64,000 bases of DNA from Cognatishimia activa (GCF_017798205.1 NZ_CP060010.1:1302001-1366000), one strand, 5' to 3'. Positions 1-64,000 are shown, numbered from the stretch's first letter. Program-made: numbers and translations. The notes: a model not told the origin generated them from the sequence alone.

Positions 1-844
1 TGGGCCGGTGCAGCAGACGCGACAGACGCGCAAACATACCGATGATGCGCAGGTTGCGAATGGCTCCGAGGGCTGCATAGGTTGTGGTAAACTCATCCTC
101 ACTGATCGAGGCGCGTTTTCGAAAGTAGGTGCACATCTCCAGTTCGAAATCAGGAGAAATATCCCGCCGCGCATCTTGCAACAGAGACACCACATCGAAG
201 GCGGGGTGCCCCAGCATTGCATCCTGGAAATCCAACAGACCGGCTCTTGATGTGCCGCTACGCTGGGGAAGCCACATAATGTTCTCTGCGTGAAAGTCTC
301 GTAGCATCAAGCAGCTTGGCTTCGGGAGCAGGTTGTTTGCGAGCGCCTCAACCAAGTCCACAATCGACTGCCCCAAGGCGTCGCGTTCTCCGGTACTGGC
401 GGGCGCGTACCATTGCCATGCTGTGGCGGCGAGCTCTCCGAGATGCGCCGCGTCACAAATGGGTAAGCCTTGCGGCGCTGGATGTGCCTGCAGATGCAAC
501 ACAGCATCAAGAGCTATCGGATAGCGACTGCCTTGATCGCCGGGCATGTCCGCGAAACGCAGGTCACCAAAGTCCTCCAGGACCAAAAAGCCTGGGGCTT
601 CTGCATAGATTTCTGGAGCAGACAGGTGGATCTTCCGTAAATGGCGGCCGATCTTCAGGAATCGTGCCATTTCATCTGACGGAGCTTGGGATGCATCCAT
701 CAAAATGGCCGTGTCCCGGGTCTGCTTGGTCAGACGAAAGTATTTACGCGCGGATGCGTCTTGGGTCAGCGCGGCTATTGCGGCCGAAGCCCAATCGGAG
801 TTCGCAAGAAAGCGCGCACCCTCGGGGTGAAGATCAGAGGTCAT
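1..844 (-). CDS. Aminoglycoside phosphotransferase-family kinase (AmgK-like), partial
   Basis: This reading frame is open to the left edge, so its C-terminus is missing. It carries the APH/choline-kinase-type catalytic loop (RDFHAEN, near residue 182) followed by the metal-binding LLDFQDA segment. In Pseudomonas the related AmgK phosphorylates N-acetylmuramate and N-acetylglucosamine in a cell-wall recycling route that bypasses de novo UDP-MurNAc synthesis. That role is inferred here from the family and from the setting next to tsaE; a murU-like nucleotidyltransferase would be expected just outside the left edge. The ATG at 844 overlaps the end of tsaE by 11 bp, so the two are translationally coupled. 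Other sugar or small-molecule kinases of the same fold are possible. Confidence 0.8.
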   Translation of the reverse strand, partial: MTSDLHPEGARFLANSDWASAAIAALTQDASARKYFRLTKQTRDTAILMDASQAPSDEMARFLKIGRHLRKIHLSAPEIYAEAPGFLVLEDFGDLRFADMPGDQGSRYPIALDAVLHLQAHPAPQGLPICDAAHLGELAATAWQWYAPASTGERDALGQSIVDLVEALANNLLPKPSCLMLRDFHAENIMWLPQRSGTSRAGLLDFQDAMLGHPAFDVVSLLQDARRDISPDFELEMCTYFRKRASISEDEFTTTYAALGAIRNLRIIGMFARLSRLLHRP

Positions 845-1310
845 CCAGACCTGCGAGTTTTTCGTCCCATTTCGCAGCCTCCCATGTGAAGGTGAGCGCA
901 CGTTGGCCGGGATGTTCTGTCATACGCATGGATACCGAAAGGGCCGAGGACGGCGCAAGCTCCGCCAGACGGTCGGGCCATTCGACCAGACATAGCGCAT
1001 CGCTGAACGCGTCAATCAGGCCCAGTTCGACCACCTCGTCCGGACTGGTCAACCGATAGAGATCCGCGTGCCAGATTTCGAATTGATACACCTCATAGAT
1101 CTGGACCAGAGTAAAGGTCGGCGACGGAACATCCTCTGGCTCTGGCAAAAGGCTTTGGATCAGTGCGCGTGCAAAATGGGTTTTTCCAGCGCCGATATCA
1201 CCGGTGAACAGCAGCACGTCGCCCGCACTCAGACGCGGTGCGATGGTTTTTGCCAGCTGGGTGGTGGCATCCGGTTCGGTTAAGTCGAGCGAAAAATTGC
1301 GCTGGGTCAT
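834..1310 (-). CDS. tsaE: tRNA threonylcarbamoyladenosine biosynthesis ATPase TsaE
   Basis: TsaE is the small P-loop ATPase that works with TsaB, TsaD and TsaC to make t6A37 in ANN-decoding tRNAs. The 158-residue protein has the family's Walker A (GDIGAGKTHFA, about residues 37-47), a VPSPTFTL segment and a C-terminal LVEWPDRL motif, all typical of YjeE/TsaE. Its length is usual. The partner tsaD lies in the same window at 15276-16373, so the two are not in one operon. The gene ends inside the following kinase gene (11 bp overlap). No good Shine-Dalgarno sequence precedes the ATG, but no better start is visible. Confidence 0.95.
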   Translation of the reverse strand: MTQRNFSLDLTEPDATTQLAKTIAPRLSAGDVLLFTGDIGAGKTHFARALIQSLLPEPEDVPSPTFTLVQIYEVYQFEIWHADLYRLTSPDEVVELGLIDAFSDALCLVEWPDRLAELAPSSALSVSMRMTEHPGQRALTFTWEAAKWDEKLAGLDDL

Positions 1311-1355
1311 AGTGCAAAGATACTACGCCCTGCCTCACCTGCAACCAGCAAGCGC

Positions 1356-2900
1356 CTAGTTGGTTGTGAGTTTTTTTGCGTCGATTGGGACCGGCACGGT
1401 GCCTTCGTGAAATGTCAGAATAGTGTAACCACCCATGATCGGATCCGCTTGAATTCGCAAGATCTTGCCGGACTCCTGATTCAACTCGCGAACCCAGCCA
1501 TGTCGATCGTGATATAGGCGCAAATAGTTACTGAGGCTCCCGATTATCAGAGTCTCTTTCACCTTATCTTGCCAAATCTTCTCGAAATCGACCCAGGTGA
1601 AATTTGCGATGGAGCTGTCAGGGTCGACATGCCACATCTTTTGGAAAGCGGCATTGGTCATCGAGAAACTCCCTCCGGGGGAGACAACGGCGATTGCTGA
1701 GGGAAGATTGTTGATGACGGCTTTTGTGATGTCCAATTGCGCACGAAATCGCCTCTCCAGAGACAGTTCGGCGCTGATGTCTTCGAACAGAAACGCCACT
1801 GCGCCATTTGGATGCGGGCGTCCAGTAACACGAAAAGTTTCGCCCGATGGCAGTGGCCAGATTTCGCGGTAGCGGTCGTCAGTGGCATCCAGCACCATAT
1901 GCATGATGCGCTCACGCCAAGATCCATAATTGCGTGGCTCGGGGATCATGCGGTCTTGGCGAAGCTTGTCAAAGAAGGCGTTTAGTGTGGGTTCGCCACT
2001 CAGGAAACCTGCGGGCAGGCCAAATTGATCCAAAAGGGCAGGGTTGAACAAGACAAGCCGCCGGTCCCTGTCAAAGATCGCTAGGCCGGTTGAGAGTTGA
2101 GCAAATGTCTTTGCCAGCGTCTGAACAAAATTTCGCCGTGCATCATCCGCCTGCACGGCCTTGTCTGCGTTTACCGCAAAGAATGTGCGCGACCCTCCGT
2201 TGGCAATCATCGTTATGTCGAAATGGCGCGTGCTGCCGTGATGTTCGGATTCATAAGACACACGAAACGACTCTCCGGATTTGAGATCATCCGGAATTCG
2301 GATCTTCATTTTGTCCGCGTGTTCGCCAAGCCGAAAACGATTACCGCATTCTTTAAAAAAGGCAGGGTTCGCCCAAATAACCTTGTTTTGATCCGACATT
2401 CTCCAAATCGGAAATGGCGAGTCCATGGATGCGTTGGTCAAAGACTCGAACTCAGATACTGGGACTCGGACGCCAGCCTTGCGTTTGTTTTGCGTAGGCC
2501 AATTGTGCAGCGAGAGCTTCGCGTATTTGTTCCATTGTTCAAGCGTTGCCCTGAGTTCTCCGGGTCTTGCGTTGATTGGATAGGTTCGGATTGGATCGTT
2601 GTTGTTGCCCAAAGAGACCGGGATCGTCGCGATTCGATTGGCAACCACGCCACGAACATGAGCCCAAGTCACGTCCTTAAGTTCCTGCGTCCCCAAGAGC
2701 GCGGTTGCGTCGCGATCGGCGTCAATCAATACGCCGTTCTCAAAGAGAAGCACCAGAGGCGACTCTTCGCGTTGGTATTGCCAACGCCGCGAAGAAGACT
2801 GCGATAAGGCGCCTCGAATGCCCACAAGTACGAGGCCAAGCACACAAGCACCTATAAGCCCAAGCTGAATCGCTAGTAAGGCGGAGTCAGAAACCAGCAT
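1356..2900 (-). CDS. Membrane-anchored multi-PAS protein without kinase domain
   Basis: This 514-residue protein begins with one transmembrane helix (about residues 8-30). The remainder reads as tandem PAS-type sensor modules: INFxNPAL-like and VSPGG-type segments and the FLFEDIS linker are PAS hallmarks. No HisKA H-box, HATPase, GGDEF, EAL or other output domain can be seen to the C-terminus. The start is supported by AGGGA five bases upstream. It lies directly downstream of regB on the same strand but has its own promoter region containing a perfect CtrA-type box (2944-2958). It may be a sensor or scaffold that acts on another kinase by protein contact; the ligand is unknown. An unrecognised degenerate output domain cannot be excluded. 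Confidence 0.75.
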   Translation of the reverse strand: MLVSDSALLAIQLGLIGACVLGLVLVGIRGALSQSSSRRWQYQREESPLVLLFENGVLIDADRDATALLGTQELKDVTWAHVRGVVANRIATIPVSLGNNNDPIRTYPINARPGELRATLEQWNKYAKLSLHNWPTQNKRKAGVRVPVSEFESLTNASMDSPFPIWRMSDQNKVIWANPAFFKECGNRFRLGEHADKMKIRIPDDLKSGESFRVSYESEHHGSTRHFDITMIANGGSRTFFAVNADKAVQADDARRNFVQTLAKTFAQLSTGLAIFDRDRRLVLFNPALLDQFGLPAGFLSGEPTLNAFFDKLRQDRMIPEPRNYGSWRERIMHMVLDATDDRYREIWPLPSGETFRVTGRPHPNGAVAFLFEDISAELSLERRFRAQLDITKAVINNLPSAIAVVSPGGSFSMTNAAFQKMWHVDPDSSIANFTWVDFEKIWQDKVKETLIIGSLSNYLRLYHDRHGWVRELNQESGKILRIQADPIMGGYTILTFHEGTVPVPIDAKKLTTN

Positions 2901-2943
2901 TTTTCCCTACGGCATCGCAACGCCTAAGGATCAGCAAAAATGG

Positions 2944-2958
2944 TTAACAAAGTATTAA
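2944..2958. promoter_or_regulatory. CtrA-type binding site upstream of PAS protein gene
   Basis: The sequence is TTAA-CAAAGTA-TTAA followed by C, a perfect match to the TTAA-N7-TTAA consensus of CtrA. It lies 44 bp upstream of the PAS gene start at 2900 and 35 bp beyond the 3' end of regB. Confidence 0.6.
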
Positions 2959-2992
2959 CGCAAAGAAGATGGCGTGGGAGACCAAAGTTGAT

Positions 2993-4363
2993 CTACTGGA
3001 TCTGCGGGTTCTCGGCGGACAGTGGGCTATCGGCCTGCGCTTCAATTGCCTTACGGGGCCAAGACACCTCGACAATGGCGCCGCTATGTGAGGCGGTCTC
3101 ATACGTGAGGTTCGCGAAGTGCAGCGTTGCGCCCGTGCGTTCCAGCAAAGTCTTGGCTATAAACAGACCCAATCCCATGCCGTCATAGCCAGGCCTGCGC
3201 TTCTTGTCCTTCTCGCTTCGTCCGCGTCGCAACATCGGGCTACCGATCCGGCCAATCACATGATTGGGAAAGCCTGGCCCGTCGTCGATCACACAGACCG
3301 AAACAAACTCATTGGTCCAAGTGGCCTCAACCCGCACCGAGGACTTCGAGAAATCCACGGCGTTTTGGATCAGGTTGCGCAGCCCGTGCACGATTTCGGC
3401 GCGGCGTTGAACCATGGGTTCCTCGCCGAGGATGTCATCCGAAATGGTTTCATCAATGGTGACGTCTTTGCCGCGGTCACTATGGGGCTCGGCGGCCTCT
3501 TCGATAACGGTCAAGAGGGGCAGGCTGCGCATGTGCAGATCGCTTTTGCCGGCCCGCCCCATGGATCGCAGGATATCCCGACAGCGATCTGCTTGCTGAC
3601 GGATCAATGCCGCGTCTTCCTGCAGTTCTGGATTGTCCGAGAGCTCCTCCATCAATTCGCCGCTGGTCAGTTTGATCGTCGCCAGAGGCGTGCCAAGCTC
3701 ATGTGCCGCTGCGGCGACCACACCCCCGAGATCCGTCAATTTTTGTTCTCGCGCTAGGGCCATCTGGGTGGCAGCCAGGGCCTCGGCCATTGAAGACATT
3801 TCCGAGACAACACGCTGGGAATAGATCGACGAGAACAGCACGGCGATGACGATCCCGGCAAAGCTGCCAATCAGAAAGATCTGCTGTGTTTCCAGAATGA
3901 CGCCAGATGCCGTGCGCAGTGGGAAATAGAACTGGGTCATCATGGCCACCAAAGCAATGGTGACAGAGGCCAGTATCGCGGTCATCCGCACAGAAAGCGT
4001 CGCGGCGGAAATCGTCACAGGCCCAACAACGAGGATCGAGAAGGGGTTGTTCAAGCCTCCGGTCAGAAACAAAAGAAAACACAGTTGCAGTAGGTCAAAC
4101 AGCAACAATGCCGCGTTTTCGCTTTCCGTCAAAAGTTTGTTTTCGGGAAAGGTGAAATAGCCAAGGATGTTCACCAAAGCCGACACGGCAATGGCCAGAA
4201 AGCAAAGTTCGTATTCCAGATCTAGGTGAAAGAACTGCTGGGCCACGATCAGGGCGGTAACCTGACCGATGATAGCGATCCACCGCACCATCGTGATCGT
4301 CCGCAAGGAAATCCAATTGCCACGGCGATTGCCAGAGATAAGCTGGACGGGGGTTTCGGGCAT
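2993..4363 (-). CDS. regB: Redox sensor histidine kinase RegB (PrrB/ActS)
   Basis: RegB is the membrane kinase that senses redox state through the quinone pool and a reactive cysteine and phosphorylates RegA, controlling respiration, photosynthesis, and carbon and nitrogen fixation in alphaproteobacteria. The 456-residue protein has an N-terminal six-helix membrane region with the quinone-site motif GGLNNPF (about residue 102). It has the H-box AAHELGTPLA (His near 222), a conserved Cys in ADRCRDIL (near 265) and HATPase motifs DDGPGFP and GMGLGLFIAKTL. The ATG has AAGGAG seven bases upstream. The gene is divergent from senC-regA, the classical arrangement. All key residues are present. Confidence 0.96.
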   Translation of the reverse strand: MPETPVQLISGNRRGNWISLRTITMVRWIAIIGQVTALIVAQQFFHLDLEYELCFLAIAVSALVNILGYFTFPENKLLTESENAALLLFDLLQLCFLLFLTGGLNNPFSILVVGPVTISAATLSVRMTAILASVTIALVAMMTQFYFPLRTASGVILETQQIFLIGSFAGIVIAVLFSSIYSQRVVSEMSSMAEALAATQMALAREQKLTDLGGVVAAAAHELGTPLATIKLTSGELMEELSDNPELQEDAALIRQQADRCRDILRSMGRAGKSDLHMRSLPLLTVIEEAAEPHSDRGKDVTIDETISDDILGEEPMVQRRAEIVHGLRNLIQNAVDFSKSSVRVEATWTNEFVSVCVIDDGPGFPNHVIGRIGSPMLRRGRSEKDKKRRPGYDGMGLGLFIAKTLLERTGATLHFANLTYETASHSGAIVEVSWPRKAIEAQADSPLSAENPQIQ

Positions 4364-4520
4364 GCGGCGTCTCCTTCTTGCGCAACAGGGATAGGCTGTC
4401 TGATCCTGATAGGCAAACCATGCGGTGGATTGGCGCGGTGATGCGAATGTGAAGCTCTGCTCTCTTGCCCCATTGTGAGAAGCGGCCTACCTATCGCCGT
4501 GACTTTGAAAGGATGTCCCT

Positions 4521-5138
4521 ATGGTTCGTGCAATTGCCGCTGTGTCTACGGTTGCGATCCTCTCTTTATTGGGTGGGGTTTGGTATGTGTCGCAAAACCC
4601 TGGCGGAGACGTCTTTGCCCAGTGCCGCGCCTCGCAAGTCGCGGGTGGTGGCGGCGCGATTGGCGGTCCGTTCACTTTGGTGGATGAGGACAACAAAATC
4701 GTCACAGATAAGGATGTGATCACTGAGCCGACGTTGGTTTATTTTGGCTATACGTTCTGCCCGGATGCTTGTCCGTTTGATGCGGCCCGCAATGCCGAAG
4801 CCGTCGAAATACTTGAGGGTCAGGGGATCTCGACCACGCCGGTTTTTGTTTCGGTGGATCCGGATCGCGACACGCCTGAAGTGTTGAAGGAATGGACGGA
4901 CTATCTGCATCCGAAAATGCTAGGCCTGACAGGCACTGCCGATCAGCTTAAAGCCGCGACGCGCGCTTATAAGTCCTATTACAAGATCAACGAAAGCGAG
5001 GACGAGTTCTATCTCGTGGATCATTCGACTTTCACCTACTTGATGTTGCCCGAGCATGGATTCGTTGAGTTTTTCCGTCGCGACGCGTCTGCGGAACAAA
5101 CGGCAGATCAGATTGCCTGCTTTGTGAACAACGCATAA
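4521..5138 (+). CDS. senC: SCO1/SenC/PrrC copper-binding thioredoxin-fold protein
   Basis: This 205-residue membrane-tethered protein has an N-terminal hydrophobic anchor (about residues 5-24). The copper motif is CPDACP (CxxxC) in the TFCPDACPFD segment, with the downstream copper-ligand histidine in LVDHSTF. SCO/SenC proteins deliver copper to the CuA or CuB site of cytochrome oxidases. In the Reg/Prr systems SenC/PrrC also affects redox signalling through oxidase activity. It starts the senC-regA transcript, divergent from regB, and AAGGA precedes the ATG. Length and motif order are standard. Confidence 0.95.
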   Translation: MVRAIAAVSTVAILSLLGGVWYVSQNPGGDVFAQCRASQVAGGGGAIGGPFTLVDEDNKIVTDKDVITEPTLVYFGYTFCPDACPFDAARNAEAVEILEGQGISTTPVFVSVDPDRDTPEVLKEWTDYLHPKMLGLTGTADQLKAATRAYKSYYKINESEDEFYLVDHSTFTYLMLPEHGFVEFFRRDASAEQTADQIACFVNNA

Positions 5139-5149
5139 GATGAATGTGT

Positions 5150-5178
5150 TTGACGCAAAGTCGAATAATAGGTATCTA
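5150..5178 (+). promoter_or_regulatory. Possible sigma-70 promoter of regA, with inverted repeat on the -10
   Basis: TTGACG (5150-5155), a 17-base spacer and TATCTA (5173-5178) form a plausible promoter 32 bp upstream of the regA ATG. A small inverted repeat, GGTAT-N5-ATACC (5171-5185), covers the -10 element and could be an operator. It would allow regA to be transcribed apart from senC. Position and similarity are the only evidence. Confidence 0.4.
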
Positions 5179-5209
5179 AAATACCGGTTATAGAATTGGA
5201 GGCCCAGAG

Positions 5210-5764
5210 ATGGTTGACCAGGCACTTCTCGAGATCGGATCTGACAATAGTCTGTTGTTGGTCGACGACGATGAGGTTTTTCTGAAACGTCTCGCCAAGG
5301 CGATGGAAAAGCGCGGGTTCGCTGTTGAAACGGCCGAGTCCGTGGCTGCCGGGCGCGCAATTGCCACCGCACGGCCTCCGGCCTATGCGGTTGTGGATCT
5401 GCGTCTGGATGATGGCAACGGTTTGGATGTCGTCGAAGTCTTGCAGGACAAGCGCGAAGACTGTCGGGTTGTGATCCTAACGGGCTATGGTGCGATTGCC
5501 ACGGCAGTTGCGGCTGTAAAGGCAGGCGCCACGGATTATCTGGCGAAACCGGCGGATGCTCAGGACATCGTGAATGCTCTGTTGTCTGAACGTGGCGAGC
5601 TGCCGCCGCCGCCGGAAAACCCGATGAGCGCGGACCGTGTGCGTTGGGAGCATATCCAGCGGATCTATGAGCTCTGCGATCGCAATGTGTCCGAAACGGC
5701 GCGCCGTCTGAATATGCACCGCCGTACGCTTCAGCGCATTCTGGCGAAACGCAGCCCACGCTAA
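5210..5764 (+). CDS. regA: Redox response regulator RegA (PrrA/ActR)
   Basis: RegA is the global response regulator phosphorylated by RegB. The 184-residue protein has a receiver domain with the acidic pair near residues 20-21, phospho-acceptor Asp63 in VVDLRLDDG, and the conserved Thr and Lys (ILTGYGA, LAKPAD). A short proline-rich linker (LPPPPEN) leads to the Fis-type helix-turn-helix (NVSETARRLNMHRRTLQRIL) that ends the protein. The architecture and length are exactly those of the RegA/PrrA/ActR family. GGAGG lies ten bases before the ATG. It is co-directional with senC, 71 bp downstream, with a possible promoter of its own. Confidence 0.97.
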   Translation: MVDQALLEIGSDNSLLLVDDDEVFLKRLAKAMEKRGFAVETAESVAAGRAIATARPPAYAVVDLRLDDGNGLDVVEVLQDKREDCRVVILTGYGAIATAVAAVKAGATDYLAKPADAQDIVNALLSERGELPPPPENPMSADRVRWEHIQRIYELCDRNVSETARRLNMHRRTLQRILAKRSPR

Positions 5765-5783
5765 AGCGCCCTTTTCGGGCGCT
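5765..5783. terminator. Hairpin between convergent regA and GNAT gene
   Basis: AGCGCCC and GGGCGCT form a 7-bp stem with a TTTTC loop immediately after the regA stop codon. No U-tract follows on the plus strand, so it may be a weak or bidirectional terminator for the convergent genes. Confidence 0.45.
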
Positions 5784-5821
5784 GCCTGCGGCGCGAGTAT
5801 TTTTGGCAAGATGAAAGCGCG

Positions 5822-6316
5822 TTAGTCCTTGAGGTCGTAGCGTTTGTGGGTTTTGCCTACGGTCTGGCCGCTTGGCAATGTCACGTTTTCTTCGTATCGA
5901 TATGTCCGGAACCCGCGGCTTTGATAGTAGGTGAGCCCGCTTTCATTGTCGGACCGGATGTTGGCGTTGATCCAGTCAAACCCCAGATCCAACGCGGCCA
6001 ATTTGGTGGCCTCAAAAAGCTGCGAGCCGATCCCAAGCCCGGTTTGGCCGATCTTAACGAAGGTGCCGATTTCACAGGCCTCAGGGGGCAAATCCGGCCA
6101 GGGGCCGATCCATTGAAAGCCCTGCACCTGGTCCTGCTCATCTACCGCGACATGCCAGGCTGTGCGTCCGGCGTCGCCAAATAGCCAGCCCTCCATCTCG
6201 TCTTTCGTCACTTCCTTGGTCAGAGCGGTTGTGCCTCCGACGTTTATGATCTCGTTCAGCAAACGGGTTGCGGACCGGACGTCCAGTGCGCTTCCGTGGC
6301 GAATTCGAATGGTCAT
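5822..6316 (-). CDS. GNAT-family N-acetyltransferase, copy 1
   Basis: This 164-residue GNAT protein carries the acetyl-CoA-binding motif A region (QTGLGIGSQLFEA, about residues 92-104) and the C-terminal ESGLTYYQSRGF segment. GNAT enzymes transfer acetyl from acetyl-CoA to amines; the substrate is unknown. It is clearly related to the upstream neighbour (shared LPPEACEI, TGLGIG, WINANIRSDN, KRYDL), so the two arose by tandem duplication. Its start overlaps that gene's stop by four bases (ATGA). It is the last gene of the HD-GNAT-GNAT operon and converges on regA. Confidence 0.88.
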   Translation of the reverse strand: MTIRIRHGSALDVRSATRLLNEIINVGGTTALTKEVTKDEMEGWLFGDAGRTAWHVAVDEQDQVQGFQWIGPWPDLPPEACEIGTFVKIGQTGLGIGSQLFEATKLAALDLGFDWINANIRSDNESGLTYYQSRGFRTYRYEENVTLPSGQTVGKTHKRYDLKD

Positions 6317-6804
6317 GAGAGATCGTAGCGTTTGAGGGTTTTGTCGACCACTTGGCCATTTGCCAGTTCGATACCGATCTGGCGATCATAGTCCTTGAAG
6401 CCTTTTGCTGTGTAATAAGCCAAGCCACTGTCATTGTCCGAGCGGATATTGGCGTTGATCCAACTGTAGCCAAGCGAGATGGCTGCGGCTTTGGTTGCGG
6501 CAAAAAGCTTGGTACCGATGCCCAGCCCTGTCCGGCCTGTTTTGGCGAAAGTTGCGATTTCGCAGGCCTCCGGCGGTAGGTAGGTGGCTGTGGTGACCCA
6601 TTGAAACCCAACGCAGTCGCCGGAGTCATCGATGGCGACGTGCCAAGCTGAGGCGTCGGTGGCTTCGAACATGCGGCCTACCAAATAGTCCGGCGTCACG
6701 GGGTCGGTGTAGGCCGTGGTGCCACCGATCTGGATGATTTCGTTGAGCACCTCGGCCATTCCCTGTGCATCCTGTGCGTGCGCTGGGCGAATTGTGATGC
6801 TCAT
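6313..6804 (-). CDS. GNAT-family N-acetyltransferase, copy 2
   Basis: This 163-residue GNAT protein has the same domain layout as its downstream paralog, with the motif A region RTGLGIGTKLFAA and a shared WINANIRSDN block. It overlaps both neighbours by four bases (ATGA junctions at 6801-6804 and 6313-6316), so the three genes form one translationally coupled operon. The variable N-terminal half differs most from copy 1, which suggests divergence in acceptor substrate. No natural substrate can be read from the sequence. Confidence 0.88.
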   Translation of the reverse strand: MSITIRPAHAQDAQGMAEVLNEIIQIGGTTAYTDPVTPDYLVGRMFEATDASAWHVAIDDSGDCVGFQWVTTATYLPPEACEIATFAKTGRTGLGIGTKLFAATKAAAISLGYSWINANIRSDNDSGLAYYTAKGFKDYDRQIGIELANGQVVDKTLKRYDLS

Positions 6805-7385
6805 AGCGACCTCATCAGCGTGTCATGACGTTCTGTGAAAGCGCGCCGGACCTGAACCGGAGGGCGCAGATCGATTGTCAGGCCTTCTATGATCTCGGGT
6901 TTGGGCTGTCCGAAGAGCTTGGCGGCCTCAGCTTCGGTGAAACCCGCAATTTGAACCGCCTCCATATAGGCCGAGACCTTATCGGCACGTTTGATTTGCG
7001 CCTTCACGGTCTTGGGAATCACCGCAGGCAGTCCAAAGCGAATATGGATCGCTGCCGTTAATCTTTCGTCCAACGCCCCATAGCCGGGTCCGACCGCGGC
7101 TTTGACCGGAGAGATCATATCGCCGATGACATATTCAGGGGCGTCGTGCAGAAGGGCGGCCAAGCGCCATTTGGTCGGGGCTTTGGGGTTCATTCGCGCA
7201 TAGAGCTCTTCGACAAGCAGCGAATGTTCCGCCACCGAATAGGCGTAGTCGCCCAGAGTCTGCCCATTCCAGCGCGCCACAAAGGCGAGGCCGTGGGCGA
7301 TGTCTTCGATTTCGATGTCCACCGGAGTCGGGTCCAAGAGGTCAAGCCTCCGACCAGACAGCATCCTTTGCCATGCGCGCGCCAT
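6801..7385 (-). CDS. HD-domain phosphohydrolase (YfbR/COG1896-like)
   Basis: The protein has the HD-superfamily metal ligands in order: His in VAEHSLL, the HD pair in ALLHDAPEY, and Asp in KRADKVSAY. This resembles the YfbR-type 5'-deoxynucleotidase/COG1896 hydrolases, so a nucleotide phosphohydrolase role is likely but the substrate is unproven. The frame is open to 7457, but the ATG at 7385 is preferred because AGGACA lies about eight bases upstream and the family match begins there (194 residues). It is the first gene of an operon with two GNAT genes. Confidence 0.85.
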   Translation of the reverse strand: MARAWQRMLSGRRLDLLDPTPVDIEIEDIAHGLAFVARWNGQTLGDYAYSVAEHSLLVEELYARMNPKAPTKWRLAALLHDAPEYVIGDMISPVKAAVGPGYGALDERLTAAIHIRFGLPAVIPKTVKAQIKRADKVSAYMEAVQIAGFTEAEAAKLFGQPKPEIIEGLTIDLRPPVQVRRAFTERHDTLMRSL

Positions 7386-7754
7386 GTGATGTCCTGTATT
7401 TTTGACGGAGTGTCCCCTAGCTGGGCGGGGATCGCAATGGATTCTTGGCAACGACACGCAAAAAACAATCCCTGTGCCTTGCAGGGAATTTGTCTAGCTA
7501 CAGCGATTGTCGCAGCGGGGGAGCGCGACAATTACAACATATAGTGTCATAAATTGGTTACAAACTCAACTTTCGCGCTTGAGTTTTTACAAAATAGCGC
7601 TGACACTCAATACGTTCGACTAGGTCTGTCGCCGAAATCTCCGCCTGTTGCGGGTGCATGTGCGATACAGTTGGATCAATATCTAGTGCGAGGGGGACGC
7701 GCGTTCCTCCCGCGTGTCCTCCTGCCAGAAACCATTCAGAGAGCAGGAGTTACT
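7386..7754. other. Divergent intergenic region with leader hairpin
   Basis: These 369 bases separate the HD-hydrolase operon from the small exported protein gene and carry no convincing gene. A 9-bp hairpin, GGACGCGCG/CGCGTGTCC with a 7-base loop (7695-7719), lies about 35 bases before the ATG at 7755. Promoters for both directions are expected here, but none is clear enough to place. Confidence 0.5.
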
Positions 7755-8072
7755 ATGTTCAAACGACTGACAATCTCGGGACTGCTTTTCGGTCTTTTGG
7801 CTGTGGCGCAGCCGTCGCTGGCGCGTGAAAATTGTGGCGTGCGCGAAACCGTGGTCGCCAAATTGCAAAACAGCTATTCAGAAAGCCTCGTGGCGGGCGG
7901 GCTTCAGGGCAACAAGAATGTGCAGACCATGGTCGAGGTCTGGGCGTCGGAGAAAACCGGCACCTTCACCATGCTTTTGACCAGCCCTGAAGGCGTATCC
8001 TGTGTGGTCGCCGTGGGTACGAATTTCTTTACCAAAGAGCCCATGGAGTTGGCAGAAGGCCTCAAAGGCTAG
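7755..8072 (+). CDS. Small exported protein of unknown function
   Basis: The 105-residue product starts with a clear signal peptide (FKRLTISGLLFGLLAVAQPSLA, cleavage about residue 22). The mature part of about 80 residues contains two cysteines (NCGV and GVSCVV) that could form a disulfide in the periplasm. The ATG at 7755 was chosen over a longer frame because AGGAG lies just upstream and the signal peptide begins there. Nothing identifies a function. It sits 93 bp upstream of ahcY on the same strand, so co-transcription is possible. Confidence 0.75.
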   Translation: MFKRLTISGLLFGLLAVAQPSLARENCGVRETVVAKLQNSYSESLVAGGLQGNKNVQTMVEVWASEKTGTFTMLLTSPEGVSCVVAVGTNFFTKEPMELAEGLKG

Positions 8073-8165
8073 ACTGGGCGGGACCACGACCTACTTGACC
8101 ATTGTCGCAAGCGCTCTTGAGTGTTATGCGAACGCGAAATTCGTATTGGTCAGGAGAGCGGGCAC

Positions 8166-9554
8166 ATGCCGACAGACTATATTGTTAAAGACATCGCGTT
8201 GGCTGGTTTTGGCCGCAAGGAACTCGATATTGCTGAAACCGAGATGCCGGGCCTGATGGCGCTGCGCAAGGAATATGGCGAGGAAAAGCCGCTGAAAGGC
8301 GCGCGCATCGTTGGATCTCTGCATATGACGATCCAGACGGCTTGCCTGATCGAGACGCTGGTCGCATTGGGCGCGGATGTGCGTTGGGCGTCCTGTAACA
8401 TCTTCTCGACCCAAGACCACGCGGCGGCGGCGATTGCGGATGCGGGTATTCCTGTCTTTGCGATCAAGGGTCAGTCTCTGGAAGAGCATTGGGACTATCT
8501 GGATAAATCCTTCCTGTTTGAAGACGGCCCGAACATGATCCTCGACGATGGCGGCGATGCGACGCTTTACGTTCTGCTAGGCGCTCGTGCCGAGGCGGGC
8601 GAAGACATCATCCCAGTGCCTCAGTCCGAAGAAGAAGAGGTCATCAAAGCGCAGATCGCGAAGCGGATGGCGGCCTCCCCTGGTTGGTTCACCAAGACTC
8701 GCGACCAGATCATGGGCGTGTCTGAGGAAACCACCACTGGCGTGCATCGCCTGTATGAGCTGCAGAAAAACGGCCAGCTGCCCTTCCCTGCGATCAACGT
8801 GAATGATTCGGTCACCAAGTCCAAGTTCGACAACAAATACGGCTGTAAAGAGAGCCTCGTTGACGGTATCCGCCGCGCGACCGACACGATGATGGCGGGT
8901 AAAGTGGCGGTTGTTTGCGGCTATGGCGACGTGGGCAAAGGCTCTGCTGCGTCTCTGGCGGGTGCAGGTGCGCGGGTGAAAGTGACCGAAGCCGATCCGA
9001 TCTGCGCGCTGCAAGCCGCGATGGACGGGTTCGAAGTGACCCTGCTGGAAGACGAAGTCGCCACTGCGGACGTCTTCATCACCACCACCGGCAACAAAGA
9101 CATCATCCGCATCGAGCATATGCGCGCGATGAAGGATATGGCGATCGTTGGCAACATCGGCCACTTTGACAATGAGATCCAGGTTGCGGCTCTGAAGAAC
9201 CACAAGTGGACCAATATCAAAGAGCAAGTGGACATGATCGAGATGCCATCCGGCAATCGCATCATCCTCTTGTCGGAAGGTCGCCTTCTGAACCTTGGCA
9301 ACGCAACAGGCCACCCATCCTTCGTGATGTCAGCCTCCTTCACCAACCAGGTTCTGGCGCAGATCGAGCTGTTCCTGCGTGGCGATCAGTACAAGAACGA
9401 AGTCTATATCCTGCCGAAGCATCTGGACGAGAAAGTGGCTGCGCTGCACCTTGATCGCGTGGGCGCGAAGCTGACCAAGCTGACCAAGGAGCAAGCGTCC
9501 TATATTGGCGTGACGCCAGAAGGTCCGTTTAAGCCTGAGCATTATCGCTATTAA
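8166..9554 (+). CDS. ahcY: Adenosylhomocysteinase (SAH hydrolase)
   Basis: AhcY splits S-adenosylhomocysteine into adenosine and homocysteine, removing the product inhibitor of methyltransferases; it is cytoplasmic, tetrameric and uses tightly bound NAD. The 462-residue protein shows the substrate motif HMTIQTA, the [16 protein letters not shown] segment, the NAD-binding [19 protein letters not shown], and the C-terminal KPEHYRY tail that completes a neighbouring subunit's active site. The ATG at 8166 follows AGGAG at suitable spacing and gives the family's usual N-terminus. In Rhodobacter capsulatus ahcY is part of the reg locus, and here it is about 2.4 kb from regA. Confidence 0.98.
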
Positions 9555-9573
9555 GCTCAGATGCCATCGAAAG

Positions 9574-9606
9574 AAAAAGGCCCGGCTTTGTCTGGGCTTT
9601 TTTTGT
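9574..9606 (+). terminator. Rho-independent terminator of ahcY
   Basis: AAAAAGGCCCGG and CTGGGCTTTTTTT form a GC-rich hairpin with a short loop, ending in a run of seven T residues, 20 bp after the ahcY stop. Confidence 0.85.
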
Positions 9607-9627
9607 GAATCATATTGTAGTGTTTTT

Positions 9628-9715
9628 GATTCTCGAGCGGATTTGACGATAATATGTGAATCTCAAACGGGCTTGTGAGTCATTTTTTTGTATTTTTGAT
9701 TTTCAAATGTGTTTG
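9628..9715. repeat. Three imperfect 18-bp direct repeats upstream of fic
   Basis: Three related 18-mers start at 9628, 9658 and 9698, following roughly GAWTYTCRARNGNRYTTG. The spacing is 30 and 40 bp, close to three and four helical turns. The surrounding 180 bp is markedly AT-rich compared with the flanks. They could be binding sites for the winged-helix domain of the Fic protein or part of a transferred segment. Confidence 0.5.
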
Positions 9716-9789
9716 TGAATACTACAGTATAAGCAAGCAGGCTTTTACATCAAAAAAAACGAAATCTAATCGACAAATCTAGATACAGT

Positions 9790-10923
9790 ATGCGCCTTCC
9801 TATTGATCGCTATAACTTCGATGACAACGTAACTTACCATTACGGTGAGTTTCCACCTACCTCATTGGACTACGAGAAATTGTTTGTGCCGATGGGGAAT
9901 GCCTGTGCCGCTTTGGCTCGGTACGATCAGACATTGCAGGCGCTTCCAAACAGCGACTTTCTTGTGACACCCCTTCGTGGTCAGGAAGCTGTAGTATCGT
10001 CTCGAATGGAAGGAACGATTTCCACGATTGACGAAGTCCTTCGATATGAGGCGGACACAAATGACGACGAAGCGCCGTCAAATGTACGATTGGAAACCCT
10101 AGAGGTCGTTCTTTATGCGGCCGCCCTAAAGCGCGCTCAACAGAGTCTCTCGTCAGGATATCCCATCAGCGAGCATCTTATCCGCTCCGCACACAATACC
10201 CTTTTGGGCCTCGGTAGGGGCGCGCAAAAGAAACCAGGAGAATACAAGACCGAACAAAATTACATTGGCGATGACGTATCCCGTCAGATCTCTTTTACAC
10301 CTATTTCGCCTGAGCAGCTTGAGCCTGCCATGGCATCATTGATGGAATTTACGAACTCAGGTCAATTTCCGCCTTTGCTAAACATCGCGCTTTCTCATGT
10401 AGAATTTGAGGCTCTACACCCCTTCAATGATGGTAATGGGCGGATTGGGCGGATGTTGATTACGCTGGCACTTTGGAAAAAGGGTCTTATTTCCGAGCCT
10501 CACTTTTACATCAGCGCGTTTTTTGAGGAAAATAAGGCTGAGTATATTGAAAGGATGCGCCAAGTTTCAGCCTCTGGCGACTGGACGGGATGGTGTGGAT
10601 TCTTTCTAGAGGCCGTCGCGAGCCAAGCAGAACAAAACCTTAAGACCGCCTTGGCAATAACAACCCTTTATGAAGATATGAAAGATGTTTTCCGAGAGGC
10701 GTTAAACTCGCAATGGACTTTGCAAGCTCAAGATTTCATCTTCAAAAACCCGATCTTCCGGAACGCCCGCTTTACAGGGCGAAGCGGTATACCTAAACCA
10801 ACGGCGATAAGACTTTCACGCGCCTTGGTAGAAGAGGGCCTGTTGTTGGAACTCGAACCCGCCGCGGGAAACCGCTCGGCATTATTTGAATTTGAGCCAC
10901 TCATGCGGATTATTCGAACTTAA
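9790..10923 (+). CDS. Fic-family adenylyltransferase with N-terminal inhibitory motif and C-terminal winged helix
   Basis: The 377-residue protein holds the complete Fic core HPFNDGNGRIGR near residue 211, which catalyses AMP (or other nucleotide) transfer to target proteins. The class II inhibitory motif SSRMEG is at residues 70-75, so activity should be auto-inhibited. The last 80 residues resemble a winged helix-turn-helix (KPTAIRLSRALVEEGLL), as in self-regulating Fic proteins. No clear ribosome-binding site precedes the ATG. The gene and its upstream region are more AT-rich than their surroundings, which suggests transfer. Its stop overlaps the stop of the convergent HD gene. The target is unknown, and no antitoxin gene is adjacent. 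Confidence 0.92.
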   Translation: MRLPIDRYNFDDNVTYHYGEFPPTSLDYEKLFVPMGNACAALARYDQTLQALPNSDFLVTPLRGQEAVVSSRMEGTISTIDEVLRYEADTNDDEAPSNVRLETLEVVLYAAALKRAQQSLSSGYPISEHLIRSAHNTLLGLGRGAQKKPGEYKTEQNYIGDDVSRQISFTPISPEQLEPAMASLMEFTNSGQFPPLLNIALSHVEFEALHPFNDGNGRIGRMLITLALWKKGLISEPHFYISAFFEENKAEYIERMRQVSASGDWTGWCGFFLEAVASQAEQNLKTALAITTLYEDMKDVFREALNSQWTLQAQDFIFKNPIFRNARFTGRSGIPKPTAIRLSRALVEEGLLLELEPAAGNRSALFEFEPLMRIIRT

Positions 10924-11540
10924 GACCTATTTGAGACGCAAAAAAGCTCCGACACAAACCCCTCGCGGAGCACCTCTGGATCGTAAGCCTTACGCCCAAA
11001 GACCTCGCGCACCATGGGTTCGAAATGCGAAAGCGGCTTCATCGGATACTCGGGATCAAAAGATGACTGATCCCACCGCTCGCAAAAGGCCGCGCAGCTG
11101 TCAAAGCACGGGTGATCCTTAAACTGATCCCGCGCGTTTTCGTCCCAGCCATAGTGTTTGCCATAATAGAGCATCTGGAAAATCCCATGATGCTCGACCA
11201 CCCAAGACACATCCCAGCGCACAAATGGACGGATCACCTCGGCGGAGAAGCGATCATGGTTCTGCGGTGCAAGCCCATCGCCGATGTCATGCAACAAAGC
11301 CCCAACAATCCAGTCGATATCAGCGCCATCCGCTTCTGCGCGAGTGGCCGATTGCAATCCATGTTGGAGCCGATTGATGCGATACCCTTCAAGCGAGGCC
11401 TCTCCATGGCGGCGCATTTCGTCAAGCACGCGATCAGCGGTCATACCCAGATAGGGTTTCTCCAGCTCGGCCAGCAGAAGATAGTCTTCCTTGGTGCCAT
11501 CCTTCATCTGGGTGAAGCTGACCAGTTTTTCTTCGCTCAT
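10920..11540 (-). CDS. HD-domain protein, possible PhnZ-type diiron oxygenase
   Basis: This 206-residue protein carries HD-fold metal ligands as QHGLQSA (His), LLHDIGD (His-Asp), later histidines (VVEHHG) and an Asp in ERWDQSSFD. That order and the QH.LQ.A signature resemble PhnZ, a mixed-valent diiron oxygenase of organophosphonate breakdown, more than the phosphohydrolase HD proteins. PhnZ works with PhnY, an Fe(II)/2-oxoglutarate oxygenase of the PhyH type, and the gene directly upstream here is PhyH-type, with a 4-bp ATGA overlap. The pathway is inferred; the substrate could be a phosphonate or another compound oxidised in two steps. Confidence 0.78.
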   Translation of the reverse strand: MSEEKLVSFTQMKDGTKEDYLLLAELEKPYLGMTADRVLDEMRRHGEASLEGYRINRLQHGLQSATRAEADGADIDWIVGALLHDIGDGLAPQNHDRFSAEVIRPFVRWDVSWVVEHHGIFQMLYYGKHYGWDENARDQFKDHPCFDSCAAFCERWDQSSFDPEYPMKPLSHFEPMVREVFGRKAYDPEVLREGFVSELFCVSNRS

Positions 11541-12406
11541 GACGCACCTTCCGCCTGATACATGCCCACATTACCCTCGGCCCCTGCGGCCAAGGTGGTG
11601 GATTGATGATTGAGAACCTCACGATAGAGCGCGAGGTCTTCGGGATCAAACAGGCGATTGGGGCCTGCGATATGGATCCAGCCGTTCTCGGCGTCTTTGC
11701 CGCGCACAAGCATCGCGTAATCGCGTCCTTGCGCCGATTGCCGTACGCCCGGGGTGACATAACGGATCGCCAAACCGATCCGGCGGTCATCGGAGTTATT
11801 CGGCGAGGAGGCATGGAATGTCCGCCCATGATGAAACGACATCTGCCCGGGTTTCAGGGGCCCGTGCTCGGCTTTCGTCTCGTCAATCCCCGCGATTTCT
11901 TGGCCACGCGACAGGAGGTTGTCCTCATCAAAGGTGTCCTCATGCGCTACGATCTTGTTTTTGTGACTGCCGGGGATGAACCGCATGCAGCCCGCCTCGA
12001 CGCTTACGTCAGAAAGCGCGATCCAAGCCGTCAGCTCTTCGTCTGTTTCGCCCATGCCCCAATAGGTGATGTCCTGATGCCAACTGACGACGGACTTCGT
12101 GCCCGGCTCTTTGATGAAGAGTTCAACTGACCAGACCAAAAGGTCCGGCCCAAGGATCGAGGCAACTTGATCAAGGATCTGAGGCGTACGCGACACCTGT
12201 GCCAGCAAAGGGATGACCAGATGACCGTTCACGCGAAAGAACTGTCCCAGATCAAAGCCGTCAGCACCAGCGGCATACATCTGTTCCAAAGTCTCAACCT
12301 GCTGGCGCAACCCCGCCGCGTCCTCAGAGGAAAACGCGGTCAGACCGGCCACATAGCCTTTGTCCTGATACTGTTGCGCCTGTTCCCGTGTTAATGATCC
12401 CTGCAT
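11537..12406 (-). CDS. Phytanoyl-CoA dioxygenase-family Fe(II)/2-oxoglutarate oxygenase
   Basis: The 289-residue protein belongs to the PhyH family of cupin-fold, 2-oxoglutarate-dependent hydroxylases. The iron-binding HxD is seen in SWHQDITYW (about residue 118), and the distal His lies in FHHGRTFHAS near 198, with a basic RRIGLAIRY segment for 2-oxoglutarate. It is the first gene of a two-gene operon with the HD protein. The pairing resembles PhnY-PhnZ, where the first enzyme hydroxylates the carbon next to phosphorus and the second cleaves the C-P bond. PhyH enzymes act on many substrates (ectoine, fatty acyl-CoA, phosphonates), so this stays a hypothesis. Confidence 0.88.
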   Translation of the reverse strand: MQGSLTREQAQQYQDKGYVAGLTAFSSEDAAGLRQQVETLEQMYAAGADGFDLGQFFRVNGHLVIPLLAQVSRTPQILDQVASILGPDLLVWSVELFIKEPGTKSVVSWHQDITYWGMGETDEELTAWIALSDVSVEAGCMRFIPGSHKNKIVAHEDTFDEDNLLSRGQEIAGIDETKAEHGPLKPGQMSFHHGRTFHASSPNNSDDRRIGLAIRYVTPGVRQSAQGRDYAMLVRGKDAENGWIHIAGPNRLFDPEDLALYREVLNHQSTTLAAGAEGNVGMYQAEGAS

Positions 12407-12628
12407 GGCATCTCTCCCCTATGCCGTTACAGGGGAAGCATGCGACCCAAGGTCATCGCGCGTCCACACCGAAAACGTCACGCATCTGGTCGCTTTTCGC
12501 ATGAATTTGCGGGGAATAGCGGGAAGTTTTCCCTTTGTGGGTTTGGTCAATACGGCTAGGCTCACTCCCAAGCACCACTCGGCGCTGTCTTTAATGTTGT
12601 TTGCTTTTTTGCAGGTGGGAGAAAGAAA

Positions 12629-12970
12629 ATGGGAAAACGCGACGATTTGATCGCTCAATACGCGGATGATCTGCGCAACAAATGCGGTATGGAGCCAGAT
12701 ATGGACCTGCTGGAAAAGGTCACTTTGGGCTGCGGTCCAGCGATCTATAACGCGGATGCTTCGACGGTTGCCGCCACTCAGGAGAGCGAGCTGGAAACCG
12801 TAAAGAACAACTTCCTGATCAAGAAACTGGGCCTTGCGGACGGCCCGCAGCTGATGGATGCGATCAATTCCGTGATGGACACTTACGGTCGCTCCGAGCG
12901 CAACAAGTACCGCGCCGTGGTCTATTACATGCTGACCAAACATTTCGGCAAAGAGTCCATTTACGGCTAA
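12629..12970 (+). CDS. DUF2853 family protein
   Basis: This 113-residue cytoplasmic protein matches DUF2853: it begins MGKRDDLIAQYADDLRNKCG and has the conserved CGPAIYNADASTVA and NNFLIKKLGL blocks. The family is small, helical, common in Rhodobacterales, and of unknown function. GGGAGAAAG lies just upstream of the ATG. It is a single-gene unit followed by a strong hairpin. Confidence 0.88.
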   Translation: MGKRDDLIAQYADDLRNKCGMEPDMDLLEKVTLGCGPAIYNADASTVAATQESELETVKNNFLIKKLGLADGPQLMDAINSVMDTYGRSERNKYRAVVYYMLTKHFGKESIYG

Positions 12971-12977
12971 GTCCGAG

Positions 12978-12998
12978 GCCCGCGGAAACGCGGGCTTT
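12978..12998 (+). terminator. Rho-independent terminator after DUF2853 gene
   Basis: GCCCGCG-GAAA-CGCGGGC followed by TTT forms a 7-bp GC stem with a stable GAAA tetraloop, 8 bp after the stop codon. Confidence 0.75.
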
Positions 12999-13128
12999 CC
13001 CACACCAGAGTTTAATCAAATTTCACTTTATTTATAATGTCTTGGAATTTGATTTTCCGCGCCACACTCGCTAGATCTCTGGGGAAACCATGATGCATTT
13101 ACATGCTTTGGTGTGTGGGGTTTCGGGG

Positions 13129-13165
13129 GAACGGGGACGCGCTGTGAACAGGCGCGTCCCCGTTC
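13129..13165. terminator. Perfect 14-bp inverted repeat, probable terminator
   Basis: GAACGGGGACGCGC and its exact complement flank a 9-base loop, just beyond the 3' end of the minus-strand DUF1761 gene. No strong T-run follows on either strand, so it may act as an RNA-stabilising hairpin or a weak terminator. Confidence 0.55.
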
Positions 13166-13171
13166 ACATTT

Positions 13172-13567
13172 TCAGATCAGCGTCAGAACCAAGCCGATGA
13201 TCGCGCTGCCGCCGGTCGCATAGATACCGTCCAGCAGGATCAGCGCGCGCGGCCGGCCGGCAAAAGTGTAGTTGGTCGCCAACCACGGCACCGCCAGAAA
13301 CAGGCCCGCACCTAGCCCTGCGATCAGGCCTTTTCCCGGTTCGGTGATGCCCGACAACGCAAACATATGCCGCATCATGCCTGCCACGATGATCAGGCAA
13401 ATGATCGACACGATATAGGGCATAGGGTTTTTCGAATTGGCAGGCCGCCCGTCCTCACCGACCTCAACCCCGGAAGCGGCCATCCAGGGTTTGGCCATCG
13501 CCATATACCAGACCGCACCGAACACATAAGCGGCAACAGCCGCCGCAATCACACTCACAAAACCCAT
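13172..13567 (-). CDS. DUF1761 family membrane protein
   Basis: This protein of about 131 residues has four predicted transmembrane helices (residues about 2-24, 48-67, 78-100 and 107-131) and the FGAVWYMAMAKPW signature of DUF1761, a family of unknown function. A start four codons upstream (13579) is possible, but GGAGGG sits directly before the ATG at 13567, so the shorter form is preferred. It is monocistronic, with the hairpin at 13129-13165 downstream. Confidence 0.82.
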   Translation of the reverse strand: MGFVSVIAAAVAAYVFGAVWYMAMAKPWMAASGVEVGEDGRPANSKNPMPYIVSIICLIIVAGMMRHMFALSGITEPGKGLIAGLGAGLFLAVPWLATNYTFAGRPRALILLDGIYATGGSAIIGLVLTLI

Positions 13568-13627
13568 TCGTCCCTCCATGAATTGGGGTTTAAGCGAGGG
13601 AACTATGCGAGAATTTTCGGGGTCTGG

Positions 13628-14047
13628 CTAGGTTTCAACGCCCGCTATGTCGCAGATCACCTGCCACTCGTCCTCGGTCACGGGCTGCACGGACAGCCGA
13701 GAGTTCTTGACCAGAACCATCTCGGCCAGCCGCGGATCGGCCTTGATCATATCCAGTGACACTGGCGTTTTCACAGGCACCACGGCCTTGATATCCACGC
13801 ACTCCCAGCGGTGGTCGTCGGTGGTACTGTCCGGATGGGCCTCGGCGCAGACTTCGACCACGCCGACCACGGATTTCTCCTTTTGTGAATGATAGAAAAA
13901 CCCGCGATCGCCCAGTTTCATCTCGCGCATGAAATTGCGCGCCTGGTAGTTGCGTACGCCGTCCCATTCCTCGCCTGCGTCGCCTTTGGCAACCTGATCG
14001 TCCCAGCTCCAGGTCGAGGGTTCGGATTTGAACAGCCAGTAGCGCAT
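13628..14047 (-). CDS. EVE domain protein
   Basis: The 139-residue protein is an EVE domain, related to the PUA/YTH fold that binds modified bases. It starts MRYWLFKSEPSTWSW and contains EWDGVRNYQARNFM and FFYHSQ, the family hallmarks. EVE proteins may recognise modified DNA or RNA; the ligand here is unknown. The start at 14047 overlaps the yciI stop in a TGATG junction, so a longer form from 14068 is unlikely. It is the last gene of the tsaD-gpsA-yciI-EVE operon. Confidence 0.93.
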   Translation of the reverse strand: MRYWLFKSEPSTWSWDDQVAKGDAGEEWDGVRNYQARNFMREMKLGDRGFFYHSQKEKSVVGVVEVCAEAHPDSTTDDHRWECVDIKAVVPVKTPVSLDMIKADPRLAEMVLVKNSRLSVQPVTEDEWQVICDIAGVET

Positions 14048-14319
14048 CAGCCGATCACCTTGTTCCACGCAGTGATTTCGACCGATTGAAAGAGATCAGC
14101 TGCCTTATAAGGATCCTGCGCGGCCCAGGCCTCGGCGGCGGCCATATCGGGTAGGTCCAGAATGATCAGCGATCCGCACATCTCACCGTTATCGTCCAGA
14201 AACGGGCCTGCCATTTCGACTGCATCGGAGGATTTCAGATAGGCCACATGAGCGTCGCGATTGGCTTTGCGGACCTCAAGTGCACCGGGTTTGTCTTTCG
14301 CAATCAGGGCAAAACGCAT
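14047..14319 (-). CDS. YciI family protein
   Basis: This 90-residue protein has the YciI/YCII ferredoxin-like fold: N-terminal MRFALIAKDKPGALEVRKANR, the His in DAHVAYLK and the GSLIILDLPDMAAAEAWAAQDPY block. The family has a His-Asp pair that hints at catalysis, but the reaction is unknown. It lies three bases after gpsA and overlaps the EVE gene (TGATG). A broken gene of the same family lies at 20964-21242. Confidence 0.92.
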   Translation of the reverse strand: MRFALIAKDKPGALEVRKANRDAHVAYLKSSDAVEMAGPFLDDNGEMCGSLIILDLPDMAAAEAWAAQDPYKAADLFQSVEITAWNKVIG

Positions 14320-14322
14320 GGG

Positions 14323-15279
14323 TTATTCCTCTTTCGGGGGGCGGGCCAGAAGTTGCTCCATAGCCTCGCTTAGGTTGAGTTTCTGGTCAAGCAATCCGAC
14401 GATCGCTTGGGTGATGGGCATGTCGAGGCCAAGTCCTGTTGCGCGCGTCAGTGTTGCGCGTGCGGTGGCGGCGCCTTCGACGGTGATATTCGGGTCAAAG
14501 GGTTCGCCCCGCCCAAGCGCGAGGCCAAATTGATAGTTGCGCGATTGCGTCGAGCTGCAAGTGAGCGACAGGTCTCCGAAACCCGAAAGTCCCGAAAGCG
14601 TGGCCCGATCCGCGCCCAGCGCATGGGCCATGCGTTTCATTTCCGCAAATCCGCGCGTCATAAGCGCTGCGCGGGCGCTTTCGCCGAGGCCTGCGCCAAT
14701 GGCCGCCCCACACGCAATCGCAATCACGTTCTTAAGCGCGCCGCCGAGTTCGGCTCCGATGACATCCGTAGTGCGATAGATCCGCAGGTTGGGCGCTTTG
14801 AGCCTGTCTTGGAGGGCTTGGCCCTTTGCGTCATCTGCGCAGGCCAAAGTCAGGGCTGTTGGCAGACCAATGGCGATGTCTTGGGCAAAGCTCGGGCCCG
14901 TCAGGATCGCGCCGGTTGCGTCGGGGTATATGTCTTGGATGATGGACACAGGGCCTTTGCCGGTTGAAAGCTCGATGCCCTTACAGCAGGCGACCAGCGT
15001 TTTGCCGTTGAGTTGCGGGAAACTTGCAAGAACAGAGCGGAGCGTCTGAAGTGGAACGGCCAGCAAAACCACGTCGGGCAGATCTTGGGGTAGGTCCGGC
15101 GTCAACGTCACGAGGTCGCTGAAACGCACGTCTTTCAGGCGGGCACTTTGTCGAGTCCTGTCTTGCGCCGCGATGGAGTCTGCATCCCGTCCCCAAAGCG
15201 TCACCTCTGTGCCTCCGAGGGCGAAACTCTGCGCCAAAGACGTGCCGAAAGCGCCCGCGCCAAGGACCAAAATGCTCAT
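14323..15279 (-). CDS. gpsA: Glycerol-3-phosphate dehydrogenase [NAD(P)+]
   Basis: GpsA reduces dihydroxyacetone phosphate to sn-glycerol-3-phosphate for phospholipid synthesis in the cytoplasm. The 318-residue protein has the N-terminal Rossmann motif [12 protein letters not shown], the ACCKGIE and GPSFAQDI segments, and the catalytic lysine region [14 protein letters not shown]. The ATG at 15279 overlaps the tsaD stop (ATGA); a longer open frame upstream is the tsaD gene read in another frame. The tsaD-gpsA pairing is common in Rhodobacterales. Confidence 0.97.
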
Positions 15280-16373
15280 GCTTTGGCTCCTTTCTTGCCG
15301 CCACCCAAAAGGGCAGGGGCTTTCTTGTCCAGTGGCCAGCGAGGGCGCGCAACAAGGGACATATCGTCCTGATGCCCTGCCTTGAAACGCGCGAGGCCCG
15401 CATAGGCAATCATCGCGGCGTTGTCGGTGCACAGCGCGAGAGGCGGGGCGGTGAAATCCACCGCGTGATCTGCACAAACAGTCTCTAATGCACCGCGAAT
15501 GGTCTGGTTTGCGGCGACGCCACCTGCGACGGCAAGGATCGGCGTTTCGGGATTTTCCGCGAGATATGTTTCCAAAGCGCGTGCGGTTTTCTTGGCTAGT
15601 ACATCCGCCACTGCCGCCTGAAATGACGCGCAAAGGTCCGCGCGGTCTTGGCGCGTTAGCCCGCCTTTCTCTGCGACGATTGCATCGCGCGCGCGCAACA
15701 GAGCAGTCTTGAGACCAGAGAATGACAGATCACAACCCGGACGATCCAGCAGTGGCCTTGGGAACGCAAAGCGCTTGGGGTTACCCGACTTGGCTTCAGC
15801 TTCGACGCTGGGGCCGCCGGGTTGCGGCAGGCCCAAAAGCCGCGCGGTTTTGTCAAAGGCTTCTCCGGGGGCATCGTCAATGGTGCCGCCCAGACGCGTG
15901 AATTCTTCAGGTCCGTGTGCAATCAGAAATTGGCAATGCCCTCCGCTGACCAATAGCATCAGATAGGGAAAGGCGATTTGATCCGTCAAACGTGGCGTCA
16001 GCGCATGGCCCGCAAGGTGGTTCACGCCAACCAAAGGAATACCCAGACCCGCCGAAAGCCCCTTGGCACACATCACGCCAGAGATCACACCACCGATCAA
16101 GCCCGGCCCGGCGGTGACAGCGATGGCGTCAACGTCTGAAAATCCTATTCCCGCCTGAGACAAAGCCTCTTCGACCGCCAAATCCAGCTTTTCGGCATGG
16201 GCCCGCGCCGCGATTTCCGGAACGACACCCCCGAAAGCAGCGTGTAACTCGGTCTGGCCGTAAACCACATTGGACAGGATTTCCGGCGCGGCCTCGCCTG
16301 CTTGGCGCACCACAGCCGCCGATGTGTCATCGCAGCTGCTTTCGATACCGAGAAGGGTGAGAGTGTCCGTCAT
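15276..16373 (-). CDS. tsaD: tRNA N6-adenosine threonylcarbamoyltransferase TsaD
   Basis: TsaD transfers the threonylcarbamoyl group from threonylcarbamoyl-AMP to A37 of tRNA. The 365-residue ASKHA-fold protein begins [14 protein letters not shown] and has the metal-binding HAEKLD and NHLAGH motifs, SGGH, and the C-terminal [12 protein letters not shown]. Length is usual. It heads an operon with gpsA, yciI and EVE genes and is divergent from hemD across a 56-bp gap that must hold both promoters. TsaE, its partner, is encoded at 834-1310. Confidence 0.97.
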
Positions 16374-16429
16374 GGTCTGCCATTGCGCCGTTTGATATAG
16401 GCAGCTAACACTCTAGGCCCGCGCAAACA

Positions 16430-17140
16430 ATGGGTGAGACAATGTCCGCCGTGAAACCCGTGATCATCCTGACCCGCCCCGCAGCGCAAAATGCGCGGTT
16501 CGCGCAGGCTGTTGCGGCGAGCGGTATCGAGGCGAGGATCATAGAGGCTCCGGTGACGCGGATTGTTCCAGAGCCGCGAACCTCCAACTTAGAGCCAGCG
16601 GCGACCGCGATCTTTACCTCGTCTTATGGGGTGGAACACGCGCCCGGCGGAACCGGTATCGCATGGTGCGTCGGCGACAGGACAGCAGAAGTTGCCGCAA
16701 CGAAAGGCTGGCAAGCGCGGTCGGCAGGCGGAGACGCAGATGCGCTCTTCAAGCGGATTTGCGCCGATCTCGCAGGCGTTGAGGCGCAGGACACGCTCGT
16801 GCATTACTGCGGAAAAGAGACGCGTGGTGATCTGAGTGAACGGCTCTCTAATGTTGGAATTTCCACCCAACGATCTGTGGTTTATCGGCAGGAGAAACAG
16901 GCGCTGTCTGAGGACGTACACCAAGTCATATTAGGCTCTAATAAGGCCATATTTCCTGTTTTCTCCCCAAACTCGGCTCAAAGGCTTGTCCAGCAGTTGC
17001 CCGCGGGCACGAAAGTGGATTTTGTCGCAATTAGTCAAGCAACGGCACAGACGCTCCCTACAGAGATGGTCCGTAATGTAGCGGTTGCGAAAACCCCCGA
17101 TGCTCAGTCTTTAATCGAAGCGCTGCGTCTCATGGTTTAG
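16430..17140 (+). CDS. hemD: Uroporphyrinogen-III synthase HemD
   Basis: HemD cyclises hydroxymethylbilane to uroporphyrinogen III in tetrapyrrole synthesis. The family is poorly conserved; support comes from the N-terminal VIILTRPAAQNARFA motif, the alternating two-domain layout of about 236 residues, a C-terminal DFVAISQATAQTL segment, and the context with mic60 and hemY. An ATG at 16442 has a better ribosome-binding site (GGTGAG) than the one at 16430, so the protein may start four codons later. hemC, often next to hemD, is not in the window. Confidence 0.85.
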   Translation: MGETMSAVKPVIILTRPAAQNARFAQAVAASGIEARIIEAPVTRIVPEPRTSNLEPAATAIFTSSYGVEHAPGGTGIAWCVGDRTAEVAATKGWQARSAGGDADALFKRICADLAGVEAQDTLVHYCGKETRGDLSERLSNVGISTQRSVVYRQEKQALSEDVHQVILGSNKAIFPVFSPNSAQRLVQQLPAGTKVDFVAISQATAQTLPTEMVRNVAVAKTPDAQSLIEALRLMV

Positions 17141-17236
17141 GGGGAAAAAGCTGCGGAGTGACGCATTGTAGCACTGAGGGTGCTAAATTAGATTGATAGT
17201 AACGATTTGAAGAATACGGATTCGAAAGGGAAGATC

Positions 17237-18508
17237 GTGGCGAAAGCGAAAAAGAGCGATGCGTCGGACGATCAGGACAAAACGCCCTCAACTGACGTGA
17301 AAGATGACGTTGTCGAGGCCGAAGTGCTTGAGGAAATTCCAGCAGAGGTGGAAGAAGCCGCCGCCGATGTGGAAGACATGTCGGATGAGGTAGAGAATGC
17401 CGCTCCGGAAGGTGATGCAGCAGAGGGAGTAGAGGCCTCTGATGAGGACACCGAAGAAGAGGCCCCTGCCGAAGATGTTCATCCCGAACCAGAAGCCAAC
17501 GACCCAGAACCCGAACCCGCGCCTCAGCCCACGCCGGAACCCGCGCGTTCTAATAGTGGCTTTGTGCCCCTTCTGATCGGCGGTATCCTTGCCGGAGGCA
17601 TTGGCTTTGGGGCTGCCCAAGTATTGGGACCTCTGCAATCAGGCCCGGACGAGGCGACTTTGGCGTTGCAGTCTCAGGTGCAAGAGCAGATGGCATCCAT
17701 CGAAGCCCTACAAGCCCTGGTCGAGACATCGCAAGGCGCGGCGGATAAGTCCAAACAAGCGGCGTCGACGTTGCAAGGCTCCGTTGACGGGCTGACCTCG
17801 TCTTTGGCGGCCATCAACGGCCAGTTTGACGACATAGCAAATGCGCTTGCCGGATTGGATGCGCGGATCATCGAGCTGGAAAAACGTCCGCTGACCCAAG
17901 GATTACCGTCCTCGGCGATAGAAGCATACGAGCGCGAGCTTGAAGAGCTGAAGGCCTCGGTCGCGTCACAACGTGCCGAAGCACAGGCCATGGAAGAAAA
18001 CGCCAAGATGACGGCGCAACAGGCCTTGGCCCGTGCAGCACTCACGCGAGTTTTGTCAGCGCTTGACGCAGGGCATTCATTCCGTGCGCCCCTCACGGAT
18101 TTGGCGACGGCAACCGGTTCGCCAGCTCCTGCCGTCCTTGAAAACCTTGCCGACACCGGCGCCCCAAGTCTTGCGTCCTTGCAAAGCAGCTTTCCGGATG
18201 CCGCTCGCGCAGCCCTTGCCGCCGCGCGCCGTACTGAAGGCCAATCGGGCAACCGCCTTTTATCCTTCATGCAATCCCAGCTCGGCGCGCGTTCTGTAAC
18301 GCCTCAAGAGGGGGACGATGCGGATGCTGTCCTCAGTCGCGCCGAGGGCGCTTTGACATCGGGCAATCTGACGGATGCCTTGGCGGAATTGGCAGCCCTG
18401 TCTGCGGAAGCTCAAGCCGAAATGGCAGAATGGATTGCCAGCGCACAGACCCGCCAAGAGGCCCTCGCCGCCGGCGAAGCTCTCTCTCAAGCACTCAACA
18501 CGAATTAA
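17237..18508 (+). CDS. Mic60/mitofilin-like inner-membrane protein (COG4223)
   Basis: This protein of about 423 residues begins with a Lys-rich start, a highly acidic Glu/Pro-rich stretch (to about residue 105), one transmembrane helix (LLIGGILAGGIGFGAAQVLG), then a long coiled coil and a C-terminal helical mitofilin-like domain. This is the architecture of alphaproteobacterial Mic60, the ancestor of the mitochondrial crista-junction protein, whose gene is known to sit with hem genes in this class. A GTG start at 17237 is chosen since AAAGGGA lies just upstream; the TTG at 17207 has none. The likely role is inner-membrane shaping or envelope contact. Confidence 0.85.
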   Translation: MAKAKKSDASDDQDKTPSTDVKDDVVEAEVLEEIPAEVEEAAADVEDMSDEVENAAPEGDAAEGVEASDEDTEEEAPAEDVHPEPEANDPEPEPAPQPTPEPARSNSGFVPLLIGGILAGGIGFGAAQVLGPLQSGPDEATLALQSQVQEQMASIEALQALVETSQGAADKSKQAASTLQGSVDGLTSSLAAINGQFDDIANALAGLDARIIELEKRPLTQGLPSSAIEAYERELEELKASVASQRAEAQAMEENAKMTAQQALARAALTRVLSALDAGHSFRAPLTDLATATGSPAPAVLENLADTGAPSLASLQSSFPDAARAALAAARRTEGQSGNRLLSFMQSQLGARSVTPQEGDDADAVLSRAEGALTSGNLTDALAELAALSAEAQAEMAEWIASAQTRQEALAAGEALSQALNTN

Positions 18509-18517
18509 AGGTCGCTC

Positions 18518-19996
18518 ATGCTCTGGTCTCTTACCAAAATCCTTCTTTTCGTGGCGGCGATCGCAGGCCTGACACTTGGTGCGGGCTATTTGATGGAAAG
18601 CGACGGGGGCGTGATGCTGACCGTTGCGGGCGTGGAATATACGCTCAGCCCGTTGATGTCGGTGATCGCGCTTTGTGTGTTGCTTGTGGTCCTGTGGGTT
18701 TTTCTCAAGCTTATGTCGCTGTTGGTTGCGACGCTTAAATTCATCAACGGCGATGAAACCGCCCTCAGCCGCTATTTCGACCGCAGTCGCGAACGTCGAG
18801 GCTTCCAGGCTCTGACAGAAGGCATGATGGCCCTGGCCTCAGGCGAAGGCCGGGCCGCTATGGACAAGGCGCGCAAGGCAGAACGGCTGTTGCGGCGGCC
18901 AGAGCTCACCAACCTGATCACAGCTCAGGCCGCTGAAATCACAGGCGACAAACGTAAGGCCGAAGAGGTCTATAAACGGCTTTTGCAGGATGATCAGACC
19001 CGATTTGTGGGTGTGCGGGGCCTGATGAAGCAAAAGCTTGAGGACGGCAAAACTGAAACCGCGCTCAAGCTGGCCGAAACCGCGTTTGCTCTGAAGCCGC
19101 GCCATGTGGAAACCTCTGACATTTTACTCAAGTTGCAGGCGGACAGCGAAGACTGGAAGGGCGCGCGGAATACGCTGAACGCCAAACTCAAACACGGCAC
19201 GTTGCCCCGCGACGTACACCGTCGTCGTGATGCGGTTCTGGCCTTGTCCGAAGCCAAGGCGCTTTTGTCAGAGGACGCGTCGATTTCCGAGCGTGAGGAC
19301 TTTATCGAGGCCAACCGCCTGTCGCCGGATCTGATCCCGGCCGCGGCAATGGCCGCGCGCAGCTATATCGCCAAGGGCAAGCCTCGGTTCGCGATGCGGA
19401 TCCTGAAAAAAGCTTGGGAAGCACATCCTCATCCTGATCTGGCCGCAGCCTACGCCGAAATTGAACCGAACGAGACGCCTCAAGAGCGGATCAAGCGGTT
19501 TGGAGTTCTGGTCAAACCGACTTTGGACCATCCGGAAACCAAGATGCTGATGGCCGAACTGCAAATCGCCGCCGAGGATTTTCCAGCGGCACGCAAAGCG
19601 CTGGGCGACTTGTGGGAAACCGACCCCACCGCAAGGTCTCTGACCATCCTTGCAGCGATTGAAAAAGGGGAAGGTGCTGCGGACGACATCGTCAAAGGCT
19701 GGCTCGCCCGCGCAGTCAACGCGCCACGCGGGCCGCAATGGGTTTGCGACAAGTGTCACAATATTCACGGCGAATGGGTACCGGTCTGTGGCAATTGCGG
19801 TGCGCTGGATAGCCTAAGCTGGACTGCGCCGTCGTCCGACGACACAGGAGGACCTGTTTCCGTAGATATGCTTCCTATGATCGTCGGTGCTCCTGAACCG
19901 ATGACGGGCGAAATTGTGCTTTCCGATTCCGTTGGGAGCGGCGATACAGAAGAAGAAATTGACGAAGAGACGGTCGCCAACGAGCCGACAAAATAG
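18518..19996 (+). CDS. hemY: HemY-like TPR protein with C-terminal zinc ribbon
   Basis: The 492-residue protein has two N-terminal transmembrane helices (about 5-25 and 42-64; HemY_N type), a helical TPR body, and a C-terminal Cys4 knuckle: C410-x2-C413 and C424-x2-C427. The HemY family is linked to late tetrapyrrole synthesis, but its exact role is unsettled. The Cys4 element recalls the rubredoxin-like domain of the TPR protein LapB. It lies 9 bp after the mic60-like gene, completing a hemD-mic60-hemY operon. This is not the protoporphyrinogen oxidase also called HemY. Confidence 0.9.
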   Translation: MLWSLTKILLFVAAIAGLTLGAGYLMESDGGVMLTVAGVEYTLSPLMSVIALCVLLVVLWVFLKLMSLLVATLKFINGDETALSRYFDRSRERRGFQALTEGMMALASGEGRAAMDKARKAERLLRRPELTNLITAQAAEITGDKRKAEEVYKRLLQDDQTRFVGVRGLMKQKLEDGKTETALKLAETAFALKPRHVETSDILLKLQADSEDWKGARNTLNAKLKHGTLPRDVHRRRDAVLALSEAKALLSEDASISEREDFIEANRLSPDLIPAAAMAARSYIAKGKPRFAMRILKKAWEAHPHPDLAAAYAEIEPNETPQERIKRFGVLVKPTLDHPETKMLMAELQIAAEDFPAARKALGDLWETDPTARSLTILAAIEKGEGAADDIVKGWLARAVNAPRGPQWVCDKCHNIHGEWVPVCGNCGALDSLSWTAPSSDDTGGPVSVDMLPMIVGAPEPMTGEIVLSDSVGSGDTEEEIDEETVANEPTK

Positions 19997-20040
19997 GCCT
20001 TTTCCATCCTGGGTCGGGGTGTTAAACCCCGGCCTCAGGC

Positions 20041-20116
20041 GCCGCTGTAGCTCAGCTGGTAGAGCACGTCATTCGTAATGATGGGGTCGTAGGTTCGAGT
20101 CCTATCAGCGGCACCA
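20041..20116 (+). tRNA. tRNA-Thr (anticodon CGT)
   Basis: A full cloverleaf can be drawn: acceptor GCCGCTG/CAGCGGC, D-arm GCTCAGCTGGTAGAGC, anticodon stem CGTCA/TGATG with loop TTCGTAA (anticodon CGT, Thr), T-arm with TTCGAGT loop, discriminator A and an encoded CCA. It follows the hemY gene by 44 bp. Confidence 0.97.
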
Positions 20117-20963
20117 TCAAAATCTGACAACACTGAATAAAATGTAAGGCGCTTTGGTTTTATCCGCCTTATTGTTCACTTACGCGTAGGCGAACAGTGC
20201 GCGATTGGTGGCGGTTTAAGACGGGGTGCGCCCGGGAACCGTGTAGACTGTCTCGACCTAGATCAGAAATGCGGAAGTATATTTTTGGTATCTAATTGAG
20301 GTCAGCATATTCTAGGGTGAGTCTCAGGGGTTTTTCACAGTTTAGACAAAGTAATTTTATGTTCTAAAACAATTGGTTATCTTTCAAGTGTCTACATCGA
20401 CTGTTTGCATAAAACTAAGCCAAAGACTCTACTTTGTTCCCTAAGTAGCGACCTGCACCGTTGTGTTTTCGGTCACGTTGAATCTCGGCGAGCGCGGGCG
20501 GACAGGACACGCACCTGTAGCTTTGTCCGCTCATTTCGGGTGGCGGGAGCTGTTCCCTCGTGTTGAGACCGCAGTTTAGTCGCCGAAGTACGAAGAAGTG
20601 AGGCACACGCTCTTAGATCTGAGCGGTATCTTCTGCGATAGCAATACAGGGTTTTTCAAAGGGGCGGAAAGCGGATTTTCGCAGTGCGTGCGAAACTAAC
20701 CGCCGATGACGCAAGTCTTTCTCATTTGTGGCGACTAGGTTCACAAAAATTCAGAAAACACGACGGAATGCTTACAGCCGGTTTGCGACTGAGAAAAATT
20801 TAGTTTGATTGTTCCGCCAATATTTAGAATGAAACGCACAAAGCCAAATAAAACGAGAGGTGACCAGTTCTTCCTGACCGATTGCTTGGGTTGGGGCTGT
20901 TAGAAAAGGCAGTGAAATCCCGGTTTGCCAAATTGTTATTTCTGTCCACGAAGGCTTGTAGCG
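20117..20963. other. Intergenic region without convincing genes
   Basis: About 850 bases between the tRNA and a broken yciI gene. The sequence is AT-richer than the flanks. A 63-codon minus-strand frame (20415-20606) has no ribosome-binding site or recognisable family and is probably not a gene. A 23-bp segment at 20560-20582 (GTGTTGAG...TTAGTCG) recurs with four mismatches at 29204-29226, in another intergenic region. Confidence 0.6.
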
Positions 20964-21242
20964 TCACCCTGGTTCGGCATTGTTGAACCTCTTCACAGTC
21001 GCAAAAATTTTGCAGCTACGTAACTCCGGACAGTACATTGGGTCCCCTTCGATCAGTCGCACGATTTCGTCGCGATCTGTCGCGCGTACGATCCAGATCC
21101 CGCCTGTCGGATCAGAATCTTCGGCCTCCGCCAAGGAACCGCCATCCAGGAAAATCTCGGGCCGAAATGTCAGTTATGCGACGTGCTTTTCAAAGTGCGT
21201 CTTGCGCCATTCAAGCATTTCTGGCGCATCAGTGAATATCAC
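20964..21242 (-). pseudogene. Broken YciI-family gene with an in-frame stop
   Basis: Reading the minus strand from 21242 gives 93 codons in one frame that clearly encode a YciI protein: VIFTDAPEMLEWRKTHFEKH, then FRPEIFLDGGSLAEAEDSDP, GGIWIVRATDRDEI and EGDPMYCPEL. A TAA stop (21174-21176) interrupts it after HVA, where the family usually has Tyr (TAT or TAC), and no ATG lies at the expected start. It sits just downstream of the metallo-hydrolase gene on the same strand. A single-base sequencing error could mimic the stop, but not the missing start. Confidence 0.75.
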
Positions 21243-21265
21243 GCCTCAAACGTTCGTCGGCTTTC

Positions 21266-22114
21266 CTATATATCAAACGTCATAAGGTCTTCGGCAATCG
21301 TCGCCTGTGCGCCGAATGCGAGACTTGCGTTTTGTTGCGCTTTTTCGAGCCGCGTTGGTTCGTCCATGTATTTCCTGAAATGCGTGATAACTAAGGCCTT
21401 GGCCCCGACACGCTGCGCGAGTTTGCCGATTTCCGTTGGGGTTGGCGTGACCGCGGCCATCGTATTGGATGCATCGCTGTCCTCGAGGCGGTAGCACCAA
21501 TGCAGCAAAAGATCAGCATCCTCAGCAAGGTTCTCGAGGTCCTCGCAAAGGCCCGCGTCTCCTGAGTAGACAAACCGCTTACCCTCGGCGTCGAGCGCAA
21601 AGCCCATGCAGTCCAGAGCAGGTTGTGCGTGGGGAACCGTGCAAGAGCGAATATGCCATCCCGTTCCTTCGATTGTGTCGCCTGGCGTGATCTCTTGGAC
21701 GATCGGCGCGGGCCATGGGCGGGGCAGGGTGCCACCACGCTGAACCCAGACTTCTTGGCTATGGGGCAACTCGGTTCGCGCAATAAGATCATGCGCAAGC
21801 ACTCCGTCGCGTCCAAAATATCCCTTTGTGATCTGAGCAATCGGCGAAGGCCCAAACACTTTGATCGCTGCGCCACCCTCATCCCATGCAGCATGCACCA
21901 AGCGGGCATAATCCATCATGTGATCCGAATGCAGGTGGCTGAAAACGATGTGTGTGATGTCCGATGGAAGCCGTCCCGACCTTAAGAGATTGTCAACGAC
22001 GCCACCACCGCAATCAAAAAGTATGCGATCCGCGCCAACCTCTATAAGGTAGCCGCTAGAGGCGCGACGTGCATAGGCCTCTGGCGAGCCTGACCCCAAT
22101 ATTGTTAGCTTCAT
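21266..22114 (-). CDS. Metallo-beta-lactamase-fold hydrolase (RNase Z-like)
   Basis: The 282-residue protein starts MKLTILGSGSPEAYARR and has the MBL metal ligands: HLHSDH (near residue 65), His in VPHAQPAL, Asp in YSGDAG and a C-terminal His in ITHFRK. The N-terminus and DCGGG segment resemble RNase Z-like hydrolases, yet the context (sulfatases, Tct transporter, MarR) points to small-molecule breakdown, for example ester or lactone hydrolysis after desulfation. The ATG at 22114 overlaps the sulfatase stop (ATGA); a longer frame to 22243 lies inside the sulfatase gene. There is no signal peptide, so it is cytoplasmic. Confidence 0.88.
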   Translation of the reverse strand: MKLTILGSGSPEAYARRASSGYLIEVGADRILFDCGGGVVDNLLRSGRLPSDITHIVFSHLHSDHMMDYARLVHAAWDEGGAAIKVFGPSPIAQITKGYFGRDGVLAHDLIARTELPHSQEVWVQRGGTLPRPWPAPIVQEITPGDTIEGTGWHIRSCTVPHAQPALDCMGFALDAEGKRFVYSGDAGLCEDLENLAEDADLLLHWCYRLEDSDASNTMAAVTPTPTEIGKLAQRVGAKALVITHFRKYMDEPTRLEKAQQNASLAFGAQATIAEDLMTFDI

Positions 22115-23541
22115 TTTGCCATCTCCGGTGGTGGCGTGGCACCTGGCGCGCCAAGGCCCAAAGCTGCCTCTCGTCCACCCACGCGCTCGATCAAAGATGC
22201 TTGATCCGCGAAAGCTTGCGCGTCGGTCGCTGCGGGATCGCAAATTGCGCTAAGCTCTGCGTGGAGTTCCGCGAGTTTTTCGGCACTGTCTGGATCAGTG
22301 GCCAGATTGCGGAGTTCTTCGGGATCTTCGGCCAGATTGAAAAGTTCGTCAGGGAAGCCAACATAGTGGATCAGTTTCCAATCTCCCTTGCGCAGCATGA
22401 AGGCACCGGACACTGCGCCAGCGGCGTGGTATTCCGAGAACACGACGCGATCTTTGGTCGGGTTCTCTGCAATCGACGAAAGGTCCGTTACGCCGTCAGC
22501 GGGGGTGAAGTCGGCCTCGAAATGGGTTGCAATCGTTGCCGCAAGATCCAGAAGGCTGACAGGCGTATCACAGGTGCCGGTGGCAACATTTGGCCCCGCC
22601 ATGATCATGGGAACAGCCGCGCTTTCCTCGTACATGTTGGACTTGCCCCACAGGCCACGCGCCCCAACGTTGTCGCCATGGTCTGACGAGTAAATGATCG
22701 TCGTGTTGTCGAGTTGGCCGCTCTCTTCCAGTGCCGCGAGGATTTGTCCGATATTGTAATCGAGCCACGAGCAAAGCCCATAGTACGCCCGCAAGGCGGA
22801 ATTGCGTTCCTGTTCGCTTTTGAACTTGGACTCACTGTCCATGAAGGCGTTCTGCCTTTCCACCCATGGGTGGCGAGGATGGCCTTTGTCCGGGTGAAGT
22901 TTTACCTCGGGCATCATGTCTGCCGGATACATGTCATAGAATTCCTGAGGCACCACCAATGGGAAGTGAGGCGCCACTAATCCCACATAAAGGCACCACG
23001 GGTCTTCCCCGCCGCTGCGATCATCAAGCCAGGCTTTTGTGCGCGTCACGACCGCTTCGTCGTAATCGGTGTATTTGCTGTTCCCAGGGCCGATGTAGTC
23101 ACCCAGCATGCGCCCCGGCCCCAAAATGCGTTCGTCTTCCTTACGAATGCTTGCCCAGACCATTCCAACGCCATCGGCAACCATCATAGGAATATGTTCG
23201 ACGTCAAAGCCTGCTGGGTCTTCCTCTGAGCGGTAGTGGAGTTTGCCAATGCTCTCAACTGGCACGCCTTTTTCCTGAAGAGCATGCCCCCAGCCGCGGA
23301 TCGACCCCTCGTAGGGCATCGCATTATCCCACATGCGCGTTTGATGCGGATAGAGGCCTGTGGCAAAGCTCGCGCGGGCGGGCACGCAGATGGGGCTGGG
23401 CGTATAGGCGTTGGTAAAACGTGTGCCCCGAGCCGCCAACTTGTCCAAATTCGGCGTTTTAACAAATGGGTGCCCAGCACAGCCCATAGCGCGGGACTGA
23501 TGTTCGTCTGACAGAATAATAAGGAGGTTGGATTTGGTCAT
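22111..23541 (-). CDS. Formylglycine-dependent sulfatase 1 (choline-sulfatase/arylsulfatase type)
   Basis: This 476-residue type I sulfatase has the C-x-P-x-R signature as C52-V-P-A-R56; the Cys must be oxidised to formylglycine by a maturase not encoded here. Metal ligands are visible at the N-terminus (LIILSDEHQ) and in the SSDHGDN motif near residue 287. There is no signal peptide, so it acts in the cytoplasm. Sulfatases of this type hydrolyse sulfate esters, and some relatives act on phosphonate or phosphate esters. It overlaps both neighbours by four bases (MarR gene upstream, MBL gene downstream) in a marR-sulfatase-MBL operon divergent from tctCBA. Confidence 0.92.
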   Translation of the reverse strand: MTKSNLLIILSDEHQSRAMGCAGHPFVKTPNLDKLAARGTRFTNAYTPSPICVPARASFATGLYPHQTRMWDNAMPYEGSIRGWGHALQEKGVPVESIGKLHYRSEEDPAGFDVEHIPMMVADGVGMVWASIRKEDERILGPGRMLGDYIGPGNSKYTDYDEAVVTRTKAWLDDRSGGEDPWCLYVGLVAPHFPLVVPQEFYDMYPADMMPEVKLHPDKGHPRHPWVERQNAFMDSESKFKSEQERNSALRAYYGLCSWLDYNIGQILAALEESGQLDNTTIIYSSDHGDNVGARGLWGKSNMYEESAAVPMIMAGPNVATGTCDTPVSLLDLAATIATHFEADFTPADGVTDLSSIAENPTKDRVVFSEYHAAGAVSGAFMLRKGDWKLIHYVGFPDELFNLAEDPEELRNLATDPDSAEKLAELHAELSAICDPAATDAQAFADQASLIERVGGREAALGLGAPGATPPPEMAK

Positions 23542-24002
23542 GGGATCTCGCGGGTTTTCGAGGCGGCTTCAAGTTTGGCGATCACTTTGTAAAACTCCTC
23601 GAGATCATCTTTAGAGACGTCCTTTAGCAAGTGGTCCTGTCTGGCTTGCATGATCGGCACAGCCTTGGCGCAAATGTCACGTGCGCGCTGTGTCAGGTTC
23701 AAATGCTGAACGCGTTTGTCCAGATCGTCGGGTGTTTGTTCCAGCAGTCCTTTGTCGACCATGGCGGCGATTTTTCGACTCAGTTGCCCTTTGTCGATCT
23801 CGGTAACGTCCGACAACTGCTTCAATGTGTTGAATTCAAACCATTCCAGAGTTTGCAATATGCGCCATTCGACAAGCGATAGCCCCGAATTGGCTTTTAG
23901 GATCGCAGTGGCTTGCGCGTTCAGGCTCGCCTGAAGCCGTGCCAGCCGAAAGGTGACAAAGGACGTAAGTTGCCGAGGTCTGGGTTTCTGATCCTGCTTC
24001 AT
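23538..24002 (-). CDS. MarR-family transcriptional regulator
   Basis: The 154-residue protein has the MarR winged-helix core: LSLVEWRILQTL, the recognition-helix region LSRKIAAMVDKGLLEQ and the wing DDLDKRVQHLNLT. MarR proteins are dimers, usually repressors released by a phenolic or related ligand. It is the first gene of a minus-strand operon with a sulfatase and an MBL hydrolase. The 98-bp gap to the divergent tctC contains two near-identical palindromes exactly 20 bp apart, its probable operators. It likely senses the substrate or product of this catabolic block. Confidence 0.92.
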   Translation of the reverse strand: MKQDQKPRPRQLTSFVTFRLARLQASLNAQATAILKANSGLSLVEWRILQTLEWFEFNTLKQLSDVTEIDKGQLSRKIAAMVDKGLLEQTPDDLDKRVQHLNLTQRARDICAKAVPIMQARQDHLLKDVSKDDLEEFYKVIAKLEAASKTREIP

Positions 24003-24023
24003 AGCGCAACATTTTCAGAGTTA

Positions 24024-24059
24024 AGTTGATAGGTCAACTTTTTATTTGACAGGTCAACT
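24024..24059. promoter_or_regulatory. Tandem operator-like palindromes between marR and tctC
   Basis: AGTTGATAGGTCAACT (24024-24039) and ATTTGACAGGTCAACT (24044-24059) are 16-mers with two mismatches, placed 20 bp apart, two helical turns. Both have TTGA/TCAA arms typical of MarR operators, and they lie in the only gap from which both operons can be driven. Confidence 0.7.
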
Positions 24060-24105
24060 AAACTGTGGATTCCTAGATGGCGACAACATTTTGGGAGGAA
24101 TGAAA

Positions 24106-25059
24106 GTGAAAAATCTTTTGAAAGCGGGAGCTGCGGCTGCCGTTCTGGCGGTTTCGACAGCGACTTCAGCGTTTGCGGACGGGCATGGTTGGTCCCCTGA
24201 AGGGCCTATCAAAATGATCATCGCATTTGCTGCGGGGGGTGGTGCTGACACCTCTGGTCGCCTGATTGCCGAAGAGGTTCAAAAAGCGACTGGCTGGGAA
24301 ATCATTCCAGAGCAAGTTACGGGCAAAGGCGGTGTGAACGCAGCCGTAGCGCTCAAGGACATGCCGGCCGATGGCACGAGCATCGCTTTGATCGTGACCG
24401 AAACGCTTGGCTACAACGCTGCCGCAAACCCTGGTGCAGGTATCACGCCTGCTGACTTTACGGGTCTGACGACAACGGCTGGTTTCCAAATGGGCATCGT
24501 GTCCAAGTCTGACACCGGATGGACCTCTTTTGCTGACATGATTGCGGCGGCCAAAGGCGGTCAGGAAATCCGCTTTGGCACAATGAGCCCAAAGCTCTCT
24601 GACCTTGCTTTCCTTTTGGGTGAAGCACAGGGCGTTGACTTTAATATCGTACAGGTCCGCGGCGGCCGTGCCGTTCTGAATGGCGTGACCGCAGGTGATA
24701 TGGACGTAGGCTTTATGGCTGGCATCCAAGGTAAAGGTGTCGCTGCTGGCGATCTGGTAAACCTTGCCTCTGCTCTCACAATGCCTCTGAAGCAAACGCC
24801 TGATGCGCCAACAATGGCGGACCTTGGTGTGGATTTCACTGCAGATGGCTACTTTGTTTTTGTCGCACCTGCCGGTCTGCCTGATGACGCGCGTGAGGCT
24901 TTGACAAACGCATTGGCCGCGGCAACGACAACAGGTGGCGCAGGTGCAATGATCAACAAGGCCTTTGGTGGTGCTCAGAATATTACGGGTGCCGATTTGG
25001 ACGCCTTGCTCGCCGCTGACTATGAAAGTTCAGGAAAGCTTCTAGAAGCCGTGAAATAA
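24106..25059 (+). CDS. Tripartite tricarboxylate transporter substrate-binding protein (TctC/Bug)
   Basis: This is the periplasmic binding protein of a TTT transporter. It has a signal peptide (KNLLKAGAAAAVLAVSTATSAFA) and the Bug-fold motifs IAFAAGGGADTSGRLI near the mature N-terminus and a C-terminal DYESSGKLL segment, about 317 residues in all. GGGAGGA lies directly against an ATG at 24100 but six bases before a GTG at 24106, so the GTG is the better start. It heads the tctC-tctB-tctA-sulfatase operon. The ligand is unknown; given the sulfatases, an organic sulfate ester is a fair guess. Confidence 0.93.
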   Translation: MKNLLKAGAAAAVLAVSTATSAFADGHGWSPEGPIKMIIAFAAGGGADTSGRLIAEEVQKATGWEIIPEQVTGKGGVNAAVALKDMPADGTSIALIVTETLGYNAAANPGAGITPADFTGLTTTAGFQMGIVSKSDTGWTSFADMIAAAKGGQEIRFGTMSPKLSDLAFLLGEAQGVDFNIVQVRGGRAVLNGVTAGDMDVGFMAGIQGKGVAAGDLVNLASALTMPLKQTPDAPTMADLGVDFTADGYFVFVAPAGLPDDAREALTNALAAATTTGGAGAMINKAFGGAQNITGADLDALLAADYESSGKLLEAVK

Positions 25060-25092
25060 ATCTTTAAACCATCATACTCCGAGGCCAAGCCA

Positions 25093-25638
25093 ATGTCTTC
25101 TATCTCTAAAGCGGAACGTTGGCTTGGCCTTTTTTGTGTCGCCTTTGCCTTAGTTTTGATTTTTATCTGGATTCCCAACGACGTCGAAACAGGCGCGTTT
25201 CAAAAGGTGCGCCGACGTTTGACCATTGGGGATAGCCTGGCGCCCATGGTGGCGGGCGTCGTCATTCTGCTTGGGGGGGTATTGATGTATCTGTCCCCAT
25301 CAGAAAACGCGAAAACACTGGACCGAAAAGCAATCCTCTGGGTCTGTCTTGTGGTTCTCTCGGTTGCTGTTTCCATCACGATCATGCGCTGGTTCGGACC
25401 TATGGTGACAGAGCTACTGACCGACCAAACCTACCGTAGTTTGCGCGCCACAGCGCCGTGGAAATATGTCGGCTATGTGAGCGGAGGCGGCGCGCTGGTC
25501 TATCTTCTGATCGGATTTGCCACGCGATCCTGGTCGTTGAAATACCTGTTGATCGGCCTTCTTGCGGCGCTGTGTATGGCTCTGTTTTACGACCTGCCAT
25601 TTGAAGACCTTCAATTGCCACCAAATGGAGATGTCTAA
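25093..25638 (+). CDS. Tripartite tricarboxylate transporter small membrane subunit (TctB)
   Basis: The 181-residue protein has four predicted transmembrane helices (about residues 10-27, 51-67, 77-96 and 120-165, the last region double) and the divergent sequence usual for TctB, the small integral membrane subunit of TTT transporters. GAGGCCAAGCC precedes the ATG. It lies 33 bp after tctC and its stop overlaps the tctA start in a TAATG junction, so the two membrane subunits are translationally coupled. Confidence 0.9.
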   Translation: MSSISKAERWLGLFCVAFALVLIFIWIPNDVETGAFQKVRRRLTIGDSLAPMVAGVVILLGGVLMYLSPSENAKTLDRKAILWVCLVVLSVAVSITIMRWFGPMVTELLTDQTYRSLRATAPWKYVGYVSGGGALVYLLIGFATRSWSLKYLLIGLLAALCMALFYDLPFEDLQLPPNGDV

Positions 25639-27221
25639 TGGGCATTTGGGACCACGTTCTACTTGGGTTTCAGGCCGTCTTTCTGGGAACAGAGGCCTTT
25701 AGCATATTCGGCCTGCCGATTTCTGTGACTGTCCTGATGGTCTTGGGCGGCTTCCTTTTGGGCATCGCTGTGGGAGCCACTCCGGGCCTTGCAGGACCCA
25801 TGGCAATGGCCATCGCCCTGCCGATTTTGATCTCGATCTTTGGGTTTTCTTCCGATGCGTTTTTACCGGTCCTAGGGTTTCTCGTTGGGATCATGAAGGG
25901 CGCGACAGTTGGGGGGGCAGTGCCGGCAATCCTTTTCAATACACCCGGAACGCCGGACGCCTATATGACAACGCTTGACGGTTGGCCGATGTCAAAGAAG
26001 GGAGAGGCGAAAAAAGCGCTTCGAGTGGCCCATTTCTCTTCGGCCTCCGGGGACACGTTCTCTGATATCGTGCTAATCCTTTGCGCCCCTTTCTTGGCCG
26101 TTTTGGTTGAAACCTATCTCGACCTTCCGGAAAAGACGGGGCTGTTGCTGCTATCTTTGGCTTTCATTGCTTCTGTGATCGGAAATTCGGTTGGCAAAGG
26201 TCTGATCTCTATGGGTCTTGGCCTATTGGCCGCGATGGTCGCAACGGGCGAAGATTTCTATCCGCGCCTTACAATGGGCATCCCAAGTTTGAATGAGGGT
26301 TTCCCGATTGCCTCTGCGATCCTCGGCGTTCTTATCATTGGCGAGGTCTTTCGCCGCCTTGAAGACATGCGCTACGGAGGCCTTCAAAAACAGGGACAGG
26401 CCGTTGCGAGTTCATCCGCGTCATCTCGGCTTGGGTGGGCAGGTTTGCGACCCTTGCTTCCGTACATCGGACGCTCGGCCGTTATTGGCACGGCCATCGG
26501 GGCGCTTCCCGGCATCGGGTCAACGCTGGCCGCAACATTGGGCTATTCCACCGGCAGCACACGACATGAAAAGACCAAAGCACCTGATGCCCCAAGTTTC
26601 GGCGAAGGGGCGCCTGAGGGCATTGCCGCGACAGAAGCGGCAAATTCCAGCGTGTCCGGCGCGAACCTTATTCCGGTCCTTTCCTTGGGTATTCCGGGCA
26701 ATGCCGCCGCTGTTTTTCTGATCCTGGCGATGGATACAATTGGCGGCTTCAACCCCGGCCCATCGGTCTTTCGCCTAAGTGGCGATGGCGTGAATACGGA
26801 AATGGTTTTGGCCTTCGGACTGTTCACGACCATGTTTTTGGCAAACGGTCTCAATTGGACAATCGGAGGCCTGTTTATGCGCGTCGTCGGCGTTATGGCC
26901 CGTATCCCGAACCATCTCTTGCTTCCGATTGTTTTCCTGATGACCCTAACGGCAATCTATGTCCAAGAAACCAGCCTTGCGGCGATTTGGATCACGCTTG
27001 GGTTCGGCGTGCTTGGGTACCTCATGCGCAAGCTCGATATATCGCCTTTGCCCTTCGTGATTGCCTTTATCCTATCTGGCAAACTCGAAGACACCACGCG
27101 ACAGGCCTTCGCTGCAACTGGCGCGGATCCGTTCTTCTTGTTCAAAAGCCCGGTCGCACTCGCCTTTGTTGTCCTAACCGTGGTCGTGGTCGCTGCCAAC
27201 CTGAGGAAGTCTTCTAAATGA
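25638..27221 (+). CDS. Tripartite tricarboxylate transporter large membrane subunit (TctA)
   Basis: The 527-residue protein is the 12-helix channel subunit. The family signature GATPGLAGPMAMAIALPI is near residue 45, and a second repeat of it occurs near 285 (IGALPGIGSTLAATLGY), as in TctA, which consists of two similar halves. PGTPDAYMTTLDGWPM is also characteristic. It runs on the ion gradient and takes substrate from TctC. Its stop overlaps the start of the downstream sulfatase by four bases, which links transport and desulfation in one transcript. Confidence 0.95.
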   Translation: MGIWDHVLLGFQAVFLGTEAFSIFGLPISVTVLMVLGGFLLGIAVGATPGLAGPMAMAIALPILISIFGFSSDAFLPVLGFLVGIMKGATVGGAVPAILFNTPGTPDAYMTTLDGWPMSKKGEAKKALRVAHFSSASGDTFSDIVLILCAPFLAVLVETYLDLPEKTGLLLLSLAFIASVIGNSVGKGLISMGLGLLAAMVATGEDFYPRLTMGIPSLNEGFPIASAILGVLIIGEVFRRLEDMRYGGLQKQGQAVASSSASSRLGWAGLRPLLPYIGRSAVIGTAIGALPGIGSTLAATLGYSTGSTRHEKTKAPDAPSFGEGAPEGIAATEAANSSVSGANLIPVLSLGIPGNAAAVFLILAMDTIGGFNPGPSVFRLSGDGVNTEMVLAFGLFTTMFLANGLNWTIGGLFMRVVGVMARIPNHLLLPIVFLMTLTAIYVQETSLAAIWITLGFGVLGYLMRKLDISPLPFVIAFILSGKLEDTTRQAFAATGADPFFLFKSPVALAFVVLTVVVVAANLRKSSK

Positions 27222-28744
27222 GCCGACCAAACATCCTTTTGATCTCTGCAGACCAACATCGCGCCGATTGCTTTGGGTTCGAAGGGCGGAGCATTAAGAC
27301 GCCGCATCTGGACAGGCTGGCCGCAGACGGCACCCATTTTTCCAATTGCATCACGCCAACAGTGGTCTGCCAACCGGCGCGTGCATCCATCCTGACAGGG
27401 CAGCTGTGTCGGACGCATGGCGTCCATGACAATGGCATCGACCTTGATCCCTCGATTGGTGAAAAGGGGTTTGCGGGCGCTATGTCGGCGGCGGGCTATG
27501 ACACGGCCTACTTCGGCAAGGCACATTTCTCGACCTATCACACCTTCGAAGCCACCGGCACGCCGGAATGCCTAAAGTCTTCGGCCAGCTATCCTGACAC
27601 GTGGAATGGCCCCTACATGGGCTTTGACCATGTGGAGCTGATGCTCGTCGGGCACAATTGGTTCCTGCCGGAAAAACCGCCCCATGGTCAGCATTATGAG
27701 CGCTGGTTCTATGCCGATGGGAAAGGGGATGAAAAGAACGCGCTATACCGCGAGAACGCGGGCGATACCAAAGGTGCTGCTCAGACGTGGCATTCCAAAT
27801 TGCCAGTGGCCTGGCACAACTCGACATGGACTGCAGACCGCACAATTGATTGGCTTAAAAATAGCCGCGGAGATACGCCGTTCTGCGCTTGGGTAAGCTT
27901 CCCGGACCCGCACCATCCCTTTGATGCCCCTGAACCCTGGTCGCGGTTGCACGATCCGGCCGAAGTAGACCTTCCTAAGAACCGCGTGCGTTCCTTTGAG
28001 GGGCGCCCCTGGTGGCATGAAGAGGTCCTAACAGCAGAACCGACAGGCGCAAAAAAAGACGCAGAGGTTCGCAAGTCCTATAGCCGTATCGCTGAGCAGA
28101 GTGATGAGCAACTGCGCGAGATTATCGCCAATACCTACGGCCAGATTGCACTTATTGATCACAACGTAGGACGTATTCTCATCGCTCTCGAAGAAGCAGG
28201 GATCGCTGACGATACAATAGTTATCTATATCTCTGATCACGGTGATTGGCTTGGCGATCATGGGCTGATCTTAAAAGGACCCATGCACTATGAGGGCCTC
28301 CTTAGGGTGCCGATGATCATGCGCGGCCCTGGCGTGCCCAAGGGTAAGAAGGTCGATGAACCTGTCTCGACCCTAGATCTGGGCCCAACCTTCTTTGACT
28401 ACGGCGAGGCCGTGGCGCTTCAGCCGCAGCATGGCGAAACGCTTAGGCCTTTGATCGAAACCGACGAGGCGACAAGAGAGTTTGCCATGAACGAATGGGA
28501 GCTGTTGCCAACCCGCGCAGGGGTCGCCCTTAGTTTGCGCACCGTGCGCACGAAAACGCACAAGTTGACCTATGATCTAAGGTCCAAAGCAGGTGAGTTT
28601 TATGATCTAGCGAGCGATCCAGACGAGATGCAGAACTTGTTTGATGACCCTGCGTATAAAGATGAACAAGACTATCTGATGGAGCTCTTGAACAAACGTC
28701 CCGACGATATGCGCCCAATCCAAACCCAGGTCGGGATGGCTTAG
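27218..28744 (+). CDS. Formylglycine-dependent sulfatase 2 (arylsulfatase/phosphonate monoester hydrolase type)
   Basis: The 508-residue protein has C51-Q-P-A-R55 as its C-x-P-x-R signature, N-terminal metal ligands in LISADQHRADC and the ISDHGDWLGDHG motif near residue 345. Proteins of this subtype include arylsulfatases and phosphonate monoester hydrolases, so the leaving group cannot be settled by eye. It has no signal peptide and is cytoplasmic. It is the last gene of tctCBA-sulfatase, overlapping tctA by ATGA. It differs strongly from sulfatase 1, so the two probably act on different bonds or substrates rather than being recent copies. Confidence 0.92.
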   Translation: MSRPNILLISADQHRADCFGFEGRSIKTPHLDRLAADGTHFSNCITPTVVCQPARASILTGQLCRTHGVHDNGIDLDPSIGEKGFAGAMSAAGYDTAYFGKAHFSTYHTFEATGTPECLKSSASYPDTWNGPYMGFDHVELMLVGHNWFLPEKPPHGQHYERWFYADGKGDEKNALYRENAGDTKGAAQTWHSKLPVAWHNSTWTADRTIDWLKNSRGDTPFCAWVSFPDPHHPFDAPEPWSRLHDPAEVDLPKNRVRSFEGRPWWHEEVLTAEPTGAKKDAEVRKSYSRIAEQSDEQLREIIANTYGQIALIDHNVGRILIALEEAGIADDTIVIYISDHGDWLGDHGLILKGPMHYEGLLRVPMIMRGPGVPKGKKVDEPVSTLDLGPTFFDYGEAVALQPQHGETLRPLIETDEATREFAMNEWELLPTRAGVALSLRTVRTKTHKLTYDLRSKAGEFYDLASDPDEMQNLFDDPAYKDEQDYLMELLNKRPDDMRPIQTQVGMA

Positions 28745-29468
28745 GGCTAGGTATCGATTGCATTTCTTTTGCAATTCTGGCGCGGAAAAGAGATAGGCAT
28801 TCTCAGGAAAGATCGCATTTTCATTTTTTCGCTTAGTAAAAGGCCAGCGTGCGCAATGCTTGAATGGTCTCCACAAGAGTTACACGTGAGCGAGCGAAGC
28901 CTATCTCAAAAATGGCATCGCGGCACATAAGGAGGTTGCGAATGACCGGTTTGGGCCGAAAGTGGTACGGTAGAATTCCCTATTTTGACCACCAAATGAA
29001 ATAGTCTCTCAAGATAGCGATCCAAAAGCTCATCCAAAACAGCCTGTGTTTCCTGCAGTGCAATCGTAGATCCGTGCAGCTCGTTTTCCCGCAGGCGGGA
29101 CACGTCTGCGGTTTTTCAGTTGATTCTTCTCAAATAAAAAATGGAACACTTTTCATTTGTCCCTGACATGTCCGGTCCGTCCGAATGAAGGGTACTGTAC
29201 ATTTGTGTTGAGGACGCGGCTTAGTCGACTTGCGAGACTAACCATGCAATCCCTTCCGAAAGAACTCGCAATACTTTCTCTTCACTTGGAGAGACAGGCT
29301 CAATGCCTTTGGTGGGGGACCTTGTAGCATTCAGGATGGCGCTTTTAACGAGGTTACCCATAAGCGGCACCACTTCTCAATCCAGAAGTAACCCTGGGCT
29401 CGGCGTTTGGGCTTTCAGATGGCGGGCGGGGGCAAAATGTTATGTCCGCCGCCGCGAAGCGCTTTGGT
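28745..29468. other. Intergenic region, 724 bp, no convincing gene
   Basis: Between the sulfatase operon and the polyol operon. Short frames exist on the minus strand (for example near 28906-29103 and a 45-codon frame ending near 28840), but none has family features. A 17-codon plus-strand frame at 28941 has a perfect AAGGAGG but lies in repeat-like sequence. The 29204-29226 segment matches 20560-20582. Confidence 0.55.
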
Positions 29469-30506
29469 TCAGCCCCGTCTCACACCCGTTGTTTTGTCGA
29501 AAACATGTACCTTCTCTTCCAAGAAAGAAAAGTGCAGCTCGTCGCCGTTTGAAACCTTGGGCGGCGTTTCCAGTTTCGCGATGAATTCGACGCCATCGTC
29601 TGTTTTCATGTGAACCAGCGCGAGTTCCCCTAGGTTTTCGACGATCTCAAAGCGTGCCGTGATCATGGCCTCGTCTGAGGAACACAGGCGCAGATGCTCG
29701 GAACGGATGCCGATGATGGCCTCATCGTTGCTCAAGGACGCCAAATTCTTGGGAGCGGATGCGGCCAGATTTGACGGTGCGAAGAAGTTCATCTTTGGGC
29801 TGCCGATGAATTGTGCAACGAACGTGTTTTGCGGCCGGTCATAGAGGTCGATCGGAGCGCCAACTTGTTCGATATTGCCACCGCGCAAAACAACGATCTT
29901 GTCGGCCAAGGTCATGGCTTCGACCTGGTCGTGGGTGACGTAGATCATGGTGGAACCCAGCCGCTCATGCAGTCGCGCGATTTCGAGGCGCGTCTGAACA
30001 CGTAGGGCGGCGTCCAAGTTGGACAGAGGCTCGTCAAAGAGAAACACTTCGGGTTCGCGTACAATCGCACGGCCAATGGCCACGCGCTGACGTTGGCCAC
30101 CGGAAAGCGCCTTGGGGGTGCGATCCAGATAGTCTGTAATGTCCAAAATCGCCGCCGCCTCACGGACGCGTTGGTCGATCTCATCTGCGGGCATTTTGGC
30201 CTGCTTCAGCCCGAACGCCATGTTCTTATAAACGGTCATATGCGGGTAAAGCGCATAGGTCTGGAACACCATCGCCACACCGCGTTTGGCGGGGGCCACG
30301 TCATTGACCAGAGTATCGCCGATGGACACGTCGCCCCCCGAGATCTCTTCAAGACCCGCAATCATGCGCAACAACGTAGATTTACCGCAGCCCGAGGGGC
30401 CGACGAAAACCACGAATTCACCGTCTTCGATATCAAGGTCGATGCTCTCGATCACTTGGACGTCGCCATAGGATTTGGCGACATTGCGGAGTGTTAAACC
30501 AGCCAT
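29469..30506 (-). CDS. smoK: Polyol ABC transporter ATP-binding protein (SmoK/MalK type)
   Basis: The 345-residue ATPase has Walker A GPSGCGKST, signature LSGGQRQRVAIGRA, Walker B VFLFDEPLSNLD, the switch His in VTHDQVEA and a C-terminal MalK-type TOBE region. It energises the SmoEFG importer encoded upstream. It is the last gene of the minus-strand operon and overlaps the dehydrogenase gene by 13 bp. The smo assignment rests on the neighbouring mannitol-type dehydrogenase and gene order, as in the Rhodobacter sphaeroides sorbitol/mannitol system; ATPase subunits alone do not tell the sugar. Confidence 0.9.
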   Translation of the reverse strand: MAGLTLRNVAKSYGDVQVIESIDLDIEDGEFVVFVGPSGCGKSTLLRMIAGLEEISGGDVSIGDTLVNDVAPAKRGVAMVFQTYALYPHMTVYKNMAFGLKQAKMPADEIDQRVREAAAILDITDYLDRTPKALSGGQRQRVAIGRAIVREPEVFLFDEPLSNLDAALRVQTRLEIARLHERLGSTMIYVTHDQVEAMTLADKIVVLRGGNIEQVGAPIDLYDRPQNTFVAQFIGSPKMNFFAPSNLAASAPKNLASLSNDEAIIGIRSEHLRLCSSDEAMITARFEIVENLGELALVHMKTDDGVEFIAKLETPPKVSNGDELHFSFLEEKVHVFDKTTGVRRG

Positions 30507-31906
30507 CTTTTTTCCATTTCTTGGATTGCCGCAGTGAGGTCGGGCACAAAGGTTTCATACGTTGTCGGAAGATCGCCCCAGAGGTTTGGGTCGCAGACCA
30601 GATCGGCCTCGCGATCTTTCGGCAAAATCGAGGAGAGTTTGTCCCAAAGGGGTTCGTGATAAGGCACCCGTGCCTTTCCCGCTTGGAACTGACGCGCATA
30701 GACGATCCAGGAGGCTGCACAGTCATAGCCTGCCAGCGGGCGCTTGCCTTGTTCCAGACAGGCGCGCAGCGTTGGACGTATATAAATCGCCATTTTCGAA
30801 TAGCCATCCATGCAGATGCGTTCGAGCTGATCTGCAATACCCGCATTCTCAAACCGCGCGGCGACTTGGGACAGGTAGGCCGAGGTATCGAACGGTATAT
30901 CGTGGCCGAGACCCGCGAGGACTTCTTCACGCTCATAGCGGTCGAAATGCTGGCGCAGTTCTGGATCGGCCATGGCGTTATCAAACGTGTCGTGACCCGC
31001 CAATGCCCCAAGATAGCACAGGGCCGTGTGCCCCCCATTCAGGATGCGGATTTTGGCTTCTTCATAGGGTTCAACGGTCTGAACGACTTCGACGCCAACC
31101 CGCGCGAGGTCGGGCATCGGGCCTGCGAACTGATCCTGAAGCACCCATTGGCTGAAGTCTTCGGCATGGATGGGCGCGGTCGCATGATCCGGGAAAAGCT
31201 GGACGACTTCGGATTTCAGCTCTGGTGTGCTGCGCGGGGTGATCCGGTCGACCATCGAGCACGGGAAGCTCGCATTCTCAAGAACCCAAGCTGCCAGATC
31301 CGGCTTTCCCGCGGCTTCCATATAGGCCAAGAGCGCGTTTTTCAGCACTTTGCCATTGTTACGAATGTTGTCGCAGCACAAGAGGCTGATGGGCGCATTG
31401 ATCGACTGCGCGCGACGCTCCAGCGCTTGCGTCAGAAAGCCGTAGATCGTCGCAAGACCGCCGCCATTGAGCTCATCAGAAACGGGCCCGGCCGAAAGGT
31501 CGAGGCTCCAATCATCTTTGAAGTAGTAACCGCTTTCCGTGACCGTCATAGAGGCCACGTGGACCGAAGGACGGGACAAAAGATCTAGCGCCGCGTTGAG
31601 ATCCGTCGCTGCGTCTACGAATGCTATATGTGACCGGATCGACCGGAATTCCTGTGTGCCGTCCGCTGCAATGGACTTGAGCAGATAGCCACGTTCCGCC
31701 CCAGCGGCTTCGGTAAAAGACGGCGACTCTGAGGCGCGCAGATTGACCGCTGCGATGCCCCAGCGAAGATCGCCTGTGGCCTGCATGTAGTCGTCCACAT
31801 AGACCGCCTGATGCGCGCGATGAAACGCCCCGTAACCGATGTGCACGATACCGATATCACAAGATTTGCGATCATAGGCGGTCGTGAAGAATTGCGTATC
31901 AGTCAT
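30494..31906 (-). CDS. mtlK: Mannitol dehydrogenase-family polyol dehydrogenase
   Basis: The 470-residue protein belongs to the long-chain mannitol dehydrogenase family, which oxidises D-mannitol, D-arabinitol or sorbitol with NAD. The N-terminal VHIGYGAFHRAHQAVYVDD carries the cofactor site, MVDRITPRST is conserved, and the C-terminal half contains the catalytic region KIRILNGGHTALCYLGAL with the family Lys. It overlaps araC by 8 bp and smoK by 13 bp. Its product would be fructose or a similar ketose; no fructokinase is encoded nearby. Confidence 0.93.
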   Translation of the reverse strand: MTDTQFFTTAYDRKSCDIGIVHIGYGAFHRAHQAVYVDDYMQATGDLRWGIAAVNLRASESPSFTEAAGAERGYLLKSIAADGTQEFRSIRSHIAFVDAATDLNAALDLLSRPSVHVASMTVTESGYYFKDDWSLDLSAGPVSDELNGGGLATIYGFLTQALERRAQSINAPISLLCCDNIRNNGKVLKNALLAYMEAAGKPDLAAWVLENASFPCSMVDRITPRSTPELKSEVVQLFPDHATAPIHAEDFSQWVLQDQFAGPMPDLARVGVEVVQTVEPYEEAKIRILNGGHTALCYLGALAGHDTFDNAMADPELRQHFDRYEREEVLAGLGHDIPFDTSAYLSQVAARFENAGIADQLERICMDGYSKMAIYIRPTLRACLEQGKRPLAGYDCAASWIVYARQFQAGKARVPYHEPLWDKLSSILPKDREADLVCDPNLWGDLPTTYETFVPDLTAAIQEMEKRWLV

Positions 31907-32798
31907 AGGAGGCTCCGTTTGCAGGAGCCAGCTCGGAGCGAGTTAGATCGCGATAGGCCGAGGGTGTCATGTCTTTGACTTTGAGGAAGTGGCGATTGAA
32001 GTTCGCAAGATTGCGGAAGCCGACCTCGTGACAGATCGTAGCGATCTTGTCGTCTGTGGCTTGCAGCATGGAGCAAGCCTGGCCAATGCGAACTTTGGTG
32101 ACGAATTCGACAAACCGGCTGCCCGTGAATTTTTGAAAATTGCGCGAAAACGCCGTCGGGCTCATACGCGCCATGTCAGCGGCTTCTTCGAGCGTGAATT
32201 CTTCGGCAAAATGTGTGGTGATGTGGTCAACCACATCCGCAATGCCCGATTGCTTGGTCGTGCGCGTTGGGAAAGCGACGGTGTGATCGGACAACTGTTT
32301 TTGATGCGGATGTTTGGAGACAATTGTCAGGAACGACAGAAACCGTGTGATCCGCTCAGCGCCTGTTGCGTCGCGAATGCCCGCGAGATGCGTTGCTGCA
32401 ACGGATTGATCAAAGTCGATGAACTCAATTCCGCCGCGCGAGCGTTGCAAAACCTCGTCCAGCTCGCGGAATTCGGGGAAGCCCTTTGCAACCTGATCGA
32501 TGCTTTGCTGGCTGAACTGCACCAGCATATCGCGCAGCTCGACCGGTTCATAAGCGCCGACCTCATCGGTCACCCAGTTATGTGGCACATTCGGTCCGAC
32601 TAGATAAAGCGCGCCGGGTCCAAATGGGCCGATATGCTCACCAACAAAGGCCTTGCCATGGGTCGAGGTGATCAGATGCAGCTCATAAACCTCGTGGCTG
32701 TGCCAGCGGCACAGGTCCGTGGGCCAGCCGTGTTCCAGATAGCGAACAGACTCAGAAGCCTGATCGACGAATTCAAATTCGGGGGTCAGGATCGACAT
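31899..32798 (-). CDS. AraC-family regulator of the polyol operon
   Basis: The 299-residue protein has an N-terminal cupin-like ligand domain (HSHEVYELHLITS and LVGPNVPHNW) and a C-terminal AraC/XylS DNA-binding domain with two helix-turn-helix units (TLEEAADMARMSPTAFSRNF; IATICHEVGFRNLANFNRHF). It is probably the polyol-responsive activator of this operon. The ATG at 32798 overlaps the stop of the permease gene in a TAATG junction; a longer frame to 33020 is inside the permease. Placement of the regulator within the operon implies autoregulation. Confidence 0.93.
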   Translation of the reverse strand: MSILTPEFEFVDQASESVRYLEHGWPTDLCRWHSHEVYELHLITSTHGKAFVGEHIGPFGPGALYLVGPNVPHNWVTDEVGAYEPVELRDMLVQFSQQSIDQVAKGFPEFRELDEVLQRSRGGIEFIDFDQSVAATHLAGIRDATGAERITRFLSFLTIVSKHPHQKQLSDHTVAFPTRTTKQSGIADVVDHITTHFAEEFTLEEAADMARMSPTAFSRNFQKFTGSRFVEFVTKVRIGQACSMLQATDDKIATICHEVGFRNLANFNRHFLKVKDMTPSAYRDLTRSELAPANGASYD

Positions 32799-33634
32799 TA
32801 CTTCACCGCTCCGAATGTCAGGCCCTGCACGAGCTGTTTCTGACAGAACCAACCAAGGACAACGATGGGACCGACGGCGGCGGTGGACACGGCGGACAGG
32901 CGGCCAAAGAACAGGCCTTCTGGTGCTCGGTTGCCTTCGATCAGCTTGGACAGAGTGGCCGCATCCGTGGTGGTCAGGCGCACGGTCCAATAGGCTTCGT
33001 TCCAGCAGAAGATAAAGCACAAGAGCGCGGTCGAGGCGACGCCACCCCAGGCCAGAGGGATCAGGATGTCTTTGATCTCACCCCAGGTGTTCACACCGTC
33101 CATCTTGCCCGCTTCGATTATCTCTTTCGGGATCTCTTTGAAATAGGTGAAGAGCATCCAGATAACGATCGGCAGGTTGATCAGGCTCAGGACCAGAATG
33201 ATCAGGAAGTGGGTGTCAAAGATGCCAAGGAAGTTCTTGGTCAGGAAGGTCATCGGATAAAGAACGGCTGCGGCCGGCAGCATCTTGGTCGAGAGCATCC
33301 ACATCAGGATATCTTTGGTGTGGCGGCTTGGATTGAACGCCATTGCATAGGCCGCAGGCACGCCGACAAAGAGCGTGAAGGCCGTGGCAAAGACCGAGGT
33401 GATGACCGAATTGGTCGCAAAGCGCCAATAGTCATAGTTCTGGGTCATATTGGCGTAGTTCTCAAGCGTCGGCGTAAAGAACAAGAGATGCTCTGGTTTG
33501 ACCGCGTCGGCGTCCGTCTTAAAGCTGGTGAAGACCATCCAGAAGATCGGAAAGAAGAAGATCAGTGCGACGACCCAGGCCAATGTGGGCCAGAAGATAC
33601 GGCTAAATTTGGTTTCTTGAGCGACAATAGCCAT
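32798..33634 (-). CDS. smoG: Polyol ABC transporter permease (SmoG/MalG type)
   Basis: The 278-residue protein has six transmembrane helices and the MalG-type EAA loop (EIIEAGKMDGVNTWGEIKDILIPLA) that docks onto the ATPase. It pairs with the upstream SmoF-type permease (4-bp gap) to form the channel. The stop overlaps the AraC start. Family and context point to sorbitol/mannitol import. Confidence 0.92.
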   Translation of the reverse strand: MAIVAQETKFSRIFWPTLAWVVALIFFFPIFWMVFTSFKTDADAVKPEHLLFFTPTLENYANMTQNYDYWRFATNSVITSVFATAFTLFVGVPAAYAMAFNPSRHTKDILMWMLSTKMLPAAAVLYPMTFLTKNFLGIFDTHFLIILVLSLINLPIVIWMLFTYFKEIPKEIIEAGKMDGVNTWGEIKDILIPLAWGGVASTALLCFIFCWNEAYWTVRLTTTDAATLSKLIEGNRAPEGLFFGRLSAVSTAAVGPIVVLGWFCQKQLVQGLTFGAVK

Positions 33635-33638
33635 AGGA

Positions 33639-34580
33639 TCAGTCCATCAGAGTTTTGCCGACCATCCGCAGAAGGAAGATGGCGACGATATTTGCAAGAA
33701 TGACAGCGAAGATGCCGGTGGCGCTGGCAGCACCAATGTTGTTGGTCGAGAACTCGCCGATCAGATAGGGCAGGTTCTTGTTGCCGTTGCCGCGGCTGAC
33801 GATCTCGATCTCGGCATAAAGCGACAGGTGAAAGATCGCCTGGATCATGACCACAATCGCAATAGGACGACCCAAATGCGGCAGCGTCAGGTTGCGGAAC
33901 ATGGACCATGCATTGGCTCCGTCCAAAATCGCGGCTTCCTTTTGCTGCTGATCCTCAGATTGCAGGGAGGTCATAAAGATCAGGACAGCAAAAGGAGTCC
34001 ACTGCCAGGTGACCATGATGATCACCGCATAGGCCGATGTTTGGGTCGCGCGGAACGAGATCGGATCGATCTCGGGCCAAAGGGAGAAGAATGCCCCCAG
34101 TATCGGGAAATTCTGTAGGCCCGAGATCATCTCATTGATCCCAGCCACGGCCAGACCTTGCAGGCCGAGCACCGGATCCAAAATCATGTTGATCCACAGA
34201 ACCGCGTTCACTGCTGGCATCACAAAGAAGGGCGAAATCAAAAGCACGCGCACGATGCCGCGTCCCGGGAAGGACCGGTTGACAAGAATCGCAATCGCGA
34301 GGCCCAGAACTACGGTCAGAATGATGATCGAGCTGACGATGAACAGGCTGTTCTGCACCGCGAACCAAAAGTCCTTGGCCTTGAACAGCACAAACTCATA
34401 GTTCCCGAAACCGCGCCAGTTGCTCAGACTTGGCGTCGTCCATTCCGGACGCCGCAGGTTGTTCAAGTTATAGCGGATAAAGGAAAAATACAGCGTCATG
34501 CTCAGGGGCACGAGCATCCAGATCAACAGCAAGATCACGGATGGTGTCTGCAATAATCTGGGGAGAGTTCGTTTGGACAT
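33639..34580 (-). CDS. smoF: Polyol ABC transporter permease (SmoF/MalF type)
   Basis: This 313-residue MalF-type permease has about six transmembrane helices and the EAA loop KEAAILDGANAWSMFRNLTLPHL. The ATG at 34580 gives the usual N-terminus MSKRTLPRLLQTPS; a longer frame from 34631 adds 17 unlikely residues. It lies 147 bp downstream of the binding-protein gene, with a hairpin between, and 4 bp upstream of smoG. Confidence 0.92.
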   Translation of the reverse strand: MSKRTLPRLLQTPSVILLLIWMLVPLSMTLYFSFIRYNLNNLRRPEWTTPSLSNWRGFGNYEFVLFKAKDFWFAVQNSLFIVSSIIILTVVLGLAIAILVNRSFPGRGIVRVLLISPFFVMPAVNAVLWINMILDPVLGLQGLAVAGINEMISGLQNFPILGAFFSLWPEIDPISFRATQTSAYAVIIMVTWQWTPFAVLIFMTSLQSEDQQQKEAAILDGANAWSMFRNLTLPHLGRPIAIVVMIQAIFHLSLYAEIEIVSRGNGNKNLPYLIGEFSTNNIGAASATGIFAVILANIVAIFLLRMVGKTLMD

Positions 34581-34684
34581 GGGGTCGGTTCTCGGTAACT
34601 TCGCAACTCGGAATGGGTCTGCGATTAGCAAAACTCTAAAAATTTAAGGGAGTTTGGCAAATGGCAGGTCACGCTGCGCGGGGT

Positions 34685-34709
34685 GAGAGGGGCGCAAGAC
34701 GCGCCTCTC
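34685..34709 (-). promoter_or_regulatory. Intercistronic hairpin between smoE and smoF
   Basis: GAGAGGGGCG and CGCGCCTCTC form a 10-bp stem with one mismatch and a CAAGA loop, 19 bp after the smoE stop. Such hairpins after binding-protein genes commonly stabilise that part of the mRNA, giving more binding protein than permease. Confidence 0.5.
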
Positions 34710-34727
34710 TCGATTGCCTGATGTGGC

Positions 34728-36002
34728 TTAGTAGTAGCCTGCCTCGGACATGATTGCGTCAGCTGCCGCCTGTGCTGCTGCCAGAGCATCGTCGACAGAT
34801 TTCGCACCGGACAGAGCTGCCGCCATTTCCTGAGCCACCGCAGAACCCACTTCTGGGAATTCTGGGATCGCTGCGAACTGAACACCAACGTATGGCTTCA
34901 GATCCGTCGCTTCAGGAGCCGCGGATTCAATCGCTGCCATTTCTGCCGCGGCGAAGCCTGCAACCGCCTGGAACTCAGGGAAGCCGTAGGTGGACGCACG
35001 CTGGCCAGTTGGGACAGAGCCCCAGCCGAACTCTGGGTGGTTCGCAACCGCTTGGACGTACTCTTTAGATGTCGCCCACTCGATGAAGTCCTTCGCAGCA
35101 TCTGCATTCGGGGATCCTGCTGGAACCGCCATCGCCCATGCCCAGAGCCAGTTGGCCCCGACTGGGTTACCAGCGTTTGGAGATTGTGCGTAAGCAACAC
35201 CGTCAACTTCAAGGAAGGACGCCGCGATTGTGGCGTCGATCCACATGCCACATTTGCCTTCGTTGTAAAGCGCGAGGATCTCGTTGAAGGAGTTGCCTTC
35301 GGAGCCTGGAGGGCCATAGGTGCCCAGCAGATCTACGTAGAAGTTGATTGCAGCTTTCCATTCGTCGCTGTCCAGAGTTGGACGGAAGTCTTTGTCAAAC
35401 CATGCGCCACCGAAAGAGTTCACAACCGTGGTGATGAACGCCATGTTGTCGCCCCAGCCTGGCTTACCGCGCAGACAGACGCCATAGACGCCCGCATCTG
35501 GGTTGTGGATCGCAGCGGCTGCTGCTTTGACGTTGTCCCAGCTGTCGTTGTCCGCAATGGAAACGCCTGCCGCGTCCATCAGGTCTTTGCGATACATCAC
35601 CATCGAGCTTTCGCCGTAGAATGGTGCCGCATACATGGTGCCCTCGTGGGACAGGCCCGCGCGGATCGCTGGCAGAATGTCGTCTGCATCATAGTCTGCA
35701 CCGAAGTTCAGAGGCTCGATCCAGCCGGCTGCGCCCCAGATTGGTGCTTCCTGCATGCCGATGTTGATGACGTCATACTGGCCACCACCGGTCGCCGTGT
35801 CAGAGGTCACCTGCTCGCGCAGAACGCCTTCTTCCAAGGACACCCAGTTCAGCTTAACGCCGGTCTCTGCGGTGTAGGCTTCAGCAACGGTTTGCATGTT
35901 GATCATGTGACCATTGTTCACGATTGCGATGGTCAATTCGTCTGCCGATGCGAATGTTGCCGCAGCAGTCAGAGCAAGCGCTGATACGCTCAATTTCTTC
36001 AT
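34728..36002 (-). CDS. smoE: Polyol ABC transporter substrate-binding protein (SmoE type)
   Basis: The 424-residue periplasmic protein has a signal peptide (MKKLSVSALALTAAATFASA) and the cluster-B sugar-binding fold: YTAETGVKLNWV near the start, DVINIGMQEAPIWGAAGWIEPL, and GKCGMWIDATIAA in the second half. This resembles the SmoE/polyol-binding family. GGGAGGAAATT before the ATG at 36002 fixes the start. It is the first gene of the operon; the roughly 250 bp upstream should hold the AraC-controlled promoter. Confidence 0.92.
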   Translation of the reverse strand: MKKLSVSALALTAAATFASADELTIAIVNNGHMINMQTVAEAYTAETGVKLNWVSLEEGVLREQVTSDTATGGGQYDVINIGMQEAPIWGAAGWIEPLNFGADYDADDILPAIRAGLSHEGTMYAAPFYGESSMVMYRKDLMDAAGVSIADNDSWDNVKAAAAAIHNPDAGVYGVCLRGKPGWGDNMAFITTVVNSFGGAWFDKDFRPTLDSDEWKAAINFYVDLLGTYGPPGSEGNSFNEILALYNEGKCGMWIDATIAASFLEVDGVAYAQSPNAGNPVGANWLWAWAMAVPAGSPNADAAKDFIEWATSKEYVQAVANHPEFGWGSVPTGQRASTYGFPEFQAVAGFAAAEMAAIESAAPEATDLKPYVGVQFAAIPEFPEVGSAVAQEMAAALSGAKSVDDALAAAQAAADAIMSEAGYY

Positions 36003-36249
36003 AATTTCCTCCCAAAACAAATTCGGTTTGGTCCCGAACATGCTCTTATTCTGGCGATGGATTCTCGATACAAACTAGTATGAAGTCGGCTTAGAATGAT
36101 ACTTTTAGTCTAGTTTTCGTCAAGAATTTCCAAAATTTCGCCAATTGAATATATGTTGAGAGGGATTAACAGCTTATTGGCGTCACGGGTACATCTTTCG
36201 GATTCTTGCCAAAGGCATCGATTCCCTTGGCCGTTCGCGCAGGTTTTCG

Positions 36250-36561
36250 TCACGCGCCTTCTGTGGTCTTAAGGTCTGCTAAAAGTGTCGCAAAGGACGC
36301 CCCATGCATATCGCGATCAAATCGCGTGCCTTGGATCTGGGGTCGTGGAATACTGAATTTGAGCACGTTAAGATCAGCGATTTCATACCGCTTAAGCTCG
36401 GATTCTTCGGCGCCCAAGGCTCTTGCCACTTTCGCGGTCTCGGCTAGGGCACATGCCTCATGGAAGCGTTGCGGAGACTCACAAAAGATATCGATCGTCA
36501 GCCAAAACGGCCCGGCATTCTTGGATCTGATCTTGAAGGCTATGTCCGAGAGCTTTGTCAT
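36250..36561 (-). CDS. DUF4387 family protein
   Basis: The 103-residue protein matches DUF4387 (KLSDIAFKIRSKNAGPFWLTIDIF at the N-terminus, then RYEIADLNVLKFSIPRP). Its start overlaps the end of the DUF1446 gene by four bases, a pairing that recurs in many genomes and that in some proteins is found as a fusion, so the two probably form one enzyme. Function is unknown. It ends 248 bp before the smo operon on the same strand. Confidence 0.85.
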   Translation of the reverse strand: MTKLSDIAFKIRSKNAGPFWLTIDIFCESPQRFHEACALAETAKVARALGAEESELKRYEIADLNVLKFSIPRPQIQGTRFDRDMHGASFATLLADLKTTEGA

Positions 36562-37922
36562 ACGCCGATCTCCAGAACTTCGAGGTGGAAAGCGTCCATT
36601 GGGTCATCCAGTTCCAGAACATGATTGAGGCAAAACTCGTAGATCTCGCCCCGTGACATTTCCGCAGGAGAGAACGGGAAGGCGAAGGTTGGCATCTCTT
36701 CCTGTTCGCTAAGAGGGTGATGCAACAGATAGGGGTTCAGGATCTTGGCAACCTCGCGCGATGCGGCTTCCGAGGGGGCCGTCACGATCCCCAGAACGCC
36801 GATCTCACTGCCATGGCGAGCGTTTTGGTCAAGATCGCCTAAAGTCGCGTTGGCGCCAATCAACCGAAGCTCTAACGTAAAGGCCTCGTTCAAGCGCGTC
36901 TTGGCCTTGGCGGTGCATTTTTCCGCGATGTCATCGACCCAGGCTTGGATGTTGTCGACATAGCGCGGCTCTCGCACCAGAACCAAAGAGACGGTCTGAT
37001 ATCCGCCACTGCGCGCGCCTTCTAGCTTTACTGTATAGGTGTCGCTAGGCACCCATGTGCTGCCCGTCACGCGGACAGAGAGGTCGTCGATGGCATCGTA
37101 TTCTGCGCCTCTGACGTCCAAATGCCCGCCAGGTTCATAGAGCTGATAGGGATTTGAGTTCTCGTAAAGCATATGTGCAGACACGGTGTAGGGCGTCGCG
37201 CGGGCGGCCTCGCCCATGGGTTCCACCGTAAACCCCGCATCGTCAAAATGGATCATGATCGTGCCGGTGTTCGGGCTGGTCGTCGCCAGTGCGCCGCATT
37301 CGCCGATCTTTGCACCATGCCAGGCCGCGCCTGCGTGACACCCGCGCGCCAAGGGCAGGGCGGCGATGGTCGCTGTGTCGGTGGTGCGTCCTGCGATGAC
37401 AATGTCGGCCCCTGTTGCGAGGGCTGCCTGAATTTGTTCGGCTCCGGCGAGCGCCACAACGTTGGTGCAGCTTTGCAGTGTTTCTGCGTTGATCCCAATA
37501 TCCGGAGCGAGGGGTTTGATACGCCCATCCGTCAGCGCCTTGGTCATGAGGTCAACGGGTTGCCCGGATTTCAAAACGGCCACGCTAAGCGACATGCCCT
37601 CTTCGGTAGCAATTTCACGCGTGATTTCGACAAGCCAGTCCACCGCGTCGTCAGCCCCGCAGGTGCCAGCGGTTCCGATCACCAGAGGCACGCCCGCCTG
37701 TGCCCGCGCCAGCATCAATTCGCGCCACTCGGCTTTGGTCGATCCGCGGGAGTATTTTGAGGTGCCGGTTCCCAGATAATGCGGGCCGCTGTCTGTCGAG
37801 CCTCCGTCGATGGCGATCAGGTCCGGGCCCTCTGCCACGCCGCGGGCGAGAGCGTCTCTGTCATAGCCAAGCCCGAGGGCACCCGAGGGTATGAGGATTT
37901 TGGTCACGTTGGATTGAGTCAC
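36558..37922 (-). CDS. DUF1446/AtuA-like protein
   Basis: The 454-residue protein belongs to the acyclic-terpene-utilisation AtuA-like family (DUF1446): ILIPSGALGLGYD at the N-terminus, IAIDGGSTDSGPHYLG, VIGTAGTCGADDAVDWL and DIVIAGRTTDTA are typical. AtuA is needed for citronellol and geraniol growth in Pseudomonas, but its reaction is not established, and no other atu genes are present here. Coupled to DUF4387 by an ATGA overlap. A role in metabolism of an acyl-CoA or organic acid is plausible only by association. Confidence 0.87.
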   Translation of the reverse strand: MTQSNVTKILIPSGALGLGYDRDALARGVAEGPDLIAIDGGSTDSGPHYLGTGTSKYSRGSTKAEWRELMLARAQAGVPLVIGTAGTCGADDAVDWLVEITREIATEEGMSLSVAVLKSGQPVDLMTKALTDGRIKPLAPDIGINAETLQSCTNVVALAGAEQIQAALATGADIVIAGRTTDTATIAALPLARGCHAGAAWHGAKIGECGALATTSPNTGTIMIHFDDAGFTVEPMGEAARATPYTVSAHMLYENSNPYQLYEPGGHLDVRGAEYDAIDDLSVRVTGSTWVPSDTYTVKLEGARSGGYQTVSLVLVREPRYVDNIQAWVDDIAEKCTAKAKTRLNEAFTLELRLIGANATLGDLDQNARHGSEIGVLGIVTAPSEAASREVAKILNPYLLHHPLSEQEEMPTFAFPFSPAEMSRGEIYEFCLNHVLELDDPMDAFHLEVLEIGV

Positions 37923-38379
37923 GGGGTGGTGCTTTCACAAAAGATGCGTCCTGTGTGAGCTAGTCACCGGACCTGACACAGCCCTGACAGAGCCGTCCAA
38001 ACGGGCCATTGATCTTGATTCGGAAACAAAGCCGACTGGGCCGTTTCGCGACTCGCAACAATGGTGGGCATCTGCAGGCTGGTGAAAATTCGCCTCTGAA
38101 CCGCGTCACTGAGTAAACCCATGATTGCATAGCATCCGGCCCACAAAGTTCCGTACCAATCAATTAAGAAATTGTAATTAAACAATAAAAATGGATTCAC
38201 TGCTCAATTTTACGGTTAATGTCTAGTTAACGAAACCGGAAATATTTTCACCAAATCCGAGTATACGCCCCAATTGCGCCATATTCTCCCTTATATAGTG
38301 GTCGGAAACGACAGCAGTCCTACAGGCGAATTCCATTGCAGAAGCGACCGGGCCCGTGGGCGAGCGAACGGAGACGAAT
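37923..38379. other. Divergent intergenic region, 457 bp
   Basis: This region separates the DUF1446 operon from the phosphorelay genes. The left half is GC-rich and has no gene despite overlapping short frames; the right half (38160-38300) is AT-rich and contains a perfect CtrA-type box at 38216-38230. Confidence 0.6.
38216..38230. promoter_or_regulatory. CtrA-type binding site upstream of receiver/GGDEF-like gene
   Basis: TTAA-TGTCTAG-TTAA followed by C, a perfect TTAA-N7-TTAAC box, 150 bp before the ATG at 38380. Confidence 0.65.
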
Positions 38380-39324
38380 ATGAAAATTCTGGCCGTCGAT
38401 GATGACGAACTGATCCGCGAAATTCTTGGTGCGACACTGGAAGCGCATGGCTACACGGATGTGACCATGGCCGATTGCGGCGAGGATGCCCTGCGCAAGA
38501 TCGCTGCGGCCCCGCAGCCGTTTGATGGGTTTATGTTCGACATCCAAATGCCAGGCATGGACGGCACCGAGCTCTGTCAGCAAGTGCGCCAGATGGAGCA
38601 GTACAAGAACTCTCCGGTGATCATGATCACCGCGATGAACAACAAAGAATATGTCGACCGCGCCTTCATGGCGGGTGCGACGGATTATGTGACCAAGCCC
38701 TTCGACACCACTGAACTGATGACCCGTATTCGTCTCGCGGATCGTCTTCAGCAAGAAGCGCGCAAGGCAGCAACGGCTCAGGCGGCAGCCCCTGCGGCGG
38801 CGGCAGCGGCCCCGAAAGCTCCGTTCCGTGATCCGGTCACCATCAAAGATGTCCGCGGCGTTGTGAAAAGCGCGGCACTCGACAACTATGTCATGCTGAT
38901 GCTGGAGCAGAAGCAATTCGCCATGGGCGCCTTTGCCCTGCAGATCCCTGAACTGGAAGCTGTGCACGCGGGATCCAGCTCTGAAGAATTCACCTATGTT
39001 GTCACTGACATCGCCGAAGTCATTTCGGATTGCCTTGTCGGGGCGCAAGCCTTCCTCAGCTATCTCGGTGGCGGCACCTTCGTCTGTGTTGGCGCGAAAG
39101 CAAAACTGCCTTCCGCAGATGCGATGCATGACGAGTTCGTCATGATGCTGAACGACCCTGACCTGGTCTATTGCGAAGAGGTACAGACCGGCTTCTCTGC
39201 CATCATTGGCGATGCAGCGGCACCTAAGCTGTTCGAGAAGCGTGGCGACCTGCGGTTCCTGGATCGTGCGGTCGAAAAACTTAAAGAAGCCGGCGGCTCC
39301 GGCCGTGCAGCCTTCGCGGCCTAA
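38380..39324 (+). CDS. Response regulator with degenerate GGDEF-like output
   Basis: The 314-residue protein has a good receiver domain (acidic DDD at 7-9, phospho-acceptor Asp54 in FMFDIQMPGMDG, MITAM, TKPFD), an Ala-rich linker (about 136-152) and a C-terminal domain that reads like a degenerate GGDEF. The active-site motif is LGGGTF near residue 230 rather than GGDEF, and the end (DRAVEKLKEAGGSGRAAF) matches the terminal helix of GGDEF domains. It should not make c-di-GMP but might bind a nucleotide or partner. GGAGA precedes the ATG. It starts a four-gene signalling block. Confidence 0.8.
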   Translation: MKILAVDDDELIREILGATLEAHGYTDVTMADCGEDALRKIAAAPQPFDGFMFDIQMPGMDGTELCQQVRQMEQYKNSPVIMITAMNNKEYVDRAFMAGATDYVTKPFDTTELMTRIRLADRLQQEARKAATAQAAAPAAAAAAPKAPFRDPVTIKDVRGVVKSAALDNYVMLMLEQKQFAMGAFALQIPELEAVHAGSSSEEFTYVVTDIAEVISDCLVGAQAFLSYLGGGTFVCVGAKAKLPSADAMHDEFVMMLNDPDLVYCEEVQTGFSAIIGDAAAPKLFEKRGDLRFLDRAVEKLKEAGGSGRAAFAA

Positions 39325-39423
39325 GCGCCTTTTTTCAAGCTATGACATCAGGCCGGGCGTGGACCTCGGCCTGTGATCTCCAAAGCAAAAACCGCGAAAA
39401 AATGTCATAAACCCCTGTTTTCT

Positions 39424-39438
39424 TTAACGGTCCTTTAA
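39424..39438. promoter_or_regulatory. CtrA-type binding site upstream of Hpt-kinase operon
   Basis: TTAA-CGGTCCT-TTAA, a perfect TTAA-N7-TTAA box, 95 bp before the GTG at 39533. Confidence 0.65.
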
Positions 39439-39532
39439 GAAAACAAGCCGTTTTTTTCACAGGTGATGATCATTTCGTGGTATATAAGAAGCATAATAAA
39501 CAATCAGCGCCAGAAGAGCGTTGAGGTAAAAT

Positions 39533-39910
39533 GTGGATGAGAGCAGTGCCATGATGCAAGGTACAGAGGCCGACAAGTCGGCCATCTTACAGGCCGGTTT
39601 GGCAAAAATTCGCGAACGATTCATCAGCTCAATCGATGGGCGGATCGAAGAGTTTTGCGCGCTCCTGGAACGTTTGGAAAATCCAGAGACAGAAGAATCT
39701 GCCTGCTTGGATATTCGGGCCGAAGCACACAAGCTTCACGGAATTTGCGGAAGTGTGGGGTTTCCCCGCATGGGCGCATTGGCAGCTCAGCTAGAGCAGC
39801 ACATTGATTCCCTGGTCGCCGGACCACGCCCCCTCAACACCGACTTTGTCGACGAGCTCCTCAACACGCTGATGGATGAGATGGAGCAAAGTTTGGATGG
39901 GGCCGCATAA
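39533..39910 (+). CDS. Hpt-domain phosphotransfer protein
   Basis: The 125-residue protein is a single Hpt four-helix bundle with the phosphorylatable His in AEAHKLHGICGSVGF (near residue 67). It should shuttle phosphate between a receiver and a kinase or regulator. It starts with GTG, with GAGG six bases upstream; no other start is as well placed. Its end overlaps the beginning of the large kinase gene by about 14 bp, so the two are coupled. The neighbouring receiver proteins are natural partners. Confidence 0.88.
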   Translation: MDESSAMMQGTEADKSAILQAGLAKIRERFISSIDGRIEEFCALLERLENPETEESACLDIRAEAHKLHGICGSVGFPRMGALAAQLEQHIDSLVAGPRPLNTDFVDELLNTLMDEMEQSLDGAA

Positions 39911-42900
39911 AGCAACCGTGATCCCTCGGCTTGAAGCCAACGGACACCGGCACTTTCTAATCATACTGATAGCCACAGCTTATCTGCTGTTGTCTGCGTC
40001 GTTCACGTCGGCGCAAAATGAGCAGCCTGTGTTCAGTGGGCAGACGGATCGTGTAGAACGCCGTATTCTGACCATCGGGGTTTTGACCACCGAGGGCGTT
40101 ACGCGCGCAATCGAAGCCTGGCGGCCCACGGTCGATCTGTTGAACCGCGAAGCTGATATCGTCGAAATGCCGGTACGGTTCGTCCTGAAGCCGCACACGC
40201 TCCCATCACTACGGCGTGCCGTCGAAAGCGGCGAGCTGGACTTCATTCTGAGCAACCCAGCGTTCTTTGTTTCCGCTGAAGTAGAGCATGGCGCGCGCGC
40301 TGTGCTGTCACGCGCCCGCATGTGGGACGACCGCACCTATGGTGAAATTGGGTCGGTTATCTTCACCAACCAAGATAGCCCCTATCGCAGTTTGTCGCAA
40401 TTGCGCGGTCGGCGCGTGATGGCTGTTGGTCAAGATGATTTCTCCGGCTGGTGGCTTGCGGAACAAGAGTTCCGGCGGCGGCGTCTGGAGCCTGATCGTA
40501 CGTTCAGTGAACTGATTTTCGCGGACGGCAACGAACGCGAAGTGGTTTACGCAGTGCAAACTGGCCTTGTGGACGCCGGTGTCGTGCGCGCTGGAGTGCT
40601 TGAATCCCTGCATCGCGGCGGCGTCATCGATATCGACGATTTTGCGCCGATGGAGCCGATCTTGCATCAGGGCTATCCCTTCATGTCGTCGACCGAGCTC
40701 TATCCGGAATGGCTCCTGTCTGCGATGCCGAATATCGACGAAACGACGCTGGCGCATGTCATCAACGTTCTGTTGAATGTAGAGCCGGATTCGGCGGAAT
40801 CTTTGGCCGCCGCAGGCGCGGTCTGGCAAGCGCCTCGAAACTATCAAAAGGTGCATGACCTTTTGATTTCATTGCGTGTTCGGCCTTATGAAAACTATGT
40901 GCTGCAGGCCGCAGGGCGGATCTATCAGAACTATCGCTTCTATATCCTGGCCTTCGTCAGCGCGATCCTTGCGTCTTTGGTCTTCCTGGTTTTCCAGTTG
41001 CGCCGCAACATGCTGATGGTCGAGATCAACAAGAACGTTCTGCAGTCCGAAATGAGATCCAAGGTCTTTTATCGGAGCGCCGTCGAAGAACATACCGTGT
41101 TCCTGATGATGGATACGCGTGGACGCATCACCCACGCCAACTCCAACTTCTGTGATACGACTGAACGCTTGGCCGAGGACCTGATCGGAACGCAATTGAT
41201 GGATATCCTGCCGGAGCATGAACAGATGATCCTGCAGAATGATGTTATGTCCTCGATGCGCGCTGGGCAGCCTTGGGATGGGCCGATGAAGGTCTATAAG
41301 GATGATGGCTCTATTGCCTGGGCGCAATGTACGATCATTCCGGTCTCGGGCGCCGAGGAAGAGCTGAGCGAAATCGCCGTAGTCGCGACTGATATGACTC
41401 AGACCCGCAAGGGCATCTCGGAAGCCACCTTTAACGACTCACTAGAGCTGATCGAGGATCAGGTGATCGTCTTCCGTCCGGAAAACTATGACCTGCTGTA
41501 TTGCAACAAAGCTGCCGACGAAATGTTCGTCGGACGTCGCGCCAATATCGATACTTGGCGCGAGCGTAAGGTGTCTCATTTCATCACAGACGACGATATG
41601 CGCAGCCTTAAGATGCGTTGTCAGGCGCTGCAGGAAGGTCCACAGAGCCGGATGACGTGGGAAGTGACCGCGCAGAATGGCACGCCCTATGAGATCAGCC
41701 TGGAATATGTCGAACCAGAGAACGACGAGCCGCGTTTCATCTCGATGTATCGCGATATCACCGCGCGCAAGGTGGCCGAAAAAGCCAAGAACGACTTTGT
41801 TGCCACCGTCAGCCACGAGCTGCGCACACCTCTGACCTCTATGAAGGGTGCCCTTGGACTGGCACTGTCAGGCGCAATCGGCGAGATGCCCGAGCAGATG
41901 AACAAGATGGTCTCGATGGCGTCCAACAACTGCGACAAGCTGGTGACGTTGATCAATGACATGCTCGACATCGAAAAGATGACCGAGGGCTCGATGGAGT
42001 TCGCTCTGGAGCAGGTTGATCTGGCCGAAGTTGTCGAAGAGGTCGTAGAAGCCAACAAGATGAAGGGCGAAAAACGCTCGGTCAACGTGCGCTACAATCT
42101 TGTCGAGGATGAAGAGGGCATGTTCACCCTCGGCGAACGAACCCGACTGGTTCAGATGCTTGAACATGTGGTCGACAACGCTGTTAAATTCTCCGACGAC
42201 GCCAGCGAAGTGATCGTCTCGCTGCTTGTGCACCGTGGACGCCTTCGTGTGTCTGTGCGCGACTTTGGCTGCGGTATTCCCACGGCCGCGCGCAGCACGA
42301 TCTTTGATAAGTTTACGCAAGCCGACATGGGCGATACGCGCGCTGCAGGAGGCACTGGCCTTGGCCTCGCGGTCGCCAAGGCGATCACCGAAGGTCACAA
42401 TGGCCGGATCTTCTTTGCCTCCGAAGAAGGTACGGGATCCGAGTTCTTCATCGATCTACCACGCTTGATTGGCGAAGACGTTGTTTCGCTTGAAGAGGCC
42501 AACAAAGCCGCTGAAGAAGCCGAAGCCATCGCGCGCGCTGAAGGTGACACCGATGGCGAGAAACGCAGTGTTCAAAGCACCGTTGCGATCAACTACGACT
42601 CCATGGAAGTCACCCAGTTCTCGCAAGTGGGCATGAATGCAGAACAGATCGAAGAAGAAGGCGAGGTCTTTGAAGGTCAGAGCTCTATTCAGAACCTGCT
42701 TGTGCAATTGCGTTCGGGCGGCTTTGACGTCGATATTGAATCTGGAAGCGTCTCGGTCGCGCAGATCGTAAGCGGCAAGGGCGTGGTCGGTCAGTCCACA
42801 GTCTTCAACTGGCTGAGCGATCAGGGCCGCAACCTTATCGCGGGTCTTACCGAACGCAATCAGCTGGCCAATATCCCAGTGTCTGTCATTCAGGCGAAGG

Positions 42901-43334
42901 CAGTGGACGAGAACCTGACCGACGCTTTGATGCTGAACGGCGTGCGCGCGAACCTCTACACCAACTGGCTGTCGACCCTTCCTGAACTTAGCGACAAAGA
43001 GGATCTCAAGTTTGACCTGATGGCGGTGGCGTCCAGTGATCTGCCCATTTTGGATGCAGAAGAGATCAATATGTCCTCGGTGACTGATGTCCAACAGGCA
43101 CTTGCGCTGGCCGGAATGGAAAAATTCGACGCTGTCCTTCATTTTGACACATTGGGATTGGCAAACTGTATGACAGTGATTCCCGTCGTCGGAGGCAAAC
43201 TGCCTGCGTCGGTTCCTGTCGTTCTGGTCGTATCCCAGACCGAAGCGCCAGAAGCAGAGCGTGGGGTCGTATCGAAATTTACAAGGTCCAACCCAGCAGG
43301 ACGAGGCAAATCGCGGCGCAGGTCGCGCGGCTAG
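39897..43334 (+). CDS. Large sensor histidine kinase with PhnD-like periplasmic domain, PAS domains and pseudo-receiver tail
   Basis: The roughly 1145-residue protein has an N-terminal membrane segment and a periplasmic PhnD-like ligand-binding domain (LTIGVLTTEG...ELDFILSNPAFF...LRGRRVMAV). A second transmembrane helix (FYILAFVSAILASLVFLVF) follows, then two PAS domains. The HisKA H-box is VSHELRTPLTS (His near 640), and the HATPase has DFGCGIP and GGTGLGLAVAKA. After an acidic linker the last 220 residues resemble a receiver (STVFNWLSDQGRNL) with Asn where the phospho-Asp would be. Start uncertain: 39897 has GGAG ten bases upstream; 39876 is the longest option. It probably senses a small anion or oxyanion in the periplasm. 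Confidence 0.88.
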   Translation: MGPHKATVIPRLEANGHRHFLIILIATAYLLLSASFTSAQNEQPVFSGQTDRVERRILTIGVLTTEGVTRAIEAWRPTVDLLNREADIVEMPVRFVLKPHTLPSLRRAVESGELDFILSNPAFFVSAEVEHGARAVLSRARMWDDRTYGEIGSVIFTNQDSPYRSLSQLRGRRVMAVGQDDFSGWWLAEQEFRRRRLEPDRTFSELIFADGNEREVVYAVQTGLVDAGVVRAGVLESLHRGGVIDIDDFAPMEPILHQGYPFMSSTELYPEWLLSAMPNIDETTLAHVINVLLNVEPDSAESLAAAGAVWQAPRNYQKVHDLLISLRVRPYENYVLQAAGRIYQNYRFYILAFVSAILASLVFLVFQLRRNMLMVEINKNVLQSEMRSKVFYRSAVEEHTVFLMMDTRGRITHANSNFCDTTERLAEDLIGTQLMDILPEHEQMILQNDVMSSMRAGQPWDGPMKVYKDDGSIAWAQCTIIPVSGAEEELSEIAVVATDMTQTRKGISEATFNDSLELIEDQVIVFRPENYDLLYCNKAADEMFVGRRANIDTWRERKVSHFITDDDMRSLKMRCQALQEGPQSRMTWEVTAQNGTPYEISLEYVEPENDEPRFISMYRDITARKVAEKAKNDFVATVSHELRTPLTSMKGALGLALSGAIGEMPEQMNKMVSMASNNCDKLVTLINDMLDIEKMTEGSMEFALEQVDLAEVVEEVVEANKMKGEKRSVNVRYNLVEDEEGMFTLGERTRLVQMLEHVVDNAVKFSDDASEVIVSLLVHRGRLRVSVRDFGCGIPTAARSTIFDKFTQADMGDTRAAGGTGLGLAVAKAITEGHNGRIFFASEEGTGSEFFIDLPRLIGEDVVSLEEANKAAEEAEAIARAEGDTDGEKRSVQSTVAINYDSMEVTQFSQVGMNAEQIEEEGEVFEGQSSIQNLLVQLRSGGFDVDIESGSVSVAQIVSGKGVVGQSTVFNWLSDQGRNLIAGLTERNQLANIPVSVIQAKAVDENLTDALMLNGVRANLYTNWLSTLPELSDKEDLKFDLMAVASSDLPILDAEEINMSSVTDVQQALALAGMEKFDAVLHFDTLGLANCMTVIPVVGGKLPASVPVVLVVSQTEAPEAERGVVSKFTRSNPAGRGKSRRRSRG

Positions 43335-43363
43335 TCCGAACCCTAGGAGAAAAGAGGCAAACC

Positions 43364-43762
43364 ATGGGTGAACTAAACAAAATCCTCCACGTCGAAGACG
43401 AGGCCGATATTCGCGAGATCGCGCATATGGCTCTTGAACTTATCGGCGGTTTCGAAGTTGCACAGGCCGAGCTTGGCACTGTTGCTCTGGATATCGTTGA
43501 GGGCTTTGCGCCTGACATGATCCTGATCGACGTTCAGATGCCAGAGTTGACGGGCCCAGAGACCCTGGAAGCGATCCGCAAGATGCCAGGCTTTGAGAAC
43601 ATCCCAGCGATCTACATGACTGCGAAAGTCAGTGAATCTGAAAAAGGGTCTTTGATTGGTCCGTTGGAACTGGGTCTGATTTCCAAGCCGTTTGATCCAA
43701 CCACTCTGGCCACGCAGATCCGTGCCATGTGGGACAAAGGTCTTTCCGCCGCAGCCGCTTAA
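43364..43762 (+). CDS. Single-domain response regulator
   Basis: The 132-residue protein is a lone receiver domain of CheY/DivK type with an acidic ED pair at 11-12, phospho-acceptor Asp56 (MILIDVQMPELTGPE), YMTAK and SKPFD. It follows the large kinase by 29 bp with AGGAG before the ATG. It has no output domain, so it probably passes phosphate to Hpt or binds the motor or another protein. Its TAA overlaps the TAA of the convergent FliJ-like gene within one TTAA. Confidence 0.93.
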   Translation: MGELNKILHVEDEADIREIAHMALELIGGFEVAQAELGTVALDIVEGFAPDMILIDVQMPELTGPETLEAIRKMPGFENIPAIYMTAKVSESEKGSLIGPLELGLISKPFDPTTLATQIRAMWDKGLSAAAA

Positions 43763-44196
43763 GACGATCCGCCCATCTGTCGCATATACCGGTTGCGGGC
43801 GACCTCTTCGAGCGCATTGGATTCTGCAAGATCCTCTTCTCGCCTCTTTTCATAGAGGGACTTGTCCAGAACGTTCTCGTTCGTGCGCACTTCGGCATAA
43901 GTTTCAAAAAGCCGCCCCTCGATCTGGGCGGCTTTTTCGTCGAGTTTCACCATTTCTCGATCAATGAAATCGCGCCTTTGCTGCACGGCTTGCAAAAACC
44001 CTGCAAGAAAAGGCGCCGCTTCTGGTGAGGTGATCTGGGTCTCTGTTTCCAAACGATGGGTCAGCGAATCCAATTCGCGTTGCAGATTGCCTTGCGCCGC
44101 GCGGATCACCCCCATTTTGGCGGCTTGCTCGTCCAACTCATGCTCTTTGATCCTTTGCAAGGTTGTCAGAGCTTTGATCCGACGCGCGCGGTCCAT
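43759..44196 (-). CDS. FliJ-like coiled-coil flagellar protein
   Basis: The 145-residue protein is nearly all heptad coiled coil, rich in Arg, Glu and Gln (LQRIKEHELDEQAAKMG, LDEKAAQIEGRLFETYAE). This is the size and character of FliJ, the export-apparatus stalk that binds FliI and escorts chaperones, and the gene lies 3 bp after motA. Sequence conservation is low in this family, so the name is tentative. No cysteine and no membrane segment are present. Confidence 0.65.
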   Translation of the reverse strand: MDRARRIKALTTLQRIKEHELDEQAAKMGVIRAAQGNLQRELDSLTHRLETETQITSPEAAPFLAGFLQAVQQRRDFIDREMVKLDEKAAQIEGRLFETYAEVRTNENVLDKSLYEKRREEDLAESNALEEVARNRYMRQMGGSS

Positions 44197-44199
44197 GGA

Positions 44200-45066
44200 T
44201 TAGGCTTCGGCCAGATCGGTGCGGGCTTCTTCCATCTCATAGAAGCTTGGCTGCAGGATGGTCGGGATATTGCCGCGGCCGATTTCTACGCAGATGGTCG
44301 GGCTGTGGTCATGCAGGATCGCCACAAAGATATCGCGGATCACGTTATAAAACGCGCCGTCCTGCTCTTCGATTGCGGTTAGTCGACCGGACAGAGGGGC
44401 CACGAAACAGTACGCCAAGAAAACCCCTAGGAAGGTGCCCACAAGCGCACCACCGATCATCTCACCCAGAACCGCAGGTGGTTTGTCAATCGAGCCCATG
44501 GTTTTGATAACACCCAAAACCGCCGCAACAATCCCAATCGCCGGGAGGCCGTCGGCCACAGTCTGAAGCCCATGGGCCGGGACCAGCACCTCGTGGTGGT
44601 GCTTCTTGAGCTTTTTGTTGATCACATCCTCAGTCTGGAACGGGTCGTCAAACTGCAGCGCAAGCATGCGGAAGCTGTCGGTGATCAGATCAATTGCATG
44701 GTGGTCATGCTGGATCCGTGGGAATTGCGAAAAGATCGCACTGTCGTGTGGGTTCTCGATATGCTCATCCAGCGCCAAGACGCCGTCGCGCTGATAGATC
44801 TTGGTCAGCCCATACATCAGGTTCAAAAGGTCGATGTAGTCGCTTTGCTTCCACTTAGGCCCCTTAAGGGCTTTGAAGACCGCCTTGAAGGTGCCGATCA
44901 CATCTCCAAAAGAGTTCGCGGCCACGTAGGCCCCAAGGGACGCGCCGCCGATCATCATGCCTTCGAAAGGAAGTGCGTGAAGGATGGGGCCCATTTCCCC
45001 GCCTGACAGCAGAAAGCCACCAAAGACAAGGCCGATAACAAGGATAAATCCGATAATGATGTTCAT
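44200..45066 (-). CDS. motA: Flagellar motor stator protein MotA
   Basis: The 288-residue protein has four transmembrane helices (about 3-21, 34-52, 170-190 and 203-224) with the large cytoplasmic loop between the second and third that touches FliG. PAHGLQTVADGLPAIGIVAAVLGVIKTM and GEMIGGALVGTFLGVFLAY are MotA signatures, including the conserved Pro of helix 3. With MotB it forms the proton-driven torque unit. motB is on the same strand but 1.4 kb away, separated by an unknown plus-strand gene. Confidence 0.96.
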   Translation of the reverse strand: MNIIIGFILVIGLVFGGFLLSGGEMGPILHALPFEGMMIGGASLGAYVAANSFGDVIGTFKAVFKALKGPKWKQSDYIDLLNLMYGLTKIYQRDGVLALDEHIENPHDSAIFSQFPRIQHDHHAIDLITDSFRMLALQFDDPFQTEDVINKKLKKHHHEVLVPAHGLQTVADGLPAIGIVAAVLGVIKTMGSIDKPPAVLGEMIGGALVGTFLGVFLAYCFVAPLSGRLTAIEEQDGAFYNVIRDIFVAILHDHSPTICVEIGRGNIPTILQPSFYEMEEARTDLAEA

Positions 45067-45223
45067 TTTCAGGTCGCTGTATTTAGGGGGCTATTTGGTG
45101 CCCGACTGCTCTATTTTTAACAGATTCTCGCACATCCACCCCGTCACCAGCAAGGAATAAAACGGTATTTTGCGAAGGATTGGCAAGAATAATTGACAAT
45201 CATAGCGTGTAGGTTAAAGAATA

Positions 45224-46378
45224 GTGAAAATAATCATGGCCTTTGGAGAGGATCCAGAGATGTCACGGCCCGAGCAGATCATGTCAGTCTTATTAGACGC
45301 AGAGGATATGCGTCTCATTCACCGCGCCTGGCCGGTGGATATGCGTCTTGGCGTATGTCTTATGCCAAGCGGCGATTGTCAGCTTATGTTATTTCATCAG
45401 GATGAAAGTCTCGGCTTTCCGGACCGGCTGAAAGACCATTTCGGTCTGCGCGCGTCAGAGATTTCCATTCATCCTAAGGTTGCAGGTTTTGCGACTCATC
45501 CGATGAAATATTCGGAAGAGCGCGCACTGGCTAATCTTTTGTCCGACAATCTCGAGTTAACCGAAGAGGCTTTGGACTATTCCGTAAACTTCGCCTACGC
45601 CCGCGAAGAGGGACTGGACCCGGTGAACTTCATGGGGCGCGAGGCCGCACATCCATCGGCTGCGAACAGTGTCATCGAAGACGCGGAACTCCTACCTGTA
45701 GATCCACCAGAACTCACCTTTTCAACGCGCCGCAAATCAGCCTCATCCAACAAGCCAATTCGCAATCTTCATTTCGATCTCAAACGCGAGGCGCAACGCT
45801 TCGAGGACGGCACTGGCAAAAAAGCCCCCAAGGCTCCGACCTTTGGTTTCAAATCCGCCGCGCATCTCTCGGCACTTGATACCGAGCCGAAAGATTTTGT
45901 CTTAAAGGCAACGCCGGCGGGTGGCATTACAATCACTGCGAAATCGGGCGTTGGCCCAAAGGTAACTGTACGGGACGCGCAGCAAGTGTTCTTGCGCGAC
46001 GACCGTAAACTCTTGGCGCTGCAGCTGGGTGAAACGACAGTTCCAGAAGAGATCAACCTGCTGCCCCACGCTGTGCCCTCTGCACTGCTGCAAGCTCTTG
46101 GCGGCAAGGTGGAGGCGGCCGAGGTTTTTGTTCAGGACGACTATGTCTATGCCACTTTGGGTCAACAACCTGTTGTCCAAGACAAGGCTATTTCAAAGAA
46201 AGCCGCGCCCAAACCTCTCAAGGTGCGTAAGCGCTGGGCGGCGCTGCGTCTTGTGGGGTTAACCGCTTTGACGATTGCCGGGATTTATCTGGTTCTCAAC
46301 AGCCCGTTGGGTGCTCCGCCAGAGCCGGTGGCGGTGGAAACACCGATCGATTGGCAGAGTTTTACCGGTAACCTCTAA
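45224..46378 (+). CDS. Unknown membrane-anchored protein between motA and motB
   Basis: This protein of up to 384 residues has no family I recognise. A compact N-terminal domain of about 120 residues (MRLIHRAWPVDMRLGVCLM...) is followed by a low-complexity linker with many Lys/Ala/Pro, a second folded region (about 225-310) and one transmembrane helix near the C-terminus (LRLVGLTALTIAGIYLVL) with a short tail. Starts: GTG 45224 (AGGT nearby) or ATG 45260 (GGAGAGG nine bases upstream). It is transcribed against motA and motB, yet its fixed place between them suggests a motor-related role. Confidence 0.75.
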   Translation: MKIIMAFGEDPEMSRPEQIMSVLLDAEDMRLIHRAWPVDMRLGVCLMPSGDCQLMLFHQDESLGFPDRLKDHFGLRASEISIHPKVAGFATHPMKYSEERALANLLSDNLELTEEALDYSVNFAYAREEGLDPVNFMGREAAHPSAANSVIEDAELLPVDPPELTFSTRRKSASSNKPIRNLHFDLKREAQRFEDGTGKKAPKAPTFGFKSAAHLSALDTEPKDFVLKATPAGGITITAKSGVGPKVTVRDAQQVFLRDDRKLLALQLGETTVPEEINLLPHAVPSALLQALGGKVEAAEVFVQDDYVYATLGQQPVVQDKAISKKAAPKPLKVRKRWAALRLVGLTALTIAGIYLVLNSPLGAPPEPVAVETPIDWQSFTGNL

Positions 46379-46382
46379 AAGC

Positions 46383-46413
46383 AAACCGCCCGCGACAGGA
46401 TCGCGGGCGGTTT
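46383..46413. terminator. Bidirectional terminator between convergent 45224 gene and motB
   Basis: AAACCGCCCGCGA and TCGCGGGCGGTTT form a perfect 13-bp stem around CAGGA, flanked by A and T runs on both sides, so it can end transcription in both directions. Confidence 0.85.
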
Positions 46414-46434
46414 TAAAAAAGTTTTTCTCAGATC

Positions 46435-47769
46435 TTAGCGAAGAGCACTGCGCAGGTTTTCAAAGACTTGCTCGTCCAGAACCGTCGCTTCCGGCGCGCT
46501 TGGCAGGATCTCTTCGACCACGGATGCCTTTGGTGCTTCCATCGCCATGGTTTCTTCTTTGACCATCTCTGCCTCTACCGGAGTCTGTGCGGCTGGGGCA
46601 GGAGTGGCCTCGATCGTTTCCGTTGCCATGGCCTTTGCACCTTCTGGAACCTCAGACTTTTGATAGGCCAGCAGAACCTCGATGCGACGGTTGGATGGAT
46701 CCTTCGGTGCATCCGCGTTCAAAAGCTGCGTGTCCGCGAGGCCAGATACCCGAGAGATCCGGTCCTGTGTGACGCCAGTTTGCAGCAGCACACGGCGCAT
46801 TGCATTGGCGCGGTCCGAGCTCAGATCCCAGTTGTCATAAGACGTCTGGTTGGCAAATGGCACTGCATCGGTGTGACCAGAGATCACCATATCGTTTGGC
46901 AGTTTCGCCAGGCCTGCACCCAGTGTTTCCATCAGCATACGGGTCGCTTTGTTCATCTTGGCCTTACCAGAGGCAAACATCGCCTTACCGTCTTGATCCA
47001 TAATCTGCACCAGCAAGCCCTCATCGGTTTCCTTGAACACTATGTTTTCCTGCAAAGCGGCCAGCTCGGGCGCTTGTTGCATTGCTTGCTTCACTTCCGC
47101 TTCAAGGGCCGCAAAGCGCTCTTTGTCCGCAGTATGAGTCGGGTCTTGCTCGGGTACCGCTTGCGAATTCGCACCAACATGGGTGCTGTTTGGATCCAGA
47201 GCTTCGGATTCCTCCATAGTGCTGCCAGCGGCGACGTTTGGATTGACAGTACTTTCGTCGAATGCTGGGGCTTCCGCATCTGCAGACGTGGCGACTGCAC
47301 CGCCTTCGGACAGGCCTTCCGCCGAGGAATCTTCGACAAATTCAGGGCTTACGGCGCCAGCTGCAGGGTTCGTATGGTCACCCATATTAGTGCCACGCAT
47401 CTCCTCATCCGGGCTCGCGGTCTGAGTCACATCCATGATTTCCCAGGTTGCTGGGCTTGGGTCATCCACCTCACCGCGGTCCGAACCACGGGCCACAGTC
47501 GCACCATTTGACGCGGTCAATGTACCCGGAGGGCCCAAAGTCGCACCGTCCAGAACACCAGATCCACCTGGCATCGTCGCATCCGTGAAATATTCGGCAA
47601 TCCCGCGCAGCTTCTGTTCATCCGAGGATGACAGGATCCACATCAGCAGAAAGAACGCCATCATCGCGGTCATAAAGTCCGCATACGCAACTTTCCATGC
47701 GCCGCCGTGGTGTCCATGCCCTTCGACGACTTCGATCTTTTTAATAATCGTTTGGCCTTTGGCTGCCAT
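46435..47769 (-). CDS. motB: Flagellar motor stator protein MotB, OmpA-type
   Basis: The 444-residue protein has a cytoplasmic start, one transmembrane helix with the proton-binding Asp in AYADFMTAMMAFFLLMWIL, a long acidic periplasmic linker (about residues 60-270), and a C-terminal OmpA/peptidoglycan-binding domain (ISGHTDAVPF, SSDRANAMRRVLL, RRIEVLL). Ala-, Glu- and Pro-rich tail follows. It is longer than enteric MotB because of the linker. The ATG at 47769 with GAGG upstream fits the MAAKGQTIIKK start usual in this group. Confidence 0.95.
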   Translation of the reverse strand: MAAKGQTIIKKIEVVEGHGHHGGAWKVAYADFMTAMMAFFLLMWILSSSDEQKLRGIAEYFTDATMPGGSGVLDGATLGPPGTLTASNGATVARGSDRGEVDDPSPATWEIMDVTQTASPDEEMRGTNMGDHTNPAAGAVSPEFVEDSSAEGLSEGGAVATSADAEAPAFDESTVNPNVAAGSTMEESEALDPNSTHVGANSQAVPEQDPTHTADKERFAALEAEVKQAMQQAPELAALQENIVFKETDEGLLVQIMDQDGKAMFASGKAKMNKATRMLMETLGAGLAKLPNDMVISGHTDAVPFANQTSYDNWDLSSDRANAMRRVLLQTGVTQDRISRVSGLADTQLLNADAPKDPSNRRIEVLLAYQKSEVPEGAKAMATETIEATPAPAAQTPVEAEMVKEETMAMEAPKASVVEEILPSAPEATVLDEQVFENLRSALR

Positions 47770-47923
47770 CGTTTCTTGCCTCATATCGCCGGTTTGACCC
47801 GGTTGATTCCCGTAAACCGGCTTTTGCGCGGTTTTTCTCGGGAACAGATATGAAGGGGAACCGTGCCCCTAGAGGGGCGCGATTAAGAAAAGATTGTGGC
47901 AGGTCGGGAAACAATTGCGGCGC

Positions 47924-48406
47924 TTAGCGCGCCGCCGCACCTTGTTCCGCTTCGCCATCGCGGCTGTATTTACCCAGGCCGACTTTCTTTGCGTAGGCGG
48001 CCTTGCGCTCCGAATACTTGGGCGCAACCAGTGGAAAGTCCTCGGCAAGACCGAACGTTGTGCGATATTCGTCCTCGGTCAGACCGTGCTCTGCCTTAAG
48101 ATGTCGCTTGAGCATCGTAAAGCCCTTGCCGCAGCAGAGGCAGTAGACCTTATCGTCTGTCACAGCCTTTTCTATGGCGATTGCGGGTTTAACGATTGGG
48201 GTCTCCACCGCATTTGGTGCGATGGTCGTTGTGCTATGGGAAACCGTATGGGACGGGATCCCCGTGAATACTGGGATAAGTCGCTGAGCGAGTGAAAGGA
48301 TGTCGTCCTGTGTGATATCCGTACGTCCTGCGTAAGATGCGACGACCTGCGCGACGGCATCTAAGGATTGCTGCGATTGGTTATCCATGTTGTCTTTATC
48401 GTTCAT
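47924..48406 (-). CDS. mucR: MucR/Ros-family zinc-finger transcriptional regulator
   Basis: The 160-residue protein has the prokaryotic zinc finger C89-x2-C92-x9-H102-x4-H107 and the family's downstream LTEDEYRTTFGL and GLGKYSR segments. MucR proteins bind AT-rich promoters and in alphaproteobacteria act on exopolysaccharide, motility and cell-cycle genes, in part at CtrA targets. The ATG at 48406 is the family-like start; a longer frame to 48481 is unlikely. Its position inside the flagellar block, near several CtrA-type boxes, fits a role in motility control. Confidence 0.93.
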   Translation of the reverse strand: MNDKDNMDNQSQQSLDAVAQVVASYAGRTDITQDDILSLAQRLIPVFTGIPSHTVSHSTTTIAPNAVETPIVKPAIAIEKAVTDDKVYCLCCGKGFTMLKRHLKAEHGLTEDEYRTTFGLAEDFPLVAPKYSERKAAYAKKVGLGKYSRDGEAEQGAAAR

Positions 48407-48554
48407 GGGCTGCCTCTTTTTATGGCAAGGTATATAGAGGTTCGACTCAAGTACTGTCAAGAATAGCGAGGCGCTGTTCATGACAATTTGTGCGAATTTT
48501 CCCTTACATTACCGTGGGTTGTGAGTCCCGTGACTTGCGCAACCGGCGCAAAAA

Positions 48555-48851
48555 TCAACCTATGCGCGCTTCTGCCAGAGAGGGCGCCTGGTTTTCCAAG
48601 ACATAGAACTGATGCCGGCGACGGGCCGCCAGATAGTGCGAGTCAAGGATAGCAGGGCGGTTGGCCGCGCGCGCCAAAGTTGGCATCATCGGCATCTCGG
48701 CGGGTTCGATATCGTGCAGAATATCAAAAGCCGCGGCGAGGACGTCGAACATGAAGTCGTTGGTTTCGGGGGAAGAAAGCAGCTTCTCGATGGTTGCAAC
48801 TGCGTCTTTTGCAGCCGCCATTCCGGCATAGGTCGCCTGAGTCTGTGCCAT
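48555..48851 (-). CDS. Hypothetical protein
   Basis: A 98-residue protein with GGAGT six bases before its ATG. It is mostly helical, with LAAAFDILHDIEPAEMP in the middle and an Arg-rich region (AARRRHQFYVL) near the end. No family is recognised. It is 148 bp upstream of mucR on the same strand and could share its transcript. Confidence 0.6.
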   Translation of the reverse strand: MAQTQATYAGMAAAKDAVATIEKLLSSPETNDFMFDVLAAAFDILHDIEPAEMPMMPTLARAANRPAILDSHYLAARRRHQFYVLENQAPSLAEARIG

Positions 48852-48919
48852 GAGGATACTCCGTTCAGAGTGTTAACCGGCGCATTCTGCAACCTGACGA
48901 AACCTTAGGCTGATCAAGG

Positions 48920-48934
48920 TTAAAATATGGTCAA
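48920..48934. promoter_or_regulatory. Near-consensus CtrA-type site
   Basis: TTAA-AATATGG-TCAA differs from the CtrA box in one base. It lies 69 bp upstream of the hypothetical gene at 48851 and 170 bp before the regulator gene at 49104. Confidence 0.3.
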
Positions 48935-49103
48935 AGTTTGCGGTTCTTGAAAAATAAATGGTTAAAAGATGTAAAACCCCAAGATCTCGCGCTTTCTTTT
49001 TACGTGTATCCTTGCGCACGACTCATGTCGCTCCAATTCACAATTCTCGTTGCGTGTTTAAGCATTCCTTCACTATGAAAGACGGGGCAGAGGGCAAAAA
49101 AAC

Positions 49104-49811
49104 ATGCTTGGCAAACCGACATATGCGATTGTTTTAGATCGGGATAATGCGCGAGCGCTATCCTTGCGGCATATGTTTTCGGTGATTTGCGGTGAAACTT
49201 GTGAGGTTTATTCAAGCGTCGAGGCCTTTTTTGACCACGTCAGCACGGATGTGTCCCCGCAAGTCATTCTCGTGGGTGATATTCCAGATCGGGCTGATGC
49301 GGTCAAAGCAATTGCGGATGCTATCCCAGGATTTCTGATCGCAATTGAACAGTCAGACGGCGACCTTTCTGTCGAAGATGCATTCTTGCAAGGAGCCGAT
49401 GATGTGCTCCGCGTGCCTTATACCCTGCGGGAATTGGCTTTGCGGCTGCGCGCAAGGATTGGGTTGCTCGGTTCTTCAGAGAACGACAATCTGTTCTTGG
49501 ACGCAACACATTGGGGCGACGAAGCATATATCTCCGAACGCGCCGGCTTAACCGAGTCCGAAGCGCATATCGTGCACGTTCTCATGAAGCATAGCGGCAA
49601 AATCGTTTCGCGAGATGCCCTGAGCTTAGAGATTGATGGGCGCGCTTGGGATTATGGTGACCGAAAATTTGACGTCCACGTTGCAAAGATCCGCAAGAAA
49701 TTAACCTCGACATTTGGTGACAATATCTCTGTTCAGACCGTGCGGTCGGCTGGTTATATTCTGTCGATCGACGAAATTGGGCAGGCCGAATTAGCGGAAA
49801 ATCAAATTTGA
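49104..49811 (+). CDS. OmpR-type DNA-binding regulator with degenerate receiver
   Basis: The 235-residue protein has a receiver-like first half and an OmpR winged helix (LTESEAHIVHVLMKHSGKIVSRDALS, KFDVHVAKIRKKL, VRSAGYIL). The expected phospho-Asp position reads VILVGDIPD, with Gly where the acceptor Asp usually stands, and the acidic cluster at the N-terminus is reduced to LDRDN. It probably acts without phosphorylation. AGAGGG precedes the ATG. Position before fliK-flgD suggests a flagellar activator, comparable to FtcR-type regulators in other alphaproteobacteria. Confidence 0.85.
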   Translation: MLGKPTYAIVLDRDNARALSLRHMFSVICGETCEVYSSVEAFFDHVSTDVSPQVILVGDIPDRADAVKAIADAIPGFLIAIEQSDGDLSVEDAFLQGADDVLRVPYTLRELALRLRARIGLLGSSENDNLFLDATHWGDEAYISERAGLTESEAHIVHVLMKHSGKIVSRDALSLEIDGRAWDYGDRKFDVHVAKIRKKLTSTFGDNISVQTVRSAGYILSIDEIGQAELAENQI

Positions 49812-50136
49812 CATTGCCCATTTTGTGTGCTGTCAAGAAGAGAATTGTAAATGTCGATTTTCAACCTACATGTCGCGGTCTCTTGGAAATGTTGGCCTAT
49901 AGGTGGTGGATAACTTGGGCCTGTGGTGGGAAAACGTTAACTTTCTCTTGTTTTTGGCGAGTTGCAAAAGGCGGTGCTCCCGCATTTAACGATTCGCCGC
50001 GTCCGGCTAGCGGGTTCGAACACTCAAAATTAACAATCGAAAATTCGACCACAATTTTACAAAGAGTCGATTCTACTTTGAACAGAGCTGTCCTAAGATA
50101 TGACCAAGCGATAAAATATATTCGGGGGAATATGTA
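49812..50136. other. AT-rich leader region, 325 bp
   Basis: A 109-codon open frame spans this stretch but lacks a ribosome-binding site and any familiar sequence, so I treat it as non-coding. It likely holds the promoter of the next gene; GTTAAC and other TTAA half-sites occur without the N7 spacing. Confidence 0.5.
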
Positions 50137-50586
50137 GTGGACTACGATGCGCTACTCGCACAGATATGGGGTGGGTCCATAGGGCTAGATCGCGCTGCTG
50201 AACCATCAGGTTTGGTCGCTCTTTTGACATCCATGATCAGTGTTCCGTTGGTTGTGTTGCAATCTGACGCTGAAATGGATCGGCCTTACGCCTTCATGGA
50301 AACAACCGAAGTGATGGATGGGGTCATCCTCGGTGACGTCTTGGCAGAAGAGGTGGAGCTGGAAGTTCCTTACGGCGCTATGATCCTTGTCGAGCCAAAA
50401 GGGTTCTTCGACAAAAAGACGTCAGCAGGGGCTCTTGGACAGATCCTCGGTTTGGTATTGATGGACATTGCTCATCCAGATGCGCCAGCGACTGCCGGCG
50501 TGCCTCGGGACGAAGATCACAAGCTGGGCAATCCTATCGTCGCGCTAAGCGAATTCGCTCAAAACTGGGCCAATCGCATTCAGTAG
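50137..50586 (+). CDS. Hypothetical protein of the flagellar block
   Basis: A 149-residue protein starting with GTG, with GGGGGAA about nine bases before. The sequence is acidic, with a hydrophobic stretch SGLVALLTSMISVPLVVLQ and LGQILGLVLMDIAHP, and no recognised domain. It lies on the fliK-flgD strand. Codon usage looks like that of its neighbours, supporting a real gene. Confidence 0.6.
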   Translation: MDYDALLAQIWGGSIGLDRAAEPSGLVALLTSMISVPLVVLQSDAEMDRPYAFMETTEVMDGVILGDVLAEEVELEVPYGAMILVEPKGFFDKKTSAGALGQILGLVLMDIAHPDAPATAGVPRDEDHKLGNPIVALSEFAQNWANRIQ

Positions 50587-50625
50587 ATCTTTTTATGGTT
50601 AACACAACCTAAAGGTTTTCTTGAT

Positions 50626-50640
50626 TTAATCCTTCATTAA
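50626..50640. promoter_or_regulatory. CtrA-type binding site upstream of fliK-flgD
   Basis: TTAA-TCCTTCA-TTAA, a perfect TTAA-N7-TTAA box, 162 bp before the fliK ATG in an AT-rich leader. Confidence 0.65.
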
Positions 50641-50801
50641 TCAAGTCTATCTTTGTTTATTCTTTAAACTATGTGATTTTATCCTTGCCGAAGGAGCTTC
50701 GGCAGGGTGCACTCTGAAATTCAGTCTTCAGACAGGGCACTTAAATGACCCGGCACAGAACCGGGCGTTGTTGAGGTAGTGCAGGCTTTACGACTTTGAA
50801 T

Positions 50802-52037
50802 ATGAATACCGCTATCAATCCGCTGGTTTCCCTTCTTGGTGGGGGGACTCCGAACGCGGGACAGACCGCGTTGCTGGGTTCGACGAGTTTCGCGCAGTTA
50901 ATCCAAGGGCAAGAGCTTTTGGCGAACGCGCAAATTCATCCAAACAATGAATTGGCGACCCTAGTGCTCAAAGCTAATAACGCAGTTGCATCTTTGAAAG
51001 CGCTTGAGGATCTGGATCTTTCCGACCTTACGTTGGATGATATCCATGCATTTTTCGCCGAAGGTCAGGACTTAGGTGTCGATCCACAGTCCTTGACCGA
51101 GACATTACGCGACATTCAGGACATTTTGCGTGATCTTATCGATGTGTTGCCGGACCTGATGTCTCAATTCGCACCCGAAGAACTGGTAGTCGACGACCTG
51201 GATGTTCTAAACTTTGCGGCGATTGTCGAAGTATCTATTCTGGTAAGAGACATCGTTTCAAATCAACATCTTGCCGCGCAACAGGCGGCCGTCGTAAGCC
51301 CTGATGCGCCGCATCTTCAAGTGGTCGCAGCTACGCGACGCGAACCTCAAATTTTCAACGGTGCAGGTGTTCGCCCTCTTCAATCTCTTTCCCTGGTTTC
51401 TGAATTCGACGGGATTACCTTGCCAGAGCCCAACGTCAGAGAGACGCTGACGCTGACACCCCCTGGCGCGACGGTGTTTCGGACAATTGTCACCGCAGTG
51501 ATCCAGTCGCAAAGATCTTCAGTGCAGTCGATCGATTTCGAGGCCAGCGAAACACCCCTTGCGCTGAGCGCCCGTGCGGAACAACCGCATTTTGAACAAA
51601 TCGACCAACCGCAGGCCCCTCAAACAGTTCAGCGGCCTGAAAACCTAATCTCGACAAAATTCGCGAATGTCTTGGTCAATCAGGTGCGACAGGTTGATAT
51701 TCAAGAAGGCACAACGCGCATCGAACTGTCTCCGCGTGGATTGGGCAGCATAGAAGTCGAGATGCGTACAAACAGCGACGGGTCTCTGTCTGTTGTGGTC
51801 CGTGCTGAAAACGACGCGGTGCTATCTGCTCTACGCGAAGAAAGAGACCTTCTGGCGGCCATTATCGGTGAAAACGCGTCTGGATCTTTGGATTTCCAAG
51901 AATATTCTCAAGAACAAAGCAATGAACACTCGGGCTTTGCCAACAATAGTGCTATAGTGGGCGAAGAAGATCTTGCAGAGGCCGAAGTTGGATCAGAGGC
52001 AATTGTCGAAGGTCCACACTTGGATCTGGTAACCTAG
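50802..52037 (+). CDS. fliK: Flagellar hook-length control protein FliK
   Basis: The 411-residue protein has a variable, secreted N-terminal half and the FliK C-terminal Flg_hook domain near residues 290-375 (VNQVRQVDIQEGTTRIELSPRGLGSIEVEM; LREERDLLAAII). FliK measures the hook and switches export from rod-hook to filament substrates. The ATG at 50802 is preferred over the TTG at 50796; neither has a strong ribosome-binding site. It is 14 bp upstream of flgD, the usual pairing. Confidence 0.9.
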   Translation: MNTAINPLVSLLGGGTPNAGQTALLGSTSFAQLIQGQELLANAQIHPNNELATLVLKANNAVASLKALEDLDLSDLTLDDIHAFFAEGQDLGVDPQSLTETLRDIQDILRDLIDVLPDLMSQFAPEELVVDDLDVLNFAAIVEVSILVRDIVSNQHLAAQQAAVVSPDAPHLQVVAATRREPQIFNGAGVRPLQSLSLVSEFDGITLPEPNVRETLTLTPPGATVFRTIVTAVIQSQRSSVQSIDFEASETPLALSARAEQPHFEQIDQPQAPQTVQRPENLISTKFANVLVNQVRQVDIQEGTTRIELSPRGLGSIEVEMRTNSDGSLSVVVRAENDAVLSALREERDLLAAIIGENASGSLDFQEYSQEQSNEHSGFANNSAIVGEEDLAEAEVGSEAIVEGPHLDLVT

Positions 52038-52051
52038 CGGGAACGTAAAAC

Positions 52052-52717
52052 ATGGATGCAGTTGGCTCCAATAGTTTGCTGAATACTTCAGGCGTAAACA
52101 GCACGTCGTCTCTCGCTTCGTTGAGCGAGGACTATGAACGGTTCTTGACGCTTTTGACCGCTCAAATTCAGTACCAAGATCCATTGGAGCCTATGGATTC
52201 CACGCAGTTCGTGACACAGCTTGCGCAACTTAGCCAAGTTGAACAGGCGGTTGCCACGAACGACAATCTCGAGCAGCTAGGTGCAAAGATTGGATCGCTG
52301 GTTTCGGTATCTGGCGCGGATATGATCGGCCGAGATGTGACCATCCCGTCCAGCCAATTTGCTTTGGCCAATGGCACAACGGACGCAAGCTATCGGGTTC
52401 CTGAAGGAACCAACAGCGTCAGCGCTCAAATTCTGGATGAGAACGGCACGGTCATTCGAACTTTGTCAGATCTATCGATTGACTCTACCCAAGTCCAAAA
52501 CTTGAACTGGGATGGGTTGGACGAAGGTGGAAATGCGCTTTTGGATGGTGAGTATTTCGTTTCCCTCACGGCTTTGGATATTGACGGAAACCAGCTGGAA
52601 ACCAGCACCTTCAGAAAAGCACGCGTGGAAGAAGTGTTGTTCAGCAACGGCGTGAACTACTTCAACCTTGATAGCGGCCAACAGGTCGAGTCGACCTTGG
52701 TGTTGTCTGCAAGCTAA
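52052..52717 (+). CDS. flgD: Flagellar hook cap assembly protein FlgD
   Basis: The 221-residue protein has the FlgD export and cap motif YERFLTLLTAQIQYQDPLEPMDSTQFVTQLAQ near residues 28-60, a central domain starting DMIGRDVTIP and a FLG_D immunoglobulin-like region (WDGLDEGGNALLDGEY). It caps the growing hook so that FlgE can polymerise. It ends just before the convergent fliL-like gene. Confidence 0.96.
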   Translation: MDAVGSNSLLNTSGVNSTSSLASLSEDYERFLTLLTAQIQYQDPLEPMDSTQFVTQLAQLSQVEQAVATNDNLEQLGAKIGSLVSVSGADMIGRDVTIPSSQFALANGTTDASYRVPEGTNSVSAQILDENGTVIRTLSDLSIDSTQVQNLNWDGLDEGGNALLDGEYFVSLTALDIDGNQLETSTFRKARVEEVLFSNGVNYFNLDSGQQVESTLVLSAS

Positions 52718-52720
52718 TCT

Positions 52721-53227
52721 CTACATTCTGTTTGTACGCGCTGTGCTGAATTCGTTTATGCGCGCGGTGCGGATGGCGTCGAAGTCCCGGTGCATTTTGC
52801 GCACGATTTCCTCGATCATCTTCAGGCGATCCAGATTGTTTTCCTCACCAGGGTCCACCCACAGCGTGGTTTCCGCCATGTCAGACAGAACCCCAATCGC
52901 GCCATCACGCAACCGGGCGCGTCCCTCGGCACCGTTCAGGCGTTCAAACTCGCTGGCTCCGGCCAGATAGACGTCCATATCAATCACGATATGAAGAACA
53001 TTCTCGGGTTGCATGACCTGTACGGTGAATTTCCCGAGCGGCATTTTAAAGAGGATTTCCTTCGGCGCGGCCGCCACCTTGCCGGCCTCGTCCTTCTTCA
53101 TCTGCATCTCTTGATCGGCCATTTCCGCAGGCGGAGGCGCTGCTTCCGGGGCCATCATCTGCCCCAGAAAATAGCCCGTGGGCCCCAAAAGCAGGGGCCC
53201 AAGCAGTATGATCAGAAGTTTCTTCAT
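52721..53227 (-). CDS. FliL-like flagellar basal body protein
   Basis: The 168-residue protein has an N-terminal transmembrane helix (about residues 3-22), an acidic/Lys linker, and a periplasmic FliL-like domain (LPLGKFTVQVM...LHIVIDMDVYLAG, then LRDGAIGVLSDM). FliL associates with the stator. It is at the end of the flgF-flgG-flgA-flgH-fliL-like operon. The canonical fliL is usually beside fliF; a second copy cannot be judged in this window. Confidence 0.75.
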   Translation of the reverse strand: MKKLLIILLGPLLLGPTGYFLGQMMAPEAAPPPAEMADQEMQMKKDEAGKVAAAPKEILFKMPLGKFTVQVMQPENVLHIVIDMDVYLAGASEFERLNGAEGRARLRDGAIGVLSDMAETTLWVDPGEENNLDRLKMIEEIVRKMHRDFDAIRTARINEFSTARTNRM

Positions 53228-53236
53228 TTCAGACCC

Positions 53237-54022
53237 CTAGTAGGGGAGGATCACGTCTAGGAAATCTTCGCCATAGCGCGGTTGCTGGACCTGGCTGATC
53301 TGACCGCGTCCACCATAAGTGATGCGGGCCTCGGCAATCTTGTCATAGGCGACTGTATTCAACGTGCCGATGTCTTGAGGACGGATAATCCCCGCAACAC
53401 GCAGCTCGCGCAGTTCATTGTTCACTTTGACTTCTTGACGACCTGCGATCACGAAGTTCCCATTGGGCAGTTCTTTGATAATCAAGGCTGCGACGCGCAG
53501 GTTGATAGCTTCTTTCCGTGCAATAGAACCTTCGCCTTTTGAGGCAGAGGTATTGCCCAGATCAATGATCTGCGGGGAAGGCACTTCGCCGGCGCCAACG
53601 CCCGGAAGCACTTTGTTCAACTGGCTGCCATAACCCAAGAATACTGGCGTATCGACGTCCTGTGTCGACGACCGAGACCGTTCAGACGCGTTGTCCAGTT
53701 TGGCATCATCAGAGATATTGATGACGACCGTCAGGATATCACCCACGGTTTGCGCGCGTTGGTCATCAAAGAAGCTGGATGTCCCACGCCGCCACAGGCT
53801 GCTGGCTTCGGCCCGCTTTGGGCGCATCATGGGTTCTTGCGCAGGCATCGGAACCGAAATTCGGTTCACTTCTGGAATGTCTGTGGACATATCACTGAAC
53901 TGAGGATTGCGATGCTCTTTGAATTTCGGCGTGCAGGCACCCAATGCCATGCCGGAAATCAGCAGTGCCGATACGACAAACCGTCCACGGGAAAAGGATT
54001 TGGCCAGAGATGGGGTTGTCAA
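53237..54022 (-). CDS. flgH: Flagellar L-ring protein FlgH
   Basis: The 261-residue outer-membrane lipoprotein has a lipobox with Cys at residue 30 (GMALGAC), then the FlgH core SLWRRGTSSFFDDQRAQTVGDILTVVI and C-terminal ELRVAGIIRPQDIGTLNTV. It forms the L ring around the rod in the outer membrane. It overlaps flgA by four bases (ATGA) and is followed 9 bp later by the fliL-like gene. Confidence 0.97.
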   Translation of the reverse strand: MTTPSLAKSFSRGRFVVSALLISGMALGACTPKFKEHRNPQFSDMSTDIPEVNRISVPMPAQEPMMRPKRAEASSLWRRGTSSFFDDQRAQTVGDILTVVINISDDAKLDNASERSRSSTQDVDTPVFLGYGSQLNKVLPGVGAGEVPSPQIIDLGNTSASKGEGSIARKEAINLRVAALIIKELPNGNFVIAGRQEVKVNNELRELRVAGIIRPQDIGTLNTVAYDKIAEARITYGGRGQISQVQQPRYGEDFLDVILPY

Positions 54023-54690
54023 AATTGTGCCTCCACAAGCCCATCGCCTTTTGCGATGGCTGTTATTGTTTTGTTGCTTGAAAGATTGACCACGCGCACT
54101 TCCTGCCCGAGATGCGCGTCAGAGATCGCTTTGCCTGCTGCGGTCAGTTGCAGCGGCCCATGTTGCAGTTCGATCGTGACCCTGTCACCGCGCGACACGA
54201 TGACCGGGGGCGACACCGACTGGTGGTGCACGGGGCGTCCGGGCGAAAGCATGCGGCGCACCTGCATGCCCACGAGCTCCTCGTATTCAGTTATGGCAAA
54301 CGCATGAACACGCGCCCAGGCCATATCGATCATTTCGATGTCGCGAGGCAGCAGGATCTCGTCAGGCTGCACGCGACGGTTCACCACAGGGATGGGGACG
54401 CTCAGAACCGCAAGACCCCAAACGCGTGTGACGTCTCCGAAATTCGTGACAACATTGGCGATGAACTGGCCACTGTCTTTGTCGATCCAGAACTCTTGAA
54501 TGTACTGGCCGTCTTTGGGCAGCCCATCCGCCAGATGCACGACAAACTGACCACTGGGCGGCAGCGCCGGACCAAACTCCTGCTCGGCGCGCTCGGCCAC
54601 GAGGTCCGTGATCAAGGCAGCCCAAGAGGCGTTCGGTAGCATCAGAACGCTGAGGGTCAAAGCCAGAAGATATGTTGCGACGCGTTTCAT
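54019..54690 (-). CDS. flgA: Flagellar P-ring assembly chaperone FlgA
   Basis: The 223-residue periplasmic protein has a signal peptide (MKRVATYLLALTLSVLMLPNASWA) and a C-terminal SAF/ChapFlgA domain (EELVGMQVRRMLSPGRPVHHQSVSPP, RGDRVTIEL, LGQEVRVVN). It assists assembly of FlgI into the P ring. It sits 3 bp after flgG and overlaps flgH. The N-terminal 90 residues are poorly conserved. Confidence 0.93.
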   Translation of the reverse strand: MKRVATYLLALTLSVLMLPNASWAALITDLVAERAEQEFGPALPPSGQFVVHLADGLPKDGQYIQEFWIDKDSGQFIANVVTNFGDVTRVWGLAVLSVPIPVVNRRVQPDEILLPRDIEMIDMAWARVHAFAITEYEELVGMQVRRMLSPGRPVHHQSVSPPVIVSRGDRVTIELQHGPLQLTAAGKAISDAHLGQEVRVVNLSSNKTITAIAKGDGLVEAQF

Positions 54691-54693
54691 CGA

Positions 54694-55482
54694 TTAGGAC
54701 TTAATCTGGTTTGCTGTCTGCAGCATCTGATCCGCAGTCTCGATAGACCGAGAGTTCATCTCATAAGCCCGTTGAGCCTGAATGAGGTCAGTGATTTGCG
54801 CCACGATATTCACGTTGGCGTTTTCCAGATAACCTTGCTGAACCAAACCCACACCTGGATCACCCGGAGTGACAATGGTGGCTGCGCCAGAGGCCGTGGT
54901 TTCTTCGAGCAAGTTGTTACCGATTGGTTTCATTCCCGCTTCATTGAGGAAAGTCGCAAGGTTCAATTGGCCCAGATCAGTGGTCTCATTGTCGTTGCCA
55001 AGGAAAGCTTGCACCAATCCCTGACCGCTGATCACCACGGAACGCGCATCGTCTGGTATGTTGATGCCTGGGTCGACTTCGAAACCATCCAGCGTCACCA
55101 ATTGACCTGTTGCGCTGACTTGAAAGGCTCCGGCGCGCGTATAGGCTTGAGAGCCGTCCGGGCGCGTCACAACAAAGAAGCCGCGGCCATTCACAGCGAG
55201 GTCGAACTGGTTTTCCGTCTGTGCAAGCGCACCTTGAGTATTCAGGCGCACAACACCCGCGCCCTGAACACCAAGGCCGACATTCAGTCCAACCGGGCGT
55301 GATGTGCCGTTGGTTGAGGTCGCCGCGCCTTCTTGAAGCTGGGCTTGGTAGATCAGGTCCTGAAAGGCGGCGCGTCCGCTTTTGAAGCCGGTCGTGTTGG
55401 CGTTCGCGATGTTGTTGGCAATCACGTCGACATTGGTCTGCTGCGCCAACATGCCGGTAGCGGCAATTCCGAGAGCTTTCAT
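54694..55482 (-). CDS. flgG: Flagellar distal rod protein FlgG
   Basis: The 262-residue protein begins MKALGIAATGMLAQQTNVDVIANNIANANTTGFK in family style, has the FQDLIYQ segment of FlgG, and ends with the flagellar C-terminal domain (YLENANVNIVAQITDLIQAQRAYEMNSRSIETADQM). It forms the distal rod. The start is supported by GGACAA and the invariant N-terminus. It lies 30 bp after flgF. Confidence 0.97.
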   Translation of the reverse strand: MKALGIAATGMLAQQTNVDVIANNIANANTTGFKSGRAAFQDLIYQAQLQEGAATSTNGTSRPVGLNVGLGVQGAGVVRLNTQGALAQTENQFDLAVNGRGFFVVTRPDGSQAYTRAGAFQVSATGQLVTLDGFEVDPGINIPDDARSVVISGQGLVQAFLGNDNETTDLGQLNLATFLNEAGMKPIGNNLLEETTASGAATIVTPGDPGVGLVQQGYLENANVNIVAQITDLIQAQRAYEMNSRSIETADQMLQTANQIKS

Positions 55483-55512
55483 GGCCTTGTTGTCCTTATG
55501 TTATTGCCAGCC

Positions 55513-56277
55513 TCAGACCACACGGCCCAGACGCTGGATTGCCTGTTTAGTCAGTTCGTTTTCGTCGCTCATCAAATGGGTTGCGCGTTCGTAGGCGCGC
55601 TGGATGTCCATAAGATGGATCATTTCGACGACCGGCTTCACGTTGCTTTGCTCGATAAAGCCCTGCGCGAATTGAGCGTTCTCAACCGGTGCGGGGGCCG
55701 GGGCATTTGGATGTGGGAGGAACAAGCCGTTTCCAAGCGGCGATGCGCTCGCAAAGCTTGGGACATTAAACAGTCCGATGCGGCCAAGAACACCACCATT
55801 CTGATCCGTGAGTGTGCCGTCCTGGCCAATCTGCACCAGATGAGCGACGTCCTGAGGGATGTTAATCGGAGCACCTGCTTCATCCACAACAGGGTTGCCC
55901 GCAAGATTGACCAGCTGCCCATCTACATCCACGGAAAGGCGTCCGTCGCGACCATAGGCCGTTTGCCCATCCTCGGTCAGATACCCAAGCCACCCTTGTC
56001 CCGTTACCGCGATGTCCAAAGAGTTGCCGGTCTGAACCAAAGCACCCTGAGACAGATCAACATAGATGCCATTATCTTTGACGAAACTCACAGCTTGGGT
56101 GTCGTCGCCGGAACCTGATGGGTCCACAGCCTCCAGCAAAGGATGCTGCGCCTTGTACCCTGCGGTCGAGGCGTTTGCCATATTATGCGCTGCCAAATCC
56201 AACGAACGCTCCAAGGCGGTCGCCAGCGAAATGGACACATAGCTGGTGGTTCCCATGCCCGTTGCCTTTATCGACAT
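55513..56277 (-). CDS. flgF: Flagellar proximal rod protein FlgF
   Basis: The 254-residue protein has the rod N-terminal domain (YVSISLATALERSLDLAAHNMANASTAGYKAQ), the FlgF-type central part with DIAVTGQGWLGYLTEDG, and the C-terminal rod domain (FIEQSNVKPVVEMIHLMDIQRAYERATHLM). Shorter than flgG-type hook homologs and the first gene of the flgF-G-A-H operon. Divergent from the unknown TPR gene. Confidence 0.95.
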   Translation of the reverse strand: MSIKATGMGTTSYVSISLATALERSLDLAAHNMANASTAGYKAQHPLLEAVDPSGSGDDTQAVSFVKDNGIYVDLSQGALVQTGNSLDIAVTGQGWLGYLTEDGQTAYGRDGRLSVDVDGQLVNLAGNPVVDEAGAPINIPQDVAHLVQIGQDGTLTDQNGGVLGRIGLFNVPSFASASPLGNGLFLPHPNAPAPAPVENAQFAQGFIEQSNVKPVVEMIHLMDIQRAYERATHLMSDENELTKQAIQRLGRVV

Positions 56278-56399
56278 GCACTAATGCAAGAACAAAAGTG
56301 CTATACTGCTCATTAGTTTATTGTTTCTTTAAGAATTATCCATCAAGATAAGGATTAAAACAAGCTATATTTGGCAAAGAGCAAGAATAGAAAGAAAAG

Positions 56400-58244
56400 A
56401 TGGGCAAGGCGCGACTGCTTCTGACGATCCCGTTCTGGGTGCTGCTTTTGGCATCCGGCGTCTATTCTGCGTCTGACCCAGGCGAAGAAGAGCCTAAAGT
56501 TGAAGAAGCTGAGCCTGCGCCCAAAGAGCCTAAGAAGTTAGAGATCACCGCTCCGCAGACCTCTGTTCAGCAGTTGTTTGATCTGGACCTTCGCCGCTGG
56601 CCCGAAGAGCGATTTTACGAGAATCTGACAGGACTTATCAATGAGTTGTCCGTGCGCTATGGCGACGAAGCGACAGCCACGCTTCTGGATACAGCAGAGT
56701 TGTTCCTTGGTCAGATGATGGTCGCCGAAGCGGAGTCCGTTCTTGGAGAGTTGGAAGACGTTTCGCCAGGCCAATTCCGTCGCAAAACTGCGCTTAAACA
56801 TGCCCAGATGCTTTTGAACGGCGCTTCAGTCGACGATTTTGAGACGTCTCCATTGAACGAAGACAGCAGACCGGACCGCGCGTTTTGGTCGGTTCTGCAG
56901 GCGATTGCCACGGCCGACGGAGCCATGCTCAATGAAAACCTCAGCGGTGGTGTATTGGGGCTGATCCACCAGACGAGGCCGGTGGCGCGCTCGGTTCTGC
57001 CGATCATTATCGAAGCGATGATCGAGACCGAACAGCTGACGCTGGCCGCACGCAGCCTTGAATTGCTCGAAGACTTCCCCGACCTTAGTGATGCACCGAT
57101 GGGGCATTACCTAAGGGGCCGTGCGGCGGAAAAGCAAAACAATCAAAAGACTGCGCTGGTGCATTACTTTGAGGGCATCAAGGGATTTGACCGCTATGCC
57201 GTGCGCTCGCGGCTTGCGATCGCTGATATGGCGATCATGGATGGTGGGCGCGGCGCTTTGATGGCGGCAGAAGACGTGCTTGAAAACGGTCTGGATTCTT
57301 GGCGCGGCGATCAGTTTGAGATCGCGACCCTTCAGAAGTTGCACGAAGTTTATGCGGCTGCGGATGAACGGGTCGAAGGGCTTATCCTTCTCAGCAAGAT
57401 CACAATGCGCTTCCCTGGTACCGAAGCCGCAGAGCGCGCCGAGGCCGCGTCAAAGGATGCGCTCCGTGCGGTGTATCAGGATGGGTTTGACGGTAAAATT
57501 CCGCTTTCACGCTGGCTTTCGGTCCACCTCAGGTTGGTGCCGGCCTATCGTTACCATCCCGAATACGCACGGCTTGTCGAGGAACTGGCGGATCATCTCA
57601 TGTCCCTTGGTGGGACGACGATGGCAGCCAAGGAATACCAGCGGGCTCTAGATTTCCGCGTGGACCTGAAGGATCTGAATTCCGACTGGGTATCTGATGA
57701 AGAAATGACTCAGAACAAGCTCAAATTGGCGCGTGCTTATGCTGCTGGCGGACAGTATCAAGAAGCCAAAGAAGCCCTCGCGACGCTGGACGGCGCGGTT
57801 GATATCATGGTGCGCAATGACATCAATACTCTGCGAGCAAAGATCGCAGCGCAGATGGGCGACGCAGATGGCTTGCTGCGTACCCATGTGATGTCTCCAA
57901 GTGCGGAGAACTTGCGCAATGTCAGCCATGCGCTTTGGGAAAAGCAGGAATGGGACGGCGCAAATGAATTCTACAACCGCCTTTGGGCGGAGTATCCGGG
58001 CAGTTTCAGCCTCAGCGACGCCACATATTTGCTGATTGCCGCGCATCGTACCGGAGATCGAAATACTGCGACTCGCGTGGTCGAAGCCTTCCCTGGCATG
58101 ACAGAATCAGAGAACTGGGTGCGATTGGCAGAGAGCTTCTTGTCGCAACCTCCGGACGTGTCGACTCTCACGCTGGATGCGGCGAATGGGCGGTTGGATC
58201 GCCTCAACTCTGCATTGGAAAATATCCAAGGAAATGGACTTTAA
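56400..58244 (+). CDS. Exported TPR-like protein of the flagellar block
   Basis: The 614-residue protein has a signal peptide (ARLLLTIPFWVLLLASGVYSA), an acidic Pro/Glu linker (about 25-50) and then helix-turn-helix repeats resembling TPR/SEL1 units (EALATLDGAV, LARAYAAGGQYQEAKEAL, ALVHYFEGIKGFDRYAV). It is likely periplasmic and protein-binding. No known flagellar gene matches by eye. It stands alone between divergent flgF and flgE, with only a weak AGAAAG ribosome-binding site. A role in hook, ring or stator assembly is inferred from place alone. Confidence 0.8.
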   Translation: MGKARLLLTIPFWVLLLASGVYSASDPGEEEPKVEEAEPAPKEPKKLEITAPQTSVQQLFDLDLRRWPEERFYENLTGLINELSVRYGDEATATLLDTAELFLGQMMVAEAESVLGELEDVSPGQFRRKTALKHAQMLLNGASVDDFETSPLNEDSRPDRAFWSVLQAIATADGAMLNENLSGGVLGLIHQTRPVARSVLPIIIEAMIETEQLTLAARSLELLEDFPDLSDAPMGHYLRGRAAEKQNNQKTALVHYFEGIKGFDRYAVRSRLAIADMAIMDGGRGALMAAEDVLENGLDSWRGDQFEIATLQKLHEVYAAADERVEGLILLSKITMRFPGTEAAERAEAASKDALRAVYQDGFDGKIPLSRWLSVHLRLVPAYRYHPEYARLVEELADHLMSLGGTTMAAKEYQRALDFRVDLKDLNSDWVSDEEMTQNKLKLARAYAAGGQYQEAKEALATLDGAVDIMVRNDINTLRAKIAAQMGDADGLLRTHVMSPSAENLRNVSHALWEKQEWDGANEFYNRLWAEYPGSFSLSDATYLLIAAHRTGDRNTATRVVEAFPGMTESENWVRLAESFLSQPPDVSTLTLDAANGRLDRLNSALENIQGNGL

Positions 58245-58307
58245 TCCTTAAAATCCTCCCACTGTTCTTGATAAATCATAGATAAATATGCCGAGAACAA
58301 GGATTTT

Positions 58308-58331
58308 TTAAATTTCTTTAACTCTGCTTAA
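58308..58331. promoter_or_regulatory. Three TTAA half-sites at 10-bp period upstream of flgE
   Basis: TTAA occurs at 58308, 58318 and 58328, one helical turn apart, ending 62 bp before the flgE ATG. The N6 spacing misses the N7 CtrA box by one base; TTTA-N7-TTAAC matches can be read in the same stretch. Confidence 0.3.
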
Positions 58332-58392
58332 AGGAGTTTCATGTAACTATCCTTGCAATCAAAAGACTAAAAAGAATAACGAGGCAGACAAA

Positions 58393-59694
58393 ATGTCATT
58401 GACCAGTGCGCTTCAAACAGGCGTGAGCGGCCTGTCAGCAAACTCGACAGCGGTGGGCGGAATCTCCGAAAACATCGCCAATGCGAATACTGTCGGTTAC
58501 AAACGTAGCTTCTCGCAAATGGTAACGACCACGGCGTCGCAGGGTTCGGACAAAGGGGTATTGTCCGTTATCGCCCAAGAAGTAAGTACCATTTATGCGG
58601 CGGGCGGTCTTATCGCGACCAATAGCAATACCGATTTGGCGATCTCGGGGCGCGGTTTTTTCGTTGTTACGGAACAGCCAAACGAAACCAATCAGGGCAA
58701 CTTCTTGTTGACGCGGGCAGGGTCGTTTCTGCCTGACGCGGACGGCAATCTGGTAAACGCTGCTGGTTACTACCTGAATGGTTTCCCTTACGATGGTGAT
58801 GGTAACCTTTTAGGGGTAGACCGAAGCTCTTTTGCATCAATGGAAGTTGTAAATGTTGGCACTGTTACACTTGCGGCGGACGCGACCACGACGATCGACG
58901 CTTCCGGCAATGTTCCAAGCCAGGAAACTGGGCTCACAACGCCTGGCGCCCCGTTCATCACCTCTTCCGAATACTTCACGCCTTTGGGCGCGATTGAACG
59001 CATAAATATCAGCTGGCAGCCAACGAGCACCGCAAATGTTTGGGCGGTTACGGTCTCCGACCACAATTCAACCACGCTCGGGTCTTTCGATATGACCTTT
59101 AGCGACTCCGGTGCAACGGCAGGCGCGCCCAGCAGCTACACCAACATCACCAGCGCGGCGGTGGCGCCTGCGGCATTTGCAATGGATGCTTCGACAGGCG
59201 TTGTGTCTCTTACTTTGAACAATGGTGCGACTCCGCAGCCTTTGACAATGTCCTTCGGTGCAATCGGAAGCTTTGCCGGGATGACGCAGTTCTCTGGTGA
59301 CTTCAGTCAATCCTACGATCGCGATGGGTCGAATTTGGGTGAATTGGTTCGGACCGAGTTTGACGATGCCGGCACGATCTTTGGTGTTTTTGACAATGGA
59401 ACACGACGCCCGCTGTTTGAAGTGCCGCTCGGTGTCGTTGACAACCCCAATGGCCTCGGCGAGCGCGCAGGCAACGCGTATCAAACAACCGTAGATTCCG
59501 GCTCGTTCCAAGCTCTTACACCGACTGGTGGTCGAGTAGGCATCATCAACGCGGGCGCATTGGAAGGGTCTAATGTCGATATCGCACAAGAAATGACGGA
59601 CCTGATCCGCTTCCAGCGTGCGTTCTCTACGAATGCCTCTGTTGTGACAACAGTCGACGAAATGATGGAAGAGACAACGCGGCTCAAACGGTAA
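58393..59694 (+). CDS. flgE: Flagellar hook protein FlgE
   Basis: The 433-residue protein starts with the axial N-terminal domain (LTSALQTGVSGLSANSTAVGGISENIANANTVGYKR), contains the hook-specific SGRGFFVVTE and EYFTPLGAIERI regions, and ends with the C-terminal domain (LEGSNVDIAQEMTDLIRFQRAFSTNASVV). It polymerises to the hook. GAGG lies just upstream of the ATG. It starts the flgE-flgK-flgL run. Confidence 0.96.
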   Translation: MSLTSALQTGVSGLSANSTAVGGISENIANANTVGYKRSFSQMVTTTASQGSDKGVLSVIAQEVSTIYAAGGLIATNSNTDLAISGRGFFVVTEQPNETNQGNFLLTRAGSFLPDADGNLVNAAGYYLNGFPYDGDGNLLGVDRSSFASMEVVNVGTVTLAADATTTIDASGNVPSQETGLTTPGAPFITSSEYFTPLGAIERINISWQPTSTANVWAVTVSDHNSTTLGSFDMTFSDSGATAGAPSSYTNITSAAVAPAAFAMDASTGVVSLTLNNGATPQPLTMSFGAIGSFAGMTQFSGDFSQSYDRDGSNLGELVRTEFDDAGTIFGVFDNGTRRPLFEVPLGVVDNPNGLGERAGNAYQTTVDSGSFQALTPTGGRVGIINAGALEGSNVDIAQEMTDLIRFQRAFSTNASVVTTVDEMMEETTRLKR

Positions 59695-59720
59695 CAGATT
59701 AATGTAGGGCAAGGCCTAAG

Positions 59721-61139
59721 ATGAGTATCACCAGCGCACTGAACACAGCGGCTTCTGGACTTCGCGTTCAGCAGTCCTTGTCGCGTGTGGCTGCTGATAA
59801 CGTGGCGAACTCTAATACCGAGGGGTATGCCAAGCGGTCGGCGGTAGTCGTTTCAACTCTCATCGGCGGCGGCGCGAACGTGACCGAGATCCGGCGCGAA
59901 GTCGACTCCGCCCTAGCGCGCATGGCACGGCTCGAAAACGCTCGGATGTCTGAACAGCAGGCGGTCTACGAAGGCCTGCGCGACTATTCTATTTTTCTTG
60001 GTGAAATCGGCGACGGCAACTCACCCGCGGAATCCTACGCAGAGTTCAGCGCGTCAATGTCGACATTGGTCAATATGCCATCCTCCAGCGGCGCTCAGGC
60101 TGGGGCCATCCTTGCGGCCGAAAACCTTGTGACCACGCTCAACCATGCCAGCGACCGTTTGGCGGGGGTGCGCGCGGATGTGGATATGGAAATCCGCTAT
60201 GAGATCGCCGACCTGAATGACAAGCTGTACGAACTGGTCGATCTGAATACGAAACTTCACACGTATCAGCAAAATACCTTTGAGGCCGCAGCATACTCCG
60301 ACCGCGTCGAGAGCATCATCGACGAGATCTCGAGCATGGTGGATGTGCGGGTGAGCTATGGGTCGGCTGGTTGGGTCAACCTCTACACGACCGGCGGTGC
60401 TGCGTTGATGGAGGGTGATCAGGTTCACGACGTCTCTTACAACGCGGGCGACGGAACCTTCTGGGCAGGTGGCCAAGAGATCACGCCGACGAACCCGAAT
60501 GTCCGCGGCATTGAGCACGGGACTCTTTCTGGTTTTGCCACACTGCGCAACGAGACAATCCCGACGTTCCAGTTGCAACTAGATGAATTTGCGCGTGGCC
60601 TTATCACCACCTTCGAAAACGCAGATGCGTCGCTTGGCGCGACCGATGCAGGCCTGTTTACGGACAGTGGCGGGCGGTACAACGCAGCGAACCTTGAGGG
60701 CCTCGCATCTCGCATCCAGATCAACAGCCGTGTCGAAGGAGCCACGACCGGAACGTCCTGGCTGATCCGCGATGGCCTCGGAACCGCTACGGAAAGTGAA
60801 AACGTATCGGATGCAACCCAGGTTCAGCTGTTCATCAACGAGATGAATTCGGCTATGAATGCGGATCCGTTGACCGGAATTAACAGCACGGTGTCTTTGT
60901 CTGACTATGCGGCCGAAATGATCAGCGCGCAGGGCACGACGACGGCGCGGGCAGAAAGCAGCTACAACGCTGCTCGTTCGGCGGCTGAAGTCGTCGCTGC
61001 TTCGCGACAGAACGTCGAAGGCGTCAGCATCGACGAAGAAATGCAGAACCTCATGCTGATCGAGCAGAGCTTTGCGGCCAATTCTCAGATGTTGTCGACC
61101 ATCGGTGAAATGCTCGACACATTGCTGTCCATTGTTTGA
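59721..61139 (+). CDS. flgK: Hook-filament junction protein FlgK
   Basis: The 472-residue protein begins SITSALNTAASGLRVQQSLSRVAADNVANSNTEGYAK, has the long FlgK middle, and ends with VEGVSIDEEMQNLMLIEQSFAANSQMLSTIGEML as in FlgK. It caps the hook and joins it to the filament. It is 26 bp after flgE and 13 bp before flgL. Confidence 0.95.
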   Translation: MSITSALNTAASGLRVQQSLSRVAADNVANSNTEGYAKRSAVVVSTLIGGGANVTEIRREVDSALARMARLENARMSEQQAVYEGLRDYSIFLGEIGDGNSPAESYAEFSASMSTLVNMPSSSGAQAGAILAAENLVTTLNHASDRLAGVRADVDMEIRYEIADLNDKLYELVDLNTKLHTYQQNTFEAAAYSDRVESIIDEISSMVDVRVSYGSAGWVNLYTTGGAALMEGDQVHDVSYNAGDGTFWAGGQEITPTNPNVRGIEHGTLSGFATLRNETIPTFQLQLDEFARGLITTFENADASLGATDAGLFTDSGGRYNAANLEGLASRIQINSRVEGATTGTSWLIRDGLGTATESENVSDATQVQLFINEMNSAMNADPLTGINSTVSLSDYAAEMISAQGTTTARAESSYNAARSAAEVVAASRQNVEGVSIDEEMQNLMLIEQSFAANSQMLSTIGEMLDTLLSIV

Positions 61140-61152
61140 GGGAGGGTGATCG

Positions 61153-62238
61153 TTGACACTTTTTAACTCTCGGGTCTCCTCCTACCAAATGAACTATTTC
61201 ATGCGCGCGAACGTCAATTCCGCGACGGTCAAGCTACAAGAGGCGACCAAAGAACTGGGAACGGGCCGCCACGCGAACCTGTTCAAGGAACTTGGGCCTC
61301 GGTCCGCCTCTGCGTTGCAAATGCGGGTCACGGAAACCACCACGCAGTCTTTTGTGACAGCCAACAATGTTTTGGCGAGCAAGCTCGAAACAACATTGGC
61401 CGCCACGAACAGCATTCGCGAGACGGTGAGCAGTGTTCTTGAACTGTCCTTGCTGAACTTGACTCGCCCGAATACCGGGGCAGAGGCCTTGCAAGCCGAA
61501 GCGCGCGCGGCCATTGAATCAGTCGTTGGGTCATTGAACCAAAGCTTCAATGGCGACATGATTTTTGCGGGGATCGCAAGCCGCCATGCGCCTATGACAC
61601 GGTGGGAAGACGTCAATCCAGACACAGGCTTGTCACCCGAAGGCGTTATCAATTCCATCGTAGGCGCTGGGCCGCCAGACGCCGCAACAGCAGGCACAAT
61701 GATTGCCGACATTCAGGCGGTGTTTGACTCAAGCTATGCCGCCAACCCAAACATGAACTACGAGGCGACGTTCTATGGGGGAACGCCCCTGCTTGATGGC
61801 GGAGGCAACCCAAATGCGCGCGTAACCGCCCGCTTGGACTCGGATCAAGAGCTGGATTACGGCGTTCAAGCCAATGATCCTGCGTTCCGCGAAGCACTTC
61901 GAGGTCTGGCGTTGTTGGCGAGTGTGGATGTATCGCAGGTTTCCGATGAAGCGACTTATCAAGCCTGGATGCAAGAGGCCGTCGACTCTTTGGCAGCCGC
62001 TTCTGAAGGCATTTTGAAGATCACCACCGACGTTGGTTTCCAGCAAGAAGTCGTGGAAACCGCGACGCAGCGACTTGAGGATGTTTCCATCATCCAGCGC
62101 TTGCAAGTCGCGCGCCTGGAGAATGTCGACGCCTATGAAGTGTCAGCTCAGATCGCATCGCTGGAAGCTCAATTGCAAGCCAGCTACAGCGTGACCGCGC
62201 GCCTCGGTCAACTGAGTATCCTCAACTACATGAGATAA
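61153..62238 (+). CDS. flgL: Hook-filament junction protein FlgL
   Basis: The 361-residue protein has a flagellin-like N-terminus (FNSRVSSYQMNYFMRANVNSATVKLQEATKELGTGRHANLF) and a C-terminal coiled coil (LEAQLQASYSVTARLGQLSILNYM). The start codon is TTG, fixed by a strong GGAGGG six bases upstream; no ATG is near. The protein links FlgK to flagellin. A terminator follows at 62278. Confidence 0.92.
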   Translation: MTLFNSRVSSYQMNYFMRANVNSATVKLQEATKELGTGRHANLFKELGPRSASALQMRVTETTTQSFVTANNVLASKLETTLAATNSIRETVSSVLELSLLNLTRPNTGAEALQAEARAAIESVVGSLNQSFNGDMIFAGIASRHAPMTRWEDVNPDTGLSPEGVINSIVGAGPPDAATAGTMIADIQAVFDSSYAANPNMNYEATFYGGTPLLDGGGNPNARVTARLDSDQELDYGVQANDPAFREALRGLALLASVDVSQVSDEATYQAWMQEAVDSLAAASEGILKITTDVGFQQEVVETATQRLEDVSIIQRLQVARLENVDAYEVSAQIASLEAQLQASYSVTARLGQLSILNYMR

Positions 62239-62277
62239 CAGATCCCTCGAGCCCGTCTTGGATGTGCTCAAGTTAAA

Positions 62278-62311
62278 ACCCCCGCTCCAGAAGGATGCGG
62301 GGGTCTTTTTT
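62278..62311 (+). terminator. Rho-independent terminator of flgEKL
   Basis: ACCCCCGC and GCGGGGGT form an 8-bp stem with an 11-base loop, followed by CTTTTTT. It lies 40 bp after flgL and may also serve the convergent regulator gene. Confidence 0.85.
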
Positions 62312-62329
62312 GTCTATTCTTGAGCGCGC

Positions 62330-63082
62330 TTAGGCGCGCGCCTCAAGTCGCATGCCAGAGCTGGTCAGCGCCGGAATTGGGGTCACATCGTCCAGAACAT
62401 CTGGGGCGCTCAGCTTATAGCCGCGACCGTGGATGGTCTCGATATACTGCGCGCCGGTGTCAGCCGCCGAGGCGATTTTCTTGCGCAACTTACAGATGTA
62501 AACGTCGATCACCTTGTCAAAAGGCTGATCTGCGCTCATGCCATAGACCGCATCGTAGATGGCGTTCTTGGAAATCACCTTGTTCGAGTTCAGCGCTAGG
62601 TGCTGGAAAATCGAATGTTCGCGCTTGGACAGCTTGATACGGGTGCCCGAAACTATTGGGTCGCGACCGTCAAAGAAGGCGGTGACTTCGCCGACGCTGA
62701 TGCTTTCGGCAGCGTGGCCGTGGAAGCGACGCACGATAGAATTGATCCGCGACAGCACTTCGCCACCTTTGATCGGGCTGACGATCACGTCGTCTGCACC
62801 GCGATCCAAAGCGGCTGCGGTGTCCGCAGAATTCCGGAAATCCCGCAGGATTATCAAGGGGTTCTCGCATCCTGCATGACGCACCGCGCGGATTTGGCGG
62901 TGGGTGTTCACAGATTCTCCGATCAGAATGGCGCGATGTTCGCTGCCCGTCTGAGTCAAAGGCGCAAGGCCCGTTTCAAAAAATTCTTCGCCCACAAAGA
63001 GAGGTTGCAGACCCGCGTTTTCCAACTCGGATGCTAGTGATGCTCGACGTTTCTCTCGTGGCTCATAAACATAGGCGCGCAT
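62330..63082 (-). CDS. CtrA-like winged-helix regulator with degenerate receiver
   Basis: The 250-residue protein has a receiver-like first half and an OmpR-type winged helix (LSKREHSIFQHLALNSNKVISKNAIYDAVYG, then IDVYICKLRKKIA, IETIHGRGYKL). The DNA-binding half closely resembles that of CtrA, so it may recognise a TTAA-type site. The acceptor position reads ILIGESV, so the phospho-Asp is absent. The ATG at 63082 follows GGAGG. It faces flgI across a gap holding a CtrA-type box, which may be its own target. A homolog of flagellar regulator FtcR or a CtrA paralog. Confidence 0.85.
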   Translation of the reverse strand: MRAYVYEPREKRRASLASELENAGLQPLFVGEEFFETGLAPLTQTGSEHRAILIGESVNTHRQIRAVRHAGCENPLIILRDFRNSADTAAALDRGADDVIVSPIKGGEVLSRINSIVRRFHGHAAESISVGEVTAFFDGRDPIVSGTRIKLSKREHSIFQHLALNSNKVISKNAIYDAVYGMSADQPFDKVIDVYICKLRKKIASAADTGAQYIETIHGRGYKLSAPDVLDDVTPIPALTSSGMRLEARA

Positions 63083-63172
63083 AGCGTCCTCCGTTCCTGC
63101 CATTTTTGTTATTCTTGACGGCTAGCAAGGATTAACCAGCCGTTCAACTATAAAAAGAATAAATCACAAAGA

Positions 63173-63187
63173 TTAAAACGTAGTTAA
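63173..63187. promoter_or_regulatory. CtrA-type binding site in the flgI/regulator divergent gap
   Basis: TTAA-AACGTAG-TTAA, a perfect TTAA-N7-TTAA box, 42 bp before the flgI ATG and 91 bp before the regulator ATG. Confidence 0.65.
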
Positions 63188-63228
63188 AACAGTCAATTGC
63201 AAAGATAGTATGGACGAGGCAAAGATAA

Positions 63229-64000
63229 ATGGTTAAAGTGTCCTTGGGCATAGAGGCAAAAATATCTATGGAGCAGTACCATAAACTCTTCTGGCCCCGA
63301 GCAGGTGTACTACTATGCGCATTGATCTTGGCGGGGTCAGTGTTTGGGGTGTCAGTGGCGAAGGCCGACGTTCGCATCAAGGATATTGCGAGCTTTGAAG
63401 GCGTGCGAGAGAACCATTTGATCGGCTATGGGCTGGTCGTGGGTCTTTTGGGCACGGGCGACAAGATGGCGAATTCTCCGTTCACACGTGAAAGCGTGCG
63501 GGGGATGCTTGAGCGTCTCGGTGTAGCCAATATTGACGCCAACCTGCTGCAGACCAAAAACACCGCGGCGGTGATGGTGACGGCGAAACTTCCGCCGTTT
63601 TCCCGTCGCGGTGCTCCCATTGATGTCACCGTAAGTTCCCTCGGAGATTCGACCAGCCTGCGGGGAGGTACGCTGTTGGTTACGCCTCTGGCTGGGGCTG
63701 ACGGCGAGGTTTATGCGGTCGCCCAAGGCGCCGTCGCGGTTTCGGGCTTTCGCGCCGAAGGGGCGGGTGCGACCTTGACCGAAGGTGTGCCGACCATCGC
63801 CCGTATTGACAACGGCGCGATCGTGGAACGCGAAGTCGGGTTTAGTCTGGATCAGATGAAATCTGTGCGCGTCGCTTTGCGGACACCTGATTTCACTACC
63901 GCCACCCGCGTGCGAGATGTTGTGAACACGGAATTGGGCGCTCAATTCGCCGAAGTTCTGGACCCTGGCACCATCGAAGTCGCCATCGCGAGCAAAACCA
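63229..64000 (+). CDS. flgI: Flagellar P-ring protein FlgI, partial
   Basis: The frame runs to the right edge, giving the first 257 residues of FlgI. A signal peptide (about residues 24-46, ending SVAKA) precedes ADVRIKDIASFEGVRENHLIGYGLVVGL, followed by family motifs TKNTAAVMVTAKLPPFSRRG and DVTVSSLGDSTSLRGGTLLVTPL. FlgI forms the periplasmic P ring. The first in-frame ATG is 63229 (GAGG ten bases upstream); ATG 63268 is also possible and would give a shorter signal peptide. The C-terminal part lies outside. Confidence 0.95.
   Translation, partial: MVKVSLGIEAKISMEQYHKLFWPRAGVLLCALILAGSVFGVSVAKADVRIKDIASFEGVRENHLIGYGLVVGLLGTGDKMANSPFTRESVRGMLERLGVANIDANLLQTKNTAAVMVTAKLPPFSRRGAPIDVTVSSLGDSTSLRGGTLLVTPLAGADGEVYAVAQGAVAVSGFRAEGAGATLTEGVPTIARIDNGAIVEREVGFSLDQMKSVRVALRTPDFTTATRVRDVVNTELGAQFAEVLDPGTIEVAIASKT

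Follow-up and report, generated by a model that had tools for sequence, protein, structure and literature searches.

What might a set of phosphorelay genes be doing beside the flagellar cluster of Cognatishimia activa, what would it sense, and in which direction would phosphate travel through it? In the 64-kb stretch of DNA analyzed here (the window), four intact genes follow one another in the same orientation on the plus strand, and a first-pass annotation had described them as a receiver/GGDEF-like regulator, an Hpt protein, a kinase with a PhnD-like sensor, and a lone receiver. Gene calls and Pfam domains agree with that description, except that Pfam gives RR1 no GGDEF domain, and the claimed position beside the flagellar cluster held as well, with genes for a FliJ-like protein, MotA, and MotB adjoining the RR2 end. 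The host genome (3.25 Mb in one contig, 99.4% complete) contains one flagellar cluster, judging from its five Flg_bbr_C matches, all of which fall in that cluster. The features of the block and its surroundings are as follows:

38216-38230, no strand: putative CtrA palindrome TTAA-N7-TTAA, TTAATGTCTAGTTAA, 164 bp upstream of RR1
38380-39324, plus strand: RR1, a receiver with a pseudo-GGDEF output domain, 314 aa (Pfam Response_reg, E 2.7e-29)
39424-39438, no strand: putative CtrA palindrome TTAA-N7-TTAA, TTAACGGTCCTTTAA, 127 bp upstream of hpt
39551-39910, plus strand: Hpt histidine phosphotransfer protein, 119 aa (Pfam Hpt, E 5.7e-12)
39876 (or, from a GTG, 39918) to 43334, plus strand: sensor histidine kinase (Pfam Phosphonate-bd, PAS, HisKA, and HATPase_c)
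43364-43762, plus strand: RR2, a single-domain response regulator, 132 aa (Pfam Response_reg, E 1.8e-19)
43759-44196, minus strand: FliJ-like protein, the adjoining flagellar gene (context)
44200-45066, minus strand: MotA stator, a neighbor of the block that is kept in relatives (context)
46435-47784, minus strand: MotB (context)

Together, these genes provide the complete residue set of a phosphorelay, namely, a kinase with HisKA and HATPase_c domains, the Hpt histidine, and two receivers that both have the acceptor Asp and the Lys. The acceptors (RR1 D54, Hpt H60, and RR2 D56) are kept in relatives, and the acidic pocket of RR2 is intact, with D56, T/A, and K108. The block Hpt is the only small, stand-alone Pfam Hpt protein found in the genome.

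Conservation in relatives, which had been named beforehand as one of two points on which the block could be refuted, was found: the order RR1-Hpt-PhnD kinase-RR2, followed by convergent fliJ-like, motA, another gene, and motB, recurs in five other genomes or plasmids (G138, from the same genus; Antarcticimicrobium sediminis; G266; Rhodobacteraceae MAG DT_100; and plasmid P4 of Sulfitobacter mediterraneus SC7-37, where the block genes are JNX02_RS18470-RS18485), and mucR follows motB in those full-block loci that are long enough to include it. Since the block genes fall into one clade in each tree (support of 1.0 for RR1, 0.986 for RR2, and 0.997 for the kinase transmitter), they appear to have been inherited together; conserved gene order and clades thus rule out chance neighbors as an account of the block. 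The flagellar cluster of the window matches, by homology and shared gene content, the pMaD5 cluster of Marinovum algicola and the flagellar plasmids of Sulfitobacter. The pMaD5 cluster is the fla2 reference of a Rhodobacterales survey (PMC12363192); the survey's tree used FlhA/FliF/FlgH/FlgI, and the fla2 assignment made here is one of homology and gene content. Because the block is absent from both M. algicola pMaD5 and Loktanella salsilacus, we ruled it out as a universal fla2 component; on this comparison, a single branch of a mobile fla2-type cluster carries it as an accessory. The flagellar plasmid family of S. mediterraneus and its S. pontiacus homologues have been described before (PMC13386836), and in the portion of that text that was searched, no mention of the block's signaling genes was found.

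Both CtrA boxes claimed for the block, one before the first gene and another before the Hpt-kinase pair, proved to be exact palindromes. TTAA-N7-TTAA occurs five times in the window, against 0.25 times expected from shuffles, and 24 times in the whole 3.25-Mb genome, which also encodes ctrA (a strong match, at 419.9 bits). One of these 24 boxes sits just upstream of ctrA itself, which supports reading the palindromes as CtrA sites. At all six full-block loci, a box is present about 100 to 140 bp upstream of hpt, with a different N7 spacer in each, and at three of the six, including G138 and S. mediterraneus plasmid P4, a box is present upstream of RR1 also; in random 460-bp windows of related loci, the frequency is about 0.9%. 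The six loci are kin and do not represent six independent events, and it is the spacers that have diverged and the half-sites that have not. The block is, therefore, probably under CtrA control, through boxes conserved across relatives.

The output end of the block was approached through RR1. Although Pfam did not recognize a GGDEF domain in the window protein (and called one in 5 of 43 homologues), the GGDEF-like label was borne out by the fold: an AF2 model of RR1 (pLDDT 91.8) matched the GGDEF domain of FimX (3hva_A; VIA Z 14.0, rmsd 2.9, 146 aligned), and a profile built from 43 homologues of the output domain (about residues 152 to 309 in RR1, with the motif G230-x-G232-x-F234) found GGDEF domains only among its PDB matches. 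With a receiver followed by a GGDEF-fold domain, RR1 resembles PleD, WspR, and PopA, and the GGDEF domain of PopA is, like that of RR1, degenerate at its active site. RR1 differs from these proteins in having one receiver, in the catalytic acidic position of GG[D/E]EF, which is Gly in all 43 homologues (G-x-G-x-F), and in the RxxD I-site, which was not found before the motif (G221 and A224 in RR1; these positions vary among homologues). We therefore rejected RR1 as an active diguanylate cyclase, its motif lacking the catalytic acid, and, on the same motif evidence, as a PopA-like c-di-GMP receptor; given the uniform Gly and the missing RxxD, we would not expect it to bind c-di-GMP in the way PopA does. 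Since the fold has been kept while the active site has been uniformly lost, RR1 should act via contact with a protein. No published function was found for receiver/pseudo-GGDEF regulators paired with Hpt, nor did we find a characterized system with this gene set, in line with the first-pass annotation.

At the input end, the kinase divides into the following parts:

40074-40811, plus strand: PhnD/TtrS-like domain, predicted to be periplasmic (Pfam Phosphonate-bd, PF12974, E 2.8e-32), with a TM segment on either side
41100-41402, plus strand: PAS domain (Pfam); a weaker second PAS domain is also present
41784-41990, plus strand: HisKA domain (E 5.5e-15)
42135-42464, plus strand: HATPase_c domain (E 1.9e-24)
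42465-43331, plus strand: tail, residues 865 to 1152, ending in GVVSKF and then an Arg-rich end (43263-43331)

The two hydrophobic segments flanking the PhnD-like domain, read as transmembrane from the sequence, are the reason why this domain should be periplasmic. It scored 125.5 bits against the TtrS model (positions 8 to 258; 154.7 bits for the whole kinase, with a cutoff of 750) and 46.4 bits against PhnD (TIGR03431; cutoff, 261.1) and, by these scores, is nearer to TtrS-type kinases than to PhnD, below both cutoffs. In TtrS and ThsS, PhnD-like periplasmic domains are able to sense sulfur oxyanions and, as in the block, such a domain is carried on a membrane histidine kinase (PMC5408782). 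However, the block kinase has PAS domains and a long tail and scores far under 750 bits, its partners are an Hpt protein and two receivers without a DNA-binding domain rather than TtrR, and no reductase genes are found in the block. Similarly, AioX and ArrX have PhnD-type domains that sense arsenic oxyanions, and the AioX/ArrX/ArxX group shares with the block kinase the use of this fold for sensing instead of transport (PMC5908839), whereas in the block the domain and the kinase form one polypeptide. Among solved structures, ArrX is the closest in sequence, and PtxB is another of the nearest. The PhnD/AioX-type oxyanion pocket is marked by conserved Ser, Ser, His, and Tyr residues; in a weak alignment to ArrX and PtxB, 8 of 8 orthologues have Asp/Glu in place of one conserved anion-binding Ser, and an invariant Arg lies nearby. 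The earlier guess that the ligand is phosphate, phosphite, or phosphonate finds no support in the replaced pocket residue in that weak alignment or in the PhnD score of 46 bits against 125 for TtrS, and a protein or a nonanionic compound may be the ligand on an equal footing with an oxyanion.

The tail of the kinase had been called receiver-like, and here receiver homology was not detected: Pfam matched no family to residues 865 to 1152, hhalign gave a probability of 3.3% against three related kinases whose tails hold two receivers and 1.6% against RR2, and a fold search with a poor AF2 model (pLDDT 55.6) returned nothing. The tail may represent two decayed receivers or some other thing. Its best-conserved part is the C-terminal GVVSKF, in most cases followed by the Arg-rich end, which is retained where the remainder has been deleted.

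How, then, could these parts work together? Canonical relay chemistry proceeds from kinase to receiver to Hpt to receiver, and in phosphorelays of the Spo0F/Spo0B type, kinase, lone receiver, Hpt, and output regulator are separate proteins. The block is alike in this respect and differs in that its output regulator carries a dead GGDEF domain and no DNA-binding domain. With moderate confidence, we lean toward a His-Asp-His-Asp multistep phosphorelay that belongs to one fla2-type branch, is attached to its flagellum, would be transcribed by CtrA alongside it, and has RR1 as its output. The PhnD/TtrS-fold domain would detect a ligand or partner protein in the periplasm and shift the kinase/phosphatase balance, after which phosphate would pass from the membrane kinase to one receiver, on to Hpt, and then to the other receiver. 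RR1, predicted neither to bind DNA nor to have cyclase activity, would most likely be the end point, with its pseudo-GGDEF domain binding a protein, and the likely effect would be to tune flagellar function, or a decision between swimming and sticking, in cells without chemotaxis. Phosphotransfer and its order, an output that works via protein contact, and a connection with motility are what we infer here from the genes.

The block is also one version of something wider. Of 197 genomes sampled from the order, 62 (in 29 of 88 genera) contained a match to the RR1 output domain; named carriers are nearly all Rhodobacteraceae or Roseobacteraceae, and remoter hits match mainly the receiver. Across 92 loci, an Hpt gene lies directly downstream of RR1 in 62 of 63 cases, and the RR1-Hpt and kinase-RR2 pairs are on opposite strands in 38 of 52. 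The sensor parts of the kinases vary among module loci, making the flagellar block one version, with another sensor and with CtrA boxes, of a receiver/pseudo-GGDEF and Hpt family that would extend through the Rhodobacterales and is mostly missed by Pfam. We considered, and rejected, the idea that CtrA controls the generic module broadly, a full box being present upstream of 8 of 117 RR1 genes, where about 1 was expected (a weak excess). In most relatives, the module is located away from the flagellar genes tested, and motility is therefore probably not its ancestral role. This distribution also lends something to the idea of a general cell-state phosphorelay that is merely parked by the flagellar cluster and acts on c-di-GMP or CtrA via RR1, with nothing specific to the flagellum; the GGDEF fold of RR1 and the three other GGDEF proteins encoded in the genome, as possible targets, fit such a role too. 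We nevertheless consider it unlikely, since every close orthologue of the PhnD kinase that was found, in several genera, lies next to this flagellar cluster, and since the kinase remains there even without the other three genes: in two Sulfitobacter-type lineages, S. pontiacus and G036/G070, it is kept beside motA, and RR1, Hpt, and RR2 are not adjacent. These two lineages also count against the relay that we favor. An RR1-Hpt pair 9 kb from the PhnD kinase in S. pontiacus was rejected as a relic of the block, because the RR1 of that pair is not a member of the block clade.

Within the favored flagellum-linked relay, the order of the two receivers deserves separate treatment. Gene pairing suggests that RR2 comes first and RR1 last, and the lone receiver is mostly found right behind the kinase (46 of 55 cases among the 92 loci), which argues against the reverse order, i.e., from kinase to RR1 receiver to Hpt to RR2, with a CheY-like RR2 acting on the motor or on the RR1 pseudo-GGDEF domain. 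Co-variation speaks in part for the other order. In a tree-distance comparison over 45 loci, an indirect measure in which shared rates can produce the same signal, the RR1 receiver co-varied with Hpt beyond what is shared with the other genes (partial r of 0.40 with a permutation p of 0.001), a signal that also fits the relay we favor, and it co-varied with the kinase at a partial r of 0.285 (p 0.007). The largest value linked RR2 to the pseudo-GGDEF domain, at a partial r of 0.60 (p 0.001), or 0.50 when the flagellar clade was left out; nothing clear was seen between RR2 and Hpt or the kinase. In addition, many relatives have RR2 although the same locus holds a hybrid kinase with a receiver of its own. 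These two observations make it less obvious that RR2 is a receiver detached from the kinase and suggest that it may not be the relay intermediate. The co-variation gives room to the reverse order or to an action of RR2 on the output domain of RR1. The reverse order would also suit the location of RR2 next to fliJ-like and motA and a genome whose missing CheW and MCP leave a gap that a motor-directed regulator would fill. Given the position of RR2 behind the kinase, the indirectness of the co-variation, and a module found mostly at a distance from the flagellar genes tested, we judge the reverse order with such a CheY-like end point improbable. Either receiver may be the first to take phosphate from the kinase.

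That gap was looked at directly. CheW and MCP domains were found neither in the C. activa genome nor in the four other full-block genomes scanned, whereas 111 of 197 genomes in the order carry CheW; five of five full-block genomes without CheW would have a chance of about 2% if genomes were independent, which they are not, and we regard the result as suggestive. Without CheW and MCP, the flagellum would otherwise have no sensor, making the block a candidate for its input. A stronger form of this proposal would make the phosphorelay the dedicated sensory input of the flagellum in fla2-bearing Rhodobacterales that lack any CheA/CheW/MCP, with a PBP-type kinase signaling to Hpt and the lone receiver and, with the pseudo-GGDEF partner, to the motor or stator in place of chemotaxis, and with the whole unit moving between genomes together with the cluster; in this full form, we find it decidedly doubtful.

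Finally, the CtrA boxes tie the block to the CtrA regulon and, hence, to the CckA-ChpT-CtrA pathway, which differs from the block in that the latter has a separate kinase and a Pfam-type Hpt. In Cereibacter sphaeroides, the CtrA-activated single-domain regulator Osp inhibits CckA directly (PMC9430884), and RR2, a single-domain protein under probable CtrA control whose weaker matches include CckA receivers, could be imagined to do the same. However, Osp lacks two Mg-binding acidic residues and the Lys, both of which are present in RR2, and osp is described as monocistronic (PMC9430884), whereas RR2 follows kinase and Hpt genes. With its phosphorylation pocket intact, RR2 was ruled out as an Osp, and Osp-like inhibition of CckA by RR2 seems very improbable. 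Within a major group of marine bacteria, fla2-type flagella spread horizontally, and several of their carriers have no chemotaxis genes; the block is a conserved, CtrA-marked candidate for the control of these flagella. Where the block resides on a plasmid-borne cluster, it can be deleted as a single unit.

Across the wider RR1/Hpt/kinase/RR2 family in Rhodobacterales (45 loci), the evolution of the lone receiver RR2 tracked the pseudo-GGDEF domain of RR1, the receiver/pseudo-GGDEF protein, more than it tracked the kinase or Hpt (partial r of 0.60), a co-evolution hinting that RR2 may contact that domain. The following features were also noted (window positions unless stated otherwise):

43263-43331, GVVSKF and basic tail at the C terminus of the kinase with the PhnD/TtrS-like domain
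45224-46378, +, protein encoded between motA and motB
49104-49811, +, OmpR/CtrA-type DNA-binding regulator inside the flagellar cluster
62330-63103, -, OmpR/CtrA-type DNA-binding regulator inside the flagellar cluster
G000:C1:1396769-1397842 (L063 6769-7842), second receiver/pseudo-GGDEF paralogue of RR1 in the genome, 31 kb past the window

The kinase C terminus is conserved in PhnD kinases (loci L170, L171, L179, and L180); GVVSKF, with the basic tail behind it in most of these kinases, is kept even when the preceding 200 residues are deleted. Possibly, this terminus serves in localization or as a degron.

Flagellar genes were present in C. activa (G000), in four other genomes with the full block (G138, G266, Antarcticimicrobium sediminis, and MAG DT_100), and in G070, which keeps only the kinase beside motA, while no CheW or MCP domain was found genome-wide in any of the six; judging from gene content, these organisms apparently have a flagellum without a chemotaxis system. 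Neither OmpR/CtrA-type regulator has a receiver domain detectable by Pfam, and both have homologues on Sulfitobacter flagellar plasmids and Marinovum algicola pMaD5. The protein encoded between motA and motB, without a match in Pfam or NCBIfam, has a homologue near motA in every cluster of the mobile fla2 type examined.

Neither an Hpt nor a kinase gene was found adjoining the RR1 paralogue, which has its own perfect CtrA palindrome (TTAA-N7-TTAA) at 1396517, ~250 bp upstream. Another perfect palindrome, at G000:C1:3079303 (beside L185), lies directly upstream of ctrA, a position consistent with autoregulation.
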